From NCBI RefSeq assembly GCF_003663945.1, contig NZ_RCCH01000001.1, forward strand, positions 372,001 to 436,000: 64,000 nt of DNA. The letters are read 5' to 3'. The DNA is from Lacinutrix venerupis. GTDB lineage: Bacteria; Bacteroidota; Bacteroidia; Flavobacteriales; Flavobacteriaceae. Shown one piece after another: positions 1 to 64,000 of the stretch; the first letter of the stretch is position 1, and the number at the start of each line of letters is the position of its first letter. The notes beneath the pieces were generated by a model that had not been told where the DNA came from, did no database searches, and saw nothing but the letters and a program-made list of their open reading frames with translations. A program made the position numbers and the translations under genes.

Positions 1-173
1 GACCACAAGCATTAGGGTTGTTTTATGAAAATAGATTAGTACTTTTATTAACTATAGAAAGCGATTTAGGAGATGGATGGGAAGATAAAGAAGTACATAA
101 CGACCCTGAAGATGTAAGATTAAAAGCTTTGCAAATGGGAGCAAATATTGTTAAATACGTTTTCGAAAATTAA
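1..173 (+). CDS. DUF4159 domain protein, C-terminal end (partial)
   Basis: An open frame enters from the left edge (first full codon at base 3) and stops at TAA 171-173, giving 56 residues. The tail contains GLFYENRLVLLLT, DLGDGWED and ALQMGANIVKYVFEN, which I recognise as the C-terminus of the flavobacterial DUF4159 family. Family members are usually about 200-residue exported proteins of unknown function. The start lies outside the window, so no signal peptide can be checked. The downstream methyltransferase begins almost directly after the stop, suggesting co-transcription. Confidence 0.75.
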   Translation, partial: PQALGLFYENRLVLLLTIESDLGDGWEDKEVHNDPEDVRLKALQMGANIVKYVFEN

Positions 174-183
174 AATTCTAGCA

Positions 184-684
184 TTGCAACTTACTCACTA
201 CACTACAAATTTTAATAAAAAAATTTTTCCAATTACTTTAATTTGTGAAAATGTTTCTAACGCTCCAAATATTGGTAGCTTGTTTCGTATAGCAGATGCT
301 TTTGGTGTTGAAAAAATAATATTTTGTAGCAATAACATTCCTTTGGGAAGGAAAATGACTAAAACATCTCGCGCTACAGAAAAAGTAGTAAAATATGAAA
401 TTATCGAAAATATTTCAGAAGTAGTTACAAATTTAAAAACGCTAAACTATCAATGTATTGCTTTAGAAATAACTAAAAACAGTTTACCAATTCATACATT
501 TCAATTTTCATCAAAAAAACCAATAGCTTTAATAATTGGAGATGAAAACTTTGGTGTTTCGGAAAACATACTTAATAAATGTGAGCATACATTGCATATT
601 AATATGTTTGGTCAAAACAGTAGCATGAATGTAGTTCAAGCTACTAATATTGCGCTTTATGAAATAACAAAACAGTTACAATAA
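184..684 (+). CDS. TrmH/SpoU-family RNA 2'-O-methyltransferase
   Basis: A SPOUT-fold methyltransferase predicted to transfer a methyl group from SAM to a ribose 2'-OH of rRNA or tRNA. The three family motifs are visible: motif 1 NIGSLFRIADAFGVEKI, motif 2 IGDENFGVSENIL, and a motif 3 region with SSMNVVQATNIALYE, which forms the SAM-binding knot. I chose TTG at 184 (MQLTHYT..., 166 aa) because the homologues I know begin close to a QLTHY-like sequence. The frame stays open back to a TTG at 148, but that start would overlap the DUF4159 gene by 26 bases. The RNA substrate cannot be told from sequence. Confidence 0.8.
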   Translation: MQLTHYTTNFNKKIFPITLICENVSNAPNIGSLFRIADAFGVEKIIFCSNNIPLGRKMTKTSRATEKVVKYEIIENISEVVTNLKTLNYQCIALEITKNSLPIHTFQFSSKKPIALIIGDENFGVSENILNKCEHTLHINMFGQNSSMNVVQATNIALYEITKQLQ

Positions 685-747
685 ATTAATTTTAGTAATT
701 TCCCTTAAAATTAAATAATAGCAAATACATATTTATAAACCAATGCC

Positions 748-755
748 TATATTTA
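748..755 (+). promoter_or_regulatory. -7 promoter element TATATTTA, four bases before a start codon
   Basis: TATATTTA fits the Bacteroidetes -7 consensus TANNTTTG apart from the last base. Only CCTT separates it from the ATG of the AI-2E gene at 760, so a transcript from here would be leaderless or nearly so. No convincing -33 TTG is visible. Confidence 0.4.
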
Positions 756-759
756 CCTT

Positions 760-1851
760 ATGAATTCTAAAGCAATTTCAAATGGCATTTTAAGAGCTGT
801 TGCAATACTTGTAGGTATAGCAGTGCTTCTATGGTTTTTATATAAAATTCAATCTGTAATTGCATATATTACAATTGCTGGTGTAGTATCACTTATTGGC
901 AGGCCTGTTAAACGTTTTTTTATGACAAAACTAAAGTTTGGAGATACACTTGCTGTAGTAGTAACTATGCTATTATTTATTTTAATTTTATCTGGACTTA
1001 TAGGCATGTTTATACCTTTAGCTATAGAACAAGGTCAAAATTTATCGCTTTTAGATATTGAACAATTACAAATTAACATAGAAAATTTGTATAAAGAATT
1101 TATAAGCCATTTTGGATTAAGCAATGCTAGTGTAGAAGAATCGATTGAAGATTCTAAACTTATAGCCAATTTAAATTTTGGGTTTATACCAGATTTTTTA
1201 AATGCTATAATTTTAGGCTTAAGCAGCTTTAGTATTGGTTTGTTTTCTGTATTATTTATTTCGTTTTTCTTTTTAAAAGATAGTACTCTTTTTGGCAAAA
1301 GTGTAATGTCTTTATTTCCAAAAGCGCATGACGATAGAATAAAAAGATCTTTATTTACGATTAGAGACCTACTATCAAGATACTTTGGAGGATTATTAAT
1401 CCAACTATTAATATTATTTGTAATTTATTCTTCAGTATTAGTTGTTTTCGGAATTAAAAACGCAATAATAATTGCTTCTCTTTGTGCACTTTTAAATGTT
1501 ATTCCATACGTAGGACCAATTATTAGTGCAGTATTAATTATACTATTAACAATGTCAAGTAATTTGGGAGAAAGCTTTAGTGATGTAATTTTACCTAAAA
1601 CTATTTATGTTATGATTGGTTTTATAATAGCTCAACTGGTAGACAACTTTTTCAGTCAGCCATTTATTTTTTCTAAAAGTGTTAAGTCTCATCCTTTAGA
1701 AATTTTTATAGTTATTGTTATTGCTGGTTTACTTTTTGGTATAACTGGCTTAATATTAGCTGTGCCATTATATACCGCGATAAAGGTTATTGCAAAAGAA
1801 TTTTTATCAGAATACAGAATTGTTAAAAGATTAACCAAAGGATTAGAATAA
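760..1851 (+). CDS. AI-2E/PerM-family transporter (YdiK-like permease)
   Basis: A 363-residue integral membrane protein. Hydrophobic segments near residues 10-45 and 60-85 are followed by a hydrophilic stretch (about 90-140) and further membrane segments to about residue 345, the usual AI-2E/PerM topology. NVIPYVGPIISA near residue 245 is the conserved family motif. Members have been linked to export of autoinducer-2 or to ion and pH homeostasis, but most are uncharacterised and no substrate is implied here. The ATG at 760 is supported by a -7 element just upstream. The next gene starts 10 bases after the stop. Confidence 0.85.
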   Translation: MNSKAISNGILRAVAILVGIAVLLWFLYKIQSVIAYITIAGVVSLIGRPVKRFFMTKLKFGDTLAVVVTMLLFILILSGLIGMFIPLAIEQGQNLSLLDIEQLQINIENLYKEFISHFGLSNASVEESIEDSKLIANLNFGFIPDFLNAIILGLSSFSIGLFSVLFISFFFLKDSTLFGKSVMSLFPKAHDDRIKRSLFTIRDLLSRYFGGLLIQLLILFVIYSSVLVVFGIKNAIIIASLCALLNVIPYVGPIISAVLIILLTMSSNLGESFSDVILPKTIYVMIGFIIAQLVDNFFSQPFIFSKSVKSHPLEIFIVIVIAGLLFGITGLILAVPLYTAIKVIAKEFLSEYRIVKRLTKGLE

Positions 1852-1861
1852 AACAATACTT

Positions 1862-3043
1862 TTGATTTCCAGCATTTTAACCAAAGAAGTACAAAACTAT
1901 ATCAATAATAATATTAATTCTAATATTTCTAAATTAATATTAAAAGGTACTAGTTTTCCAAATGTTGAAACTTCACAATTAATTGAACAAATTGAAGCAA
2001 AAAAACGCTCTCAAAAAAAACTACCAACCTGGTTTTCTAATCAAAATATTTATTATCCTAATAAATTAAATATAGAGCAAACCTCGTCTGAAACGACTGC
2101 AAAATATAAAGCAAACCTAGTTTCTGGTGATAATTTAATAGATTTAACTGGTGGTTTTGGTGTTGACTGTTATTACTTTGCCAAGCAAATAAAACAAGTA
2201 ATACATTGCGAAATTAATACAAATCTATCTAAAATAGTTACCCACAATTACAAACAATTAAATAGCTTAAATATTAATTGTTATCCTAAAAATGGTTTAG
2301 ATATTTTAACTGAAGGACAAAAAAACTATAGTTGGATTTATGTAGATCCTTCCAGACGAGACAATATTAAAGGCAAAGTGTTTTTACTAAAAGACTGCCT
2401 GCCAAATATTCCTGAACATTTAGATTTACTATTTAAAAAATCTAAAAATATAATGATTAAAACCTCTCCATTATTAGATATTACATCTGGGATTAAAGAA
2501 TTGTCTAATGTTAAACAAATACATTGTGTAGCTGTAAATAATGAAGTAAAAGAATTGCTTTGGATTTTAGATCGTGATTTTATTGGAGAAATAGAAATTA
2601 AGACTATTAATTTTACAAAATATAATAATCAAGAATTTAATTTTTATTTGTCTGAAGAATCAAGTAATAATAGTACTTTAAGTAAACCGCTCTCCTATTT
2701 ATACGAGCCAAATTCGGCCATATTAAAAGCAGGAGCTTTTGAAACTTTAGCCTCAAAACTAAATTTAAAAAAACTCCACAAACATTCTCACTTATATACT
2801 TCTAATCAATTAATAGATTTTCCAGGTAGGTCTTTTAAAATTGAAAATATTGAAATTTATAATAAAAAAACAATTAAGAAGAATTATAAAAATGAAAAAG
2901 TAAATATTACAACTAGAAATTTTCCAATTTCAGTAGAAAACTTAAGAAAAACTTTCTCTCTAAAAGATGGAGGAAATACGTATTTATTTTTTACTACAGA
3001 TAATGAAAACAATAAAATTATAATAGACACAAAAAAAGCCTAA
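1862..3043 (+). CDS. THUMP-like domain class I SAM-dependent methyltransferase
   Basis: A 393-residue predicted nucleic-acid methyltransferase. A Rossmann SAM-binding motif DLTGGFGVD lies at residues 94-102, and YVDPSRRD at 160-167 occupies the catalytic motif IV position. The C-terminal part (about 315-390, starting near FPGRSFKIENIEIY) matches the THUMP-like domain of Bacteroidetes proteins. The start is TTG at 1862, 10 bases after the AI-2E stop; no earlier in-frame start fits the gap. THUMP domains bind RNA, so tRNA or rRNA is the likely target, but no specific position can be assigned. Confidence 0.8.
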   Translation: MISSILTKEVQNYINNNINSNISKLILKGTSFPNVETSQLIEQIEAKKRSQKKLPTWFSNQNIYYPNKLNIEQTSSETTAKYKANLVSGDNLIDLTGGFGVDCYYFAKQIKQVIHCEINTNLSKIVTHNYKQLNSLNINCYPKNGLDILTEGQKNYSWIYVDPSRRDNIKGKVFLLKDCLPNIPEHLDLLFKKSKNIMIKTSPLLDITSGIKELSNVKQIHCVAVNNEVKELLWILDRDFIGEIEIKTINFTKYNNQEFNFYLSEESSNNSTLSKPLSYLYEPNSAILKAGAFETLASKLNLKKLHKHSHLYTSNQLIDFPGRSFKIENIEIYNKKTIKKNYKNEKVNITTRNFPISVENLRKTFSLKDGGNTYLFFTTDNENNKIIIDTKKA

Positions 3044-3065
3044 AACAATTCTATTTTAGGCTTTT
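3034..3065. terminator. Bidirectional rho-independent terminator
   Basis: A perfect 12-bp stem (AAAAGCCTAAAA / TTTTAGGCTTTT) has an 8-base loop. It lies between the convergent methyltransferase gene and the small exported-protein gene. The methyltransferase stop codon (3041-3043) sits in the left arm, and A/T tracts flank both sides. Confidence 0.8.
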
Positions 3066-3088
3066 ATATATTTTATTTTTAAAATAAA

Positions 3089-3505
3089 TTATAAGGTAGT
3101 TGATGATAATGTATTATCAGATTGTACTACAAGCTCAAAACTTTCGCAATTCTGCATAGCCAATTGTGTTTTAATATCAGACACTCCTGAAGTATTACTA
3201 TCAATAGAAAAAAGCACGCTTCCACTTGAAAAAGAAGTCCAATTAGTAGAAGTTCCTGGTGCTACATCTATAAACTGAGCAACTTGTCCAGAGTCTTCAC
3301 TAATAATAGAAAATGTAAATGAAACAGAACCATTGTTTACAAAACGAGCTTCTGGTTGTTCGCCCGAACAATTAAAACTTGTTAAGTTTTCTGGTTGATT
3401 AACAAGAGATTGTTCACTATCAATAGGTTCAACAGAACAACAAAAAGTTGTAGATAATAATAAAACTAATGTAGCTTTCTTTAATAACGATGTAAAAGTT
3501 TTCAT
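3089..3505 (-). CDS. Small exported or lipoprotein-like hypothetical protein
   Basis: A 138-residue protein of no recognised family. The N-terminus MKTFTSLLKK followed by TLVLLLSTTF and Cys22-Cys23 looks like a signal peptide. The cysteines could be lipidated, although the lipobox is poor (Phe just before Cys22). The mature part is rich in Ser, Thr, Asp and Gln and has two further cysteines, at FNCSGE and MQNCESFE, that might form a disulfide. The frame is open further upstream (to 3580), but that extension would run across a good -7 element at 3531-3538, so I use the internal ATG at 3505. Confidence 0.6.
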   Translation of the reverse strand: MKTFTSLLKKATLVLLLSTTFCCSVEPIDSEQSLVNQPENLTSFNCSGEQPEARFVNNGSVSFTFSIISEDSGQVAQFIDVAPGTSTNWTSFSSGSVLFSIDSNTSGVSDIKTQLAMQNCESFELVVQSDNTLSSTTL

Positions 3506-3530
3506 AAATAGGTTATTAAATTTGGGACTG

Positions 3531-3538
3531 CGAAAGTA
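3531..3538 (-). promoter_or_regulatory. -7 promoter element TACTTTCG (minus strand)
   Basis: Read on the minus strand, TACTTTCG matches TANNTTTG except for one T-to-C change that is common in flavobacterial promoters. It lies 25 bases upstream of the ATG at 3505 and supports that start over the longer open frame. Confidence 0.5.
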
Positions 3539-3654
3539 GTATGTATTCGCTAATAAATATTTAACAGAATAACGAAACACACACGAAATCGATTAAAAGC
3601 GAATTTAACCGTTAAAAAACACATTTAATCGTTGTAATGTAATTTAAAAATTGA

Positions 3655-4305
3655 TTATAAAATAAAAATAGCTGCATCTGTAAATGCATAATTAATACAA
3701 TTCTCTGGACAATTACTAGTATTTAAACCAGTAAAAAGACTAAAAGCTGGTAAAATTAATTGATTATTGGTTACTTGAAAACATGGCAATTTTATTTTTT
3801 GTTTTGCCTTACCTTTAATTAAAACACCTGGATGTGTATGACCTGAAACAGTAAAATAGTTTTCATCTATTTTTATATTATCATGCACAAAGCATAAGTT
3901 ATCTTCTATTTTATTAGGCCTGTATATTTTAATATTTAAGTCCATATATAAATCTGCCGAAAGCCTATCGTGATTACCTATAATCAATTCAAAATTTATA
4001 TTTTTAAATTCTAAAATCCATATTTTAAATGTCTCGATATCGCTATTAAATTCTGCATGAAATAAATCGCCAACTACTATAACCGTTTTAGGATTGAAAT
4101 AAATTATTAATTGCTTCAACCTATTTAAATCTTTTTTTAAAACATTATCTGGTATCGGAATACCATGTTTTCTAAAGTGTGCAGATTTTCCTATATGCAA
4201 ATCTGAAAGCACTAACGTTTCCTTACGTTTCCAATAAAAAACACGCTGATTTGTAAGTGTTAATTCTTCTTCTTTACAAAAAATATTTTTGGTAATTATT
4301 TGCAA
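3655..4305 (-). CDS. pdeM: Ligase-associated DNA damage response phosphoesterase (PdeM type)
   Basis: A calcineurin-like metallophosphoesterase with the ordered metal-binding motifs SDLHIGK, GDLFHAE, GNHDR and GHTHPG. Proteins of this type act as Mn-dependent nucleases in the bacterial cluster with an Lhr-type helicase, an ATP-dependent ligase and an MBL nuclease; that cluster is exactly what lies upstream. I place the start at TTG 4305, one base after the helicase stop codon (4307-4309). This gives 216 residues, the usual family length, and begins MQIITKN just before the conserved core. An in-frame ATG at 4365 would add 20 unconserved residues overlapping the helicase gene. Confidence 0.85.
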   Translation of the reverse strand: MQIITKNIFCKEEELTLTNQRVFYWKRKETLVLSDLHIGKSAHFRKHGIPIPDNVLKKDLNRLKQLIIYFNPKTVIVVGDLFHAEFNSDIETFKIWILEFKNINFELIIGNHDRLSADLYMDLNIKIYRPNKIEDNLCFVHDNIKIDENYFTVSGHTHPGVLIKGKAKQKIKLPCFQVTNNQLILPAFSLFTGLNTSNCPENCINYAFTDAAIFIL

Positions 4306-4306
4306 T

Positions 4307-6760
4307 TTAATCGAGTTTAAATACTTGCTCTTGAATACGTGCAATTCGCTTTCCAATGTCTTCATTACTTATAGTACTGCGTAGTCTATCTACCTTTATT
4401 GGAAAGCTCAAAGGTGTAAAAGATTTTGCTCTTTTAATAATAATTTCACTTTTTTCTATACGTTTAAAAGCAGCTTGCATACGTACTTCTTCTAATTGTT
4501 GGTTAAAAACTTCGGTATATGCCTGGCGTAATAATAAGTTATTTGGTTCATTTTCATCCAGCACCCTAAAAATCAAACCTGAAGAAGATTGCAAACTTTT
4601 ATTGTTTTTTCTTGAGCCTGGTTGAGATTGTACAACTAAGCCTGCAACAACAGCAATGTCTCTAAATTTTCTAGACGCCATTTCTGCTGCATTTATACTA
4701 GCAGTAACATCTTCAATTAAATTGTGTCGTGATAAAATGGATTTTACATTACTTTCATCTAACGGTATTGGCTGGTCGCTTAATAATTCAAAACCGTAAT
4801 CATTCATTGCAATGGTAAACGTTAGTGGTTTAATTTTTCCTAATCTGTAAGCTATTAAAGCTGCAATAACTTCATGTACTAAACGTCCTTCAAAAGGATA
4901 CATAAATAAATGAAAACCATCTTTAGTTTCTAATAATTCTATTAAAAATTCATTTGCCTTTGGGATATGAGATGTCTTATCTTGCCTCGCTAATAAAGGA
5001 TGTAAAAATTTTAATTCCTTTTCTCTTGTACCTGGCTGTAATGCATCGTTTAATTTTAATCTTAAAAAGTGACTTAAGTAAGACGTTAAAGGTAACCTGC
5101 CTCCCATCCAACTTGGTGTAATAGCTTTTTTTGCTTTGCTTCGTTTAACCAAAACACTCATGTCCTTTACCATAATTAATTCTAGTACACGACCGCCTAA
5201 AATAAAACTCATACCTGGCTTTAATTTGGTAATAAAATATTCTTCAACCATGCCAATATAGCCGCCAGACATAAATTTAACCATTAACATAGCATCACTC
5301 ACAATTACTCCAATATTCATTCTATGTAACATAGAAATTCGTCGGCTTTTTACTTTATATAAGTTATCATCACCTAAAACAACTTTATGGAACTCCTCAT
5401 AAGCATTTAATGTATTACCACCTTGAGTTATAAAGTTAATAGCCCAATTAAAATCTTCTTCTGTTATATAATGAAATGCATGAACTTGCTTAATCATTTT
5501 AAAAGTATTTTCTGCTTTAAAACCTTCGCCTACTGCCAATGTAACTAAAAACTGAACCATTACATCGTATGTTAAAACCATAGGTTCTCGAGACTCAATA
5601 GCATTAGTTTTAACTGCCTCCTTTATTGCTGAAGCTTCTAATAGCTGAATGGAGTTTGTGGGCACAAAGTATATTTTAGAACGCTCGTAAGGCGAATGTC
5701 CACTTCTTCCTGCACGCTGCATAAAACGAGCAATGCCTTTGGGAGAACCTATTTGTATTACACAATCTACAGGTTTAAAATCTACACCTAAATCTAGAGA
5801 ACTTGTACATACAACTGTTTTTAAATTTCCTAAACTTATATTCTCTTCTATCCAGTTTCGAGAAACTTTATCTATTGATCCATGATGAATAGCAATTTGT
5901 CCAGCCAAATCTGGATCATGGTCTAAAATAATTTGATACCATAATTCACTTTGGTTTCTAGTATTAGTAAAAATTAACGTGGTTTCATTTTCGTAAATAA
6001 TAGGTACAATTTTAGAAGCCATCGTTTTTCCTAAGTGTCCAGCCCAAGGCAATACTTCTACTTCATCTGGCAAAACAGAAACAATATCTATTTTCTTTTT
6101 TTCTTTTGCACGAATTGTTGTGGTTTTATTTTTTTTATATGGAATTAAAACCTCTTTTGCCTGTTCTAAATTTCCAATAGTTGCTGTAATTCCCCAAATA
6201 CGTAATTTTGGTGATAATGCTAAAATTCTAGCAATTAGCAATTCGGTTAAAACACCTCTTTTACTTCCTAATAATTCGTGCCACTCATCTACAGCTACAC
6301 ATTTTACATTTTTAAACCAGCGAGAATTATTTTTTTGAGAAAACAAAAGATGCATGGTTTCTGGAGTGGTTAGTAACACATCTGGCATTAAACGTTCTTG
6401 TCTGCGTCTATCTTTTTGTGGTGTGTCTCCATTTCTAACTTCAACTGTCCAATCTAAACCTATAGAATCTACAGCTTCGTTCATGGCTTTAGCTAAATCT
6501 TTAGCCAAAGAGCGTAATGGACTGACCCAAATTAATTTTAATCCTTTTTTATATTGTTTAGGATTATTCATATAATCAATAACAACTGCCAAAAACACAG
6601 AAAAAGTTTTGCCAAATCCTGTAGGAGCTACCACCATACCAGAATATCCATTGTGATAACGTTGCCACGTTTTAAATTGAAAACTAAAAGGCTCGTGACC
6701 ATCTTTGGCCATCCAGTTTTCTATAATTTTATAACCCTCACTGTTTTTAAATCCACTCAT
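4307..6760 (-). CDS. Ligase-associated Lhr-type DEXH-box DNA helicase
   Basis: An 817-residue superfamily 2 helicase. Walker A is APTGFGKT (ending at Lys51-Thr52), the Walker B box is DEWH at 158-161 and the SAT-like motif is TATIG. The second RecA domain carries FTNTRNQSE, TSSLDLGVDF and QRAGRSGH. The C-terminal half corresponds to the winged-helix and Lhr-core region. Characterised relatives are ATP-driven 3'-to-5' helicases active on RNA:DNA hybrids and DNA. The ATG at 6760 lies 3 bases after the ligase stop and the gene runs straight into pdeM, so all four genes look like one operon. Confidence 0.93.
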   Translation of the reverse strand: MSGFKNSEGYKIIENWMAKDGHEPFSFQFKTWQRYHNGYSGMVVAPTGFGKTFSVFLAVVIDYMNNPKQYKKGLKLIWVSPLRSLAKDLAKAMNEAVDSIGLDWTVEVRNGDTPQKDRRRQERLMPDVLLTTPETMHLLFSQKNNSRWFKNVKCVAVDEWHELLGSKRGVLTELLIARILALSPKLRIWGITATIGNLEQAKEVLIPYKKNKTTTIRAKEKKKIDIVSVLPDEVEVLPWAGHLGKTMASKIVPIIYENETTLIFTNTRNQSELWYQIILDHDPDLAGQIAIHHGSIDKVSRNWIEENISLGNLKTVVCTSSLDLGVDFKPVDCVIQIGSPKGIARFMQRAGRSGHSPYERSKIYFVPTNSIQLLEASAIKEAVKTNAIESREPMVLTYDVMVQFLVTLAVGEGFKAENTFKMIKQVHAFHYITEEDFNWAINFITQGGNTLNAYEEFHKVVLGDDNLYKVKSRRISMLHRMNIGVIVSDAMLMVKFMSGGYIGMVEEYFITKLKPGMSFILGGRVLELIMVKDMSVLVKRSKAKKAITPSWMGGRLPLTSYLSHFLRLKLNDALQPGTREKELKFLHPLLARQDKTSHIPKANEFLIELLETKDGFHLFMYPFEGRLVHEVIAALIAYRLGKIKPLTFTIAMNDYGFELLSDQPIPLDESNVKSILSRHNLIEDVTASINAAEMASRKFRDIAVVAGLVVQSQPGSRKNNKSLQSSSGLIFRVLDENEPNNLLLRQAYTEVFNQQLEEVRMQAAFKRIEKSEIIIKRAKSFTPLSFPIKVDRLRSTISNEDIGKRIARIQEQVFKLD

Positions 6761-6763
6761 ACT

Positions 6764-8353
6764 TTATTGTGCTTCAATTAATGCAGTTACAGATTCTATT
6801 GTATCTATTTCACTTACTGGTTTATCTTTTCTCCAACGTTTTATTCTTGGAAAACGCAATGCTACTCCAGATTTGTGCCTTTTACTATAAGCGATACCTT
6901 CAAAAGCAATTTCGAAAACAAGTTCTGCTTTAACTGTGCGTACTGGTCCAAATTTTTCAATAGCATTTTTGTTTACCCAACGAGAAATTTCTGTGATTTC
7001 AACATCGGTTAAACCAGAATAAGCTTTAGCAACTGTTACTAAACCGTCTCCTTTTTTAACAGCAAAAGTATAATCGGTATACTTACTGCTGCGTCTCCCA
7101 CTACCTTTTTGGGCATAAATCATTACCGCATCTATAGTTAAAGGATCTACTTTCCATTTCCACCAATCGCCTTTTTTACGTCCAACATGATATCCTGATT
7201 TTTTTTGCTTTAGCATTAATCCTTCAGAATTTATACTTCTTGCATTCTCTCTTAAATCAATAAGAGATTCCCATTTTTTAAATTGAATAACTTCTGATAG
7301 TTTTAATTGTTCAGAAACAAAAGGTTTAGCTAGCAACTGCTCCAAAGTACGCCTTCTTTCCTCCAAAGGTTTTTCTCTGTAATCTTCTCCATTCCATTCC
7401 AGTAAATCATAAACATAAAAACCTACAGGAATCTCTTCCAACATTTTTTTTGTAATATTTTTACGATTTAATCTTTTTTGCAAGTCGTTAAAAAGCAATA
7501 CCGCACTATCTTTTAAGGCTAATATTTCACCATCTATAACAAAGTCATTTTCAAGCTTTGATATATTTTCTACAATTTCTGGAAATTGCTCAGTAACAAG
7601 TTCTTCGCCACGTGACCAAATATAAATTTCGTTGTTACGCTTTACTATTTGTCCACGAATACCATCCCATTTATACTCCACCTGCCATTCTTCGGGTTGT
7701 CCTAACTCTGGTAATTCTTTTTCTAAAGCATAAGCTAGAAAGAATGGATACGGTTTTGAATTATCGTAATTAATGTGGCTACCATTAATTAAATCTTCAA
7801 AAGAAATTTTATTTATATCCCAATTACCAATTATGCTGTGCATAAGTTGGTTTGCATCTATACCAGATAATTTAGATAATGCATTTACCAATGTTTTTTT
7901 TGAAACTCCAATTCTAAAACTACCTCCAATTAACTTATTAAAAATTAATCGTTCTTGCATCTCTAAACCAGCCCAAGCATTAAGGACATATTCTTTTTTT
8001 TCTTCTTCAGATTTTGGTTTTAATGCAATAAGTTCACGCATCCAAACATGTAACGGTTTATCAATTTTATGCGTTGGGTCTGGTAATATTAAAGCAATTG
8101 TTTCTCCTAAATCGCCAACAGTGCTATAACTTTCAAGAAATAACCATTCTGGTAACTTTGTGATTTCGAATGCCCATTGTTTCATTAAATTTGATTTTAC
8201 AGGTCTTGGCGGACGTTTTCCAGTAAAAATTGAAATGAGCCAAAGCTTGTCTTTCTCTGGTGCTACTTTAAAATAGTTTACTAATGCATCAATTTTTGCA
8301 TTGGTTTTATTTGTAATTTCTATAGCACTTATTAATTCTGAAAAGTTCTTCAT
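6764..8353 (-). CDS. ATP-dependent DNA ligase (DNA-damage cluster type)
   Basis: A 529-residue ligase that would seal nicks using ATP. The adenylated lysine is Lys228 in motif I (YKWDGIRG). Other nucleotidyltransferase motifs include WSRGEE, VIDGEIL, GFYVYDLLEW, EGLMLK and WWKWK. An N-terminal DNA-binding region (about 1-200) precedes the catalytic core and an OB domain follows. Most Bacteroidetes also have an NAD-dependent LigA for replication, so this one is probably a repair ligase. Its start ATG overlaps the stop of the upstream nuclease gene by 4 bases (8350-8353), indicating translational coupling. Confidence 0.93.
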   Translation of the reverse strand: MKNFSELISAIEITNKTNAKIDALVNYFKVAPEKDKLWLISIFTGKRPPRPVKSNLMKQWAFEITKLPEWLFLESYSTVGDLGETIALILPDPTHKIDKPLHVWMRELIALKPKSEEEKKEYVLNAWAGLEMQERLIFNKLIGGSFRIGVSKKTLVNALSKLSGIDANQLMHSIIGNWDINKISFEDLINGSHINYDNSKPYPFFLAYALEKELPELGQPEEWQVEYKWDGIRGQIVKRNNEIYIWSRGEELVTEQFPEIVENISKLENDFVIDGEILALKDSAVLLFNDLQKRLNRKNITKKMLEEIPVGFYVYDLLEWNGEDYREKPLEERRRTLEQLLAKPFVSEQLKLSEVIQFKKWESLIDLRENARSINSEGLMLKQKKSGYHVGRKKGDWWKWKVDPLTIDAVMIYAQKGSGRRSSKYTDYTFAVKKGDGLVTVAKAYSGLTDVEITEISRWVNKNAIEKFGPVRTVKAELVFEIAFEGIAYSKRHKSGVALRFPRIKRWRKDKPVSEIDTIESVTALIEAQ

Positions 8354-9375
8354 ACGTTGGCTGTGGAATTATCTTTTTTTTCTTCGGAAGCTAATTGTTC
8401 GTCGCCATAATCGGTAATTAATTCTTCTGCAGCAATGCCAATTTCATTTAAGTATTTTGAAAAAGTAGCTTGAGAACCATGTGTAACATATACTTTTTCT
8501 GCTTCTGAAGCTTTAACTGCAGACAATAATCCATTCCAATCTGCATGATCACTTACTGCAAAACCTGCATCTACAGCTTTCCAACGCCTATTTCCGCGAA
8601 TTTGCATCCAACCAGAACAGATGGCAACTGCTGCATTGGGAACACGCTTTAAAAGTCTTGAACCTAATAAACCAGGTGGCATGATAATAATTTTATTCTG
8701 AATATCTTTTTTATCAAAATCTTGTTTTAATAATGTTGTTTCCGGTAAGGCAATACCAGAGCTACTAATGGCATTGTTTAAATTATTAATTGCTGTGTGC
8801 ACATATACTTTATCTATACCATCGATTAAAGACATAATACGTTGTGATTTACCTAAAGAATAGCCTAAAAAGACACTAGTTTTATTATTAGCTTGATTTT
8901 GAAGCACCCAATTTTGAAGCTGTTCTTGCAATTGTAATTCGGTTTTCCAATTATAAATAGGGAGTCCGAAAGTGCTTTCTGTAATAAACGTATGACATTT
9001 AACAGATTCGAAAGGATCTGTTATAAAATCGGGCTGCGTTTTATAATCGCCTGTAAACACAACTACTTCTCCTTTGTACTCCAAACGTATTTGTACAGAA
9101 CCAATAACGTGACCTGCTGGATAAAAACTTACACTTACATTATTAATAATACGTGTTTGGTTATATCCCATACTTTCTATACTTATATCTGCACCTAAAC
9201 GGTGTTTTAATATAGCTTTTGAGTCGTCATGACAAAAATAATGCTTATTACCAGAGCGTGAATGGTCTGCATGACCGTGAGATATAATAGCATGGTCTAC
9301 CGGCAACCAAGGATCTAAATAAAACTTTCCGGGAATGCAGTAAATACCTTTTTTAGTAAATTTAATAAATTTCAA
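8350..9375 (-). CDS. Ligase-associated exonuclease, metallo-beta-lactamase fold
   Basis: A 341-residue MBL/beta-CASP-type nuclease. The zinc motif HGHADH is at residues 33-38. Further ligand regions are AGHVIGS, FTGDYK and, near the C-terminus, SDHADW, with a late THG motif. Family members are Mn-dependent single-strand exonucleases in the same cluster as Lhr-core helicase, ATP ligase and phosphoesterase. It is the first gene of the four-gene minus-strand operon. The start at 9375 gives MKFIKFTKKGIY, with the conserved fold beginning within 20 residues. I found no strong promoter match in the 120 bases upstream. Confidence 0.9.
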   Translation of the reverse strand: MKFIKFTKKGIYCIPGKFYLDPWLPVDHAIISHGHADHSRSGNKHYFCHDDSKAILKHRLGADISIESMGYNQTRIINNVSVSFYPAGHVIGSVQIRLEYKGEVVVFTGDYKTQPDFITDPFESVKCHTFITESTFGLPIYNWKTELQLQEQLQNWVLQNQANNKTSVFLGYSLGKSQRIMSLIDGIDKVYVHTAINNLNNAISSSGIALPETTLLKQDFDKKDIQNKIIIMPPGLLGSRLLKRVPNAAVAICSGWMQIRGNRRWKAVDAGFAVSDHADWNGLLSAVKASEAEKVYVTHGSQATFSKYLNEIGIAAEELITDYGDEQLASEEKKDNSTANV

Positions 9376-9496
9376 TAGCTAAATTTTAGAACTATAATTT
9401 ACAACTATTGCAAGGGTTTTGAAATGAGATTAACTAATATTTAACCGTTTTTGTATTTAAAAGCATAACATATTATATTATTAATGTAATAGAACA

Positions 9497-9658
9497 CTAT
9501 TCTTCTTCATTAGTGCTTTTTTTAGCACGTTCAATAATATCTCTAAGTTTTTGTTTTCTAGAAAGCTTTTCTTTACGAAGTTTATTTTTTTTCTTGCTCA
9601 TTAACTTAGAATGCTTTGCTTTATTTTTTGTGTTCTTTGCACTTCCTGTTTTAGGCAT
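9497..9658 (-). CDS. Small highly basic conserved protein (53 aa)
   Basis: A short open frame of 53 residues beginning MPKTGSAKNTKNKAKHSK and ending KSTNEEE. The middle is almost entirely Lys and Arg in a probable helix, so an RNA- or ribosome-associated role is plausible but unproven. I recall similar short Lys-rich flavobacterial proteins annotated as hypothetical. It lies 68 bases downstream of tRNA-Arg on the same strand and may be transcribed with the tRNAs. The opposite strand also has an open frame, but the basic composition and typical ATG favour this one. Confidence 0.65.
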   Translation of the reverse strand: MPKTGSAKNTKNKAKHSKLMSKKKNKLRKEKLSRKQKLRDIIERAKKSTNEEE

Positions 9659-9726
9659 AATAAGTTTTTATTTTAAGAAAGGTTATAAAACAAGAAATCC
9701 TTTCCAAATTAATGAAAAGGATTCTG

Positions 9727-9800
9727 TGAGCCCTAAAGGATTCGAACCTTTGACCGCCTCCTTAGAAGGGAGGTGCTCTATCCAGCTGAGCTAAGAGCCC
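9727..9800 (-). tRNA. tRNA-Arg (anticodon TCT)
   Basis: On the minus strand the sequence starts GGGCTCTTAGCTCAGC, has an anticodon loop CTTCTAA with anticodon TCT (AGA codons), and a T loop GGTTCGAATCC. The acceptor stem pairs over 7 bp with two G-U pairs. CCA is not encoded. It is last in the Ser-Pro-Arg array. Confidence 0.95.
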
Positions 9801-9817
9801 TTAGCATTTAAAAATAG

Positions 9818-9892
9818 TCGGGGTGGCAGGATTCGAACCTGCGGCCTCCACGTCCCAAACGTGGCGCGATAACCGGGCTACGCTACACCCCG
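9818..9892 (-). tRNA. tRNA-Pro (anticodon TGG)
   Basis: The minus-strand gene begins CGGGGTGTAGCGTAGCCCGG. The anticodon loop TTTGGGA gives TGG (CCA codons), and the T arm is GCAGGTTCGAATCCTGC. The 7-bp acceptor stem CGGGGTG/CACCCCG is perfect and CCA is not encoded. Confidence 0.95.
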
Positions 9893-9913
9893 AAAATGAT
9901 TATCTATTAATTG

Positions 9914-10002
9914 CGGAGAGACAGGGATTCGAACCCTGGGTACCTATTTCTAGGTACGACGATTTAGCAAACCGCTCCTTTCGGCCACTCAGGCACCTCT
10001 CC
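9914..10002 (-). tRNA. tRNA-Ser (anticodon GCT)
   Basis: The minus-strand gene begins GGAGAGGTGCCTGAGTGGCC. The anticodon loop TTGCTAA gives GCT (AGC/AGU codons). The long variable arm GTACCTAGAAATAGGTAC is diagnostic of tRNA-Ser and explains the 89-nt length. It is the first tRNA after the promoter at 10040-10070. Confidence 0.95.
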
Positions 10003-10039
10003 AATTATTTTTTATGAACGTTGCAATAAATTGCGGATG

Positions 10040-10070
10040 CAAATGTAATATAACATCTAATATAACGCAA
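10040..10070 (-). promoter_or_regulatory. Consensus promoter of the tRNA array (TTG-N20-TACATTTG)
   Basis: On the minus strand TTG (10070-10068) is followed after 20 bases by TACATTTG (10047-10040), an exact match to the Bacteroidetes -33/-7 consensus TTG-N19..21-TANNTTTG. It lies 37 bases upstream of tRNA-Ser. Confidence 0.7.
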
Positions 10071-10095
10071 CATTTTTGTTTAATTTTTTAAAAAA

Positions 10096-12141
10096 TTATT
10101 CTGGATATTCTATTCTTAAATGGTAAATATTTGCAAGCTTGCGTTTTAGCACTTTTTTTATTGCCTGAATTTCTTTAAAAGTTATGTTAGCATTTAGAAA
10201 TTGTCCATCGTCCATTTGCTTATTTAGGATATTTTCTACAAAATCGTTGATTTTTGTAGATGTTGGCTCTTTTAAACTTTTTGAAGCCGCTTCTACACTA
10301 TCACACATCATTAGTATTGCTGTTTCTTTACTAAATGGTTTTGGGCCAGGATATGAGAAATCTGCAATATCAACATTTTCGTCTTTTGCTTTTTCTTTCA
10401 TATAAAAATAATAAACACTGCTGTCTCCATGATGTGTTCTTATAAAATCGATTACACGATCTGGTAAATTATTTTTCTTTGCTATTTCAATACCTTTAAT
10501 AACATGATCAATAATTACTGTTGCACTTTCTTTAGGTGAAAGCTCATCGTGAGGATTAAGACCTGAAGATTGATTTTCTGTGAAATAGGTTGGATTTTTC
10601 ATTTTACCTATATCATGATACAATGCTCCTACTCTAATTAACATTGCATTTGCTCCAATTTCATTAGCAGCAGCTTCTGCTAAATTAGCGACATTTAAAG
10701 AATGATGGAATGTGCCAGGAGCCTCATTAGATAATTTTTTTAAAAGCTTTGAGTTAGTATCTGATAATTCTAATAATGAAACATCTGAAACTAAACCGAA
10801 AAATTTTTCATAAATATAAATTAGTGGTTGTACAAATAAAGTTGCTAAACCGCATAGTACAAATAAACCAAAGGTATCCCATTTTAAAGTTTCCATACTT
10901 CCTTCATGAATAAGGAAAAATGCAAAATAGGCGATAATATATACAAGAGTTATTTGTCCAACAGATATAAATAAATTTGCGCGCTTGTAAAGTTCTGAAA
11001 CGGTTAAAATGGTTACTATTCCTGCTAATATTTGTAAAAACATATACTCATAACTATTAGGTACAATAAACCCTAAAAGAAGTACTGTTATAACATGTGT
11101 AAATAAGCCTAAACGAGCATCAAAAAATGCTTTTAAAACTAGAGGAAGTATTGCAAGAGGTACAATATAAATGTATTTTGAATCGTAGTTTACAATTAAG
11201 GTTGTTAACAACACCATCAAGAATATATTAAAAAATATAAAAGTAACTTTTGTGTTATTATTAAATACTTCTAACCTATATTTTCTTAAAAACAATAACA
11301 ACATTAATAAAGCTAACGCAACTAATAGAGTGTAAGCAAATAATATTAAATTGTAATTTGACTCGTTCCAAACTTGCGACTCGTATTCTGATTCTAAAGA
11401 ACTTAATATTAAAAACTTATTACCTTCTACTATTTCTCCTTTAGAAATAATTAAGGTTTCTTTTTCTATACTTCCTCTTGTGTGTGATATTGAACTTAGG
11501 CGTTCTTGCAAAGCTGTGTCTGATAGCGCTTTATTATATGTTAAATTAGGCTCTATGATGTTAAAAAATAGAATAGATAAAGGTTTTGAATATTCTTCAA
11601 AATTATTTTTCTTTATTTCTTCGTCTATTTTAGGCTTAACTTGAGATTGTCTATAAATATTTGAAAAATCGGTTTTACCAACTTCTACTCTATCTTTTAA
11701 AATAGTTACAGTAGATTTATTTGCTATTAATTCATCTTCATTTGTAACTCCATATTCGTAGAGTTTTTCTATTAAATCTTTTCCAAAATTTTTAATTTCA
11801 TTTTTTGAAGTATAAATAGAATCCGGAAAAACTTTATCAAAACTTTTATAATATTTATTTAAAACATTACCCTTTATATCTGGATCAAGATTAAAATATT
11901 TTATTGTTGTAGTTTCAATTTGAATTTTTTCTTCTTCTAATTCTTTAGGTGTTTTTTGAATTGCAAAATCAAAAGGCGCATATAATGTTTCTGATTGCCA
12001 AGGTTTTCCTTTTTCAAAATCATACTTAAACTTTCCACTTTTTGGAAATAAATAAACAATTAAAAATGTAGTAACAATAAATAGAAGTACTTTATAAACT
12101 AAAGCGTGATTTTTATAAAATTTATTTACTAAGTCCTTCAT
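10096..12141 (-). CDS. pgpH: 7TM receptor-type HD phosphohydrolase (PgpH family)
   Basis: A 681-residue membrane protein with one N-terminal helix (about 15-33), a large extracytoplasmic 7TMR-HDED domain (about 35-260), seven membrane segments (about 263-445) and a C-terminal cytoplasmic HD domain. The metal-binding HD pair is His509-Asp510 in ALYHDIGKMKNP, with His479/480 at the domain start and THHGDSSVYYF following. Characterised PgpH proteins hydrolyse the second messenger c-di-AMP. In Bacteroidetes the assignment is by family, and the ligand of the external domain is unknown. The gene stands alone, divergent from thiolase. Confidence 0.85.
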   Translation of the reverse strand: MKDLVNKFYKNHALVYKVLLFIVTTFLIVYLFPKSGKFKYDFEKGKPWQSETLYAPFDFAIQKTPKELEEEKIQIETTTIKYFNLDPDIKGNVLNKYYKSFDKVFPDSIYTSKNEIKNFGKDLIEKLYEYGVTNEDELIANKSTVTILKDRVEVGKTDFSNIYRQSQVKPKIDEEIKKNNFEEYSKPLSILFFNIIEPNLTYNKALSDTALQERLSSISHTRGSIEKETLIISKGEIVEGNKFLILSSLESEYESQVWNESNYNLILFAYTLLVALALLMLLLFLRKYRLEVFNNNTKVTFIFFNIFLMVLLTTLIVNYDSKYIYIVPLAILPLVLKAFFDARLGLFTHVITVLLLGFIVPNSYEYMFLQILAGIVTILTVSELYKRANLFISVGQITLVYIIAYFAFFLIHEGSMETLKWDTFGLFVLCGLATLFVQPLIYIYEKFFGLVSDVSLLELSDTNSKLLKKLSNEAPGTFHHSLNVANLAEAAANEIGANAMLIRVGALYHDIGKMKNPTYFTENQSSGLNPHDELSPKESATVIIDHVIKGIEIAKKNNLPDRVIDFIRTHHGDSSVYYFYMKEKAKDENVDIADFSYPGPKPFSKETAILMMCDSVEAASKSLKEPTSTKINDFVENILNKQMDDGQFLNANITFKEIQAIKKVLKRKLANIYHLRIEYPE

Positions 12142-12242
12142 TCTTAAAAATTGAGATTATTCTATAAATTCAAATGTAGTAAATTATGATTTCAATATTA
12201 GGGATAATGCAAATATCAGTCTTATTTTTACTAAATTTTGAT

Positions 12243-12250
12243 TATTTTCG
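12243..12250 (+). promoter_or_regulatory. -7 promoter element TATTTTCG upstream of thiolase
   Basis: TATTTTCG fits the TANNTTTG-type -7 element with a T-to-C change and lies 27 bases before the thiolase ATG, a normal leader length. No clear -33 TTG is visible. Confidence 0.4.
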
Positions 12251-12277
12251 CAACACACAAATATTAAGACTCATAAA

Positions 12278-13456
12278 ATGAATAAAGAAGTAGTTATTGT
12301 ATCGGCAGCAAGAACACCTATTGGTAGTTTTTTAGGTGCCTTATCAACAATTCCGGCTCCAAAATTAGGAGCTATTGCAATTAAAGGCGCATTAGAAAAA
12401 ATTAACTTAAAACCAGAATTGGTACAAGAAGTTTTAATGGGTAATGTTGTACAAGCAGGTACAGGTCAAGCTCCTGCTAGACAAGCTGCGATATTTGCTG
12501 GTATTCCAGATACTGTGCCATGTACTACAATTAATAAGGTTTGTGCTTCTGGAATGAAAACGGTTATGCAAGCTGCCCAAGCAATTGCTTTAGGAGATGC
12601 AGAAATTGTAGTTGCTGGTGGTATGGAAAATATGAGTTTAATTCCTCATTATTTTCATGCAAGAAGTGCTACTAAATTTGGTCCTGCTTCTTTAATAGAT
12701 GGCATGCAAAAAGACGGATTAGTAGATGTATACGACCAAAACGCTATGGGTGTTTGTGCAGATGCTTGTGCTACAGAGTATGAGTTTTCTCGTGAAGACC
12801 AAGATGCATACGCAATACAGTCTTATAAGCGCTCTGCTGCTGCATGGGAAGCTGGTAAATTTAATAATGAAATTGTACCTGTTGCTGTACCACAAAGACG
12901 TGGAGACGATGTAATAGTAACAGAAGATGAAGAATATAAAAACGTAAGAATGGATAAAATTCCATCTCTACGTCCTGCATTTACAAAAGATGGAACTGTT
13001 ACAGCTGCCAATGCCTCTACTATAAACGATGGCGCTGGAGCTATGGTTTTAATGAGTAAAGAAAAAGCAAACGAATTAGGCTTAAAACCATTAGCAACAA
13101 TAAAAGGATATGCAGATGCTGCACACGAACCAAAATGGTTTACAACTGCTCCTGCTAAAGCCTTACCAAAAGCTTTAAATAAAGCTGGTGTTAATATTAA
13201 AGATGTTGATTTTTTTGAATTTAACGAAGCTTTTTCTGTTGTTGGTTTAGCCAACATGAAAATTTTAGGCTTAAACGATAGCAATGTTAATGTTAATGGT
13301 GGTGCCGTTTCTTTAGGACACCCATTAGGTTGTTCAGGTGTAAGAATATTAATTACTTTATTAAATGTTTTAGAACAAAATAATGCTAAAATTGGAGCTG
13401 CTGCTATTTGTAATGGTGGTGGTGGTGCTTCTGCTTTAGTTATTGAAAGAAATTAA
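12278..13456 (+). CDS. Acetyl-CoA C-acyltransferase (thiolase)
   Basis: A complete 392-residue thiolase catalysing reversible condensation of two acyl-CoA or CoA-dependent cleavage of 3-ketoacyl-CoA. The three catalytic residues are in the expected places: Cys89 (NKVCASGM), His348 (SLGHPLGCSG) and Cys378 (ICNGGGGAS). The length and spacing match biosynthetic-type acetoacetyl-CoA thiolases, but no fatty-acid beta-oxidation or ketone-body partner is adjacent, so the physiological direction is open. The codons look richer in preferred forms than in the neighbours, as expected for a well-expressed metabolic gene. It may be co-transcribed with the peptidase 14 bases downstream. Confidence 0.93.
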   Translation: MNKEVVIVSAARTPIGSFLGALSTIPAPKLGAIAIKGALEKINLKPELVQEVLMGNVVQAGTGQAPARQAAIFAGIPDTVPCTTINKVCASGMKTVMQAAQAIALGDAEIVVAGGMENMSLIPHYFHARSATKFGPASLIDGMQKDGLVDVYDQNAMGVCADACATEYEFSREDQDAYAIQSYKRSAAAWEAGKFNNEIVPVAVPQRRGDDVIVTEDEEYKNVRMDKIPSLRPAFTKDGTVTAANASTINDGAGAMVLMSKEKANELGLKPLATIKGYADAAHEPKWFTTAPAKALPKALNKAGVNIKDVDFFEFNEAFSVVGLANMKILGLNDSNVNVNGGAVSLGHPLGCSGVRILITLLNVLEQNNAKIGAAAICNGGGGASALVIERN

Positions 13457-13470
13457 AATAATTATAGTTA

Positions 13471-14220
13471 ATGCAATACGGCATTTGTAATCTAAGCATT
13501 GTCCCTTTAAGAATAGAAGCTAGCGATACCAGTGAATTGGTATCGCAAGTTTTGTATGGTGACCTTTTTAAAATTATAGAAATGCGAAAGTCCTGGTGTA
13601 AAATCAGGTTAGCTTTCGATAAATATGAAGGTTGGATTGATACCAAACAGTTTTTTGAAATTACAAAAGAAGATTACGATACTTTAATTATAGAGACACC
13701 AAAATTATCTTCAGATTTAATTGAATTTGTAGAAGATAACAACAAACAGTTATACACTATTCCTTTAGGCTCCCAATTAAACGGATTATCGCTTTTACAA
13801 CATACATTTGATGGCACCATTACAGAAGGTGAAAAAGAAAAACATAATCTTATAACTACAGCTTTTAACTATTTAAATACGCCATATCTTTGGGGAGGAA
13901 AAACACCTTTTGGAATAGACTGTTCTGGCTTTACCCAAATGGTTTATAAAATGAATGGCTATAAGCTGCTACGTGATGCCTCACAACAAGCCACTCAAGG
14001 TGAAGCACTAAGTTTTATTGAAGAAAGCGAACCAGGAGATTTAGCTTTTTTTGATAATGCTGAAGGTAATATTACACACGTTGGTATAATAATGAAAGAT
14101 AATTACATTATACATGCACACGGAAAAGTTAGAATAGATAGATTAGATCATTCTGGTATTTATAATGTAGATAAACGTACGCATACTCATAAACTTCGAG
14201 TAATAAAAAAGATTGTTTAA
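13471..14220 (+). CDS. C40-family NlpC/P60 peptidase with N-terminal SH3-like region
   Basis: A 249-residue predicted cell-wall endopeptidase that would cut gamma-D-Glu/diamino-acid bonds in muropeptides. An SH3-like region (about 1-110, with WCKIRLAFDKYEGWID) precedes the NlpC/P60 domain. The catalytic Cys151 lies in GIDCSGFTQ after the conserved YLWGGKTPFG, His203 in ITHVGII and a third polar residue at His215. No signal peptide is visible at the ATG start, so it may act in the cytoplasm on recycled peptides or leave by another route. It begins 14 bases after the thiolase stop. Confidence 0.88.
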   Translation: MQYGICNLSIVPLRIEASDTSELVSQVLYGDLFKIIEMRKSWCKIRLAFDKYEGWIDTKQFFEITKEDYDTLIIETPKLSSDLIEFVEDNNKQLYTIPLGSQLNGLSLLQHTFDGTITEGEKEKHNLITTAFNYLNTPYLWGGKTPFGIDCSGFTQMVYKMNGYKLLRDASQQATQGEALSFIEESEPGDLAFFDNAEGNITHVGIIMKDNYIIHAHGKVRIDRLDHSGIYNVDKRTHTHKLRVIKKIV

Positions 14221-14312
14221 TACACATAAATTATTTTTTTACAAAGCCGCTATTAACACTCTTTTAAAGCGTTAAAGAAATCCTAAAATACTTTTTTAAA
14301 AAAGTGATTGTT

Positions 14313-14320
14313 TATATTTG
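14313..14320 (+). promoter_or_regulatory. -7 promoter element TATATTTG
   Basis: An exact TANNTTTG match lies 41 bases before the PIG-L deacetylase ATG, in the 141-base gap after the NlpC/P60 gene. It is the likely start of the deacetylase, microprotein, symporter and MarC operon. Confidence 0.5.
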
Positions 14321-14361
14321 AAGATGCTCAATAAACTCGAGGAAAATTCAAATAAAATACA

Positions 14362-16890
14362 ATGTTAAAAACCATTACTTCTCTCCTATTTATTTTTTTA
14401 TTATCATTTAACAGTACAGCACAACAACCCGATAAACCAAATGCATCAGAAATATATGATGCCATAGAAAAACTAAATTTTTTGGGATCTGTACTTTATT
14501 TGGCTGCACATCCAGATGATGAGAATACTCGTTTAATTTCTTACATGGCTAACCATGTAAAAGCAAGAACTGCTTATTTATCTTTAACACGTGGTGATGG
14601 CGGACAAAACCTTATTGGACCAGAAATTAGAGAGCTTTTAGGTGTTATTAGAACTCAAGAGTTATTAGCTGCAAGACGTACAGATGGTGGTGAACAACGA
14701 TTTACAAGAGCTAATGATTTTGGCTACTCTAAACATCCAGACGAAACCTTAGCTATATGGAATAAAGATGAAGTATTAAGCGATGTCGTTTTAGCTATCC
14801 GTCAATTTAAACCAGATATAATTATTAATAGATTCGATCATAGAAGTCCAGGAACAACACATGGTCATCACACAAGTTCTGCTATGCTAAGTTATGAGGC
14901 TTTTGATTTGGCTGGCGATGCATCAGTTTACCCAAATCAAGTAAAAGAATACGGAACTTGGCAACCTAAAAGAGAATTTTATAATACATCTTGGTGGTTT
15001 TATGGTAGCAAAGAAAAATTTGAAGCTGCCGATAAAACAAATCTATTAAATGTTGATGTTGGTACCTATTACCCAAGTTCAGGTTTAAGTAATACAGAAA
15101 TTGCTTCCCTTAGTAGAAGTCAGCATAAATCCCAAGGATTTGGTAATACTGGAACTCGTGGAGAACAAATTGAATATATAGAATTAATTAAAGGAGACTT
15201 GCCTAAAGATAAATCTAATGTATTTGATGGTATCGATACCTCATGGAATAGAGTTAAAGGAGGAAAAGCTATTGGTGATATTTTAAAACAAGTTCAAGAA
15301 AATTTTGATTTTACAAACCCATCAGCATCAATTAAAAATCTAATAAAAGCTTATAATTTAATTAAAAAATTAGAAAATAAACATTGGCGAAACATTAAAA
15401 CAAAAGAAATAAAAACAATAATTGCAGCTTGTAGCGGCTTATATTTAGAAGCCGCTGCTACAGAAAGTTCAAGTGTTTTAAATAATACAACAAAGTTAAA
15501 TATTGAAACTATTAACAGAAGTAATGCCAATATTGAATTAGTTTCTATTTCCAAATCAGACAATAAAAAAACAATTTCAAAAAATATTAATTTAAAGAAC
15601 AATCTTTCTGTAAAAACTGAACTAGACTTTTACGTGTCCAACAACGATAATTATTCCGTTCCATATTGGTTAGAAGAAAAAGGAACATTAGGTATGTATA
15701 AAGTTGAGAACAAAAAATGGATTGGACTACCAGAAACCTTAAGAACAGCAACTATTCAGTTTAATTTAAACATTGAAGGTTCCCCTATTTCATATACAAA
15801 ACCAATTGTTTACAAAACTAATGATCCTGTAAAAGGAGAAGTCTATAAACCTTTTGAAATAATACCAGAGGTTTCTGCAAAAATTAGCGAAAAAGTAATC
15901 ATTTTTGAGAATGATACTCAAAAAGAAATACCTGTTATAGTAAAAGCAAGTCGTGATAATTTAGAAGGTTTTATAGAACTTAATTATCCAGAAGATTGGA
16001 ATGTTTTTCCTAAACAACAAAAAATTAATATAAAACATAAAGGCCAAGAACAAAGATTAGTATTTACTGTTATACCTCCAAAATACCAAAGTGAGGGTAC
16101 ACTATCTCCAAAAGTTACTATAGGAAACAAAATATATAATAAAGAATTAATAGAAATTGATTACGACCATATCCCATATCAAACAGTTTTATTACCAAGC
16201 GAAAGTAAAATTGTACGGTTAGACATTAAAAAACGTGGAGAAAACATTGCATATATTGAAGGTGCTGGAGATGTTGTTCCAGAAAGTTTAACACAAATTG
16301 GTTATAATGTAGTTATTATTTCTCCAGAAGATATTTCTTCTCAAAAATTAAGTCAGTTTGATGCTGTAGTTATTGGTATTCGTGCTTATAATACTATTGA
16401 AGAGCTAAATTTTAAACAAGATATTCTATTTGATTTTGTAAAAAATGGTGGCAACATGATCGTGCAATATAATACCAGCCATAGACTTAAAGTCGATAAT
16501 CTTGCTCCGTATACTTTAGAATTATCTAGAGACAGAGTAACAGACGAGTCTGCAGAAGTTACTTTTGTAAACCCTGATCATGAAGTTTTAAACAGTCCTA
16601 ATAAAATTACCCAACAAGATTTTAAAGGCTGGACTCAAGAACGAGGTTTATATTTCCCAAATAAATGGGCTAAAGAGTTTACTCCAATTTTATCTATGCA
16701 CGATAAAGGTGAAACTCCAAAAACAGGCAGCTTATTAGTTGCAAAGTACGGTAAAGGATACTATATCTACACAGGTTTAAGCTTTTTTAGAGAATTTCCA
16801 GCAGGAGTTTCTGGTGCTTATAGACTTTTTGCTAATATGTTAAGTATAGGAAAAGAAAACATTACAAATAACTCTGGATTAAAAAATTAA
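14362..16890 (+). CDS. Exported PIG-L family N-acetylglucosamine deacetylase-like protein
   Basis: An 842-residue protein with a signal peptide (MLKTITSLLFIFLLSF, cleavage near Ala20-Gln21). The PIG-L/LmbE domain (about 35-290) has the zinc motif AAHPDDENTR (His50, Asp52-Asp53) and the third ligand region HGHHTSS (His169). The rest (about 400-830) is beta-rich and ends in a ThuA-like or glutamine-amidotransferase-like fold (VVIIS, VVIGIRAYN, GGNMIVQYNTSH). Such two-domain exported deacetylases are common in Bacteroidetes and may act on amino sugars from glycans. The symporter just downstream could import the released product; that link is inference. Confidence 0.85.
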   Translation: MLKTITSLLFIFLLSFNSTAQQPDKPNASEIYDAIEKLNFLGSVLYLAAHPDDENTRLISYMANHVKARTAYLSLTRGDGGQNLIGPEIRELLGVIRTQELLAARRTDGGEQRFTRANDFGYSKHPDETLAIWNKDEVLSDVVLAIRQFKPDIIINRFDHRSPGTTHGHHTSSAMLSYEAFDLAGDASVYPNQVKEYGTWQPKREFYNTSWWFYGSKEKFEAADKTNLLNVDVGTYYPSSGLSNTEIASLSRSQHKSQGFGNTGTRGEQIEYIELIKGDLPKDKSNVFDGIDTSWNRVKGGKAIGDILKQVQENFDFTNPSASIKNLIKAYNLIKKLENKHWRNIKTKEIKTIIAACSGLYLEAAATESSSVLNNTTKLNIETINRSNANIELVSISKSDNKKTISKNINLKNNLSVKTELDFYVSNNDNYSVPYWLEEKGTLGMYKVENKKWIGLPETLRTATIQFNLNIEGSPISYTKPIVYKTNDPVKGEVYKPFEIIPEVSAKISEKVIIFENDTQKEIPVIVKASRDNLEGFIELNYPEDWNVFPKQQKINIKHKGQEQRLVFTVIPPKYQSEGTLSPKVTIGNKIYNKELIEIDYDHIPYQTVLLPSESKIVRLDIKKRGENIAYIEGAGDVVPESLTQIGYNVVIISPEDISSQKLSQFDAVVIGIRAYNTIEELNFKQDILFDFVKNGGNMIVQYNTSHRLKVDNLAPYTLELSRDRVTDESAEVTFVNPDHEVLNSPNKITQQDFKGWTQERGLYFPNKWAKEFTPILSMHDKGETPKTGSLLVAKYGKGYYIYTGLSFFREFPAGVSGAYRLFANMLSIGKENITNNSGLKN

Positions 16891-16892
16891 AT

Positions 16893-17000
16893 ATGAAAGA
16901 AAAGCAACCAAAATATAAGTGGAATAAACTTTATACTTTAATACTTGTAGCAAACATTGCATACATTATTGCTTTCTATTTCATCACAAAAGCGTTTTAA
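16893..17000 (+). CDS. 35-residue single-helix membrane microprotein
   Basis: The frame encodes a lysine-rich N-terminus (MKEKQPKYKWNKLY), one membrane helix (about residues 14-31, TLILVANIAYIIAFYFI) and ends TKAF. It begins 2 bases after the deacetylase stop and ends 3 bases before the symporter ATG, so it fits exactly in a tight operon. The positive-inside rule puts the N-terminus in the cytoplasm. Small single-helix subunits or regulators are known for some transporters, so a role with the symporter is a reasonable guess. I know of no name for it. It was found only by reading the intergenic space. Confidence 0.7.
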   Translation: MKEKQPKYKWNKLYTLILVANIAYIIAFYFITKAF

Positions 17001-17003
17001 ATC

Positions 17004-18716
17004 ATGCAAACATTAGATTGGATTGTTTTAATAGGAACATTATTAACCATAGTTATTTATGGTACTATTCAAACCAGAGGAAGTAAAAATGTAGAAGATT
17101 ATTTAAAAGGCGGAAACCAGTCTAAATGGTGGACTATAGGTTTATCTGTAATGGCAACACAAGCTAGTGCTATTACGTTTTTATCTACACCAGGACAAGC
17201 CTTTAACGACGGTATGGGATTTGTACAATTCTACTTTGGCTTACCAATAGCCATGATTGTTATTTGCATGGTATTTATACCGTTATACCATAGACTTAAA
17301 GTATATACTGCATACGAGTTTTTAGAAAATAGATTCGACAGAAAAACAAGATCGCTTACAGCAATTCTGTTTTTAATACAACGTGGTTTAGCAGCAGGAA
17401 TTACCATCTTTGCTCCTGCCATAATTTTATCGGCAGTACTAGGCTGGAATTTACTATTACTAAATATAATAATTGGTGTTTTAGTAATAATTTACACAGT
17501 TTCGGGTGGAACAAAAGCTGTAAATGTTACACAAAAGCATCAAATGGTTGTAATTTTTACAGGAATGGTTATAGCATTTATATTAATTTTAAATCAACTT
17601 CCAGACGATATAACTTTTAAAAAAGCTGTTGAAATTGCAGGTGCAAGCGGAAAAATGGAAGTACTTGATTTCTCTTTCGATTTAAATAACAGATATACCG
17701 TTTGGACAGGATTAATTGGTGGTACTTTTTTAATGCTTTCTTATTTTGGTACAGACCAAAGTCAAGTACAACGTTATTTATCTGGAAAATCTGTAAAAGA
17801 GATGCAGTTAGGATTAATGTTTAACGGACTTTTAAAAATACCAATGCAATTTTTTATTTTGTTTGTTGGTGTTATGGTATTTGTATTTTATCAATTTAAT
17901 CAAGCACCTGTTAATTTTAATCCTACAGCAACAGAAATCGTTTTAAATTCTGAATATGCTGAAGAATATAAAGCTATACAAGAAGAGCAAAAAAAATTAT
18001 TCGAAAATAAACAGACTGCTATAAGTCGTTTTTTATCAACTAAAAACGATGAAAACAAAACACACATTGCTGCTTTTAATGAGGCAAACGATGTTTTAAG
18101 AAATAAAGCCAAAGTATTAATTGAAAAAGCTGGTGATGCGCAAAATATAAAAGTTGAAAGTAATGATAAGGACTATGTATTTATTCATTTTATATTAAAC
18201 AATCTTCCTAAAGGATTAATAGGTTTATTATTAGCCGTTATATTATCTGCAGCAATGTCAAGTACTGCAAGCGAATTAAATGCCTTAGCGAGCACTACAA
18301 CAATAGATTTATATAAACATAAAGTTGGTGATAAAACAGAATTACAAATGCTTAAAGCTTCAAGATGGTTTACCTTACTTTGGGGAATAATAGCTATTGG
18401 CGTAGCATGTATAGCTAATTTAGCAGAAAATTTAATTCAGCTAGTAAATATAATTGGTTCTATATTTTATGGTAATGTTTTAGGCATCTTTTTATTAGCC
18501 TTTTTCTTTAAATACGTAAAAGCTAATGCCGTATTTACAGCAGCTTTAATAACCCAAGTTATTGTAATTACATTATTTCTTTTAAATAGATTCGAAATTA
18601 TAAATCTGCCATTTTTATGGTTAAACTTTGTAGGTTGTGTAATTGTTATAGCCATAGCACTTTTATTACAATCTAAAAATGAGTATTTTAACAAAATAAA
18701 TTATAAGAATATATAA
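17004..18716 (+). CDS. Sodium:solute symporter (SSS family)
   Basis: A 570-residue transporter of the SSS/LeuT fold with about 13 membrane helices spread along the chain. Typical features are the first-helix region, GGNQSKWWTIGLSVMATQAS (residues about 36-55), SYFGTDQSQVQRYL near residue 250 and VILSAAMSSTASELNALAS near 415, which carries the conserved serines of the Na2 site. A hydrophilic insert of about 70 residues (about 320-390) separates two membrane segments. The substrate is not predictable from sequence. Sialic acid, sugars, inositol or amino acids are all possible, and the upstream amino-sugar deacetylase hints at a carbohydrate. Confidence 0.9.
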   Translation: MQTLDWIVLIGTLLTIVIYGTIQTRGSKNVEDYLKGGNQSKWWTIGLSVMATQASAITFLSTPGQAFNDGMGFVQFYFGLPIAMIVICMVFIPLYHRLKVYTAYEFLENRFDRKTRSLTAILFLIQRGLAAGITIFAPAIILSAVLGWNLLLLNIIIGVLVIIYTVSGGTKAVNVTQKHQMVVIFTGMVIAFILILNQLPDDITFKKAVEIAGASGKMEVLDFSFDLNNRYTVWTGLIGGTFLMLSYFGTDQSQVQRYLSGKSVKEMQLGLMFNGLLKIPMQFFILFVGVMVFVFYQFNQAPVNFNPTATEIVLNSEYAEEYKAIQEEQKKLFENKQTAISRFLSTKNDENKTHIAAFNEANDVLRNKAKVLIEKAGDAQNIKVESNDKDYVFIHFILNNLPKGLIGLLLAVILSAAMSSTASELNALASTTTIDLYKHKVGDKTELQMLKASRWFTLLWGIIAIGVACIANLAENLIQLVNIIGSIFYGNVLGIFLLAFFFKYVKANAVFTAALITQVIVITLFLLNRFEIINLPFLWLNFVGCVIVIAIALLLQSKNEYFNKINYKNI

Positions 18717-18722
18717 CAATAT

Positions 18723-19337
18723 ATGGTAGAAATTTTAACATCCATTTTTTTCATTTTTGCTGTAATTGACCCAATTGGATCAATACCTGTTTATTTGGAA
18801 GCCACTAAGGAGTTTGATAATTTACACAAAAAGAAAATAGCCATTAGAGCTTGTGTTATAGCATTTTTAATACTTCTCTTTTTTATTGTTATTGGTCAAC
18901 TTATTTTAGAAGGAATGAAAGTATCTTTAGATGCTTTTCAAATTTCTGGAGGAGTTATTTTATTTCTTTTTGCGTTAACCATGATTTTTGGAGATGGAAA
19001 ACCTGAACAAGAAAAAAATAGTATTTCAGATTATAAACACGTAACTATTTTCCCAATAGCTATTCCATCTATTGCATCTCCAGGAGCAATTATGGCTGTA
19101 GTATTATTAACAGATAACCACTTATATACTTTTTTACAACAGAGCATAACAACTTTATTGGTTTTAATTGTTATAGGCATTACTTGTTTAATTCTTTTAG
19201 CTGCTAATAAATTACAAGAAAAAATTGGAGATTACGGTATTACTGTTATTAGTAAAATTATGGGCTTAATACTAGCAGCATATGCGGTTCAAAATATTTT
19301 AAGCGGAATTTCAGACTACTTTTCTGCAACTACATAA
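18723..19337 (+). CDS. MarC family integral membrane protein
   Basis: A 204-residue MarC/UPF0056 protein with six predicted helices. The family motifs IDPIGSIPVY near residue 17 and ISGGVILFLFAL near residue 78 are present, as is FPIAIPSIASPGAIM near residue 115. The true function of MarC is unresolved; the old link to multiple antibiotic resistance is not supported for E. coli. It starts 6 bases after the symporter stop, at the end of the operon. A second MarC paralogue occurs at 55932-56555. Confidence 0.88.
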   Translation: MVEILTSIFFIFAVIDPIGSIPVYLEATKEFDNLHKKKIAIRACVIAFLILLFFIVIGQLILEGMKVSLDAFQISGGVILFLFALTMIFGDGKPEQEKNSISDYKHVTIFPIAIPSIASPGAIMAVVLLTDNHLYTFLQQSITTLLVLIVIGITCLILLAANKLQEKIGDYGITVISKIMGLILAAYAVQNILSGISDYFSATT

Positions 19338-19433
19338 TGGAGAGCAAAAACATTTAATTAAACACTTAACTCTTAAAATTAAACCATTACCAATGGTCTA
19401 TTTTTATTAGTATTATTTAACATGTAATAATAT

Positions 19434-19463
19434 AAACACTATCAAACTGATAGTGTTTTTTAT
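19434..19463 (+). terminator. Rho-independent terminator after marC
   Basis: A perfect 10-bp stem AAACACTATC/GATAGTGTTT with a 5-base loop is followed by a run of T residues. It lies 97 bases after the MarC stop. Confidence 0.75.
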
Positions 19464-19503
19464 TTTAAATAGTATTATTTACTTAACTTTTCATCAAATT
19501 AGC

Positions 19504-19534
19504 TTGTCTTTTTGTAAAGTTTGTTTTACATTTG
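19504..19534 (+). promoter_or_regulatory. Consensus promoter TTG-N20-TACATTTG
   Basis: TTG (19504-19506), a 20-base spacer and TACATTTG (19527-19534) match the full Bacteroidetes promoter. The ATG of the membrane protein follows 34 bases later. It should drive the membrane protein/XRE pair. Confidence 0.65.
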
Positions 19535-19568
19535 AGTAATCAATTTATCAATCAAAAATTGAACAATT

Positions 19569-20042
19569 ATGAACACAAATTATTTATTACCAAACAAGCT
19601 TAAACCATTAGGCTGGATTTTATTTATACTAGGCACTTTCTTTGGTCTATTACTTTTATTTAAAGGATATGATTATGAACCCATAAAGTTTAAAGTGCTT
19701 TCTTTATTTAATAACAGTATTCTTGGAAATGATTCAATGTCTTACTTTAAAATTATCGAAACCGGTATTGCAAACGAGTTAGCTACTATTGCTATTATTA
19801 CTGGAGGATTAATAATTGCACTTTCTAAAGAAAAAGTAGAAGACGAATTTATATCTAAACTTAGAGCAGATTCCTTTATATGGGCTATGATAACTAATTA
19901 TATAGTGTTGCTAATAGCTACAATTTTTATTTATGAGATGAGATTTTTTACCGTGTTAGTTTTTAATATGTTTACACCAATTATTTTCTTTATTATTCGT
20001 TTTAATTTTTTAAAATTTAAATCTAATAGTGATGAAGAATAA
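19569..20042 (+). CDS. Four-helix membrane protein paired with an XRE regulator
   Basis: A 157-residue protein with four hydrophobic segments at about 14-33, 66-86, 102-124 and 127-147, and a short acidic tail (SNSDEE). I do not recognise a named family. The downstream XRE gene starts inside its last codons, an 11-base overlap that implies translational coupling. Pairs of a small membrane protein and a COG1476-type regulator are common in Bacteroidetes, and the membrane partner may hold or modulate the regulator. This partnership is inferred from layout only. Confidence 0.7.
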   Translation: MNTNYLLPNKLKPLGWILFILGTFFGLLLLFKGYDYEPIKFKVLSLFNNSILGNDSMSYFKIIETGIANELATIAIITGGLIIALSKEKVEDEFISKLRADSFIWAMITNYIVLLIATIFIYEMRFFTVLVFNMFTPIIFFIIRFNFLKFKSNSDEE

Positions 20043-20232
20043 TATAAAAGTACAGCGTGCTATACATGATTTAACACAAGCTGCTTTAGCTGAAAAAATA
20101 GGCGTTAGTAGACAAACCATAAACGCAATGGAAAAAAACAAATACGTTCCATCTACAGTTTTAGCTTTAAAATTAGCAGAATTATTTAACGTAAAAGTTG
20201 AAGACATTTTTCAACTTGAGAATAATGAATAG
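20032..20232 (+). CDS. XRE-family helix-turn-helix regulator (COG1476 type)
   Basis: A 66-residue protein that is essentially one Cro/C1-type HTH domain: LTQAALAEKIGVSRQTINAM places the recognition helix at about residues 26-37, followed by the typical PSTVLALKLAELFNVKVEDIF tail. I use ATG 20032 rather than the adjacent GTG at 20029. It overlaps the membrane-protein gene by 11 bases. Single-domain regulators of this type usually bind as dimers near their own promoter. No operator was identified here. Confidence 0.85.
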   Translation: MKNNIKVQRAIHDLTQAALAEKIGVSRQTINAMEKNKYVPSTVLALKLAELFNVKVEDIFQLENNE

Positions 20233-20241
20233 AAACAAAAA

Positions 20242-20267
20242 AAAGCGCAATCTTTCGATTGCGCTTT
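20242..20267. terminator. Terminator between convergent genes
   Basis: An 11-bp perfect stem AAAGCGCAATC/GATTGCGCTTT has a TTTC loop. The left flank is a run of A residues, giving a strong T tract on the minus strand, so it mainly serves the DUF2911 gene and may also stop the XRE transcript. Confidence 0.75.
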
Positions 20268-20294
20268 AAATATATACTTACTGTAAAAAACAAA

Positions 20295-21137
20295 TTATTC
20301 CCATTCTTTAAGAAACTCTTTATTCATTTTTACATAACCTGCATTATCAGCTTCTTCTGCAAGTTTTAAAGATGCTTTTGCAGCTTTTATTGCTTCTTTT
20401 TTATTTCCTGCCTTTGCATGAATTAAAGATTGTTGACGTAACATCCAAAATTTAGGATCATCTTTACTCATATCTATTGCCTTATCAATCCATACTACAG
20501 CTTGTTTAATATCTCCGTTAGATTCTAAATTGTAACGTGCAGCAGCATAATAATCTGCAGCTCCAGGACCATTCATCACTTTATTAATATTTGCTTTAAC
20601 TTTTGCTGCAGTAGGTACTTCTATTGTAACTCCAACAAAAACATCTTCCCATAATATACCTAAAACAGCAGAGTTATTTGTTAAATCATCAAAAAGCATA
20701 GTAAATGTTTCCATTTTCATAGGCATATTCATAACGTCTGTAGTTACTTTTGCCGCAACTTTATTTTCATCCCATGCTTTTGGTGTTCCCCAATTATTAG
20801 TATCTGTATAAAATACAATATCCCATGACGATTTATTTGGTTTTGTAAAAACAGCATAAGAACCTGCTTTCACTTCTTTACCTCCAATTTTTACATCATC
20901 ACTAAAAGTAATTACAGTGTTTTTATTAGCTCCCGTTCTCCACATTTCACCATAAGGAACTAAATCTCCAAAAATAGCACGACCTCTCATGCTTGGTCTT
21001 GAGAATTCTAAAGTTAAATCTGTTAAACCTACCTTCTGCTCTATTTTAGCTTCTGGACTAGGTTGCGGTGTCTCAATTTGAGCATTTGCAGTAAATGATG
21101 CTACAAATACTAAGGCAATCATCAATAAATTTTTCAT
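20295..21137 (-). CDS. Exported DUF2911 domain protein
   Basis: A 280-residue protein with a signal peptide (MKNLLMIALVFVASFTANAQ, cleavage after about residue 19). The DUF2911 domain covers roughly 25-170 and contains the characteristic SRPSMRGRAIFG, GEMWRTGANK and AGSYAVFTKP. The C-terminal 90 residues look like helical TPR-like repeats (DPKFWMLRQQSLIHAKAG). DUF2911 proteins are frequent in Bacteroidetes and have no established function. The gene is monocistronic, ending near a strong terminator. The codons and composition suggest good expression. Confidence 0.88.
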   Translation of the reverse strand: MKNLLMIALVFVASFTANAQIETPQPSPEAKIEQKVGLTDLTLEFSRPSMRGRAIFGDLVPYGEMWRTGANKNTVITFSDDVKIGGKEVKAGSYAVFTKPNKSSWDIVFYTDTNNWGTPKAWDENKVAAKVTTDVMNMPMKMETFTMLFDDLTNNSAVLGILWEDVFVGVTIEVPTAAKVKANINKVMNGPGAADYYAAARYNLESNGDIKQAVVWIDKAIDMSKDDPKFWMLRQQSLIHAKAGNKKEAIKAAKASLKLAEEADNAGYVKMNKEFLKEWE

Positions 21138-21310
21138 AATATTTTTAATGTGTTAGTGTTAATTTTTTTATTAGTGTAAATCTACAAATTACAGCTTTTT
21201 TCTGTTGTTAATAAAAACTTAAATAAGGTTAGAAATCTTTGCAAAACACTAAAAATTTAAAATAAAAAACACTCAGCTATTTTTACCAACTCATAATATG
21301 ATGTTAATTT

Positions 21311-21353
21311 TGTTTAACTTTATTAAAAAACAATTAAACATTTTGTATCTTTA
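21311..21353 (+). promoter_or_regulatory. Dyad operator plus -7 element of light island unit 1
   Basis: TGTTTAACTT (21311-21320), a 10-base spacer and CAATTAAACA (21331-21340) form a dyad (8 of 10 positions match a perfect inverted repeat). TTTTG and then the -7 element TATCTTTA (21346-21353) follow. No TTG occurs at the -33 position. The same arrangement recurs at 28437-28479. The operator would control the TetR-like gene starting at 21374, and it rules out the ATG at 21353, which lies in the -7 box. Confidence 0.65.
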
Positions 21354-21373
21354 TGGATATTAAACATAATCTC

Positions 21374-22030
21374 ATGGCGAAAAAGAAAAATTTAACTAAA
21401 AACAACATAATAACATTTTATATGGATTATGTTTTAGAGCATGGTCAAAACCCAAAATCTGTATATAGTTTTGCAAAACATAATAATTTTGAAGAATCTA
21501 AATTTTATGAGTTTTTTGGATCGTTTGAAAATATAGAAAAACATATATTTAAAGTGTTTCATGATAACACTATTTCTGCCTTACATAAAAGTAACGAGTA
21601 TTCTAGCTTTCAGTCTAGAGAAAAATTATTAAGCTATTATTTTACATTTTTTGAAAACCTAACCGCCAACAGAAGCTATGTTGTTTATACATTAAATAAA
21701 CATAAAAACAGCTTAAAATCTTTTAAAGCATTAACAGTATTAAAATCTAGTTTCACACAGTATATTAATGATTTGGATATTGAATTATTAGATGTAAAGG
21801 AAGAAAAATTAAATAAAATTCAAAATAAAGGACTTACAGAATCTGCATGGCTACAACTATTATTAACAATAAAATTTTGGTTAGAAGATACTTCTGCAAG
21901 TTTTGAAAAAACAGATGTTTTTATAGAAAAATCTGTTAACACAAGCTTCGATGTTTTAAACATTGCTCCTTTAAAAAGCTTGATAGATTTCGGGAAATTT
22001 ATTTTCAAAGAAAAAGTAAAAATGAATTAA
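21374..22030 (+). CDS. TetR/AcrR-like transcriptional regulator
   Basis: A 218-residue protein starting MAKKKNLTKNN. The N-terminal 60 residues read as a TetR-type DNA-binding domain with HTH-like KSVYSFAKHNNFEESKFYEFFGSF split over helices 2-3. The rest is a helical C-terminal domain of unknown ligand. An ATG 21 bases earlier falls inside the -7 element, so the ATG at 21374 is preferred. It is the first gene of the photoprotection island, and the dyad operator before it is also found before the second transcription unit, which makes it the best local candidate for the regulator. It has no recognisable photoreceptor domain. Confidence 0.75.
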   Translation: MAKKKNLTKNNIITFYMDYVLEHGQNPKSVYSFAKHNNFEESKFYEFFGSFENIEKHIFKVFHDNTISALHKSNEYSSFQSREKLLSYYFTFFENLTANRSYVVYTLNKHKNSLKSFKALTVLKSSFTQYINDLDIELLDVKEEKLNKIQNKGLTESAWLQLLLTIKFWLEDTSASFEKTDVFIEKSVNTSFDVLNIAPLKSLIDFGKFIFKEKVKMN

Positions 22031-22083
22031 TAAAATTTTTGAGATTAAGAAATTTCTCTCATTCATTATAAATATAAAACATA

Positions 22084-23394
22084 TTGAAAACAATAGATAG
22101 CATACCAACTTCTAAAATCCAACGAGCTTCAAAACTTGTTCAAACTGGTGCTAAAGTGGGAGTTAATTACCTAAAATACTACGGAGATAAATTAACAAAA
22201 ACCGAAGACGAAGCTAAAACACGTTTAAACAATAATAACGCTGAAGATATTTACGATGGTTTAAAAAAGCTAAAAGGAAGTGCATTAAAAGTGGCGCAAA
22301 TGTTAAGTATGGAAAAGAGTATTTTACCTCAAGCTTATGTAGAAAAATTCTCTCTTGCGCAATTTTCTGTACCACCACTTTCTGCTCCTTTAGTTGCTAA
22401 AACTTTTAAAAAATATTTTGGCAAATTACCTAATGAAATCTACGACACCTTTAATTTAACTTCTGTAAATGCTGCCAGTATTGGGCAAGTGCATGTAGCA
22501 GAAAAAAATGGGAAGAAACTTGCTGTGAAAATTCAATACCCAGGTGTCGCAGATAGCATTTCTACAGATTTAGCATTAGTTAAACCTATTGCTATACAAA
22601 TGTTTAACATTAAAGGAAAAGATAGCGACAAATACTTTAAAGAAGTAGAAAATAAACTTATTGAAGAAACTAACTATATTCTTGAAGTGAAACAGAGTAA
22701 AGAAATAGTTAGTGCATGTAAGCATATTCCTAACCTTAAATTTCCAAAATATTATGAAGATTTATCGTCCGAAAGAATTATAACTATGGATTGGATGGAA
22801 GGCGAACATTTAAGTCAATTTACTGCTTATAATAAAGACCAAAACAAAGCAAACAAATTGGGTCAAGCACTTTGGGATTTCTATATGTATCAAATGCATA
22901 AACTAAAAAAAGTACATGCCGACCCACATCCTGGAAATTTTTTAATTTCTGAAAAAGGAGAATTAATAGCCTTAGATTTTGGTTGTATGAAAACAGTACC
23001 AGACGAATTTTATATACCATACTTTGAATTAGCAAAAAAAGATAGCATTAATAATCCTAACATTTTTAAAGAAAAATTATTTGCTTTAGAAATTTTAAAA
23101 GAAGATGATTCGCCAGAAGAGTTAGATTTCTTTTCAAAAATGTTTCATGAAATGTTGAGCCTTTTTACACAACCTTTTCATGTAGAAACATTTAATTTTT
23201 CTGATGAAAAATTCTTTGGTAAAATTACAGAATTAGGTCAAAAATATAGTAAAAACACAGAGTTACGCAAAATGAATGGCAATAGAGGCTCCAAACATTT
23301 TATATATATAAATAGAACCTTTTTCGGGCTTTATAATTTAATGTTCGATTTAAAAGCACAAAATATAAAAATTAATAATTTTAAAAATTTATAG
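22084..23394 (+). CDS. ABC1/UbiB/AarF-family atypical kinase
   Basis: A 436-residue protein of the ADCK/UbiB family, whose members have a protein-kinase fold and support isoprenoid-quinone or lipid metabolism. Visible motifs are KVAQ at 69-72 (family KxGQ with Ala for Gly), ASIGQVHVAE at 131-140, the ATP lysine Lys149 in LAVKIQYPG, HADPHPGNF near 280 and LDFGCMK near 300. No C-terminal membrane helix is evident. The start is TTG 22084 (MKTIDSIPTSKI), matching flavobacterial homologues. It is the second gene in the island, and its stop touches the flavin reductase ATG. Confidence 0.9.
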   Translation: MKTIDSIPTSKIQRASKLVQTGAKVGVNYLKYYGDKLTKTEDEAKTRLNNNNAEDIYDGLKKLKGSALKVAQMLSMEKSILPQAYVEKFSLAQFSVPPLSAPLVAKTFKKYFGKLPNEIYDTFNLTSVNAASIGQVHVAEKNGKKLAVKIQYPGVADSISTDLALVKPIAIQMFNIKGKDSDKYFKEVENKLIEETNYILEVKQSKEIVSACKHIPNLKFPKYYEDLSSERIITMDWMEGEHLSQFTAYNKDQNKANKLGQALWDFYMYQMHKLKKVHADPHPGNFLISEKGELIALDFGCMKTVPDEFYIPYFELAKKDSINNPNIFKEKLFALEILKEDDSPEELDFFSKMFHEMLSLFTQPFHVETFNFSDEKFFGKITELGQKYSKNTELRKMNGNRGSKHFIYINRTFFGLYNLMFDLKAQNIKINNFKNL

Positions 23395-24009
23395 ATGACC
23401 TATTTTAGCTTAAAAGACATTAATAACCTTGAGCACCTTTATAAAATAAACTTAATAAATAGCTGTTCTGGTTATAAATCTGCTAACCTAATAGGTACAA
23501 AATCTAGTTCTGGTATAGAAAATGTGGCCATATTTAGCTCAATTACACATGTAGGTTCTAGTCCTCCAATTCTAGGCTTTTTTTGTAGACCTACAACCGT
23601 AACTAGAAATACTTATGATAATATAAAAAACACAGGAGTTTATACAATTAATCATATCCATAAATCTAATTTTAAAGATGCACATCACACATCTGCAAAA
23701 TATAATTCTAGTATATCTGAATTCGATAAAACATCTTTAAAAGCAGAATATAAAGCAAATTTTCATGCGCCTTTTGTAAAGCATTCACCAGTTCAAATAG
23801 CAATGAAATTTATTAACGAATATCCTATTAAAGAAAATGGAACTATTTTAATTCTAGGTGAAATTCAAGGCTTATATATTAATAACTCTTTAATTACAGA
23901 AGATGGTTTCGTAAACCTATCTAAAGCTAATATTGCAACAATAAATAGCTTAGATGGTTATGCTTTTCCTAAATTAGAAGAAAGATTAGCATATCAAAGA
24001 CCAAAATAA
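23395..24009 (+). CDS. Flavin reductase family protein (FMN-binding split barrel)
   Basis: A 204-residue protein with the split-barrel flavin reductase core: NLIGTKSSSGIENVAIFSS near residues 30-48 and PPILGFFCRPTTVTRNTYDN near 60-80 form the FMN phosphate-binding region. Such proteins reduce FMN or FAD with NAD(P)H or use bound flavin in their own reactions. The ATG directly follows the kinase stop codon. In a cluster with three flavoenzymes of the photolyase family, supplying reduced flavin is plausible but not shown by the sequence. Confidence 0.85.
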   Translation: MTYFSLKDINNLEHLYKINLINSCSGYKSANLIGTKSSSGIENVAIFSSITHVGSSPPILGFFCRPTTVTRNTYDNIKNTGVYTINHIHKSNFKDAHHTSAKYNSSISEFDKTSLKAEYKANFHAPFVKHSPVQIAMKFINEYPIKENGTILILGEIQGLYINNSLITEDGFVNLSKANIATINSLDGYAFPKLEERLAYQRPK

Positions 24010-24015
24010 AACACT

Positions 24016-25440
24016 ATGAAAATACTTGTTACAGGTGCAACAGGCTATATAGGCAAACGTATTATTCCGTTACTTATAGAACAAGGCCATACAGTGGTTT
24101 GCGCTGTAAGAGGAAAATTACGAACAGAAAAAAAATATAGTGATGAGCAAAATGTAGAAGTAGTTGAAGTCGATTTTTTAAAAAAAGAAACACTTAAAAA
24201 TATACCAAAAGATATAGACGCTGCTTATTACTTAATACATTCAATGTCCAATTCTATTTCTAGTTTTCAACAAATGGAAAATGACTGTGCTATAAATTTT
24301 AAGCAAATTATAGAGCAAACTAACTGCAAACAAGTTATTTATTTAAGCGGTATCACTAACGATTTAAAACTATCTAAACATTTATTATCTAGAAAAAATG
24401 TAGAAAACATCTTAGCTTCACCAACATATGGTTTAACAGTTTTTAAAGCTGGAATTATTGTAGGTTCAGGAAGTTCTTCATTCGAAATTATTAGAGATTT
24501 AGTAGAAAAATTACCTATTATGGTAGCTCCTAAATGGCTTAACACAAAAACTCAACCTATTGCTATTAGAGATGTACTAGCATTTTTAACACGTAGTTTA
24601 GGAGATAAGAGACTTTATAACACAACACACGATATTTTTGGCCCAGAAATTTTAAATTACAAACAACTTCTACTAAAATTTGCTAAGTCCAGAGGTTTAA
24701 AAAGATATATAATTACAGTACCTATAATGACTCCAAAACTATCAAGTTATTGGTTATATTTTGTTACATCAACATCTTATAAATTGGCTAGAACCTTGGT
24801 AAATAGTATGGGAGTAGAAATAATTGGGCATCCAAGTAATATTAACCAAATGCTTGATGTTAATCCTATTAATTATGATGAAGCAGTACAATTAGCATTC
24901 GAAAAAATTAAACAAAATAGTATTATTTCTAGCTGGAAAGACTCTTACGCCAGCAGTAGAATAAAAAAAAGAATTTCGGCAAAATATATTAATGTTCCAA
25001 AACATGGCTGTTTTAAAGATATTAAAGAAAGGTCTGTTTTAAATGAAGAACGAACTTTTGCGAAAATTTGTGCCATAGGTGGAGAAAATGGATGGTATTA
25101 TGGCACCTATTTATGGAAAATTAGAGGATTTATAGATAAACTCTTTGGAGGTATTGGTTTAAGACGCGGACGCACAAATGTTAATACAATAGAAACAGGT
25201 GATGCTTTAGATTTTTGGCGCGTATTATTAGCAGATCAAGAAAATAAGCGTCTGCTTTTATTTGCAGAAATGAAATTACCTGGAGAAGCTTGGTTAGAAT
25301 TTAGAGTTGCAAAAGGTAAAGTATACCAACGCGCAATATTTAGACCAAGAGGATTAGCAGGAAGGCTATATTGGTATAGTGTTTTACCGTTTCACGGCTT
25401 TATTTTTAAAGGCATGATAAATAAACTTGCTAATGCCTAA
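24016..25440 (+). CDS. SDR-type NAD(P)-binding protein with C-terminal DUF2867
   Basis: A 474-residue fusion. The N-terminal NAD(P)-binding Rossmann domain starts [10 protein letters not shown] (7-16) and resembles atypical SDRs of the NmrA/NDUFA9 class (about 1-300). The C-terminal DUF2867 region (about 320-470) contains [17 protein letters not shown] and [10 protein letters not shown]. Such fusions repeatedly occur beside cryptochrome/photolyase genes in proteobacteria and Bacteroidetes. Substrate unknown. The DUF2256 gene begins inside its last codons (ATG 25433), so the two are probably coupled. Confidence 0.88.
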
Positions 25441-25585
25441 AGGAGTTAAAAAACAAAATCTTCCAACCAAAATTTGCTTAACCTGCCTCCTACCTTTTAC
25501 TTGGAGAAAAAAATGGGAAAACAATTGGAACAATATAAAATATTGCAGTAAAAAATGTCGTCAAACAAAAACAAAACCAGTTTAG
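25433..25585 (+). CDS. DUF2256 zinc-ribbon-like protein (50 aa)
   Basis: A short protein, [18 protein letters not shown]..., with paired cysteines Cys15-x2-Cys18 and Cys38-x3-Cys42 (YCSKKCRQ), typical of DUF2256 and likely to bind zinc. It overlaps the SDR gene by 8 bases and the DASH cryptochrome by 31 bases. DUF2256 proteins are a well-known companion of photolyase/cryptochrome genes, though their role is unknown. The ORF is too short for most gene callers' default length cut-offs but is convincing by family match and cysteine spacing. Confidence 0.85.
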
Positions 25586-26871
25586 TCTGGTTTAGAAACG
25601 ATTTACGAATACAAGACAATACTACACTTTCTAAAGCTATACTAGAAAATAATACTGTTATTGCAATTTATTGTTTTGATAAAAGACAGTTTAAAAAAGA
25701 TAGTTTCGGATTTAAAAAAACAGAAAAATATAGAGCTAAATTTTTAATTGAAACTGTTCAAGATTTAAAAACACAATTACAAAAATTAAATATTCCGCTA
25801 TACGTCTATTTTGATAATACAGAATTATGCATCGCTAAATTAGAAAAGTGTTTTAATTTCGACGCCTTATACCTTCAAAAAGAGTGGACAAGTGAAGAAA
25901 ATAATATACTAGATAAAGTAAAAAATATTTGGCACAAAAACTTCCCTATTTACGAGCTTTACAATCAATTTTTATATCATCCAGAAGATGTAATTTTTGA
26001 ACTTGATAAACTTCCCAAAATATTTACAGAATTTAGAAAAAACGTCGAAAAACATTCTAAAATTAGAACTACAAAAAGTATTTATAATACTAATTTCAAT
26101 AAAGATTTAATTGAAAATAACAAAACAAAAATACCAACACTTAAAGAATTAGGTTTTGCAAATTTTACACCACATCCTAATTCTGCTTTTCCTTTTAAAG
26201 GTGGAGAAAAAGAAGCATTAAAGAGATTAAATAATTATTTTTTTAAAACTAAAAAACTATGCATTTATAAGAAAACTAGAAATGGATTAATTGGTACAAA
26301 TTTTAGCTCCAAATTTTCACCATGGTTAGCAAACGGAAGTATAAGTGCAAAAACTATTTATTGGAAGGTTAAAGAATTCGAAACACTATATTTTAAAAAC
26401 CAATCTACATACTGGTTAATATTCGAGCTTATTTGGAGAGATTACTTTAAATATGTTTCGATACAACATCAATCTAAAATTTTTAAAATTGGCGGTATTT
26501 TAGAAAAAAAATATAATTGGCACACCAATTTTGAAAAAGTTAATAAATGGGTTAACGGCAAAACTAACCAGCCTTTTGTAAACGCAAATATGATAGAATT
26601 ACAAAAAACTGGCTGGATGAGTAATCGCGGCAGACAAAATGTTGCAAGTTATTTTACAAAAACATTGCAACTGGATTGGCGTATTGGTGCCGCATATTTT
26701 GAATCTTTACTTTTAGACTACGATGTACATAGCAATTATGGCAACTGGATGTATGTTGCTGGTGTTGGTAACGATCCCAGAGACAGAAAATTTAATGTAA
26801 AATTACAAGCAGACCGTTATGATACTAACGGAAATTACCAACGTTTGTGGTTACAAAACACTTTATTTTAA
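25555..26871 (+). CDS. DASH-family cryptochrome/photolyase
   Basis: A 438-residue flavoprotein. The N-terminal photolyase alpha/beta domain starts [14 protein letters not shown], and the C-terminal FAD domain includes [29 protein letters not shown] and [17 protein letters not shown]. The last motif, with the following [14 protein letters not shown], is diagnostic of the DASH subfamily. DASH proteins repair cyclobutane dimers, mainly in single-stranded DNA, and may also signal. The start overlaps DUF2256 by 31 bases, and 6 bases separate its stop from the next photolyase gene. Confidence 0.93.
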
Positions 26872-26877
26872 TTTATT

Positions 26878-28413
26878 TTGAAAACACTAAGACTTATTTT
26901 AGGAGATCAACTTAATAGCAAACATTCGTGGTTTAAAGGAAACCAATCTAATTATGTGTATTGCATGTTCGAGATGCGCCAAGAAACAGATTATGTAAAG
27001 CATCATATTCAAAAAATTATTGGCTTTTTTGCTGCAATGCGTTCTTTCTCTAAAGAGTTAGAAAATAAAAATTGTCAAGTCGTCTATTATACGTTAAACA
27101 ATACTCAAAACACACAAAATCTCACACAAAATATTCAACAAATAATCGATAAACTAAATATTAAAAAATTTGAATATCAATTACCAGATGAATATAGACT
27201 AGATCAACAATTAGCTAATTTTTGCAAAACACTTCCTTTTAACTATCAAGCATTTAACACAGAACATTTTTACACAAATCGTAACGATTTAGCTCTATTT
27301 TTTAAAAATAAAAAACAGTGGTTAATGGAAAGTTTTTATCGAGATATGCGCAAAAAACATAATATACTTATTGTTGCAAACCAACAACCAGAAGGCGGGA
27401 AATGGAATTACGATAAAAGCAATAGAAACAAATGGAATGAAAAAAAAACAATTCCAAAATTTAAATCGTTTCAAAATGATGTTTCAGAAATAATAACATT
27501 AATTAAAAATCAAAATATTAAAACGTTAGGATTTTTTAACTCCACCCATTTCGAATATCCAATAAATAGAAAGCAAGCGTTAGAACAACTAAAATATTTT
27601 TGCGAACATTTATTAATTCATTTTGGTGATTACCAGGATGCAATGCATACAGAAGAAATATACCTCTTCCACTCTCGTCTATCTTTTGCAATGAATTGTA
27701 AAATAATTTCTCCAAAAGCTATAGTTACAACAGTTTTAAATTATTGGAGAAAACATGGAGAAAACATAAACATCTCTCAAGTCGAAGGTTTTATTCGCCA
27801 AATAATTGGTTGGCGTGAATATATGAGAGGCATGTATTGGGCGTTAATGCCAGAATATAAAACTTTAAATTTCTTAGAAAATTCTAATACATTGCCAAAT
27901 TTTTTCTGGACTGGAAAAACAAAAATGAATTGTTTAAAAAATGCAATAAACAACTCTTTAAATAATGGCTACGCGCACCACATACAACGTTTAATGATTA
28001 CTGGAAACTTTGCTTTACTAACACAAATTAATCCAGACGAAGTAGACGCTTGGTATCTAGGAGTTTATGTAGATGCCATAGAATGGGTGCAATTACCAAA
28101 TACTCGTGGTATGAGTCAATTTGCAGATGGAGGAAAAATAGCAACAAAACCATATGTTTCTAGTGGTAGCTACATTAATAAAATGAGTAATTATTGTGAT
28201 GATTGCTATTACAATAAAAAAGAAAAAATTGGTGATAAAGCTTGTCCTTTTAATAGTTTGTATTGGAATTTTCTAGATGATAAGCGCGAGCAATTAAGCA
28301 ATAATTTTAGAATGAAAATGATGTATAGCTTATTAAATAAAATTCAACCCGAAGATTTACATAAAATTAAAACCAGAGCTTATAACATTATTAAAAATCC
28401 AGATAATTATTAA
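26878..28413 (+). CDS. Iron-sulfur bacterial cryptochrome/photolyase (PhrB/CryB type)
   Basis: A 511-residue protein of the FeS-BCP subfamily, the (6-4) photolyase type known from Agrobacterium PhrB. It begins LRLILGDQLNSKHSWF, the usual opening of this group. The four cysteines expected to hold a 4Fe-4S cluster are at 352 (KMNCLKN), 440 and 443 (YCDDCY) and 456 (KACPFN). The FAD region has FADGGKIATKPYVSSGSYI. Members carry a lumazine antenna. The start is TTG 26878, supported by homologue starts (MKTLRLILGDQ). It is the last gene of island unit 1. Confidence 0.93.
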   Translation: MKTLRLILGDQLNSKHSWFKGNQSNYVYCMFEMRQETDYVKHHIQKIIGFFAAMRSFSKELENKNCQVVYYTLNNTQNTQNLTQNIQQIIDKLNIKKFEYQLPDEYRLDQQLANFCKTLPFNYQAFNTEHFYTNRNDLALFFKNKKQWLMESFYRDMRKKHNILIVANQQPEGGKWNYDKSNRNKWNEKKTIPKFKSFQNDVSEIITLIKNQNIKTLGFFNSTHFEYPINRKQALEQLKYFCEHLLIHFGDYQDAMHTEEIYLFHSRLSFAMNCKIISPKAIVTTVLNYWRKHGENINISQVEGFIRQIIGWREYMRGMYWALMPEYKTLNFLENSNTLPNFFWTGKTKMNCLKNAINNSLNNGYAHHIQRLMITGNFALLTQINPDEVDAWYLGVYVDAIEWVQLPNTRGMSQFADGGKIATKPYVSSGSYINKMSNYCDDCYYNKKEKIGDKACPFNSLYWNFLDDKREQLSNNFRMKMMYSLLNKIQPEDLHKIKTRAYNIIKNPDNY

Positions 28414-28436
28414 ATAAAAATTAATATGTTAATTTT

Positions 28437-28479
28437 TGTTTAACTTAATCAATTTAAAGTTAAACATTTTGTAAATTTG
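28437..28479 (+). promoter_or_regulatory. Perfect dyad operator plus -7 element of light island unit 2
   Basis: TGTTTAACTT (28437-28446) and its exact reverse complement AAGTTAAACA (28457-28466) are separated by 10 bases. TTTTG and the exact -7 box TAAATTTG (28472-28479) follow. The -33 TTG is missing, as in the copy at 21311-21353. Spacing from dyad to -7 box is identical in both. A TTG at 28477 that would extend the next gene lies inside the -7 box, so translation must begin at 28501. Confidence 0.7.
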
Positions 28480-28500
28480 ATTAAATCGATTTACAACATT

Positions 28501-28926
28501 ATGATTTTTAATACTACTTACATTAATAAACAGAATATAGATTTAATAAATGATATAGTAGGAAAACCATTTAATTTTTTACAAGCCTTTAAACTTAAAG
28601 GTATTGGCTCTAAACGGATGATTATTGAAAATGTAAGCCCTAATTTTAAGTACCTTTTAAATACAGTTGCAGACGCAAATTATGCTAATATAGAGCTAAG
28701 ACCACATGGTATTTTAATCCATATTATTAAAGGCTTACAAAATTTTACGTGGGCAATCCCTTATTACCAATTAGTTATATATAAAGTTAATGGCTCTAGT
28801 ATTCACGCGCAAGGCAGGTTTATTCACTTTAAAAACAACAAAACATTAAAGGAAAACAAAAAGTTTTTTAATAAACTTTTAAACGAAAAAATAAAATTTG
28901 ATGAAAAATATAATTTCCAAACCTAG
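28501..28926 (+). CDS. Conserved hypothetical protein of photolyase clusters (141 aa)
   Basis: A 141-residue protein beginning MIFNTTYINKQN, with conserved-looking KLKGIGSKRMIIENVSP and PHGILIHIIKGLQNFTWAIP segments. No signal peptide, membrane helix or known domain is seen. The N-terminal start is fixed by the promoter just upstream. I recall near-identical flavobacterial proteins of unknown function, but can give no function. It is the first gene of the second island unit and overlaps the DUF2805 gene by 26 bases. Confidence 0.7.
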   Translation: MIFNTTYINKQNIDLINDIVGKPFNFLQAFKLKGIGSKRMIIENVSPNFKYLLNTVADANYANIELRPHGILIHIIKGLQNFTWAIPYYQLVIYKVNGSSIHAQGRFIHFKNNKTLKENKKFFNKLLNEKIKFDEKYNFQT

Positions 28927-29206
28927 TAATCCAAAAAACTTTACTGTCGAGGATATAGATCGTATTATAGAAATGGCTTGGGAAGATAGAACTCCTTTTG
29001 ATGCTATAACTTTTCAATTTAATATAAAAGAACAAGACATAATAAAGCTTATGCGAAAAGAAATGAAAGCAAATAGTTTTAAATTATGGCGAGCAAGAGT
29101 TCAAGGTAGAAAGACAAAGCATCTAAAAAACAGAAATTTTGAAGAAGGTCGTTTTAAATGTTCTAGACAAAAGCAAATTACGCACAATAAAATAAGTAAG
29201 AGGTAA
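28901..29206 (+). CDS. DUF2805 / TIGR03643 family protein
   Basis: A 101-residue protein. The core DIDRIIEMAWEDRTPFDAI and MRKEMKANSFKLWRARVQGR match DUF2805, a short family frequently found in photolyase or cryptochrome neighbourhoods. The C-terminal tail is strongly basic. The fold may include a helix-turn-helix (EQDIIKLMRKEM). ATG 28901 is chosen over the TTG one codon earlier. It overlaps the end of the preceding hypothetical gene in another frame. Confidence 0.8.
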   Translation: MKNIISKPSNPKNFTVEDIDRIIEMAWEDRTPFDAITFQFNIKEQDIIKLMRKEMKANSFKLWRARVQGRKTKHLKNRNFEEGRFKCSRQKQITHNKISKR

Positions 29207-29225
29207 AATTTTAAAACCACTAAAA

Positions 29226-29909
29226 ATGAAAAACATTGTAATAATTGGAGGAAGTAAAGGTATTGGAAATGCAATTGTGAAAAATTTAATTTCCGAAAAT
29301 AAAATTTATAACATAAGTAGAACTTCACCAGAACAAACGCACCAAAACCTAACACATTTTAATTGCGATATTTTAAATGATGATTTACCAGAAATTGAAG
29401 CAATAGACACTTTAATATACTGTCCAGGAAGTATTAATTTAAAACCAATTTCCAGACTATCCTTAGAAAATTTTAGAGAGGATTTCGAAATTAATGTTAT
29501 TGGTGCCGTAAAAACAATTCAGCATTTTTTACCAAAATTAAAAAACGGTAATCAACCATCTATACTACTCTTTAGTACAGTTGCATCAAAATTAGGAATG
29601 CCTTTTCATGCAAGTGTAGCAGCTGCAAAGTCAGCAATAGAAGGTTTAACAAAATCTTTAGGTGCAGAATTAGCTCCAACAATACGTGTAAATGCTATTG
29701 CTCCTACGGTTACAGACACAACATTAGCATCAAAACTATTACGTAACGATAAAATAGTAGAAAATATTAAAGAGCGTCATCCTTTAAAAAAGTTTTTAAA
29801 TCCTGAAGAAGTAGCCGATATGGCTTCGTTTTTAACATCTAGTAAAGCAGCTTCTATTTCTGGTCAAATTTTTAAAATGGATTGTGGCATTGTTAGTTTT
29901 AAAATTTAA
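29226..29909 (+). CDS. SDR-fold protein lacking the catalytic tyrosine
   Basis: A 227-residue classical-size short-chain dehydrogenase/reductase with the cofactor motif GGSKGIGNAI (8-17) and Ser117 in LLFSTVAS. The YxxxK active site is altered: Lys135 is present (VAAAKSAIEG), but residue 131, where Tyr is expected, is Val. The fold is otherwise complete. It may be a non-catalytic NAD(P)-binding protein or use another residue. Located in the middle of island unit 2, directly followed by the Lacal_2735 protein. Confidence 0.82.
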   Translation: MKNIVIIGGSKGIGNAIVKNLISENKIYNISRTSPEQTHQNLTHFNCDILNDDLPEIEAIDTLIYCPGSINLKPISRLSLENFREDFEINVIGAVKTIQHFLPKLKNGNQPSILLFSTVASKLGMPFHASVAAAKSAIEGLTKSLGAELAPTIRVNAIAPTVTDTTLASKLLRNDKIVENIKERHPLKKFLNPEEVADMASFLTSSKAASISGQIFKMDCGIVSFKI

Positions 29910-29914
29910 GAATT

Positions 29915-30091
29915 ATGTTTTCATTATTTAAAAAGAAAAGCCCAGTTGAAAAACTTCAAAAAAAATACGAAAATTTAATGCGTGAATCTCACAAATTATC
30001 TACATCAAATAGAAAAGCTAGCGATGCTAAATTTGCTGAAGCAGAAATAATTAATAACCAAATTCAACAATTAATAGCAAACAAATTATGA
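29915..30091 (+). CDS. Lacal_2735-type small protein (58 aa)
   Basis: A 58-residue, mostly helical, charged protein starting MFSLFKKKSPVEKLQKKYE and containing KLSTSNRKASDAKFAEAE. This matches the short flavobacterial family I know as Lacal_2735 (also called DUF6435). Function unknown. A coiled coil is likely across residues 10-55. It starts 5 bases after the SDR stop, and its stop overlaps the TspO start by 4 bases (ATGA). Confidence 0.75.
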   Translation: MFSLFKKKSPVEKLQKKYENLMRESHKLSTSNRKASDAKFAEAEIINNQIQQLIANKL

Positions 30092-30549
30092 AAAAACTTA
30101 AATACATTTTGTTGTTTATAATTATAAATTTTGCTAGTTTATACATTGGTAATTTATTAATGGATAATGGCCCACAAACAAGTTGGTATTTAAGTTTAGA
30201 AAAGGCACCTTGGACACCGCCTGGTTGGGTATTTGGAGTCGCTTGGACATTAATAATGCTATGTTTTTCCTTCTATTTAGCTTCTTTATTTTTAAAAGAG
30301 AATAGTTTAAAATTAAAATTAGCATTTACGCTACAAGTGTTTTTAAATGTAATATGGAATTTTGTGTTTTTTAATCAGCATTTAGTGGTAATAGGTTTAA
30401 TAGTAATCTCAGCCTTAACAGTTGTTATTTTTACTTTTTTCTTCACCAATTTTAAAAGCATGAAAAACAAAAGTTTTTTACTTCTACCTTATATGGTTTG
30501 GCTATTAATTGCAACCTCACTAAACGCTTTTATTTTATTAAATAATTAA
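30088..30549 (+). CDS. tspO: TspO/MBR-family membrane protein
   Basis: A 153-residue five-helix membrane protein of the translocator/benzodiazepine receptor family. The Trp- and Pro-rich loop KAPWTPPGWVFGVAWTLIM (about residues 39-57) and the later VIWNFVFF are the family hallmarks. TspO binds porphyrins; in Rhodobacter it is an oxygen/light-dependent regulator and in other bacteria it aids photo-oxidative porphyrin breakdown. Its position among photolyases fits a response to light and reactive oxygen. The start overlaps the preceding stop by 4 bases. Confidence 0.9.
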   Translation: MKKLKYILLFIIINFASLYIGNLLMDNGPQTSWYLSLEKAPWTPPGWVFGVAWTLIMLCFSFYLASLFLKENSLKLKLAFTLQVFLNVIWNFVFFNQHLVVIGLIVISALTVVIFTFFFTNFKSMKNKSFLLLPYMVWLLIATSLNAFILLNN

Positions 30550-30550
30550 T

Positions 30551-31012
30551 ATGAAAATATATAGACTACATAAAAAACAAAATTTACCAATAACTAAAGA
30601 GCAAGCTTGGGAGTTTTTGTCAACTCCAGAAAACTTAAAAACCATAACTCCAGATTATATGGGATTTAATATCTTATCTGGAGCAGATAGACCAATGTAT
30701 GCAGGACAAATTATTCAATACATTGTAACTCCTGTTTTAGGCATTAAAACAAAATGGGTAACAGAAATTACTCACGTTGTTGATGGTGAATATTTTGTAG
30801 ACGAACAGCGCTTTGGTCCTTATGCATTATGGCATCATAAACATTTTATTAAAGAAATTAAAGGCGGTGTAGAAATGGAAGATATTATAGATTATAAAAT
30901 TCCAATGGGAATTTTTGGTCAATTAGCACATCCTATTTTGGTAAAACCTAAATTAGAAGAAATATTTAATTACAGAAAAGAGAAGTTAGAAACGCTCTTT
31001 GGAAAATATTAA
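30551..31012 (+). CDS. SRPBCC (START/Bet v1-like) family protein
   Basis: A 153-residue soluble protein of the SRPBCC superfamily, recognised by AWEFLSTPENLKTITPDYMGF near the N-terminus and by YALWHHKHFIKEIKGGVEMED and DYKIPMG in the second half. It has a hydrophobic ligand pocket in this fold; no specific ligand can be assigned. It begins 1 base after the TspO stop and ends 3 bases before the photolyase gene. SRPBCC proteins occur often in this type of cluster. Confidence 0.8.
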   Translation: MKIYRLHKKQNLPITKEQAWEFLSTPENLKTITPDYMGFNILSGADRPMYAGQIIQYIVTPVLGIKTKWVTEITHVVDGEYFVDEQRFGPYALWHHKHFIKEIKGGVEMEDIIDYKIPMGIFGQLAHPILVKPKLEEIFNYRKEKLETLFGKY

Positions 31013-31015
31013 ACT

Positions 31016-32320
31016 ATGAGTAAAACTGTAAACATTTTTTGGTTTCGTCGTGACTTACGATTGGACGATAATATTGGTTTTTTTGAAGCATTAAATGGCA
31101 AATATCCAGTATTGCCAATTTTTATTTTTGATTCTGAAATTTTAGAAGAATTACCAAAAAATGACGCTCGCGTTAGCTTTATTTTTGAAACACTTCAAAA
31201 CATGCGTAAAACATTACAAGATGAAAACAATAGTAGTTTAGCCATGTTTTATGGTAAACCAGTAGAAGTTTATAAAGCTTTAATTAAAAATTATAATATT
31301 AATACCGTTTACACCAATCATGATTACGAGCCTTATGCGAAAGAAAGAGATAAAGAGATACAATCGCTCTTAGAAAAAAATGATATAAGTTTTAAAACGT
31401 ATAAAGATCAAGTAATTTTTGAGAAAGATGAAGTTGTAAAAGACGATGGTAAACCTTATGTCGTTTACACGCCTTATATGAAAAAATGGAAAGCTAAATT
31501 TAAAGACTACAATTTAAAAATTTACTACACCAATTCTCATTTAGATAATGTAATTGAAAATACAAGACTTCCTAATTTAAGTCTAAGCGATATAGGTTTT
31601 ACAAAATCAAGCCAAGAAGTTAGAGAATATTCAGTTACACCAACAGTAATTCAAGACTATGAAGCTACCCGAAATTATCCTGCAAAAGATACCACATCGC
31701 GTTTAGGACCACATTTAAGATTTGGTACTGTAAGCGTAAGAAAAATGATAAAAAAAGCAACTGCAGAAAAAAACGAAATTTTCTGGCAAGAACTTATTTG
31801 GAGAGAGTTTTTTATGCAAATATTATGGCACTTTCCAAACACACATAAAGATGCTTTTAAAGCAAAGTATGATAATATTAAATGGAGAAATAATGACAAA
31901 GAATTTAAAGCCTGGTGCGAAGGAAAAACTGGTTATCCCTTAGTTGATGCTGGTATGCGACAATTAAATAAAACTGGTTTTATGCACAATCGCGTACGCA
32001 TGCTTGTTGGTAGTTTTTTATGCAAACATTTACTTATCGATTGGAGAAAAGGCGAAGCTTATTTTGCAGAAAAACTGCACGATTACGATATGGCTAGTAA
32101 TGTTGGTAATTGGCAATGGGTAGCAGGATCTGGTGTAGATGCATCTCCTTATTTTAGAATATTTAATCCAACAACACAAATAGATAAATTTGATAAAGAC
32201 AGAAAATATATAAAAAAATGGGTTAAAGAATTTGAAACAGATAAGTATCCAGATAAAATTGTAGACCATAAAGAAGCTAGAGAACGTTGTTTAAAAGTAT
32301 ATAAAGAGGCTGTAGCATAA
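31016..32320 (+). CDS. phr: Class I deoxyribodipyrimidine photolyase/cryptochrome
   Basis: A 434-residue photolyase. The antenna domain starts IFWFRRDLRLDDNI. The FAD domain has TSRLGPHLRFGTVS, FWQELIWREFFMQI, GYPLVDAGMRQL, MHNRVRMLVGSFL and ASNVGNWQWVAGSG, followed by DASPYFRIFNP. These are standard for class I CPD photolyases; a cryptochrome role is less likely. It is the last gene of island unit 2 and the third photolyase-family gene within 7 kb. It is separated by 70 bases from the SnoaL-like gene, which has its own -7 element. Confidence 0.93.
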   Translation: MSKTVNIFWFRRDLRLDDNIGFFEALNGKYPVLPIFIFDSEILEELPKNDARVSFIFETLQNMRKTLQDENNSSLAMFYGKPVEVYKALIKNYNINTVYTNHDYEPYAKERDKEIQSLLEKNDISFKTYKDQVIFEKDEVVKDDGKPYVVYTPYMKKWKAKFKDYNLKIYYTNSHLDNVIENTRLPNLSLSDIGFTKSSQEVREYSVTPTVIQDYEATRNYPAKDTTSRLGPHLRFGTVSVRKMIKKATAEKNEIFWQELIWREFFMQILWHFPNTHKDAFKAKYDNIKWRNNDKEFKAWCEGKTGYPLVDAGMRQLNKTGFMHNRVRMLVGSFLCKHLLIDWRKGEAYFAEKLHDYDMASNVGNWQWVAGSGVDASPYFRIFNPTTQIDKFDKDRKYIKKWVKEFETDKYPDKIVDHKEARERCLKVYKEAVA

Positions 32321-32358
32321 ATAACAATAACTTAATCTATTCATTTTTAAAAATTTAC

Positions 32359-32366
32359 TATCTTTA
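32359..32366 (+). promoter_or_regulatory. -7 promoter element TATCTTTA with GTTAAAC half-site
   Basis: TATCTTTA is the same -7 variant as in island unit 1 and lies 24 bases before the SnoaL-like ATG. Just after it, GTTAAAC (32367-32373) matches one arm of the island dyad, but no second arm is present at the right distance. Confidence 0.35.
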
Positions 32367-32390
32367 GTTAAACTAAAAAAAACTAATAAA

Positions 32391-32750
32391 ATGAACACAC
32401 AAGACGTTGCAAACCAATGGAAAACAATGTGCGAACAAGGTAAAAACCTAGAATGCATAGAGCAATTATACGCAGATAATGTGGTAAGTAAAGAAATGCC
32501 TGGAATGCCTGGTGAGGTTACCGAAGGCAAACAAAATGTTTGGAATAAGAGCAAACAATGGCAAGAAAGTGTAGAACAAATTCATGCTAGTGAAATTGGG
32601 GAACCTGTAGTTGCAGGTAATTTTTTTACTGCTAAAATGGGATTCGATTGTACGTTTAAAGAAGGTGGAAGACAAAAAATGGAAGAAGTGTGTGTTTATG
32701 AGGTAAAAGATGGTAAAATTGCCAGTGAGCAATATTTTTATAGTATGTAA
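32391..32750 (+). CDS. SnoaL-like / NTF2-fold small protein
   Basis: A 119-residue protein with the alpha+beta cone fold of the SnoaL/NTF2 group: DVANQWKTMCEQGKNLECIEQLYADN opens the domain (in the same reading, helices 1-2), and VCVYEVKDGKIASEQYFYSM closes it. Members include isomerases, hydrolases and non-enzymatic ligand binders. Similar stress-linked proteins accompany photolyases in other bacteria. It is probably monocistronic, with a -7 element 24 bases upstream and a terminator after the stop. Start at ATG 32391. Confidence 0.75.
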   Translation: MNTQDVANQWKTMCEQGKNLECIEQLYADNVVSKEMPGMPGEVTEGKQNVWNKSKQWQESVEQIHASEIGEPVVAGNFFTAKMGFDCTFKEGGRQKMEEVCVYEVKDGKIASEQYFYSM

Positions 32751-32775
32751 AATTTAAAATTTTATAAATCCGTTT

Positions 32776-32808
32776 AAAAACTCATGATAGTTATTATGAG
32801 TTTTTTTT
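32776..32808 (+). terminator. Rho-independent terminator closing the light island
   Basis: A 10-bp stem AAAAACTCAT/ATGAGTTTTT with a 10-base loop is followed by a T run. It lies 25 bases after the SnoaL-like gene. Confidence 0.75.
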
Positions 32809-32849
32809 ATTAGAGCAATTAGAAATACCACAACACATTTAAAAAACTG

Positions 32850-32857
32850 TATCTTCG
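32850..32857 (+). promoter_or_regulatory. -7 promoter element TATCTTCG
   Basis: TATCTTCG fits the TANNTTTG class with one T-to-C change and lies 19 bases before the ATG at 32877. Confidence 0.45.
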
Positions 32858-32876
32858 CGCTCTAATATTTTGGTGT

Positions 32877-33995
32877 ATGAATTGTTTACTTACTGGAGGA
32901 AATGGAATTGTTGGTAGTCATGTTATTTTCGATTGGCTTAAAAAAAATTTTACAACTAACTCTAAAGACCATTTATATGTTATTATTAGAGATAAAGCTG
33001 AGTTAACTGCTAAGCAACGTTTAATACATGTGTTAAGTAATGACACTAAACCAGATTATCTTAAAAATATTAGTATAGATAAATGTTTAGAAAAAATAAC
33101 GGTAATTGCAGAAGATCTTGTAAATATTACAAAACAAAAGCTTCAAGATTATAATTTTTCAACAATAATACATTGTGCTGGTTCCACTAATTTATCTCAC
33201 GCTACAAACTCTAAAACCGTAGTACACAAGCAAAACTATATTGCTACTCAACAACTATTAGAAAATATTCCAGATACCGTTAATAGGTTTATTTATATAA
33301 GTACTGCATATTCATTTGGTATTCAAAATGAAATAGTAAATGATAGTATTTCTAAATACAATGTAAATACTTTTAGAAATCCTTACGAGCAATCTAAATA
33401 CGAAACAGAGCGATATGTAATAAAAAAATGTACAGAAATTAATATTTCTTCACAGGTTTTAAGACCTAGTATTATTTGTGGTCGCTTGTTAGACAAGCCT
33501 TTTTTTGAAACTCCAAAATTTGATGTATTCTACTCTTGGCCAATGTTTTTAGATAAGTATTCTAAAAAATTTAAAGATGCATTTAGAATTTGGATACATA
33601 AAGAAAGTGGGCTTAATATTGTACCAGTAGATTTTGTATCTAAAGCTATTTTATACGCCGTCGATCATCCAGAAATTAAAGAATTAAATATTGTTAACCC
33701 AAAACAAGTTTTACATAAAGATTACGTTGGAAAAGTTTTAGAATCTTTTCAAATAAGTAATTATGAATATATGGATAATATGCCTATAGATTTAAATAAT
33801 TTTGAAGAATTGTATTATAAAACTATAGGGCAATTATTTAAAAATTACATATCCATTCCAGATTTACAATTTGATTCTGAGCGTATAAAAACAATTATTA
33901 ATCAGTTAAAATTAGAAATGACACTTGGTGTACATGAAAATTTTATGAACCTGATTAATTTTTCGGTAGAAAAGAAATTTAAGCAAAGTTATTAG
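32877..33995 (+). CDS. NAD(P)-dependent extended SDR / thioester-reductase-like protein
   Basis: A 372-residue protein of the NAD_binding_4 (male-sterility) group. The cofactor motif is TGGNGIVGSH (6-15), the active-site serine region is YISTAYSFG, and the YxxxK pair is Tyr170-Lys174 (NPYEQSKYETE). Relatives reduce acyl-CoA or thioester-bound acyl groups. The C-terminal third is more divergent. No CoA-ligase or carrier domain is attached. The gene converges with the alpha/beta hydrolase gene with a 4-base overlap of the two stops. Confidence 0.8.
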   Translation: MNCLLTGGNGIVGSHVIFDWLKKNFTTNSKDHLYVIIRDKAELTAKQRLIHVLSNDTKPDYLKNISIDKCLEKITVIAEDLVNITKQKLQDYNFSTIIHCAGSTNLSHATNSKTVVHKQNYIATQQLLENIPDTVNRFIYISTAYSFGIQNEIVNDSISKYNVNTFRNPYEQSKYETERYVIKKCTEINISSQVLRPSIICGRLLDKPFFETPKFDVFYSWPMFLDKYSKKFKDAFRIWIHKESGLNIVPVDFVSKAILYAVDHPEIKELNIVNPKQVLHKDYVGKVLESFQISNYEYMDNMPIDLNNFEELYYKTIGQLFKNYISIPDLQFDSERIKTIINQLKLEMTLGVHENFMNLINFSVEKKFKQSY

Positions 33996-34774
33996 GTTAA
34001 GCCATTTATAAACTTTATTGTTTGAATATTAAATGTTTCTGGTTGTTCTACATTAACAACATGTCCACAATTTTCAATAATTAATAATGTAGATTTTAAA
34101 TGTTTAGCTACAATGTTTTTTACAGAAGGTAAAAATAAATGATCCTGTTCTCCCATTATATATAAGGTTGGAATTTTTATATCCTTAGCTCTAAAAAAAC
34201 GTAATAATGGATTTATTTCTGATGTTAATTTAAACCATCTTACAAACTCCTTTTGATAAAGTTTTTTTGCTTCGTTTACAAATAATAATCGAGAGTTTTT
34301 ATGGTTTTTCCTTGGCATAATAATAAATGCAAAAAGCTTATAAAGCATCATGTAAGGTACTATAGATTTAAAAATAACACCCACTTTAATAAGCACTTGA
34401 GAACGAAAGTTTAGTTTCATAATTGCACCTCCCATAATCATGCTTTGTACACGTTCTGGATGTTTTTCTGCAAGATTTCTAATTAAAATAGTACCTAAAG
34501 AAATACCAATAAAATGAGATTTTTTAATTTTTAAATGGTTTATAACTTCAACAATATCATTTGTAATAGAGTCGAAAGTATATTTGGAATTAAAGGCATC
34601 TTTTAAAACAGGTTTAGAGTTACCATGACCTCTTAAATCTAATACCAATACATTAAACTGAGCACCAAAACTACGTACTTGTTTAAACCAAATAGAAGAA
34701 CTACCACCTGCTCCATGAACAAATGTAACCCATTCTGTAGCCGTTTTGTGTAAATATGTAGTGTAGTTTAACAT
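33992..34774 (-). CDS. Alpha/beta hydrolase
   Basis: A 260-residue alpha/beta hydrolase fold protein. The oxyanion-hole motif HGAGGSSSIW starts at residue 20, the nucleophile Ser92 lies in GISLGT, the acid is Asp211 (MGEQDHLF) and the base is His238 (NCGHVVNVEQP), a complete triad. The Arg/His-rich DLRGHGNSKP loop is typical of the group. Natural substrate unknown. It starts 9 bases downstream of the cysteine desulfurase stop, so the two are probably co-transcribed. Confidence 0.85.
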   Translation of the reverse strand: MLNYTTYLHKTATEWVTFVHGAGGSSSIWFKQVRSFGAQFNVLVLDLRGHGNSKPVLKDAFNSKYTFDSITNDIVEVINHLKIKKSHFIGISLGTILIRNLAEKHPERVQSMIMGGAIMKLNFRSQVLIKVGVIFKSIVPYMMLYKLFAFIIMPRKNHKNSRLLFVNEAKKLYQKEFVRWFKLTSEINPLLRFFRAKDIKIPTLYIMGEQDHLFLPSVKNIVAKHLKSTLLIIENCGHVVNVEQPETFNIQTIKFINGLT

Positions 34775-34783
34775 GCAGCGAAT

Positions 34784-35923
34784 TTACATAAACTCTTTTA
34801 AAACAGCTACAACATAATCTATTTCTGCTTTAGTATTAAATTTACTGAAAGAAAAACGAAGTGATGGTTTTTTTAAATCATCGTCACATAAAATTTGTGA
34901 AAGTACATGAGAACCTTTACTACTACCGCTTTGGCATGCGCTTCCTCTTGAACAAGCAATACCTTTTAAATCTAATTGAAATAATAAAATTGGTGCTTTT
35001 TCTGCAGCTATTGGTAAACAAACATTTACCAAAGTATACGTGCTATTTTCTAAATCTCCAGAACTTCCGTTAAAAGTAGCATTAGGAAAAGCTTCATTTA
35101 TACTTTTTATAAAATACTTTTTTAGTGTTGTAATGTAAGCGCGCTCTTCGGTTAAATTACTGTAAGCAATTTTTAAAGCTTCTTCAAGCCCAACTATATT
35201 ATGTACAGATTCTGTTCCTGCTCTAGCACCTCTCTCCTGCTCTCCTCCAAAAATTAAAGGTTTTATACCAGATTTTTGTCTTACAAAACAAAAACCAACT
35301 CCTTTTGGTCCATGAAATTTATGAGCGCTAACAGCTAAAAAGTCAATATTAATATTACTTAAATCTATTTCGTAATGCCCAATAGATTGTACAGTATCAC
35401 TATGAAACAAAGTATTATTAGCTTTACATAAATCACCAACCTTTTTAATATTTAATATATTTCCAATCTCGTTATTTATATGCATTAAACTAACCAGTTT
35501 TTTTTCTGGAGATTGTAATAATTCTTCAAGTTGTGAAAAATCTATATGACCTTTACTATCTAAATCTAAATACTTTACAGTAATACCGTATTCAATTACT
35601 AATTGGTCTAAAGTATATAAAACCGCATGATGCTCTATACGTGTAGTAATAATTGTTTTTACACCTAAATCTCTAACAGCACTTCTAAGTGCTAAATTAT
35701 CTGCCTCTGTTCCTCCTGAAGTAAAAATAATCTCAGAAGCTAAACAATTTAAATGTTTTGCTACAGTTTTTCTAGCGCTTTCTATTATAGATTTAGATGA
35801 GCGCCCAAAGCTATGTGTTGAGGAAGCATTACCATAAGATTCTTGTAAAACAGTGGTCATTTTTGTTACTACTTCACTTCTTAATTGTGTGGTAGCAGCA
35901 TTATCAAAATATATTTGTTCCAT
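34784..35923 (-). CDS. Cysteine desulfurase (class V aminotransferase family)
   Basis: A 379-residue PLP enzyme of the NifS/IscS family, releasing sulfur from cysteine for Fe-S clusters or thio-modified tRNA. It starts MEQIYFDNAATTQL. TSGGTEADN (68-76) binds PLP phosphate, Lys202 is the PLP lysine (SAHKFHGPKG), and the reactive Cys is Cys330 in SRGSACQSGS. The loop around the Cys resembles IscS/NifS-type rather than SufS. No IscU or Isc cluster is adjacent. The housekeeping SUF system is probably elsewhere. Confidence 0.9.
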   Translation of the reverse strand: MEQIYFDNAATTQLRSEVVTKMTTVLQESYGNASSTHSFGRSSKSIIESARKTVAKHLNCLASEIIFTSGGTEADNLALRSAVRDLGVKTIITTRIEHHAVLYTLDQLVIEYGITVKYLDLDSKGHIDFSQLEELLQSPEKKLVSLMHINNEIGNILNIKKVGDLCKANNTLFHSDTVQSIGHYEIDLSNINIDFLAVSAHKFHGPKGVGFCFVRQKSGIKPLIFGGEQERGARAGTESVHNIVGLEEALKIAYSNLTEERAYITTLKKYFIKSINEAFPNATFNGSSGDLENSTYTLVNVCLPIAAEKAPILLFQLDLKGIACSRGSACQSGSSKGSHVLSQILCDDDLKKPSLRFSFSKFNTKAEIDYVVAVLKEFM

Positions 35924-36164
35924 TTGTGCTTTTTACTATTAGCTTAATTGTAACTTAAAACATCGTTTTTTTATTTTATAATACATAGATGCTTCGTTTT
36001 TTAGGAAAATTTTAATACTCATTAAAAATCCTTGCTAACGCTATATTTTATAAGGAAATATAACATTTTTAAGGCATCAAAAATAAGCGAAATAAAATTA
36101 ATTACCATAAGCTACGTTATCATTTACTCAATTCTATTATTTTTGTTGCATAATCTACTATAAT

Positions 36165-37103
36165 ATGAGAATTATTTTTTCTTTTTTAGCTTTAGCTTTT
36201 CTTTTTACAAGTTGTGATGATGGTGATGTTATTTCTGTATCCTTAGAGTTTGACGATACTTTTGATACTTGCGGAGACTTAGTGTGCTATAAAATAAAAT
36301 CGGATCCATCAGAATCTCTTTCTTTAAGATTAAACACAACTATTGAAGCTCTTATAGATACAGATCCTGATCCGGATAATCCATTATTAGTAGAATTAGC
36401 AAACGATGAAATAGAGTTTACTATTACAAGTACATATTCGTTTAATTACAGAACGTATAGTACTGAAATTACTGAAAATATATTTTGTAGCGATATTCCA
36501 CCTTCTGATGTAACAATTGTAAATGATTATGTTTCTAACGATGGTTTAGCTATTTTTAATGTAGTTTTAACTGAAGATGATAATGATGGAATTCCTGCAG
36601 ATTTAGAAGATGAAAATACTGATGGTGACAATAATCCTGCAACTAATCCAACAGATACAGATAACGATGGTATACCAGATTATTTAGATGCAGATGATGA
36701 TGGTGATAATGTTTTAACTAGTATTGAAATTGAAGGACAAATTATAACTTCTGAAATTGAACTTGCTGCGGTTAGAGATACAGATGGAGATGGTATAGCA
36801 AACTATCTTGATAATAATGATGATGGTGATTCTGTTTTAACTATTGATGAAGAAGGATTTATTACTCCAAACTTAAATCCTGCAGATGATATTACAGATC
36901 CTAATGTTGGTCCAGATTATTTAAATGAGTTTGTTTTTGAAAATGATGCACAAACTACAACGTACAGATCTAACACAATATCTCAAACTTTTGTTTTAGA
37001 ACTTTCTGTATATAATGTTACTTTACCTATATTAACACAAGAGTTTGTGGATTTTGGAACGTTAACTCAAACAAGTTCTAGAGTGGTTACACCTACTTTT
37101 TAA
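36165..37103 (+). CDS. Lipoprotein with Asp-rich calcium-binding-type repeats
   Basis: A 312-residue predicted lipoprotein: a signal peptide MRIIFSFLALAFLFTSC with lipobox Cys17. The middle (about 138-235) is packed with thrombospondin-3-like DxDxDGxxDxxD units such as DTDNDGIPDYLDADDDGD and DTDGDGIANYLDNNDDGD, which usually coordinate calcium. The ends are beta-rich with no known domain. Such repeats are common on flavobacterial surface proteins. It is probably anchored in the outer membrane, facing either side. No clear neighbour partner. The 241-base gap before it has no recognisable gene. Confidence 0.8.
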   Translation: MRIIFSFLALAFLFTSCDDGDVISVSLEFDDTFDTCGDLVCYKIKSDPSESLSLRLNTTIEALIDTDPDPDNPLLVELANDEIEFTITSTYSFNYRTYSTEITENIFCSDIPPSDVTIVNDYVSNDGLAIFNVVLTEDDNDGIPADLEDENTDGDNNPATNPTDTDNDGIPDYLDADDDGDNVLTSIEIEGQIITSEIELAAVRDTDGDGIANYLDNNDDGDSVLTIDEEGFITPNLNPADDITDPNVGPDYLNEFVFENDAQTTTYRSNTISQTFVLELSVYNVTLPILTQEFVDFGTLTQTSSRVVTPTF

Positions 37104-37108
37104 ATTAC

Positions 37109-37672
37109 TTAATCAAATGGTTTAACATTTTGATAAATATAAACCTCTGTTGCACCTTGCCCATATTTTTTATAATCGGCATCATAAAATTTTAAGTTAT
37201 TATAACGCTTAAATAAATATTCTAATTCTAATTTTAGAGTTCCTTCTCCAACACCGTGAATAAATACAATTTTCTGTATTTTCTTTTGCATAGCAAATTC
37301 TAATTTATGCTTTGCTGTGTCTAGCTGAATTAGCTTTTTATCATGGCTTGTTAAATGTTTTTCAGACTTTACAAGTTGATGAATATGTAAATCTACTTCC
37401 ATTGTAGGCTGAAAGCGTTCTTTGGGTTTTACTCTAGGCTGAGTTCTTTTTTTGTTAGATTCTTTTTCATTAAGTACTTGATTAATACTCTTAGTACTAA
37501 ATGCAGATTTTTTAAGAGAATCGCCTTCCTTTTTTACAATTTCGTTAGCGGTAAAGGACATTTCAAAACCATCTTGATCTTCAATAGTAATTTCAGAATT
37601 ATTTATTTTAATAATTTCACCAGAAATTGCTTCATCTAATACATATACATAATCTCCAATTTTAAAACTCAT
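37109..37672 (-). CDS. Smr-domain protein (MutS2-like C-terminus)
   Basis: A 187-residue protein. The N-terminal about 70 residues form a small beta domain (GDYVYVLDEAISGEIIKI), and a basic linker (about 75-100) leads to an Smr domain (about 103-185). Smr motifs EVDLHIHQL and IVFIHGVGEGTLK are intact. Smr domains are nucleic-acid nicking nucleases. Stand-alone Smr proteins of this arrangement are typical of Bacteroidetes and of unknown role, perhaps in RNA quality control. The start ATG overlaps the stop of the small membrane-protein gene by 4 bases. Confidence 0.85.
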   Translation of the reverse strand: MSFKIGDYVYVLDEAISGEIIKINNSEITIEDQDGFEMSFTANEIVKKEGDSLKKSAFSTKSINQVLNEKESNKKRTQPRVKPKERFQPTMEVDLHIHQLVKSEKHLTSHDKKLIQLDTAKHKLEFAMQKKIQKIVFIHGVGEGTLKLELEYLFKRYNNLKFYDADYKKYGQGATEVYIYQNVKPFD

Positions 37673-37872
37673 TCTTCTCTATCATTTATTTTGTAGTCAT
37701 CTTTTGGAGGCTTACTTGTAAGTGAGGAGTTTAATCTAAATAAACCATACATTAAAGCTATAATACCAATAATTAAAAGGAAAACACTCTGTTTTTCATT
37801 TGCATTAGCATAAATAGCAATACTTCCTCCAATAACAATTAACAAGTAGCTTATTAAATTTTTATACTTCAT
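37669..37872 (-). CDS. Small two-helix membrane protein (67 aa)
   Basis: A 67-residue protein with two hydrophobic helices (about 6-22 and 29-46) and a charged Lys/Asp/Glu-rich tail (SKPPKDDYKINDREE). Topology predicts both ends in the cytoplasm. I recognise no family. It overlaps the Smr gene by 4 bases and is probably translated together with it. Confidence 0.65.
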   Translation of the reverse strand: MKYKNLISYLLIVIGGSIAIYANANEKQSVFLLIIGIIALMYGLFRLNSSLTSKPPKDDYKINDREE

Positions 37873-37950
37873 TTTTTTTATATAGATGGTAAAGATAAAT
37901 ATTTTAGATTGAGAAAAAAGTTAATTATTAAGGTATAGAAAAGCTGTTTT

Positions 37951-37982
37951 TTGTCTAACATAATAGTTTTTAATTATATTTG
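37951..37982 (+). promoter_or_regulatory. Consensus promoter TTG-N21-TATATTTG
   Basis: TTG at 37951-37953, a 21-base spacer and TATATTTG at 37975-37982 make a full Bacteroidetes promoter. The frame of the next protein is open back to this TTG, but it is a -33 element, so translation should begin at ATG 38023. Confidence 0.65.
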
Positions 37983-38022
37983 TATACCCAATCTAAATAA
38001 AAACTGCTTTAATTTTACTATT

Positions 38023-39873
38023 ATGAAAACCTACTTTAACACCTTTATTTTATGCTTTTTAACCACTTATTGTTTTGCACAATTAAGTGTTAAAAACGAT
38101 GCCTACATTTTTGCAAAAGACGCTCTTGTTTTTGTTGAAGATGATATAAACTTAGATGATGGAACCACAGGAACAGATTCTAGATTTTATCTTAGAGACG
38201 AGGCACAACTTATACAAGGATCTGGTTCTACTGGAAATTCTGGACTAGGAAAACTAAGTGTTTACCAAGAAGGCACTGTAAATAACTATGCTTATAATTA
38301 TTGGGGATCGCCAGTTGGAGCTCCAAGTTCAGATAATAACATTAATGCAGAGTTTAGTGTTTACAATGTTTTAAATGATACTTTATCACTTACAACAAAT
38401 ACACCAGCGATAATAGGAACATCTTACGATGGTACATCTTCTCCTCTTGTAATTTCTAACTATTGGTTATATGCTTATAGTCCTGGAACCGATTATAGTG
38501 AGTGGGACTATATTGGAGATGGTACAAGTATACCTGCTGGTTATGGCTTTACAATGAAAGGCTCTACCTCTGGCCCACAACTTTACGATTTTGCAGGAAA
38601 ACCTAATAATGGTGATATTTTTGTTGATGTAGCTGCAGAACAAACAACTTTAGTTGGAAACCCATATCCTTCTGCATTAGATGCTTATGCTTTTATACAT
38701 GATGTAGATAATTCAAATATGACTGGAACGTTATATTTTTGGGAACAAGATCCAACTGTAAACTCTCATTACTTAACAGATTATATTGGTGGTTATGCTA
38801 GTTATACCATTGCTTACGATCCTACTGCAAATTCTGGTACTGGTGCTTATATAGAATCTTATCTAGCTGCAACTTTCGAGACTTTAGGAGCAGATGGATT
38901 TCCTGTTAATGGATCTCCTTCTGGAACGGGTACAAATGCTTCTAAATCTGTTAGACGATACATACCTATAGGGCAAGGTTTCAACATCGAAGGAGCTACA
39001 GGTATAACCGGAACACAACAAGTTGTTTTTAAGAATTCTCATCGTCATTATGAAAAAGAATCTAGTATTGATAGTCAATTTTTTAGAGCTAATAATTCTA
39101 ATTCATCTTCTAATCTTAATCAAAACTTAACTAACAATTCTCAAGCAATTCAATATAACGCTGATGGTTTCCAACAATTACCGGCAAGTACAGATATAAG
39201 ACGTTTTAGGTTAAATGTAGATTTTAATAATGAAGTAACAAGACAGTTATTACATAATTTTACACCTAGTGCAACAAATGGTTTTGATTATGGTTTAGAG
39301 TCACCTAATAAGTCACCAAACCCAAGAGATTCTTATTTTATTGACGGTACAACACCTTATGTTACTCAAGCTCACGCTTATGATATAGATTTAATAATAC
39401 CGTTAGTAGTCACTATAGATCAAGACATACCTTTAAGAGTACGAATTTATGATGTTCAGAATTTTAATGATGAATCTATTTATTTACACGATAAAGTAAC
39501 TGGTATTTATTACGATTTAACAGTGTTAGATTTTAATACAAATTTAGATTCTGGAACTTATTCAGACCGTTTTGAAATTACGTTTAAAAGTGAAGAAACA
39601 CTTACTACTAATGAATTTGAAGATTATAGTTTTTCTGTATTTCAAAACAATACTATTTCTCAATTAGTTATTGCTAATCCAGAGTCTTTAATAATAGATT
39701 CTGTTTCTTTAGTAGATATTACAGGAAAACAAATGTTTAAGAAAACAAACTTAAGTAATAATAACCGTTATGAATTTTCTACTAAAAATTTAAGTGATGG
39801 TGTTTATATTGCAACTATAACATTAGAAAACAATAATAAATTGAGTAAAAAAATTGTAATTACTAATAAATAA
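38023..39873 (+). CDS. Secreted protein with T9SS type A sorting domain
   Basis: A 616-residue exported protein. The signal peptide MKTYFNTFILCFLTTYCFAQ is cleaved after about residue 19-20. The body is Ser/Thr/Asn/Gly-rich with repeated Gly-Tyr segments and no recognised enzyme domain. The C-terminus (last about 80 residues) has LVDITGKQMFKK, NLSDGVYIATI and ends KKIVITNK, the type A sorting signal that directs proteins through the type IX secretion system to the surface. The start is fixed by the promoter overlapping an upstream in-frame TTG. Confidence 0.85.
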   Translation: MKTYFNTFILCFLTTYCFAQLSVKNDAYIFAKDALVFVEDDINLDDGTTGTDSRFYLRDEAQLIQGSGSTGNSGLGKLSVYQEGTVNNYAYNYWGSPVGAPSSDNNINAEFSVYNVLNDTLSLTTNTPAIIGTSYDGTSSPLVISNYWLYAYSPGTDYSEWDYIGDGTSIPAGYGFTMKGSTSGPQLYDFAGKPNNGDIFVDVAAEQTTLVGNPYPSALDAYAFIHDVDNSNMTGTLYFWEQDPTVNSHYLTDYIGGYASYTIAYDPTANSGTGAYIESYLAATFETLGADGFPVNGSPSGTGTNASKSVRRYIPIGQGFNIEGATGITGTQQVVFKNSHRHYEKESSIDSQFFRANNSNSSSNLNQNLTNNSQAIQYNADGFQQLPASTDIRRFRLNVDFNNEVTRQLLHNFTPSATNGFDYGLESPNKSPNPRDSYFIDGTTPYVTQAHAYDIDLIIPLVVTIDQDIPLRVRIYDVQNFNDESIYLHDKVTGIYYDLTVLDFNTNLDSGTYSDRFEITFKSEETLTTNEFEDYSFSVFQNNTISQLVIANPESLIIDSVSLVDITGKQMFKKTNLSNNNRYEFSTKNLSDGVYIATITLENNNKLSKKIVITNK

Positions 39874-39891
39874 TAACTTACACTAAAACAA

Positions 39892-39926
39892 AAAAAAGCA
39901 GCTAATTTAATAGCCGCTTTTTTTTT
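39892..39926 (+). terminator. Rho-independent terminator
   Basis: A stem of about 13 bp with one mismatch (AAAGCAGCTA/TAGCCGCTTT as the core) and a 6-base loop is followed by nine T residues. It lies shortly after the T9SS protein gene. Confidence 0.7.
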
Positions 39927-39980
39927 GCTTATGTTTTTGTAATTATTGTTAATTTTACATTACCAAAAACAAATTAATTT

Positions 39981-40286
39981 ATGGACCAAAGACTACAAAA
40001 CCAAAAAAATTACAGCGAGCATATGCCTCCTCCAAGACCTAGCAACCACTTAGTATTAGCTATATTATGTACAGTTGCATGTTGCATGCCATTAGGTATA
40101 GTGAGTATTGTATATTCTACTAAAGTAGACTCTGCATATAATGCTGGAGATTATGCACTTGCAGAATCATCATCTAAAAAAGCAAAAAATTGGGGCATTG
40201 CAGGTATATCTTCTGGTTTTATAGTAGTGGTAATATATATATTATTTATGGTTGTTTTTGCAGCTGCAGGTGCACTAGATGCTTAA
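39981..40286 (+). CDS. CD225/dispanin-family membrane protein
   Basis: A 101-residue protein with a Pro-rich cytoplasmic start (MPPPRPSNHL), a first helix with the typical LAILCTVACCMPLGIVSIVYS (split here over helix and re-entrant loop), a short loop ending SKKAKNWG, and a second helix. This is the CD225 family, of the interferon-induced transmembrane proteins in animals; bacterial members are of unknown function. It overlaps the DUF2752 gene by 8 bases, and the two commonly travel together in Bacteroidetes. Confidence 0.85.
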   Translation: MDQRLQNQKNYSEHMPPPRPSNHLVLAILCTVACCMPLGIVSIVYSTKVDSAYNAGDYALAESSSKKAKNWGIAGISSGFIVVVIYILFMVVFAAAGALDA

Positions 40287-40692
40287 AAAAAGAAAACAAA
40301 CAATACTATTTATTATAATTATAGTGCTAATAGTTTCTGGACTATTAGCACTATATTTTTTATATAATCCATCTCATAGTGCTTTTTTTCCTAAATGTAT
40401 ATTTTACAAAACTACGGGATTACATTGCCCTGGATGTGGAAGTCAACGTGCATTACATGATGTTTTGCAAGGAAATTTTATAGCGGGCTTAAAACATAAT
40501 TTCCTTTTAATTTTATTAATTGTTGTTTTAATTTATAAAGTTGCCTTATTTACCCTTGAAAAATTTTATAGTAAAAAGTACAACAGTTTACTTAACAACC
40601 CGAAAGTTTTAAAAGCAATTCTTATTATTATAATACTTTATTGGGTACTAAGAAATATACCTGTTTATCCTTTTACAATTTTAGCTCCATAA
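40279..40692 (+). CDS. DUF2752 membrane protein
   Basis: A 137-residue protein with three membrane segments (about 10-30, 77-95, 112-132). The family motif FYKTTGLHCPGCGSQRALHD, with its CPGCG cysteine pair, lies near residues 43-62. DUF2752 members have no known biochemical role. It is coupled to the CD225 gene by an 8-base overlap and followed by a terminator. Confidence 0.85.
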   Translation: MLKKRKQTILFIIIIVLIVSGLLALYFLYNPSHSAFFPKCIFYKTTGLHCPGCGSQRALHDVLQGNFIAGLKHNFLLILLIVVLIYKVALFTLEKFYSKKYNSLLNNPKVLKAILIIIILYWVLRNIPVYPFTILAP

Positions 40693-40726
40693 AAAAAGCA
40701 ACCTCAAAATGAGATTGCTTTTTTAT
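40691..40726. terminator. Terminator between convergent genes
   Basis: A stem of about 14 bp with one mismatch (AAGCAACCTCA/TGAGATTGCTT core), a 3-base loop and A/T tracts on both sides lies between the DUF2752 gene and the oppositely directed ornithine aminotransferase gene. Confidence 0.7.
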
Positions 40727-40745
40727 ATAATATTATTTAAAACTA

Positions 40746-41990
40746 TTATTTTTCAAATTGTTTTAATGTTTTAGTAATTATAGATACACAATCTAATAAT
40801 TGCTCTTTAGTCATTACTAATGGTGGCGCAAAACGTATAATGTTTCCATGAGTAGGCTTTGCTAATAGTCCATTGTCTCTTAATGCTAAACAAATATTCC
40901 ATGCCGTATCACTATCTTCACTATCATTAATTAGTATAGCGTTTAATAAACCTTTACCTCTTACTTTACTAACAATATTTGAAGTTTCAATAAACTTGGT
41001 CATTTCTGCTCTAAAAACCTCTCCTAAATTTTGAGCGTTTTCGGCTAAATTTTCGTCTTTTATAACTTGTAATGCAGCCATAGCAACAGCAGCAGCTACA
41101 GGATTTCCTCCAAAAGTACTACCGTGGTTACCTGGTTTAATAACATTCATTATAGCATTATTAGCTAAAACTGCAGATACTGGATAAGCTCCTCCAGACA
41201 AAGCTTTACCAAGAATTAAAATATCTGCCTTTACATTTTCATGATCTATAGCTAACATTTTTCCTGTTCTTGCAATACCAGTTTGTACTTCGTCTGCTAT
41301 AAATAAAACGTTATGCTTTTCGCATAAAGCTTTAGCTGCAGTTAAATAACCTTCGCTTGGTACATAAACACCAGCTTCACCTTGTATTGGTTCTACTAGA
41401 AAACCTGCTACATTTTTATTACTATTTAAAGCTTCTTCTAGTGCTTGTAAATTATCGTATTCAATTTTAATAAATCCTTTTGTATAAGGACCAAAGTTTT
41501 TACGCGCTACAGGATCGTTAGAAAAAGAGATAATTGTAGTTGTTCTACCATGAAAATTATTTTCACATACAATTATTTCAGCTTCATTTTCCTCTATTCC
41601 TTTTACTTCATAAGCCCATTTTCTACAAAGTTTTAAAGCTGTTTCTACAGCTTCTGCACCAGTATTCATTGGTAATAACTTATCGTAATTAAAAGTTTCG
41701 CTTGCATACTTTTCAAACTTTCCTAACATATCGTTATAAAAAGCTCGAGATGTTAATGTAAGTGTTTGTGCTTGACTCGTCATTGCTCCAACTATTTTTG
41801 GGTGACAGTGTCCTTGGTTTACAGCAGAATAAGCCGACAGGAAATCATAATACTTTTTTCCTTCTACGTCCCAAACATGAACGCCTTCGCCTTTACTTAA
41901 TACTACTGGTAACGGATGGTAATTGTGTGCTCCGTACTTGTTTTCTAAATCTATCGCTTCTTGCGATGTTAAATGTTCTAAAACAGCCAT
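40746..41990 (-). CDS. rocD: Ornithine--oxo-acid transaminase
   Basis: A 414-residue class III PLP aminotransferase converting ornithine plus 2-oxoglutarate to glutamate semialdehyde. It contains [29 protein letters not shown] (109-120), FHGRT, the Asp of ADEVQTG (232-238) and PLP Lys262 in [11 protein letters not shown], then HGSTFGGNP. The motif set is that of OAT rather than acetylornithine or GABA aminotransferase. It links arginine breakdown and proline synthesis. It stands alone between a terminator and a 170-base leader region. Confidence 0.9.
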
Positions 41991-42149
41991 TTTAATAATG
42001 TTTATTAGTGAATAAAAAAGCCATTCCTTATCTACCTTTTTCCTTTCGAAGTGTCGAAAATTCAGCGTGGGAAAGAAATCATCCCTAAGGCTTGCAAATT
42101 ACTAAATATAAAGTGCTAATTAAAATTTTTATCATGCAAAAAAACAAAC
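41991..42149. other. Non-coding divergent gap with inverted repeat
   Basis: This gap separates rocD and rlmD. It contains TTTCGA-AGTG-TCGAAA (42044-42059), lying between TTTTTCC and GGGAAAG stretches that can pair weakly around it. The part near 42020-42100 is less AT-rich than usual intergenic DNA here. It would be the rocD leader. I recognise no known riboswitch. No open frame is convincing. Confidence 0.35.
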
Positions 42150-42157
42150 TACTTTTG
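42150..42157 (+). promoter_or_regulatory. -7 promoter element TACTTTTG, five bases before ATG
   Basis: An exact TANNTTTG match is followed by CAACT and the rlmD ATG at 42163, so the transcript would be leaderless or nearly so. No strong -33 TTG is seen. Confidence 0.55.
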
Positions 42158-42162
42158 CAACT

Positions 42163-43575
42163 ATGGGAAGAAGTAAAAATAGAAAGAAAGTTTTCACAAA
42201 TGTTGAAGTTATAGATGCTGCAGCAAAAGGAAAAACTGTTGCAAAAGCACCAGACGGAAAAGTAATTTTTTTACCTAATGCGGTACCTGGAGATGTTGTA
42301 GACGTGCAAACTTTTAAAAAGCGTAAAGCTTATTATGAAGGGAAAGCTACCGTTTTTCATAAATTAAGCGAAAAAAGAACAAAACCAGAATGTGAACATT
42401 TTGGTGTTTGTGGTGGGTGCAAATGGCAAGATATGGCCTATGAGCATCAATTGTTTTACAAACAAAAAGAAGTAACCAATAACTTAACTAGAATTGGACA
42501 TATTGAATTGCCAGAGGTTACACCTATAAAAGCTTCGGCAGAGCAATATTTTTATAGAAATAAAATGGAGTTTTCTTTTAGTGATAGCAGATGGTTAACT
42601 TTAGAAGAAATACAAAGTGATAAAAATCTTGGAAATAGAAATGCTTTAGGTTTTCATATTCCAGGAATGTGGGATAAAATTTTAGACCTTAATAAGTGTC
42701 ACCTACAAGCAGACCCATCTAATGCCATAAGAAATAGCATTAAATCATTTGCTATAGAAAATGATTTAGAGTTTTTTAATACAAGAAATCAAACGGGATT
42801 ATTAAGAACTTTAATGATTAGAACATCTTCTACTGGAGATATTATGGTTTTAATTCAGTTTTTTAAGGACGATAAGCAAAAACGTGAATTGTTATTAAAT
42901 TTTGTAGCAGAAAAATTTCCGCAAATAACCTCTTTACAGTATGTAATTAATGGTAAAGCTAACGATACAATTTACGATCAAGAAGTTATTTGCTACAAAG
43001 GTGAAGACCATATTTTTGAAGAAATGGAAGGTTTAAAGTTTAAAATTAATGCCAAATCTTTCTACCAAACAAATTCTGCCCAAGCCTTCGAGTTATACAA
43101 ACTTACTCGTGAATTTGCAGGATTAAAAGGAGATGAATTAGTTTACGATTTATATACTGGAACAGGAACAATTGCACAGTTTGTTGCAAAACAAGCTAAA
43201 AAAGTTGTTGGTGTAGAAGCTGTACCAGATGCTATTACTGCTGCAAAAGAAAATGCACAATTTAATGGTATTAAAAACGTTGAGTTTTTTGTAGGTGATA
43301 TGAAAAATGTATTTAACGAACAATTTATAGCTACACACGGACAACCAGATGTTATTATTACAGATCCTCCAAGAGACGGTATGCATAAAGACGTTGTTAA
43401 ACAAATATTAAACATTGCGCCAAGCAAAGTAGTTTATGTAAGTTGCAATAGCGCAACACAAGCTAGAGATTTAGAACTTATGGATGCCATATATAAAGTT
43501 ACAAAAACACAAGCTGTAGATATGTTTCCGCAAACACACCATGTAGAAAATATTGTACTTTTAGAGAAACGTTAA
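42163..43575 (+). CDS. rlmD: 23S rRNA uracil-C5 methyltransferase (RlmD/RumA family)
   Basis: A 470-residue RNA m5U methyltransferase. An N-terminal TRAM-like domain (about 10-68) precedes the Fe-S cysteines Cys77, Cys83, Cys86 (VCGGCKWQ) and Cys179 (LNKCHLQ). The SAM domain has DLYTGTGTIAQ and TDPPRDGMHKD. The catalytic nucleophile is Cys428 (VYVSCNSATQARDL) and the general base Glu462 (HHVENIV). Bacteroidetes members are assigned to U1939 of 23S rRNA by homology; U747 or tRNA U54 activity is an alternative. It heads a three-gene unit with DUF6452 and DUF6048. Confidence 0.92.
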   Translation: MGRSKNRKKVFTNVEVIDAAAKGKTVAKAPDGKVIFLPNAVPGDVVDVQTFKKRKAYYEGKATVFHKLSEKRTKPECEHFGVCGGCKWQDMAYEHQLFYKQKEVTNNLTRIGHIELPEVTPIKASAEQYFYRNKMEFSFSDSRWLTLEEIQSDKNLGNRNALGFHIPGMWDKILDLNKCHLQADPSNAIRNSIKSFAIENDLEFFNTRNQTGLLRTLMIRTSSTGDIMVLIQFFKDDKQKRELLLNFVAEKFPQITSLQYVINGKANDTIYDQEVICYKGEDHIFEEMEGLKFKINAKSFYQTNSAQAFELYKLTREFAGLKGDELVYDLYTGTGTIAQFVAKQAKKVVGVEAVPDAITAAKENAQFNGIKNVEFFVGDMKNVFNEQFIATHGQPDVIITDPPRDGMHKDVVKQILNIAPSKVVYVSCNSATQARDLELMDAIYKVTKTQAVDMFPQTHHVENIVLLEKR

Positions 43576-43621
43576 ATACTAGTTTTATAACATAAAAAGG
43601 ACTGAAACAAATTCAGCATAA

Positions 43622-44140
43622 ATGAAAAAAATAACATCCATACTTCTACTCTTTCTTTCTTTAATTTTTAGTTGCGAAAGAGACGATCTTTGCCCAGAAG
43701 ATACTCCTACTACTCCAAAATTATTTGTAGAATTTAGAGATAATACACTCACAGATAATGCAAAAAACGTTGCACTATTACGTGTTGAAGATTTTGATGA
43801 TTCTGAGCGCGTTTTAGAAGGTTACAACGCGGTTACAGCAAGCCAAATGTTATTACCTTTAAAAACAAACACTACAGAGACTAAATACCGTGTTTATAGA
43901 GATTATGCTATTGTTAATGATGAAGTTGAAGGAAATGCAGATGTTATTACTATAACTTACGAAACAGAAGAAGTTTATGTTTCGCGTGCTTGTAGTTACA
44001 AAACAATATACAAAAATGTAGTATTAACAATTGAAGATCCAGAACCTGGTGAAGAAAACTGGATGCAGTTTGCCGAACCAGAAAATGAAAACCAAACTGT
44101 AATAAACGAAGATGAAATACACTATACAATACGTCATTAG
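43622..44140 (+). CDS. DUF6452 lipoprotein
   Basis: A 172-residue lipoprotein: signal MKKITSILLLFLSLIFSC with the lipidated Cys18, then ERDDLCPEDTPTTPKL with a second Cys. The rest is beta-rich and ends in an acidic stretch and YTIRH. It matches DUF6452, which in flavobacteria nearly always lies after the RlmD gene and before a DUF6048 gene. Function unknown; probably periplasmic or outer-membrane. The following gene starts within its last 29 bases. Confidence 0.85.
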   Translation: MKKITSILLLFLSLIFSCERDDLCPEDTPTTPKLFVEFRDNTLTDNAKNVALLRVEDFDDSERVLEGYNAVTASQMLLPLKTNTTETKYRVYRDYAIVNDEVEGNADVITITYETEEVYVSRACSYKTIYKNVVLTIEDPEPGEENWMQFAEPENENQTVINEDEIHYTIRH

Positions 44141-44831
44141 TTCTTTCTTGCTGTGTTTTTGCTTATTTTCTAACGCACAGGAAGAAATTACAACACCTAT
44201 AGATTCTATACAGTATATTCAAAAATACGGAATTAGAATTGGTACAGACATTGGAAAATTAATTAGAACAGCTGCTGATAAAGAATACTCTGGTTTTGAA
44301 ATAAACGGAGATTTTAGATTAACAAAAAGATTGTTTCTTGCTGCAGAGTTAGGTACTGAAGAAAAAACTACAACTACAGATTTTTTAAGTGCAACAGCTA
44401 ATGGAAGTTATATTAAAGCAGGAATAGATTACAACATGTACACTAACTGGTTAGGCATGAGTAATATGATTTATAGTGGATTTAGAGCTGGTTTTAGTAC
44501 TTTTTCTCAAACAAGAAATAGTTATACCGTTTATAATCAAAACCAGTTTTGGGAACCTCAATTTACAAATACAGAAAGTAAAGAGTTTAATAATTTATCT
44601 TCTGCTTGGGTAGAGCTTATTATTGGAATTAAAGCAGAAATTGTAAACAACTTATTTATTGGCATTAATGCACAATTAAAAGGAAAATTCTCTGAAAAAA
44701 ATCCAGAAAATTTTGAAAACTTATACATTCCTGGATTTAATAAAACTTACGACAGTGGAAATTTTGGAGTTGGCTACGGCTATACCATTTCTTATTTTAT
44801 TCCTATTTTTAAAAAAGGAAATAAAGAATAA
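44112..44831 (+). CDS. DUF6048 outer-membrane-type protein
   Basis: A 239-residue exported protein. The signal peptide is VISSFLLCFCLFSNAQ. The mature part has alternating hydrophobic residues and aromatic-ended strands (FFLAAELGTEE-like, VGYGYTISYFIPIF) typical of a beta barrel of about eight strands. It corresponds to DUF6048. The overlap of 29 bases with the DUF6452 gene implies translational coupling and a possible lipoprotein-barrel partnership, which is inference. Confidence 0.8.
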   Translation: MKYTIQYVISSFLLCFCLFSNAQEEITTPIDSIQYIQKYGIRIGTDIGKLIRTAADKEYSGFEINGDFRLTKRLFLAAELGTEEKTTTTDFLSATANGSYIKAGIDYNMYTNWLGMSNMIYSGFRAGFSTFSQTRNSYTVYNQNQFWEPQFTNTESKEFNNLSSAWVELIIGIKAEIVNNLFIGINAQLKGKFSEKNPENFENLYIPGFNKTYDSGNFGVGYGYTISYFIPIFKKGNKE

Positions 44832-44836
44832 TTAGA

Positions 44837-45913
44837 TTAATTATTTTTTAATGAAAAATAAAATTGCTCTATCTTCTTTACTACAATAGCTGCACAATAT
44901 GAGCATAAAATAAAAACAATTAAATAAACGTAATTTATTAAATTAGAATTTATATTATTAGCCCATCCTACCCAAGGTTTTCTTATAAAACCATGTACAG
45001 CAAATAAATAATATGACAATCCTCCTGTGTAAATTATAAAATTAAGTACCTTTTTAGAAAAATTATATTTCTTAAAATAAGTAAATAAATATAAAAATAG
45101 GATTAAAACACTAAGACCAGATAGGTACCAAAAATATCTATTATAAAAACTTAAAACTATAATTATTAGTGCTGTTAGTGCCATCCATTTTAAATAAGTG
45201 CTAATTACGTTTCCTTTAACCGCATAAATAATACCGAAAATAAATACAGGTAGATGTCCAACAAAATTATAATATAAACTAAAGTTTATATGAGATAATT
45301 GTTCATTAAATAAAAAAACTACTATAAATGCAATTACACTTATAATGTATAGTATGCGTGGATTTTTCTTTAATAAACTAATTAAGAACGGAAATAATAA
45401 ATAGAGCTGTACTATTAGTGAATAAAACCAAAATGGTCCATTTAGTACAAAAACTTTTTTAGGTATTAAATTTGCTAAAAGTGTAAACCTTAATAAAAAA
45501 TTTATTGCATCATTACTATTAAACTCTTGTTTAAAAATTAAATAGTTATAAATAAATAAAGCTATTAATGCAATTGTAAATACAGGATAGAGTTTTGCTA
45601 ATCTTTTTTTTATAAATTCTTTATAATTTATAGTAGTATTTAAATACAAAATAGTTAAACCATAACCACTAATAAAAATAAATAAATAAATCCCATAATG
45701 CCCTAAAAAAGCAATAATATATTGTAATACATTAATAGGGTTTGACTTTATACTACTAAAAAAATTTTCTACATAAATGGAATTATAACTAAATTCATTC
45801 TCCCCTATCATTGGTTTTAGCCAGTGTAGAAAATTATGAGAAATTATTAAAAGTATTCCTATACCTTTAATAACTAAAGAGTCTGTTTTAGATAAAATTG
45901 AGTTAATTTTCAC
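44837..45913 (-). CDS. Acyltransferase-3 family membrane protein
   Basis: A 358-residue polytopic membrane protein of the acyltransferase-3 (OafA/NodX) family with about ten helices. Early residues carry a GIGILLIISHNFLHWLKP sequence corresponding to the family histidine region, and FISGYGLTILYL follows. Such enzymes put acetyl or other acyl groups on sugars of envelope polysaccharides. The 11-base overlap with the phosphoethanolamine transferase gene suggests joint envelope modification. The acceptor is unknown. Confidence 0.82.
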   Translation of the reverse strand: MKINSILSKTDSLVIKGIGILLIISHNFLHWLKPMIGENEFSYNSIYVENFFSSIKSNPINVLQYIIAFLGHYGIYLFIFISGYGLTILYLNTTINYKEFIKKRLAKLYPVFTIALIALFIYNYLIFKQEFNSNDAINFLLRFTLLANLIPKKVFVLNGPFWFYSLIVQLYLLFPFLISLLKKNPRILYIISVIAFIVVFLFNEQLSHINFSLYYNFVGHLPVFIFGIIYAVKGNVISTYLKWMALTALIIIVLSFYNRYFWYLSGLSVLILFLYLFTYFKKYNFSKKVLNFIIYTGGLSYYLFAVHGFIRKPWVGWANNINSNLINYVYLIVFILCSYCAAIVVKKIEQFYFSLKNN

Positions 45914-47561
45914 TATCTATATTTGTTTTCCAAGTATCGTAATTTAAACCTTTTTTAATAATTCTTTTTCGTGTTTTAAAATTAGGACTAAAAATACTTC
46001 TGGTTTCATCAAAACCTTTAAAGTTAACATTTATTAAATCTGAAAAACTGTAAATAAAATCTTCAGCATTATAACTTCTGTTATTATAACTCTGTAATGT
46101 ATCTATTCTTTTGTTTTGTTCTAAATAATCTTTAGAAAACCATGATAAAAACGGAATATCAAACATTGGTTTAGATCCTTTATGCCTATGGTGCCCAACA
46201 AAATCTTGTGTATCAAAAACATCATCTCCGTGATCAGAAAAATAAACAACAAAACTGTTTTTATTTTCTGCTTGTATTAGTTTTATAATTTCATTTACTA
46301 CAAAATCATTATATCTTACCGCATTATCATATTCATTTACTTTTTCTTTAGAATATTTAGTTTTAAACTTGGTACGTTCATTTACACCATTAAAATAATT
46401 GTAACTTTCTGGATAACGTTTTTTATATATTCTATGCGTACCAATTAAATGCACAAAAATTAACTTACGCTTACTTTTGGTTTTTAAGGCTTTTTTTACT
46501 TCAGGAATTAGTGCTTCATCATAAATTGTGTACATATAACTATCCGTAGCTAAAAACTTTTTATGCTGTGCAGCTGTAGCAATTATGGTTGGTGTACTTT
46601 CGGTAAAACCAACTGGTTGCTGGTTAGATATCCAATGCGTTTCAAATGCGGCAGCATTAGCCAATTGTACAACAGAAAAATTATTATCAATTTTAGGATT
46701 TTCAAAATCTGATAAGGTTAATACTTTTTCAAGCGACATAATAGTCATAACATCTGGTGCAATGACATCGTTAAAAACAAAAAGTTCTTTTTTTAATTTA
46801 GAAAGCTCCGGATTGGTTTCTCTATTATAACCATAAAGTTGCATATGCCATTTAGATGTAGACTCTCCTATAATTACAACACCTAGTTGAGGTTCTTCAT
46901 CCTTAGAAATAATATTAATAGCATTATTTTTTGGTTTAGCTAAATGCTCTTTATAATAGTTTTTTGCAATATTATATTCTTTTATTGAATGCGATAATTT
47001 AAGTATTATACTTTGTTCTGAAAACGAACGATTAAGTACATAACCACTAAATAACATCAATAATATTAGAGTAATTTTAAATATAGAAGAAGTTTTATGA
47101 AAACGTAAAAACTGAAAGAATTTTGGTTTATAAAACAAATTAATAATAAGAAAAATAAAAACTAAAAAACATAAAGTTATTAGTGAAAGAATAGAAATAT
47201 TAAAATAGCTAGAAAAAAACTCTGATACTTCTTTAGCGTTAGTTTCAAAAATTATAAAAATTGCTGAAGCACTAGGTTTTGTACCAAAAGTAAAATAAAA
47301 AAAAGCTTTTATAGCAACTAAAAGTGCTAATACAAACTGAAAAATAAAGAGCGATATCTTCTTTATTTTAAACGAATTTATTAGTAAAATAACACCTGTA
47401 AATATTGCTGTAATTAGAACTATTGCACCAACCTCTCTAAAAAAGAGAGTAAAATCATTTATTAAAAAAAGACCAAAAATTACAAGCACCAATAACGGAA
47501 AACTCATAATAAGAGTTAATTGTAAAATAGATTTTAGGTTTGCTTTAATATCTTTTATCAC
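45903..47561 (-). CDS. Phosphoethanolamine-transferase-like sulfatase-fold membrane enzyme
   Basis: A 552-residue protein with five N-terminal membrane helices (to about residue 185) and a periplasmic alkaline-phosphatase/sulfatase-fold domain. VVIIGESTSKWHMQLYGYNR carries the catalytic-type Thr, and FVYFSDHGDDVFD and FVGHHRHKGS carry metal ligands, as in EptA-type enzymes. It would move phosphoethanolamine from phosphatidylethanolamine to lipid A or a glycan. An LTA-synthase-like activity is an alternative. Stands in a pair with the acyltransferase. Confidence 0.85.
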   Translation of the reverse strand: MIKDIKANLKSILQLTLIMSFPLLVLVIFGLFLINDFTLFFREVGAIVLITAIFTGVILLINSFKIKKISLFIFQFVLALLVAIKAFFYFTFGTKPSASAIFIIFETNAKEVSEFFSSYFNISILSLITLCFLVFIFLIINLFYKPKFFQFLRFHKTSSIFKITLILLMLFSGYVLNRSFSEQSIILKLSHSIKEYNIAKNYYKEHLAKPKNNAINIISKDEEPQLGVVIIGESTSKWHMQLYGYNRETNPELSKLKKELFVFNDVIAPDVMTIMSLEKVLTLSDFENPKIDNNFSVVQLANAAAFETHWISNQQPVGFTESTPTIIATAAQHKKFLATDSYMYTIYDEALIPEVKKALKTKSKRKLIFVHLIGTHRIYKKRYPESYNYFNGVNERTKFKTKYSKEKVNEYDNAVRYNDFVVNEIIKLIQAENKNSFVVYFSDHGDDVFDTQDFVGHHRHKGSKPMFDIPFLSWFSKDYLEQNKRIDTLQSYNNRSYNAEDFIYSFSDLINVNFKGFDETRSIFSPNFKTRKRIIKKGLNYDTWKTNIDSEN

Positions 47562-47567
47562 AACATT

Positions 47568-48728
47568 TTAATTATCCATATACTTACCTTTTTTACTTCC
47601 AGCATACATTTCGTATTTAACTAAACGAGATTCTAATTTCGCATTCATTAATTTTATTTTAAGAGAAGGACGTAAGCCTACATGTTTTATAGCCTCTAAA
47701 TTAGATGTTATAAACCACGCATTTGTATTTGGGTAACCTTGTTTTAGTGTATCTCCAATGTTTTTATAAAAACTTTCCATTTCTATATCTAAACGCTCTC
47801 CATATGGCGGATTAAAAACCATATGCAATTTAGCTTCTCCAGCTTTTTGAGTTTTAAAAAAATCTTCGTGCTTTATAGTAATAAACTCATCTAAATGAGC
47901 ATTTTTAATATTATCTTTTGCCTTTGCAACAGCACTTGGAGACTTATCGTAACCTAATATTTTATGATGAAAATCTCTAGTTTTCTTTAATAAAGATTCT
48001 TCAATTTTTTCAAACAATTCAACATCCCAATCATTCCAACGCTCAAAAGCAAATTCTTTACGCATTAAATTTGGTGGAATATTACATGCAATCATTGCGG
48101 CTTCTGCTAAAATAGTACCACTACCACACATTGGATCCATAAAATCTGTTTGTCCATCCCAACCAGAAAGCATAATTAAACCTGCTGCTAAAACCTCGTT
48201 AATTGGTGCAATATTTGTAGCCGTTTTATAACCACGTCTATGTAACGATTCTCCTGACGTATCTAAAGAAATAGTACAAACCGAACGGTCTATATGCACA
48301 TTAATTTTTAAATCTGGGAAACGTAAATCTACATTTGGACGTTCTCCGGTTTGATCGCGAAATTTATCTACAATAGCATCTTTTACCTTTAAAGCAGCAT
48401 ATTGAGAATGTGTAAACACCTTAGAATGCACTGTAGCATTAACAGCTAGTGTACCAGAAGATTTCATGTGTTTATCCCAATTCATCCTATACACATTAGT
48501 ATATAAATCTTTTTCACTACTAACTCGAAAGGTTTTTATAGGTTTTAAAATTTTAATTGCCGTTCTTAAACCTAAATTAGCCTTGTACATAAAACCTTTA
48601 TCTCCCTCAAAACTAACGTTTCGGACACCTTGTTTTACATTTATTGCTCCTAGCTGCGTAAGCTCTTTTGCTAATATCTCTTCAAAACCAAATAAGGTTT
48701 TGGCTACCATTTTGTAATTATCTTCCAT
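47568..48728 (-). CDS. THUMP-domain RNA methyltransferase (RlmL/RlmK-N-type)
   Basis: A 386-residue SAM-dependent RNA methyltransferase. The N-terminal ferredoxin-like/THUMP region (about 1-160) contains FGFEEILAKEL and the RFPDLKINVHI segment. The catalytic part has FMDPMCGSGTILAEAAMIA (near 195-215) and the NPPYGERL motif IV (near 308-315), the N2-guanine methyltransferase signature. E. coli RlmL methylates G2445 of 23S rRNA, so a similar target is likely. The upstream gap carries a -7 element on the minus strand. Confidence 0.88.
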   Translation of the reverse strand: MEDNYKMVAKTLFGFEEILAKELTQLGAINVKQGVRNVSFEGDKGFMYKANLGLRTAIKILKPIKTFRVSSEKDLYTNVYRMNWDKHMKSSGTLAVNATVHSKVFTHSQYAALKVKDAIVDKFRDQTGERPNVDLRFPDLKINVHIDRSVCTISLDTSGESLHRRGYKTATNIAPINEVLAAGLIMLSGWDGQTDFMDPMCGSGTILAEAAMIACNIPPNLMRKEFAFERWNDWDVELFEKIEESLLKKTRDFHHKILGYDKSPSAVAKAKDNIKNAHLDEFITIKHEDFFKTQKAGEAKLHMVFNPPYGERLDIEMESFYKNIGDTLKQGYPNTNAWFITSNLEAIKHVGLRPSLKIKLMNAKLESRLVKYEMYAGSKKGKYMDN

Positions 48729-48748
48729 TATTTTCGTCTAATACAACG

Positions 48749-48756
48749 CAAAAATA
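48749..48756 (-). promoter_or_regulatory. -7 promoter element TATTTTTG (minus strand)
   Basis: On the minus strand TATTTTTG matches TANNTTTG exactly and lies 20 bases upstream of the THUMP methyltransferase start. It faces an identical plus-strand element 3 bases away. Confidence 0.5.
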
Positions 48757-48759
48757 CTC

Positions 48760-48767
48760 TATTTTTG
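48760..48767 (+). promoter_or_regulatory. -7 promoter element TATTTTTG (plus strand)
   Basis: TATTTTTG on the plus strand is an exact TANNTTTG match, 46 bases before the start codon of the small-molecule methyltransferase gene and next to its mirror image on the other strand. Confidence 0.5.
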
Positions 48768-48813
48768 TGCTTTCTAATAATAAACTAAAATCAGATTCCA
48801 TTTTATATGGAAA

Positions 48814-49551
48814 ATGTGTATGATAAAAGACGACAAAACTTGGTATGCTTCGTGGTTTAACACACCTTTCTACCATATTTTATATAAAGATAGAGATTAT
48901 GCTGAGGCCGAAAACTTTATGTTTAATCTAACTAATTATTTAAATATTCCTGAAGACGGAAAAATTCTTGACCTAGCTTGCGGTAAAGGCAGACATGCTA
49001 TATACTTAAACAAGATGGGTTTTAATGTTACCGGAGTAGATTTATCTGAGAACAGTATAGCACACGCAAAACAATTTGAAAACGACACATTACATTTTGA
49101 TGTTCATGATATGTGTAAGCCATATCACGAACAATTTGATGCCGTTTTTAATCTCTTTACAAGTTTTGGATATTTTGAAAATGAAGAAGACAACTTAAAT
49201 ACCATTAAAGCCATTAAAAGTAATTTAAATGAATATGGTTTTGGTGTTATAGATTTTTTAAATAGTGAATATATTATTGAAAATTTAGTTGAAGAAGATA
49301 TTAAAACGGTTGAAGGCATCGACTTTCATCAAAAAAGGCATGTAGAAAACGGCTATATTGTTAAAGATATTTCTTTTACAAGTGAAGGACAAAAATATGA
49401 ATTTCAAGAACGTGTTCGCGCTTTAACATTAGCAGACTTCGAAGCACTTTTTGAAAAAGCTGGTGTATATTTACTTGATGTTTTTGGTGACTATAAATTA
49501 AACAAATACCATAAAAAAACGTCCGAACGTTTAATTCTTATTTTTAAATAA
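48814..49551 (+). CDS. Class I SAM-dependent methyltransferase
   Basis: A 245-residue methyltransferase. SAM motif I is ILDLACGKGRHAIYL (near residues 50-64), post-I is VTGVDLSENSI, and motif IV is FDAVFNLFTSFGYF. This resembles ubiquinone/menaquinone-type and CyaA-like small-molecule methyltransferases. The substrate is not evident. The ATG at 48814 and one at 48820 are both possible; nothing in the sequence decides between them. The gene is followed by a weak terminator. Confidence 0.85.
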   Translation: MCMIKDDKTWYASWFNTPFYHILYKDRDYAEAENFMFNLTNYLNIPEDGKILDLACGKGRHAIYLNKMGFNVTGVDLSENSIAHAKQFENDTLHFDVHDMCKPYHEQFDAVFNLFTSFGYFENEEDNLNTIKAIKSNLNEYGFGVIDFLNSEYIIENLVEEDIKTVEGIDFHQKRHVENGYIVKDISFTSEGQKYEFQERVRALTLADFEALFEKAGVYLLDVFGDYKLNKYHKKTSERLILIFK

Positions 49552-49568
49552 AACCATTTAGGTTTTTT
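49550..49568 (+). terminator. Short hairpin terminator
   Basis: A 6-bp stem AAAACC/GGTTTT with a 5-base loop and a T run begins at the methyltransferase stop codon. It is short, so only a weak terminator. Confidence 0.4.
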
Positions 49569-49599
49569 AATTATTATATATAATATAAATTTTACTAAA

Positions 49600-50274
49600 A
49601 TGCTTTTAAACATTTTACTTCCCATAATATCTGTAGTTTTAGGTTTTATAATTGTTTTTGCACTAAAACCAAAGCAACCAAAGCATTTAAAATTACTACT
49701 TGCTTTTAGTGGTGCTTTTTTACTTTCTATAACTGTATTTCATTTCTTACCAGAAGTATATATTGGCGATTATAAAAACGTTGGTTTATTTATAATGATT
49801 GGTATTTTGCTCCAAATTATTTTAGAATTTTTCTCTAAAGGTGCAGAACATGGACATGTACATATTAATAAAAACACAAAGGCTTTTCCTTGGTTATTAT
49901 TTATAAGTTTAAGTATACACAGTGTTTTAGAAGGTTTACCTATAGAAGGACATACTAATTTAATTTATGGTATTATTATACACAAATTACCTGTAGCAAT
50001 TATTTTATCTACTTTCTTTTTAGCATCAAAAATGCCAAAAAGTAAATCGTTAGCTTTTTTAATTTTATTTGCTTTAATGACGCCTTTAGGTGTAATTTTA
50101 GCAGCTAATTTTACATTTTTCCAAACATATTACACACAAGTTTCGGCTATTGTAATTGGTATATTTTTGCATATTTCTACAACTATTTTGTTTGAAAGTA
50201 ACGAAGATCATAAATTTAATGTAACTAAACTTGTTACCATAATAAGTGCTATTATTATGGCATATTTTATTTAA
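49600..50274 (+). CDS. ZIP family divalent metal transporter
   Basis: A 224-residue membrane protein with seven or eight helices. The metal-binding helices carry SIHSVLEGLPIEG (near 110) and GIIIHKLPVAII (near 130), the ZIP-family HxxxE/H pairs, and the His-rich loop AEHGHVHINKN lies before them. ZIP proteins take up zinc or other divalent cations. Small-size members like this are common in Bacteroidetes. The DUF4268 gene starts 29 bases after the stop. Confidence 0.88.
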   Translation: MLLNILLPIISVVLGFIIVFALKPKQPKHLKLLLAFSGAFLLSITVFHFLPEVYIGDYKNVGLFIMIGILLQIILEFFSKGAEHGHVHINKNTKAFPWLLFISLSIHSVLEGLPIEGHTNLIYGIIIHKLPVAIILSTFFLASKMPKSKSLAFLILFALMTPLGVILAANFTFFQTYYTQVSAIVIGIFLHISTTILFESNEDHKFNVTKLVTIISAIIMAYFI

Positions 50275-50303
50275 AACAATAAATTAACCATAAACCTATA
50301 GAA

Positions 50304-50732
50304 GTGTTTTCTAAAGAAGAATCAAGACAATTAAAACAATTATTCTGGACTAGTTTTGGGAAATCTTTTCCTAAAAAATGGATATTATATAATACAAAAA
50401 TAAAAGGTTTTAGTTTTAAATTTTATTTCGATAATAAAAGTGCTCACGTAAGTTTAGATCTTGAAGATGATCTAGAAAATCGTATCAATTATTGGGAAAA
50501 ACTAAATCAACTTAAGAGTATATTGTTAACAGATTTTTTACCAGATGCTATTTTTGAAGAAGAATATTTTTTAGATAATGGAAAAGAAATCTCTAGAATT
50601 TATGTGCCTTTAGGTTATAAAGTTTCAATTCATAATAAAAATACCTGGCAGGAAGTTATGCTTTTTTTTAATGAAAAAATGAGTGCTTTTGAATCGTTTT
50701 TTTATGAATATGAAGATTTTTTAAAAGCATAA
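50304..50732 (+). CDS. DUF4268 protein
   Basis: A 142-residue soluble protein with the DUF4268 features KQLFWTSFGKSFPKKW near the start, FYFDNKSAHVSLDLE in the middle and EVMLFFNEKMSAFESFFYEY at the end. Domains of this type also occur attached to restriction-like nuclease folds, but this stand-alone form has no known activity. The start is GTG 50304. The gene converges with a gene of unknown function, with a palindrome between them. Confidence 0.85.
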   Translation: MFSKEESRQLKQLFWTSFGKSFPKKWILYNTKIKGFSFKFYFDNKSAHVSLDLEDDLENRINYWEKLNQLKSILLTDFLPDAIFEEEYFLDNGKEISRIYVPLGYKVSIHNKNTWQEVMLFFNEKMSAFESFFYEYEDFLKA

Positions 50733-50825
50733 ATTATAAGATTCTATTACCTTAACAAGCAACTTTTAAAGCTCCCATATATTACTTTAATCCATTAAAA
50801 GTAAATTTTAAAACTTATATAGAAT

Positions 50826-50862
50826 AACACAATCTTTATTGTTTAACAATAAAGATTGTGTT
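50826..50862. terminator. Perfect 15-bp hairpin between convergent genes
   Basis: AACACAATCTTTATT and its exact reverse complement are separated by GTTTAAC, so the arms can even extend towards the loop centre. It sits between the DUF4268 stop and the stop of the opposite gene. T tracts are short, so it may be a bidirectional terminator or an RNA-stability hairpin. Confidence 0.55.
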
Positions 50863-50879
50863 TAATCAAAAACAATAAA

Positions 50880-51239
50880 TTATATCCTTAATAGCTCTTT
50901 ATTGTTTAAAGCTTCATTAATATTAACTTTAACGTATTTATGGCTATTAAAAAATTTCTTTTTAGAAGCTAACATTATTGTAGCTATTACACTACCATCT
51001 TTTGCTTCTTTAATCGAAGTTATTTCAACTTTTTCACCTTTTAAATCATCATAATTAACAAGACCTCCTTTTTTTATTATAAAATTTGCTCTTGGAAAAT
51101 CTATAGATTTATAATTGTTGTTTTTTACATCTCCAATTACAAAAACATCTCCTATTTCTGTATTTAATTTAGTCGTTTGAGAAAACATTAAGTTGGTAAG
51201 AAAACTGAATAAAAAAGCTAATAAAACGTAATTTTTCAT
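50880..51239 (-). CDS. Small exported hypothetical protein (119 aa)
   Basis: A signal peptide (MKNYVLLAFLFSFLTNLMFSQ) precedes about 98 residues with alternating hydrophobic positions and GGLVNYDDLKGEKVEITSIKEAKDGS, suggesting a small beta-rich domain. I recognise no family. It stands alone, with about 140 bases of AT-rich non-coding DNA between it and the hemolysin III gene upstream of it. Probably periplasmic. Confidence 0.65.
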   Translation of the reverse strand: MKNYVLLAFLFSFLTNLMFSQTTKLNTEIGDVFVIGDVKNNNYKSIDFPRANFIIKKGGLVNYDDLKGEKVEITSIKEAKDGSVIATIMLASKKKFFNSHKYVKVNINEALNNKELLRI

Positions 51240-51378
51240 GATAATCTATTTTAAAATTTAAACAATTTAAATATAGTAAAATTTAACAAATCACCAATAT
51301 TTAAACGTTAAATTATTAATAACGTTTTTATATAAAGAAAAACTAAGAATAACTCAATAAAACAAAACAGGTAAAGTG

Positions 51379-52005
51379 CTAAACAACAAACCAATAGACC
51401 ATTAAAAAATGACATATTGCACCAGCTAAAACAAAGAAATGCCATATTACATGATTGTAAGGAATTTTCTCTACTATGTAAAATATAATTCCTGCTGTAT
51501 ATGCAAAACCACCTGCTCCTAATAAAAATATTCCATTACTATCCATTAAGCTAGAAAGACTAGAAAAATCGAATACAATTAACCAACCCATAACCAGATA
51601 TAGAATTGTGGAAAAGGTTTCAAATCTTCCAGTAAAAAAAAGCTTTAAAACCACTCCAAAAGCTGCAATTCCCCAAATTACTGCAAACAAAGTCCAACCA
51701 AGACTTTTTTCTAATGTAATAAGTAATACAGGTGTATAAGTTCCTGCAATAAGTAAATAAATACTTATGTGGTCTAAAATTCTAAATGTATGTTTTCGCT
51801 TTTCATCTTTAATATAATGGTAAGCTGTAGAGGCAGAAAAAAGTACAATTATAGATACACCATAAATAATGGCACTTAATAAACTATAAGTAGATTTTTC
51901 GGTATCTTTTATTATAAGTAAAACTAAACCTAAAATACCTAAAATTGCTCCTATGCCATGAGTTACGGTATTCCAAAGTTCTTCGCGTGGCGATTGTATT
52001 CGCAT
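51379..52005 (-). CDS. Hemolysin III (PAQR/TrhA) family membrane protein
   Basis: A 208-residue seven-helix membrane protein. Family motifs are EELWNTVTHGIGAILG near the start, SASTAYHYI, RILDHISIYLLIAGTYTP and the C-terminal YNHVIWHFFVLAGAICHF. The three conserved histidines for zinc are present. Members act in lipid homeostasis rather than true haemolysis; E. coli TrhA maintains membrane fluidity. It lies 14 bases downstream of the DUF4294 stop and is likely in its operon. Confidence 0.88.
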   Translation of the reverse strand: MRIQSPREELWNTVTHGIGAILGILGLVLLIIKDTEKSTYSLLSAIIYGVSIIVLFSASTAYHYIKDEKRKHTFRILDHISIYLLIAGTYTPVLLITLEKSLGWTLFAVIWGIAAFGVVLKLFFTGRFETFSTILYLVMGWLIVFDFSSLSSLMDSNGIFLLGAGGFAYTAGIIFYIVEKIPYNHVIWHFFVLAGAICHFLMVYWFVV

Positions 52006-52019
52006 TTAGAGTTGTATTT

Positions 52020-52709
52020 TTATTTGGTTTCAGTTATAACTTTACCATTGTTTAACCACTTATTACTTAATTCATAAAAATCGAACTCTACAGCAGGTTT
52101 TTGTTCTTCTAGAACGCCTTGTTGAAACATACGTTGCAAGATGTCTTCAATTAAATAATCTTCTTTAACATGTATTGGATCGAATTCTCTTTTTAAAGAA
52201 ATATTAAATAATCCAGCAGTATTATTAAACCAAAATGCACGCCAACCATTTCTTAATTCTTTTATTAAAGTAAATGTTGTCTTACCTGTTTGCCTATGAA
52301 TTAATTTTATTAAAATTTGTCCTTCGGTTCTAGTCATTTTCTTTAATTCGGCAGAAAACTCACTTTCAATATACTTTTGTACTTTTTTAGCATATTGTTT
52401 TTTCTTACGTCTAGAGTCTAAAGTTTCTAAACGCTCGTTTAAAGAGGTTAAACGCTCTGCTGCCAATTTAGCATAAGGATATACTTTAATGGTTTTTCTT
52501 CTTAAAATATAATAACGTATTCTATTTTCTTTACTATCAAATTTTAATCTATGTAAAAGCTTTACTTCTTCAAGATCTATAGCTTCTCGAGGAATAGAGT
52601 CACCTTCAATAATAATATATTCGACCTGTGTAGAATCTTGTTCTGTCTCAAGATTTTGACCAAAAATAAGTATAGGAAAAATTAATAAAAGTGGTAATAA
52701 ATATTTCAT
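52020..52709 (-). CDS. Exported DUF4294 protein
   Basis: A 229-residue protein starting MKYLLPLLLIFPILIFGQ (signal peptide). The mature part contains IIIEGDSIPREAIDLEEV and YPYAKLAAERLTSLNERLETL, a helical core and TRTEGQILIKLIHRQTGKTTF, typical of DUF4294. The frame is open 18 bases upstream, but the internal ATG at 52709 gives a proper signal peptide. Function unknown. In flavobacteria it commonly neighbours an M42 peptidase, as here, where the two genes diverge. Confidence 0.85.
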   Translation of the reverse strand: MKYLLPLLLIFPILIFGQNLETEQDSTQVEYIIIEGDSIPREAIDLEEVKLLHRLKFDSKENRIRYYILRRKTIKVYPYAKLAAERLTSLNERLETLDSRRKKKQYAKKVQKYIESEFSAELKKMTRTEGQILIKLIHRQTGKTTFTLIKELRNGWRAFWFNNTAGLFNISLKREFDPIHVKEDYLIEDILQRMFQQGVLEEQKPAVEFDFYELSNKWLNNGKVITETK

Positions 52710-52823
52710 ACAAACGCTAGCTGCCAAAACCGTTCCAAAATTTTGGTGTAAAATTAATAATTATACTCTTGTTAACTACCAATTAAATATGAATATTGTT
52801 ATTTTAGTAAAAAATTAAAAATA

Positions 52824-53912
52824 ATGGCAAAAAAAAGTATACTTAACAAAAAGTCTATGGACTTTTTAGAAAAATATTTAAACAACGCTTCACCTACTGG
52901 TTACGAATGGGATGGCCAAAAAATATGGATGGATTATCTAAAACCTTATGTAGATGAATTTATTACAGATACATACGGGACTGCTGTAGGTGTTATAAAT
53001 CCTGATGCAAAATATAAAGTTGTAATAGAAGGACATGCAGACGAAATATCTTGGTATGTAAATTATATTAGTGAAAAAGGTCTTATTTCTGTTGTTAGAA
53101 ATGGAGGTAGCGATCACCAAATAGCACCAAGTAAAGTTGTAAACATCCATACTAAAAAAGGCATTGTAAAAGGTGTTTTTGGGTGGCCTGCAATACACAC
53201 AAGAAATAAAGCAAAAGAAGAAGCTCCAAAACCTAATAATATATTTATAGATTGTGGTTGTACTACTAAAGAAGAAGTTGAAGCTCTTGGAGTACATATT
53301 GGTTGCGTAATTACATATCCAGACGAGTTTCATATATTAAATAAAAACAACTTTGTTTGTCGTGCTTTAGATAATAGAATGGGTGGTTTTATGATAGCTG
53401 AAGTGGCTCGCTTATTAAAAGAGAATAAAAAGGAGTTACCATTTGGTCTTTATATTACCAATGCCGTACAAGAAGAAATTGGACTTCGTGGTGCACAAAT
53501 GATTACAGATAGAATAAAACCTAATGTTGCAATAGTAACAGATGTAACGCATGATACCACTACTCCAATGATAGATCAAAAGGTACAAGGTGAAGTTGAA
53601 AACGGTAAAGGACCAGTTATTGCTTATGCTCCTGCTGTACAACAAAAACTAAGAGATTTAATTACAGATACTGCCGAAGAAAAAAATATACCTTTTCAAC
53701 GTGCTGCCTGCTCTCGCGCCACAGGAACAGACACAGATGCTTTTGCTTATAGCAATGGCGGTGTTGCTTCTGCTTTAATTTCTTTACCATTACGTTATAT
53801 GCATACAACGGTAGAAACAGTACATAAAGATGATGTAGAAAATGTAATTAAATTAATTTATGAAACATTATTAAAAATTGAAGATGGAGAAACGTTTTCA
53901 TATTTTAAATAA
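52824..53912 (+). CDS. M42 family metallopeptidase (FrvX/glutamyl-aminopeptidase type)
   Basis: A 362-residue dinuclear metalloaminopeptidase. Metal ligands are in place: His71 in EGHADEIS, Asp183 (RALDNRMGG), Glu217/218 (VQEEIGLRG, the second being the catalytic base region), Asp240 (TDVTHDT) and His327 (YMHTTVE). These form TET-type dodecameric aminopeptidases that trim peptides. No signal peptide, so cytoplasmic. It is followed by a strong terminator. Confidence 0.9.
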   Translation: MAKKSILNKKSMDFLEKYLNNASPTGYEWDGQKIWMDYLKPYVDEFITDTYGTAVGVINPDAKYKVVIEGHADEISWYVNYISEKGLISVVRNGGSDHQIAPSKVVNIHTKKGIVKGVFGWPAIHTRNKAKEEAPKPNNIFIDCGCTTKEEVEALGVHIGCVITYPDEFHILNKNNFVCRALDNRMGGFMIAEVARLLKENKKELPFGLYITNAVQEEIGLRGAQMITDRIKPNVAIVTDVTHDTTTPMIDQKVQGEVENGKGPVIAYAPAVQQKLRDLITDTAEEKNIPFQRAACSRATGTDTDAFAYSNGGVASALISLPLRYMHTTVETVHKDDVENVIKLIYETLLKIEDGETFSYFK

Positions 53913-53946
53913 AATTTAAAAATCACATTTTTACTAATATTATAGC

Positions 53947-53997
53947 AACGTAGCAATCTTTTGAATAAAAAATATCAATAGATTGCTACGTTTTTTT
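53947..53997 (+). terminator. Strong rho-independent terminator
   Basis: A perfect 13-bp stem AACGTAGCAATCT/AGATTGCTACGTT with a 20-base loop is followed by seven T residues. Its right arm overlaps the longer possible start of the NUDIX gene (53983), which favours the ATG at 54004. Confidence 0.8.
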
Positions 53998-54003
53998 ATA
54001 GCA

Positions 54004-54558
54004 ATGAAAAAAGAAATATTAGATATTGTAACCAAATCTGGACAACCAACTAAAAAAACAGCATCAAAAAGCGAAGTTCATAGCAAAGGCCATTACCACA
54101 ATACTGTACATATTTGGTTTTATACTAAAGAAGGAGAAATATTATTAGCACAACGCGCGGCTACAAAAGTAATTTGTCCTTTACTCTGGGATGTAAGTGT
54201 TGCTGGACATGTAGATGCTGGAGAAACATTAGAGCATGGAGCTATTAGAGAAATTCTAGAAGAAATTGGGCTAATTATTTCTGAATCTGAATTAGAAAAA
54301 ATTGGTGTTTTTGAATGTTTTCAATCTTATCCTAATGGAATTATTGATAATGAATTTCACCATACATATATTGCAGAATTAAAAGTTGATGTATCTAAAT
54401 TAAAACCTCAAGCAGAAGAAGTTGAAGATTTAAAACTAGTAAGTATTAAAGAGTTTAATAACTTATTAAACAACTCAACAACAAATAATCATTTTATAGC
54501 CAGTAATGCATCTTATTATTACAAAGTAGTTGAAACTATATTAAAAAGAATAACTTAA
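54004..54558 (+). CDS. NUDIX hydrolase
   Basis: A 184-residue NUDIX protein. The Nudix box GHVDAGETLEHG...REILEEIGL is complete (G-x5-E-x7-REUxEExGU). The general layout, with HSKGHYHNTVHIW before and DNEFHHTYIAEL after the box, resembles the YfcD / isopentenyl-diphosphate-isomerase-like subgroup. It may hydrolyse a nucleoside diphosphate derivative; substrate unknown. The start lies right after the terminator of the M42 gene; I see no clear promoter of its own in the short gap. Confidence 0.85.
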   Translation: MKKEILDIVTKSGQPTKKTASKSEVHSKGHYHNTVHIWFYTKEGEILLAQRAATKVICPLLWDVSVAGHVDAGETLEHGAIREILEEIGLIISESELEKIGVFECFQSYPNGIIDNEFHHTYIAELKVDVSKLKPQAEEVEDLKLVSIKEFNNLLNNSTTNNHFIASNASYYYKVVETILKRIT

Positions 54559-54564
54559 TTTTTC

Positions 54565-54572
54565 TAAATTCG
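54565..54572 (+). promoter_or_regulatory. -7 promoter element TAAATTCG, four bases before ATG
   Basis: TAAATTCG fits the TANNTTTG class (T-to-C change) and is followed by CTTT and the PrsW ATG at 54577, a possible leaderless start. Confidence 0.4.
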
Positions 54573-54576
54573 CTTT

Positions 54577-55260
54577 ATGGAATTAATTATTTATGCGCTT
54601 GCTCCAGTAGCTGTAGTTATTTTATATATCTATTTAAAAGATAAATACGAAAAAGAACCTAAGCGCTTACTTTTAATTTCTTTTTTACTTGGTGCAATTG
54701 TTAGTATAATAATTACTACAATTTTGTATGGTGTTTTTGATTTAGCTTTACCATTAACAAACAGTTTAAGCGTTTGGCAGCAATTTGTACAAGCTTTTTT
54801 TGTTGTTGGTTTTTCTGAAGAATTAAGCAAATATCTCATTGTTTTACTTTTTGCACAAAGACATAAAGCTTTTAACGAACCTTTTGATGGTATTGTATAT
54901 GCTGTAATGGTTTCTATGGGTTTTGCTGCAACCGAAAACATTTTTTACGTTATGGAAAGCGGACCGTCTACAGCTTTATTAAGAGCCTTCACCGCTATTC
55001 CAGCGCATGCTACTTTTGCCATCTTAATGGGTTACTTTATGGGTAAAGCAAAATTCTCTAGCAATAGAATAATATTAAACTTAACAGGACTTTGTTTAGC
55101 TATTTTATTTCACGGTGCCTACGATTTTTTCTTATTTATAGATTTTATACCTGGTATTTGGGTTGGTGCCTTTATATCGTTATTTATTGCACTTATTTTA
55201 TCTCGAAAAGCCATTAAAAAACACCAAGAAATCTCTTATTTTAATATAGAAGAAGAATAA
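54577..55260 (+). CDS. PrsW-type glutamic intramembrane protease
   Basis: A 227-residue membrane protein with about eight helices. The PrsW hallmarks are all present: DKYEKEPKRLL (family ExxP-like opening), FSEELSKYLIV with the paired Glu, DGIVYAVMVSMGFAATEN and the late HATFAIL and HGAYDFF. PrsW proteases in Bacillus cleave anti-sigma factors. No sigma or anti-sigma gene is adjacent, so the substrate is unknown. The gene is 18 bases downstream of the NUDIX stop and could also be co-transcribed with it. Confidence 0.88.
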   Translation: MELIIYALAPVAVVILYIYLKDKYEKEPKRLLLISFLLGAIVSIIITTILYGVFDLALPLTNSLSVWQQFVQAFFVVGFSEELSKYLIVLLFAQRHKAFNEPFDGIVYAVMVSMGFAATENIFYVMESGPSTALLRAFTAIPAHATFAILMGYFMGKAKFSSNRIILNLTGLCLAILFHGAYDFFLFIDFIPGIWVGAFISLFIALILSRKAIKKHQEISYFNIEEE

Positions 55261-55265
55261 TTTTG

Positions 55266-55273
55266 TATCTTTA
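55266..55273 (+). promoter_or_regulatory. -7 promoter element TATCTTTA
   Basis: TTTTG-TATCTTTA has the same context as the -7 region of island unit 1 but no dyad. It lies 25 bases before the lipoprotein start at 55299. Confidence 0.4.
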
Positions 55274-55298
55274 TTTTGCTTGATTTAAGATTATAATT

Positions 55299-55928
55299 TT
55301 GTTTAGAATTTTAAAATATTTACTATTATTAGTTTTAGTGCAATCTTGTGCTACTAAAAAATATGTAAATAAAAAGCAGTTAAAAGGTACTATTTCCAAC
55401 CTTACAGAATCGAAGTATATTATTAAAAACAATAGTAAACAATTAGTTGAAAAAACAATAATACAACTAACAAAAAATGGACGCATTAAATATGCTGAAA
55501 CAGCAGATGCAAACAATAATATCATTGAAACCGTAGAAAAGAAACTATTTTTTAATAAAAAATCATTTCCGGAAAAAGAAGCTCATTATTGCAAAACACG
55601 TTGGAAACCAAACCAACGAGAACGCATTAGTTGTTACACCCAAAAGCAGTATAAAGAAAATGAAATTATTGTACACTATAACAAAAATGGTACAATAGAT
55701 AAAACAGTAGATAATTTCTCAGATTTTTCTACAAAAAAATATTATTACAATACTAAAACTAATAATTTAGAAACTATTTTAGTTACAAATAAAGATGGAG
55801 AAAAATTAAATGAAATTTCCTATAAATGCCTTAAAAAAGATACTGTTGGTAACTGCATAACACTAGAAAAAAGTTTTTCTAATTCAGTAAACAAAATGCT
55901 AATTTTAAGAGATTTTAATTACCAATAA
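55299..55928 (+). CDS. Hypothetical lipoprotein (209 aa)
   Basis: The sequence MFRILKYLLLLVLVQSC gives a signal peptide with lipobox Cys17 (SCATKKYV). The mature part is Lys/Asn/Thr-rich and has repeated beta-hairpin-like YYYNTKTNNLETI segments, like MORN/toxin-immunity or RHS-type repeats, but no family can be named with confidence. Cys pairs occur at HYCKTRW, SCYTQ, YKCLKKD and NCITL. The start is TTG 55299. Convergent with the MarC gene. Confidence 0.7.
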   Translation: MFRILKYLLLLVLVQSCATKKYVNKKQLKGTISNLTESKYIIKNNSKQLVEKTIIQLTKNGRIKYAETADANNNIIETVEKKLFFNKKSFPEKEAHYCKTRWKPNQRERISCYTQKQYKENEIIVHYNKNGTIDKTVDNFSDFSTKKYYYNTKTNNLETILVTNKDGEKLNEISYKCLKKDTVGNCITLEKSFSNSVNKMLILRDFNYQ

Positions 55929-55931
55929 ATA

Positions 55932-56555
55932 TTAAAGTGAAAAAATAGACATTACAGAAGCAATAATATACTCTACTCCTATTGCAATAACTATAAAACC
56001 AATAATTCTTGATAAAGCATTAATTCCTGAGGCTCCTAAAAACCGAACAATAAGATGTGCGCTTTTTAAAACAAGATAAATAGTTAATGCTGCCATTAAC
56101 ATAGCGCCAACAATAATGCAAATGTCTTTAATTAAATTAAATTCTTGATTATAAGTAATTAATAACGATATTGTTCCAGGTCCTGCCAGCATTGGTATAG
56201 CTAGAGGTGTTAAACTAATAGCTTCACGATTATGTATATCTTCTTGAACCTTCTTTCGTTTCATACCTTTATGTTCTCTAAACTTACCAGTAAGCAACGC
56301 AAAACCAGAAGAAGCAATAATCATACCTCCTGCTATTTTTAAAGCATTTAAACTTATACCAAAAAAGGATAAAATATACTTACCTGCAAAAAAGGATAAC
56401 AACAATATTATAAGCACGTCTATTGCTGTCCAAAATGCAGTAACTGCACGCTCTTTTTTTGTGTGCTCTTGTGTTAATGCTACAAAAACAGGTACCGTTC
56501 CTAAAGGATTCATGATTGAAAATAATGCACCAAATGCAATAAAAAGTAACTCCAT
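55932..56555 (-). CDS. MarC family integral membrane protein (second copy)
   Basis: A 207-residue MarC-family protein with six predicted helices, including FSIMNPLGTVPVFVAL at the start and LTPLAIPMLAGPGTISL in the middle. An internal charged loop (KFREHKGMKRKKVQEDIHN) is longer than in the copy at 18723. The frame is open to 56588, but ATG 56555 (MELLFIAFG) matches the family start. Function unknown. The two copies are clearly divergent, so not a recent duplication. Confidence 0.85.
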   Translation of the reverse strand: MELLFIAFGALFSIMNPLGTVPVFVALTQEHTKKERAVTAFWTAIDVLIILLLSFFAGKYILSFFGISLNALKIAGGMIIASSGFALLTGKFREHKGMKRKKVQEDIHNREAISLTPLAIPMLAGPGTISLLITYNQEFNLIKDICIIVGAMLMAALTIYLVLKSAHLIVRFLGASGINALSRIIGFIVIAIGVEYIIASVMSIFSL

Positions 56556-56667
56556 TGTTTTTTGCAGTAAAGTCACAATTTTTACCAATGCTTTAGGTTA
56601 CCAATACTTTAAAAATCTTTTAATAAAAAGTAATCAATATAAAGCTAATGTTAAGCCTAATTGTATT

Positions 56668-58434
56668 CTATATTTTAGCTTGATATGTATATAAATCGAA
56701 GTAACGACCTTTTTTTGCAATTAAATCGTCGTGGTTACCACGCTCTGCAATTTTACCTGCTTCAATAACTAAAATCTGGTCTGCTTTACGAATAGTACTT
56801 AACCTGTGCGCAATTACAATTGTAGTTCTATTTTTAGTTAACTGTGCTAAACTTTTTTGAATTAAAGACTCACTCTCTGTATCTAAATTAGAAGTTGCTT
56901 CGTCTAAAATTATTATTTTAGGATTGGCTAAAATAGCTCTAGCAATAGCTATACGCTGCCTTTGTCCTCCAGATAATTTAACACCTCTTTCGCCAATTAA
57001 AGTTTCTAAACCATCATCAAAACGATCTGTAAATTCATTTACATATGCCGTTTGTACTGCTGCTTTTAATTGCTCCTCTGTAGCATCGGGTCTTGGAAAC
57101 ATAATGTTTTCGCGAATGGTTCCTTCAAACAAAAATTCGTCTTGTAAAACCACACCTAAATGTTGTCTAAAACTATTTAATTTTACTTTAGATAAATCTT
57201 CTCCATCAATAGTAATTTGTCCACTTTTGGGATTTAAAAATGTTGCCGATAAACCAGCAATAGTCGATTTTCCAGAACCAGAACTACCTACCAATGCAAT
57301 TACAGAACCTGAAGCGGCTTTAAAATTAATGTTATGTAATATGGTTTTGTTTTCTTCATATTCAAAAGACACATTATTAAACTCTATTTCTCCTTTAAAA
57401 TTTTGAAGTGTTATCGTTCGGTTTTCGTCATCTTCTTCGGCAGACATATTCATTAGTTCTTCGGTTCTATCTAAACCTGCTAATGCTTCGGTTAATTGAC
57501 TTCCAATATTACTCATTTGTATTATTGGCGCAATCATAAATCCTAAAAGCAAAGTGAAAAACAAAAAGTCTCCAGTAGACATTTCTCCAATAATCATATA
57601 ATAACCACCAATTCCCATTATTCCTGTAGTTGCCAGACCTATTAAAAAGGTTGAAGAACTCGTCATTAAAGCAGTTGCCGTTAAACTCTTTTTTACATTT
57701 TGGTAGAGCCTATCTACACCTTTTTCGAAAGCGGTATTTTCTTGATCTTCGGCATTAAAAGCCTTAATAACACGTACTCCTGCTAAAGTTTCTGTTAATC
57801 TGCCGGTAACTTCTGCATTAATTTTTCCTCTAGCTCTAAATATTGGTCTTATATATTTAAAAGCTTTTAATGCTATAATTCCAAAGATTGATAATGGAAC
57901 AAAAACAAAAAGTGTCATCCATGGATTAATTCTTATTAAAAGAATTAGAGAAATAATTGCTGTAAATGTGCCACCTACTAATTGTACTAAACCAGTACCA
58001 ATAAGGTTTCTAACGCCTTCAACATCTGTCATTATTCGTGAAACTAATGCGCCCGATTTTGTATTGTCGAAAAAACTTATTGGTAAAGACAGAACTTTCT
58101 TTTGCACTTGCGCTCGTAATTCGCTTATTAAATATTGTGCCTGAATACTTAATACTTTAGTTAGTAAAAATGAAGTTACAGCTTGTATTGTTATTGCAGC
58201 AATAACAATAGCTATTAATATCCATAATTTGCCTGTATCTCCACTTGGTACAACCTCATCTAATAAAACCTTACTTTGCCATGGCAAAATCAAACCAGAT
58301 AGACTTTTTATAACTATTAATATTAAACCTAAAAAAACTAATTTTCTCCTTGGCCAAATTATAGTTACAAATGCTTGTTTTAAGGTTACTTTAGGTTTTG
58401 TTTGTTTATGGGAGGTTTTTTTTAAATGTTGCAT
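56668..58434 (-). CDS. ABC exporter, fused permease/ATPase (MsbA-like)
   Basis: A 588-residue half-transporter. Six membrane helices (about 30-330) are followed by an ATPase domain with Walker A GSSGSGKST (near 385), a Q-loop, signature LSGGQRQR (near 490), Walker B IIILDEATS (near 510) and the H-loop AHRLST (near 545). It resembles MsbA and other type IV ABC exporters of lipids or drugs and would act as a homodimer. Substrate unknown. A -7 element is upstream on the minus strand. Confidence 0.92.
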   Translation of the reverse strand: MQHLKKTSHKQTKPKVTLKQAFVTIIWPRRKLVFLGLILIVIKSLSGLILPWQSKVLLDEVVPSGDTGKLWILIAIVIAAITIQAVTSFLLTKVLSIQAQYLISELRAQVQKKVLSLPISFFDNTKSGALVSRIMTDVEGVRNLIGTGLVQLVGGTFTAIISLILLIRINPWMTLFVFVPLSIFGIIALKAFKYIRPIFRARGKINAEVTGRLTETLAGVRVIKAFNAEDQENTAFEKGVDRLYQNVKKSLTATALMTSSSTFLIGLATTGIMGIGGYYMIIGEMSTGDFLFFTLLLGFMIAPIIQMSNIGSQLTEALAGLDRTEELMNMSAEEDDENRTITLQNFKGEIEFNNVSFEYEENKTILHNINFKAASGSVIALVGSSGSGKSTIAGLSATFLNPKSGQITIDGEDLSKVKLNSFRQHLGVVLQDEFLFEGTIRENIMFPRPDATEEQLKAAVQTAYVNEFTDRFDDGLETLIGERGVKLSGGQRQRIAIARAILANPKIIILDEATSNLDTESESLIQKSLAQLTKNRTTIVIAHRLSTIRKADQILVIEAGKIAERGNHDDLIAKKGRYFDLYTYQAKI

Positions 58435-58451
58435 AGTATAATAATCTCAAA

Positions 58452-58459
58452 CAAAGATA
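58452..58459 (-). promoter_or_regulatory. -7 promoter element TATCTTTG (minus strand)
   Basis: On the minus strand TATCTTTG exactly matches TANNTTTG and lies 17 bases upstream of the ABC exporter ATG. Confidence 0.5.
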
Positions 58460-58553
58460 CATTTGTATACTCAATAGACTCCTGTGTATAAAATAATGTT
58501 TTGTTAATTTAATTATTTCTTGCAATATATCTCTATTTATAGAATTATATAAT

Positions 58554-58581
58554 AAAAAGAGTCCCTTTCAGGACTCTTTTT
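58554..58581 (-). terminator. Rho-independent terminator
   Basis: A perfect 11-bp stem AAAAAGAGTCC/GGACTCTTTTT with a 6-base loop lies about 100 bases downstream of the T9SS BNR-protein gene (minus strand). T tracts flank both sides, so it may work in both directions. Confidence 0.75.
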
Positions 58582-58684
58582 AACTCAACATTTAGTTTAC
58601 TTATTTAATAGATTAATTTTAGTAATAGCTTAGGCTATTTAAGCAAAAATTATTAATCAATTGGTTATTAAGTTTTGCTATTAA

Positions 58685-61264
58685 TTAATATAAAATTTTG
58701 TTTATAGCTATAGAACCATCTGAAAGTAATGTTCTTATAAACAAAACACGTTGACTTTTAATTATAGATTTATCTTTAAATATTGTTGCATTTATTCCAT
58801 CTTTTTGAAATATTATTTTTCCCAAAATATCATAAATTACAACCTTATTAATATTATGTAATGACGATTTAATTTGTAGTTGTTCATTTTCAACACTAGA
58901 AATAGTTACAACATTATTACTAATATTATTACTAATTTCTTCAATTCCTAAAGTTTCTGTATTAAGATCAGACTCCCAAACACCTCTACCATATGTTCCT
59001 GCTCTTAATTTATTGTTTGGATAAAAAATTTCTAAATCTCTTACAGCTGCATTTGGTAAATTAGTCATAAAAGGTTGCCATGAAGACAAATTATTGTTAA
59101 TAATAAACACTCCAACATCTGCTCCAACATAAATCTCATCTGCAATACCTGCATTTCTAAAAACTAGTGTATTCATTGGTACATTAGGTAGTCCAGCAGA
59201 TATATTAGTCCATGTTACTCCTCCATCTATAGTTTTAAATATTTTATTTGCACTATCATAACCAGAATATGTTACCCAAACTTTATTAGGATCTATATTT
59301 GAAACCGTTATACTAGAAAAGGCAACAGTTGTTGGCAATGAACCTGTAATATCTGTAAAAGATGTTCCAGAATTTGTTGATTTAGAAATTGCATCTATCT
59401 GAACTGTATAAATTACCGTAGGATCACTTGGAGAAACAACAAAATCTTTTATACTTCCTGTTCCTGATGACGTTCCTAATGCTGTCCAATTATCACCTTG
59501 GTTTGCTGATGTATATAAAGTTGGCGTACCTCCAGAATATAATCTTAAATGATTTACTGGATCCATTTTAAATGGACTATAAAAATCTATACCGCTAGGA
59601 AGCCCAGATGTAATTGGTGTGTTTGTTTCTGCAGGATATTCAATACGACTATAATTACCTTCTACATATTGTACATATATTATATTATCATTGGTATAGT
59701 CTATAAAACACTCGCCGCCATCACCTCCATTAATAGCATACCAATTATTTAAATTAGTATCATTTAATATTGTACCATTATCTTGTTCTCCTGCTACAAT
59801 TCCAAAAGCATTATTACTAGATAATCCTAATTTAACAACTTGGCCTATAGCTAAATTTCCACTAATATCTGTCCATGTATCTCCATTATCAATTGAAATA
59901 AAAATACCTCCATCGTTACAAGAATACATTGTTGACGAACTACCAGGGTGATATAAAAGATCATGCACATCTGCATGAATTTCTCCTGAATCCCATACTG
60001 AAACATTTTCCCAAGTAGAACCACCATCAAAAGATCTCCAATGATTAACACCTCCAACAGTAATATTATTGGAGTCTGTTGGTGAAGCTACAATTGCTAA
60101 ATCAAAAAAAGCTTGTCCTCCAGAATCTGAACCATCAAACTCATACCCTAATAAATTAGGTACTGTAGACATAGTTGTAAAATTATTTCCACTATCTATT
60201 GAACGATATGTTCCCATGTAAGATTGATCGCTGTCTTTACCTATAACAGCATAAACATAGGAGTCATTTCCAGGTGTTACAGCAAGAGCAATGCGAGAAA
60301 TATTTGATGTTGGTAATCCATTAGTAATTTGTGTCCAATTTGCTCCAAAATCTGTAGATTTATAAAATTCTGTACCAGAGGCATAAACAGTACTGGCATT
60401 TAATAGTCCAGGTTTAAATTCCATATCCTTTAAAGATGGAAAAAAGCCACCAAAAGAGCTTATATTATATGTAGCCCAACCATCGGTTGTATAATATGCA
60501 CCATAACTTGAAGCAACAATCATTTTTAAAGGATCGTTTGGATCTATTAACAATTTAGAAAGTTTTTCTTCATATGAAGCTGGATCGAAAACAAGTGATG
60601 TAGGATTCCATGTTATACCTCCATCTGTTGATTTTAAAATTCCTAAACTATTTCTATTTCCTTCAATATCACCTGTTGCTAAATACATTATTTGTGTGTT
60701 TGTAGGATCTATTGCTAAATCTGAACAACCAATAACTGTCAAAAAATCGGTATTAGTTGTCCAAGATAATCCACCATTTGTAGATTTCCATAAACCTCCA
60801 TCCGGAGCACCAACATACATAGTATTTGCATCTATTGGATCAAAACGCACAAAATTTACACGTCCAGCTCCTGTACCTGTATATGGAGAAGGACCGTTTG
60901 CGGCTCCTATTGGCCCTAATTGCGTCCAATTACTTGTTACTGTTGTAGAAGATTTACTAAATGGATTAGCTCTTGCTATTTCCCATTTCATATAATTGTT
61001 ATAGGTAGTAGTAGGTAATGACATATCTCCAGAAGGATAAACTCTTGGCGCCATAAAGTCTTCCCAACGTTTAAATGGCTTATAACCTTTTCCTCTTTCT
61101 GGTATTTTACCTTCCCAAAAATTATTAAAATTTTCTTGTACTTGATAAAAAGTTGCGCCTTTATTATTATTCATATTTGTCCAATCAATTTTTTGAGGAG
61201 AATTTGATTGAGAAAACAAAGAATTCGATAAAAGCAGTAATGCAATTAAGTAGATTTTTTTCAT
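58685..61264 (-). CDS. Secreted BNR-repeat protein with T9SS sorting tail
   Basis: An 859-residue exported protein: signal peptide MKKIYLIALLLLSNSLFSQ. A long chain of sialidase-type BNR repeats follows (STNGGLSWT, STDGGITWN, SFDGGSTWE, SIDNGDTWTD, SANQGDNWT, TIDGGVTWTN), ending GTYGRGVWESDL. These form beta-propeller blades (VPS10/sortilin-like). The last about 75 residues, with IYDILGKIIFQKDG, are the sorting domain for type IX secretion. The frame is open to 61345, but the signal peptide fixes the start at 61264. A surface-exposed adhesin or glycan-binding role is likely. Confidence 0.88.
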   Translation of the reverse strand: MKKIYLIALLLLSNSLFSQSNSPQKIDWTNMNNNKGATFYQVQENFNNFWEGKIPERGKGYKPFKRWEDFMAPRVYPSGDMSLPTTTYNNYMKWEIARANPFSKSSTTVTSNWTQLGPIGAANGPSPYTGTGAGRVNFVRFDPIDANTMYVGAPDGGLWKSTNGGLSWTTNTDFLTVIGCSDLAIDPTNTQIMYLATGDIEGNRNSLGILKSTDGGITWNPTSLVFDPASYEEKLSKLLIDPNDPLKMIVASSYGAYYTTDGWATYNISSFGGFFPSLKDMEFKPGLLNASTVYASGTEFYKSTDFGANWTQITNGLPTSNISRIALAVTPGNDSYVYAVIGKDSDQSYMGTYRSIDSGNNFTTMSTVPNLLGYEFDGSDSGGQAFFDLAIVASPTDSNNITVGGVNHWRSFDGGSTWENVSVWDSGEIHADVHDLLYHPGSSSTMYSCNDGGIFISIDNGDTWTDISGNLAIGQVVKLGLSSNNAFGIVAGEQDNGTILNDTNLNNWYAINGGDGGECFIDYTNDNIIYVQYVEGNYSRIEYPAETNTPITSGLPSGIDFYSPFKMDPVNHLRLYSGGTPTLYTSANQGDNWTALGTSSGTGSIKDFVVSPSDPTVIYTVQIDAISKSTNSGTSFTDITGSLPTTVAFSSITVSNIDPNKVWVTYSGYDSANKIFKTIDGGVTWTNISAGLPNVPMNTLVFRNAGIADEIYVGADVGVFIINNNLSSWQPFMTNLPNAAVRDLEIFYPNNKLRAGTYGRGVWESDLNTETLGIEEISNNISNNVVTISSVENEQLQIKSSLHNINKVVIYDILGKIIFQKDGINATIFKDKSIIKSQRVLFIRTLLSDGSIAINKILY

Positions 61265-61368
61265 TTTTATAAGAATAAATTTTTTAAAATTATATCGACA
61301 AATATCCTTATATTCCGAAAAGCATAATGTTTTTAAGCTACTCATTCACTACGCATTTATAAAAAACG

Positions 61369-62967
61369 TTAGTTAAATTTAGTTTCTTTAAACATTTTAT
61401 TGATATAATCTACAAGAGAAGCACTACTAGTAATAGCATCTATTTTTTTAGTAATTCTATACCTTTTACTTTCTACTGCTCTTATTGAGGTATTTAAAAA
61501 AACTGCAATTTCTTTATTTTTAAAACCAGTAAAAAGATAATAACAAATTATTTGTTCAGAAGAATTTAACTCTGGATGTAGAGCATTTATTTTTGAGAAA
61601 AAAGGAACATTTAAATCGTTAATTAATGCTAAATGACTTTCTCCTTTCGCCAAAATAGTTGAGGAGTTATGATGAATATTTTTATAAAGATCTTTTATTC
61701 TATTTTTTTGTTCTAAATCATTACTTAAAACTGCTATTTTTTTCACTTCTTTTTTAACTTCAGAAATATAATCCTCTAAACCATATAATTTAACTTGTAG
61801 TTTTTCATGATTCTTTTTTAAGAACACATATTCTTTATCTCGTTTATTAAACTCTTTAAATGATTGTTTTATTTTTTTATACCGAATAATTATAAATAGA
61901 ATTAAAAAGAGTAAAATTATTAAAGCAATAATAAAAAGATACCTATTTAAACGTTTTTTGTTACTTTCTTTAAGTAAAAGGTTTTCAGAGTGTATTAACT
62001 CATTATTAATTTGAAGATTTGCATCTAAAACTTTAGATATTTGCAAAACTTCAAAATTTCGTAGCGAATCATTAAAAGTATTTCTGGCATCAATATTTTT
62101 AATACGATCATAATAATCAAAACTTAATCTAAAATATTTTCGAGTATCATAATCATTCATTGCGCCACGTAAGGACCCAAATTTTTGTAAATAAACTCCT
62201 AAAGAATCATTATTATTATTTTTTAAATAAAAACTTGCAATAGTGCCATACAATGTTACTTCATGCTTATTATATAGTGATTTTGGTATGGTTTTATTCT
62301 TTTTTAATTTTTTTAAACGATTAAAGTATTTGTGGGCATTATTTATATCTCCTAAATTAGTATAATTAGTGGTTAACATAAATAATGCATACATATGGTA
62401 ATATGCATCGTCTTTAATACTTTTATAGTAATCTAAATCTTTAAATATTATGGCGTTGCTTTTTTTGTAATTTTCATTATTTAAAGCCATATAAGCAGGC
62501 ATTTGTTTTACTTCAGCTAAACCATTTTTATTGTTTGAAAGCAAATAATATTTCTCTGCTTCTTTTAAATACCTTAATGCCAAAACAGAATCTTGTTTTA
62601 CCAAATGAATATTATAAAAAAGCTCTAAACTACTCATTCCTGCAACATCATAATTTTCTTCAATTTTAGCATATTTTAATGCCTGCATAAAATTTTGAAA
62701 TACAAGTGTTTGCTCATCGAAATCATCATTTATAATACCATTTAGCTGATAATATTCAGCCAATCGACCTTCAATATTTTTATCAACTGGTTTAGGAATG
62801 GAGTCTAAATATATTTTTGCTAATTTTTTGTTTTCATCTATATGATTAGCTGCAGAGTCAATAAATTTTACAAACTCAATTTTATTAGTTTGTGCAAGTA
62901 AGCTACTAAAAAAACTTAAGGAAAATAAGAGAGAAAAAAAAGCACCTTTTAAGTAGTTATTATACAT
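61369..62967 (-). CDS. Membrane-anchored TPR sensor with LuxR-type HTH domain
   Basis: A 532-residue protein. An N-terminal signal peptide (to about residue 25) is followed by a periplasmic helical region of TPR-like repeats (about 30-330), one membrane helix (about 338-358, FIIALIILLFLILFII), a coiled coil (about 370-420) and a cytoplasmic LuxR-type HTH: SSEQIICYYLFTGFKNKEIA and SIRAVESKRYRITKK. This one-component layout is common in Bacteroidetes. It would sense an outside signal and bind DNA at the membrane. It lies upstream of the BNR protein gene, which it may control. Confidence 0.85.
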   Translation of the reverse strand: MYNNYLKGAFFSLLFSLSFFSSLLAQTNKIEFVKFIDSAANHIDENKKLAKIYLDSIPKPVDKNIEGRLAEYYQLNGIINDDFDEQTLVFQNFMQALKYAKIEENYDVAGMSSLELFYNIHLVKQDSVLALRYLKEAEKYYLLSNNKNGLAEVKQMPAYMALNNENYKKSNAIIFKDLDYYKSIKDDAYYHMYALFMLTTNYTNLGDINNAHKYFNRLKKLKKNKTIPKSLYNKHEVTLYGTIASFYLKNNNNDSLGVYLQKFGSLRGAMNDYDTRKYFRLSFDYYDRIKNIDARNTFNDSLRNFEVLQISKVLDANLQINNELIHSENLLLKESNKKRLNRYLFIIALIILLFLILFIIIRYKKIKQSFKEFNKRDKEYVFLKKNHEKLQVKLYGLEDYISEVKKEVKKIAVLSNDLEQKNRIKDLYKNIHHNSSTILAKGESHLALINDLNVPFFSKINALHPELNSSEQIICYYLFTGFKNKEIAVFLNTSIRAVESKRYRITKKIDAITSSASLVDYINKMFKETKFN

Positions 62968-62992
62968 TTTAAAACTTTATTTAAAAAAAGTG

Positions 62993-63000
62993 TAAATGTA
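62993..63000 (-). promoter_or_regulatory. -7 promoter element TACATTTA (minus strand)
   Basis: On the minus strand TACATTTA fits the TANNTTTG class except for its last base and lies 25 bases upstream of the TPR/LuxR gene. Confidence 0.4.
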
Positions 63001-63065
63001 AAAATAATAAGATGATTTTTCCTATTAAATAGTTGTATTGAAAAATAATTTACATGTATTTTTCT

Positions 63066-63512
63066 TTATAAATCTAGCAAGCTCCTGTGATAATTAATTT
63101 GCCCTAAATGATAACTTAAATGCATTGCTAAATGGATTAAAAAGAATTCAACAGTCATTGTATCTTCATGAGTACGACGTTTATATTCTTTATTTAAATC
63201 TTCAGTAGTCAATTTTTCTAAAGTAGCTTCTATTACTTGTTTAACGTTTTCAATTTGAAGCATTAAATCTATTTTCGAAACGTTTTTTAATGAGAATTCT
63301 AATTCACGCTGTCTCACATAGCCAGTGTTTCCTAATTCTGCTCCAATAAAATGATTAAGATTTCCTACAATATGCAAACATAAATTACCGGCACAATTGG
63401 GAGTCATTTCTGTTGTTAACCATAAATTAGTTTCATTTTTATAAAGATTTATTTCATTTTTTAATTTATTTAATTCTCTTTTATAAAGTTTAATTAAGGT
63501 ATCTGTAAGCAT
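63066..63512 (-). CDS. DinB-family protein (DUF1572-like)
   Basis: A 148-residue four-helix-bundle protein. The conserved metal histidines of the DinB-like fold appear in NLCLHIVGNLNHFIG and in HLAMHLSYHLGQINYHR. The family includes DNA-damage-induced DinB of Bacillus and thiol S-transferases; the particular activity is unknown. It starts at ATG 63512, divergent from the MFS gene, and the gap of 68 bases holds the promoters of both. Confidence 0.82.
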   Translation of the reverse strand: MLTDTLIKLYKRELNKLKNEINLYKNETNLWLTTEMTPNCAGNLCLHIVGNLNHFIGAELGNTGYVRQRELEFSLKNVSKIDLMLQIENVKQVIEATLEKLTTEDLNKEYKRRTHEDTMTVEFFLIHLAMHLSYHLGQINYHRSLLDL

Positions 63513-63568
63513 TTATAATTTATATTAGTATTAACTTTTTTCCGAGTAAAAATAGTTAATATTTGGCG

Positions 63569-63576
63569 TACTTTTG
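63569..63576 (+). promoter_or_regulatory. -7 promoter element TACTTTTG, four bases before ATG
   Basis: The sequence TACTTTTG-CACG-ATG places an exact TANNTTTG match just before the MFS start, so the mRNA would be leaderless or nearly so, as with rlmD. Confidence 0.5.
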
Positions 63577-63580
63577 CACG

Positions 63581-64000
63581 ATGAAAGAAAACCAACCTGT
63601 AAAACTAAGTTTTGTTGCTTTAATGGCTTCTTTAATGGCTATAGTTGCCTTAGCTATTGATGCTATATTGCCTGCAATTTCTACAATTACTTCAGACATT
63701 AATAGTGTAGATGCAAATGATGGTAAACAATTAATTACCATGATATTTTTAGGACTAGGTTTTGGGCAACTAGTTTTTGGACCACTATCTGATAGTTTTG
63801 GAAGAAAGCCTATTGTTTACATTGGTTTTTCAATTTTTGTTATCGCTAGTTTAATTTGTGTTGTATCTCCATCCATGGAACTTATGATAATTGGTAGAGT
63901 TTTACAAGGTATTGGTTTAGCTGCACCAAGAACAATTGCTATTACAATAATTAGAGATACATATAAAGGCGATTTTATGGCAAAAATAATGTCTTTTATT
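63581..64000 (+). CDS. Bcr/CflA-family MFS efflux transporter (partial, 3' end outside)
   Basis: The first 140 residues of a 12-helix major facilitator protein. MKENQPVKLSFVALMASL leads into helix 1 (VALAIDAILPAIS), and loop 2-3 has the MFS motif A variant GPLSDSFGRKP (about residues 66-76). RVLQGIGLAAPRT near residue 107 is motif B-like and is typical of the Bcr/CflA drug-resistance subfamily. The window ends inside helix 5 or so. ATG 63581 is preceded closely by a -7 element. Confidence 0.85.
   Translation, partial: MKENQPVKLSFVALMASLMAIVALAIDAILPAISTITSDINSVDANDGKQLITMIFLGLGFGQLVFGPLSDSFGRKPIVYIGFSIFVIASLICVVSPSMELMIIGRVLQGIGLAAPRTIAITIIRDTYKGDFMAKIMSFI

What the first reader, a model, noticed from the sequence alone, without database searches (positions are those of the whole stretch)
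21311..28479. Two-copy dyad operator linking both halves of a photoprotection island
Seen directly: TGTTTAACTT-N10-AAGTTAAACA (28437-28466, perfect) and TGTTTAACTT-N10-CAATTAAACA (21311-21340, 8 of 10 in the right arm). In both, TTTTG and a -7 box (TAAATTTG, TATCTTTA) follow at the same distance, and ATGTTAATTTT precedes the dyad. Neither has a -33 TTG, which suggests an activator or a special sigma factor. The sites sit before the only two long transcription units of the light island, and I found no third full copy in the window. A GTTAAAC half-site occurs at 32367-32373. I know of no description of this operator.
Basis: partly seen in the sequence, partly recalled or inferred. Interest (0 to 1): 0.78.

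Follow-up and report, generated by a model that had tools for sequence, protein, structure and literature searches.

The report
Operator of a CarH-like light regulator
Two matching DNA sites in front of a marine bacterium's light-damage repair genes are probably landing sites for a vitamin-B12-type light-sensing repressor coded elsewhere in its genome, and the same sites mark light-related genes in related bacteria.

Summary
In detail: a perfect dyad at 28437-28466 and a second copy with 2 mismatches at 21311-21340. It is a conserved operator. In 63 named flavobacterial loci it stands before the TetR gene in 50 of the 50 where that gene was found, and before the second operon in 55 of 62. The gap is 14 bp in 101 of 104 pairs; a -7 box lies at a fixed distance in 99 of 107 sites.

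The best candidate is a CarH/LitR-like MerR protein encoded on another contig beside carotenoid genes. Exact dyads occur in 62 of 67 genomes with this gene and 5 of 32 without; for TetR, 44 of 49 and 23 of 50. The arm base TGT[T/A/C]TA changes with the MerR recognition helix: Ile/Val/Ala with T in 51 of 52 genomes, Thr with A in 8 of 9, Lys with C in 2 of 5. The TetR helix shows no such pattern.

Likely mechanism: dark repression by an adenosylcobalamin-loaded regulator, released by light. Binding, cobalamin and light response are inferred. New variant of a known kind.

The parts
21311..21340 (.). operator 1, dyad TGTTTAAC-N14-ATTAAACA before the TetR-ABC1-flavin reductase-DUF2867-DUF2256-DASH cryptochrome-DPRP gene run
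   Evidence: conserved upstream of TetR in 50 of the 50 named loci where TetR was found
21346..21353 (+). -7 box TATCTTTA, 5 nt after the dyad
   Evidence: same offset in 99 of 107 sites
28437..28466 (.). operator 2, perfect dyad TGTTTAAC-N14-GTTAAACA before the second gene run
   Evidence: conserved upstream of the 141-aa gene in 55 of 62 named loci
28472..28479 (+). -7 box TAAATTTG, 5 nt after the dyad
21374..22030 (+). TetR-like protein (TetR_C_23), first gene of run 1. The start listed at 21353 overlaps the -7 box, so the ATG at 21374 is the more likely start (inference)
22084..28413 (+). rest of run 1: ABC1 kinase-like, flavin reductase-like, DUF2867, DUF2256, DASH cryptochrome, DPRP photolyase-related protein
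28501..28926 (+). 141-aa protein without Pfam or NCBIfam family, first gene of run 2
28898..32320 (+). rest of run 2: DUF2805, SDR, TspO, a 153-aa protein without Pfam match, photolyase
32367..32373 (+). isolated GTTAAAC half-site before the SnoaL-like gene; as a full dyad it has 4 mismatches of 16, so its role is unclear

Best explanation
The dyads are operators of a CarH/LitR-like MerR-family regulator encoded elsewhere in the genome (G000:C4, L064:7323-8267) at the head of a carotenoid gene cluster. In the dark the regulator, presumably carrying adenosylcobalamin, binds the two TnnACA half-sites that face each other across the dyad. It thereby covers the region upstream of the -7 box (photolyase operons) or the -7 box itself (crtI, rhodopsin and other promoters in relatives), and RNA polymerase is excluded. 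Light splits the cobalamin, the regulator lets go, and photolyases, carotenoid genes and, in relatives, rhodopsin genes are expressed. Shown by computation: conserved sites, strict spacing, the two promoter positions, the link of sites to the regulator gene, and covariation of arm base and recognition helix. Inferred: binding, cobalamin, light response and the direction of control.
For: Conservation; 14-bp gap in 101 of 104 pairs; -7 box at offset 35 in 137 and at offset 15 in 55 of 219 dyads. The own regulator's best PDB matches are CarH (5c8d, E 9.5e-11) and 3whp, 'probable transcriptional regulator' with the same aligned letters (E 7.9e-11); its best NCBIfam model is CarH. W-x9-EH is kept in 47 of 51 orthologs and ExHxxG in 48 of 51. 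Dyads lie downstream of MerR before crtI, or upstream of MerR, in 30 of 51 loci (counted by hand with a loose pattern and no chance control). MerR presence goes with dyads (62 of 67 vs 5 of 32; TetR 44 of 49 vs 23 of 50). Arm base 4 covaries with the MerR recognition helix, with the changes on separate branches of the MerR tree. All three arm types keep T-nn-ACA, the CarH half-site core given in PMC9304148 (passages).
Against: No binding, expression or light data. CarH operators in PMC9304148 are tandem 11-bp direct repeats; this is an inverted pair. PF02310 (B12-binding) does not match the own MerR even at E 10, only the helical B12-binding_2 part does, and SxT...GG is not clear by eye; class II LitRs keep only that helical part and are thought not to bind B12 (passages), so B12 dependence is open. 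In the own genus the promoter of the regulator gene shows only a half-conserved dyad (own: 3 mismatches). The covariation rests on few events: one Thr clade and one weakly supported Lys clade, with G037 and G019 as contrasts; several helix residues change in the Thr clade. Only 2 of 5 Lys genomes have an exact C-type dyad, one has a T-type, and two Ile genomes have a C-type. Five genomes with MerR lack any exact dyad and five without MerR have one. 7 of 20 rhodopsin genes have no dyad of 3 or fewer mismatches within 350 bp. 39 of 219 dyads have the -7 box at neither position.
Confidence: 0.75

Rival explanations
1. The dyad is the operator of the adjacent TetR-like protein, which represses its own operon and the second one.
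For: TetR is the first gene behind operator 1, and the dyad precedes it in 50 of the 50 named loci where it was found. TetR presence does go with dyads (44 of 49 vs 23 of 50), and G003, with TetR and no MerR found, has two (genome 89% complete). TetR-type regulators often control their own gene (recalled).
Against: 19 of 21 genomes with MerR but no TetR have dyads, 8 of them the TGTATA type; G063 and G076 have TetR but no MerR and no exact dyad. Dyads also sit at MerR-crtI, rhodopsin and fasciclin genes far from TetR. The TetR helix varies within one operator class and does not track arm changes: G052, with TGTCTAA arms, has FEEPKFYEHF, close to FEEAKFYEHF of G046 with TGTTTAA arms (two of the 46 rows were unreadable).
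Confidence: 0.08
2. The same MerR protein binds the dyad but activates the class with the dyad upstream of the -7 box (photolyase operons), standing in for the missing -33 element, while repressing the class with the -7 box inside the dyad.
For: No -33 TTG at 102 of 107 sites of the upstream class and a fixed dyad-to-box distance. Most MerR proteins are activators (introduction passage of PMC9478572).
Against: The relatives with known function (CarH, PmlR2) are repressors whose sites overlap promoter elements (passages). MerR activators act at promoters with a 19-bp spacer, not this layout.
Confidence: 0.2
3. The dyad is an RNA-level element or terminator hairpin, not a protein site.
For: A perfect inverted repeat can pair; operator 2 lies just behind the DPRP gene. 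No fold was computed.
Against: In the main class it lies upstream of the -7 box. The letters themselves are nearly invariant and the gap is 14 in 101 of 104 pairs; in a second class the -7 box lies inside it.
Confidence: 0.02
4. Chance repeat in an A+T-rich genome.
For: At one mismatch the own genome has no excess over the reversed control (9 vs 7).
Against: Two near-perfect copies in one window, 2 exact vs 0 control in the genome, conservation at the same places in dozens of genomes.
Confidence: 0.005

Closest known systems
CarH of Thermus thermophilus, Bacillus megaterium and Myxococcales (B12 photoreceptor repressors)
   Same: MerR-type helix-turn-helix plus helical B12-binding_2 part, W-x9-EH and E/DxHxxG motifs, gene beside carotenoid genes, TnnACA half-sites overlapping the promoter
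   Different: Operator is one inverted pair with a 14-bp gap instead of tandem 11-bp direct repeats; predicted targets include photolyases, rhodopsin and fasciclin genes; far below the NCBIfam CarH cut-off (59 vs 400 bits)
Class II LitR such as PmlR2 of Pseudomonas mendocina
   Same: LitR/CarH family; two separated half-sites (TGTACA-N12-TGTACA); dark repressor of light-induced genes (passages)
   Different: PmlR2 is switched by a short LOV protein. No such partner was found in the own genome with one query, a PAS protein from G046 lacking the LOV cysteine motif, so this is a weak test. Half-sites differ (TGTTTA-N18-TAAACA)
CarA of Myxococcus xanthus
   Same: Inverted repeats were described in its operator (passages)
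   Different: B12-independent, dimeric and freed by the antirepressor CarS; no CarS-like protein was looked for here

Membership tests
LitR/CarH family (regulator) | N-terminal MerR helix-turn-helix | tested here: met
   PF13411 47.9 bits, cut-off 21.6
LitR/CarH family (regulator) | helical B12-binding_2 domain | tested here: met
   PF02607 24.2 bits, cut-off 23; 38.0 bits in the G046 ortholog
CarH (B12-dependent class I) | W-x9-EH motif | tested here: met
   present in the own protein and in 47 of 51 orthologs; four have EN
CarH (B12-dependent class I) | E/DxHxxG with the cobalt-binding His | tested here: met
   own ENEIHELG; 48 of 51 keep ExHxxG and all 51 keep the His
CarH (B12-dependent class I) | Pfam B12-binding domain and full motif incl. 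SxT...GG | tested here: inconclusive
   PF02310 not listed even at E 10; SxT and GG not clear by eye in the translation
CarH equivalog (NCBIfam NF052513) | score at or above the curated cut-off of 400 bits | tested here: not met
   59.2 bits, though the best of the NCBIfam models listed
CarH operator | TnnACA half-site core | tested here: met
   TAAACA, TAGACA and TATACA arms against nnnnTnnACAn in PMC9304148
CarH operator | tandem 11-bp direct repeats | tested here: not met
   single inverted pair, 14-bp gap in 101 of 104 pairs; no search for extra direct repeats in the spacer was made
CarH (B12-dependent class I) | binds adenosylcobalamin and leaves DNA in light | not testable with these tools
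   needs purified protein
TetR operator (neighbour as reader) | dyad tracks the TetR protein in presence and in helix changes | tested here: not met

The most novel reading that the evidence does not exclude
A CarH-like, probably B12-based light repressor governs through this inverted-repeat operator a shared light regulon of Flavobacteriales: photolyases and cryptochromes, carotenoid, isoprenoid and pterin cofactor genes, fasciclins, and the rhodopsin pump. The site is placed at either of two positions 20 bp apart relative to the -7 box. Its specificity has been re-coded at least twice (TGTTTA to TGTATA and to TGTCTA), with the recognition helix and the sites at several targets changing together.
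Probability: 0.6. Interest if true: 0.77.

Novelty: new variant of a known kind. Interest (0 to 1): 0.63.

Why it matters
How marine flavobacteria sense light and switch on repair, pigments and rhodopsin was not found in the listings of the papers searched; one paper on light-induced pigment in a Chryseobacterium calls its light-regulated mechanism unknown (passages). A named regulator, a defined site and a predicted target list make this testable in cultured strains. The natural re-coding of helix and operator is also a usable data set on how MerR proteins read DNA.

Tried and rejected
LitR/CarH was first thought absent because PF02310 hit only three long frames of 708-1143 aa in the own genome; a MerR from a relative then found the own ortholog. 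The first dyad check upstream of TetR ignored strand and gave false misses; it was redone with orientation. The one-mismatch hits in the own genome (L003-L007) are at chance level and were not counted as targets; L003 and L005 lie inside open frames. A PAS protein beside dyads in G046 looked like a LOV partner but lacks the LOV cysteine motif and has no match in the own genome. MliR of Bizionia (PMC9478572; outline, abstract and passages) is a different MerR without effector domain. The seven p141 loci without a dyad within 150 bp (L208, L214-L218, L221, all named Aquimarina) include six with a dyad of 1-2 mismatches about 200-320 bp upstream; L214 has none there. Foldseek of the 141-aa protein model gave only weak PH/FERM-like matches, none at E 0.001 or better.

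Rows dropped before counts: L225 (contig edge) from the p141 test; 13 of 63 named loci in which no TetR was found (some are cut by contig ends) from the TetR test. G017's weak TetR hit was counted as absent, and G035 and G084 (fragment MerR hits) as without MerR. L282 (sub-cut-off rhodopsin hit) was left out, so 20 of 21. In the chance windows true sites were not removed. The 99 genomes include the own one; the 63 named loci and the G genomes overlap in species.

Gene names first read by eye were checked with Pfam.
Full report
Observation. The window holds exactly two dyads of the form TGTTTAACTT-N10-AAGTTAAACA at up to 3 mismatches: 28437-28466 (0) and 21311-21340 (2). Shuffled windows give 0.07 on average, and 1 of 100 reached two. 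The upstream ATGTTAATTTT, the TTTTG and the -7 boxes at equal distance are there. In the whole genome TGTTTAA-N16-TTAAACA is exact only at these two places. They stand before two same-strand gene runs: TetR-like, ABC1, flavin reductase-like, DUF2867, DUF2256, DASH cryptochrome, DPRP; and a 141-aa protein, DUF2805, SDR, TspO, a 153-aa protein without Pfam match, photolyase. The ATG listed at 21353 overlaps the -7 box, so the TetR-like protein more probably starts at 21374 (inference).

Conservation. One scan of named genomes with the 141-aa protein gave 63 loci from Lacinutrix, Olleya, Algibacter, Winogradskyella, Hyunsoonleella, Tamlana, Aquimarina, Bizionia and others. A dyad with at most 3 mismatches of 16 lies within 150 bp upstream of that gene in 55 of 62 (22 perfect), and one with at most 1 mismatch before TetR in 50 of the 50 loci where TetR was found (35 perfect); in 1260 random windows of the same loci 17 reach 3 mismatches or fewer, true sites included. 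With at most 1 mismatch, 101 of 104 arm pairs with gaps of 2 to 30 have a gap of exactly 14. In 107 aligned sites (105 from these loci plus the two own), the -7 box TAnnTTTG (5 of 6 or better) starts 5 nt after the dyad in 99, and a TTG at 17-23 nt upstream of the box is present in only 5.

More targets. In relatives G056 and G046, mainly, dyads also stand at: crtI behind a MerR gene (also in G029 and G031); fasciclin genes, twice as dyad pairs (L043 beside a tRNA methyltransferase gene, and L055); a rhodopsin gene with a beta-carotene dioxygenase gene divergent to it; a GHMP-kinase-domain gene that follows a diphosphomevalonate decarboxylase gene; Porph_ging proteins; a fatty acid desaturase. 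Some dyads lie at genes that were not identified. Over 219 distinct dyads in the loci then fetched, a -7 box on either strand falls at two positions: offset 35 (137) and offset 15, inside the dyad (55); other offsets have 0 to 25, most under 10, apart from 117 at offset 4, which the arm sequence itself produces; 39 dyads have neither. The two positions differ by 20 bp, about two helical turns. In the own genome the fasciclin gene on contig 6 has two weaker dyads (2 and 3 mismatches of 16) 46 bp apart, again beside a tRNA methyltransferase gene; read on the gene's strand, one has TATTTTTG at offset 15 (offset by eye). For rhodopsin genes, 13 of 20 have a dyad of any of the three types with 3 or fewer mismatches within 350 bp, against 33 of 400 random windows that include true sites. 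The own genome has no rhodopsin match.

The regulator. The MerR neighbour of crtI in relatives has one own ortholog at 55% identity. It heads a cluster with a crtI-type oxidase, a phytoene synthase, a 149-aa protein that looks like CrtZ by eye, and a lycopene cyclase. Its best PDB matches are CarH, 5c8d, and 3whp with the same aligned letters. It has MerR_1 and B12-binding_2 domains. W-x9-EH is kept in 47 of 51 orthologs and ExHxxG in 48 of 51; PMC8156234 gives W-x9-EH as capping the adenosyl group in CarH and the His of E/DxHxxG as the lower cobalt ligand in MetH-type domains (passages). Against full membership: PF02310 is not matched and the CarH equivalog cut-off is missed (59 of 400 bits). 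I therefore call it CarH-like.

MerR or TetR. Among 99 genomes (own included), 62 of 67 with a full MerR have an exact dyad of some type, against 5 of 32 without; for TetR 44 of 49 against 23 of 50. Of the five without MerR, G015, G086 and G088 are at most 86% complete, G003 is 89% complete with TetR and two sites, and G060 is 99% complete with one site. With MerR but no TetR, 19 of 21 have dyads; with TetR but no MerR, 1 of 3. Of 51 MerR loci examined, 30 have a dyad downstream of MerR before crtI or upstream of MerR (counted by hand; loose pattern, no chance control).

Covariation. Exact TGTTTAA-, TGTCTAA- and TGTATAA-type dyads were counted in the same 99 genomes. Sorted by the MerR residue between Arg and Trp of the recognition helix: Ile, 46 of 47 have the T-type, none the A-type; Val or Ala, 5 of 5 T-type; Thr, 8 of 9 A-type and 1 of 9 T-type; Lys, 2 of 5 C-type and 1 of 5 T-type; Met, 0 of 1. 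Two C-type hits fall in Ile genomes (G018, G033). On the MerR tree Thr is one clade, Lys one origin with weak support (64/47); G037 with Ile groups with the Lys rows, G019 with Ile is sister to the Thr clade, and both have T-type dyads. G052 (Lys) has, before its TetR gene, a TGTCTAA/TTAGACA dyad with gap 15, seen by eye. In A-type genomes the sites lie upstream of MerR (G090), before a pterin-synthase and GTP cyclohydrolase pair (G090), before a photolyase-type gene (G079) and near rhodopsin genes. The TetR helix shows no such tracking (44 of 46 rows readable). The three arm types keep T-nn-ACA, the CarH core given in PMC9304148 (passages). PMC5045206 reports that in metal-sensing MerR proteins 23 of 32 correlated protein-DNA pairs lie in the recognition helix (passages). 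The number of independent switches is small, and in the Thr clade several helix residues differ, so the reading residue is not proven.

Mechanism. CarH and class II LitR proteins repress in the dark from sites overlapping promoter elements and are released by light, directly through adenosylcobalamin or through a LOV partner (PMC9304148, PMC9758184, passages). The sites here overlap promoters in the same sense, so dark repression is the most likely reading; activation at the photolyase promoters, which lack a -33 TTG, remains open. Cobalamin and light are inferred from motifs and target genes alone.

Range. The exact 16-base dyad was found in 15 of 296 genomes drawn across the phylum: 12 in the own family (own genome included), 3 elsewhere in the class, none outside the class. 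Other arm types were not sought there.

Literature. Searches in the held library listed no paper whose title or abstract start describes this operator or a CarH-type regulon in Flavobacteriales; only passages of six papers were read. The library lacks most subscription papers, and databases such as RegPrecise were not available, so novelty is provisional. On re-check the confidence was lowered from 0.76 to 0.75 because of G003 and the class II LitR possibility.

Noticed in passing
28501-28926: The 141-aa first gene of run 2 has no Pfam or NCBIfam family, is strongly conserved (22 sequences) and is modelled with high confidence (pLDDT 90.5); only weak PH/FERM-like fold matches.
   Followed up: partly
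L064:13842-14513: A CRP/FNR-like regulator (cNMP-binding and Crp helix-turn-helix domains) is encoded close to the own crt cluster; a CRP/FNR protein acts with LitR in Thermus (title in a reference list), so it might be a missing activator.
   Followed up: no
MerR orthologs of G002, G005, G006, G012: Four genomes of the own genus have Asn for the His of the W-x9-EH motif, which could change the light-state cobalamin chemistry.
   Followed up: no
L055:4525-5001: A PAS protein beside a dyad pair in G046 resembles a LOV domain without the reactive cysteine.
   Followed up: partly
21353-21355: The first ATG of the TetR frame lies inside the -7 box; the start is more likely at 21374.
   Followed up: partly
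25555-26871: The first photolyase-like gene scores over the cut-off of the DASH cryptochrome model (485 vs 317 bits).
   Followed up: no
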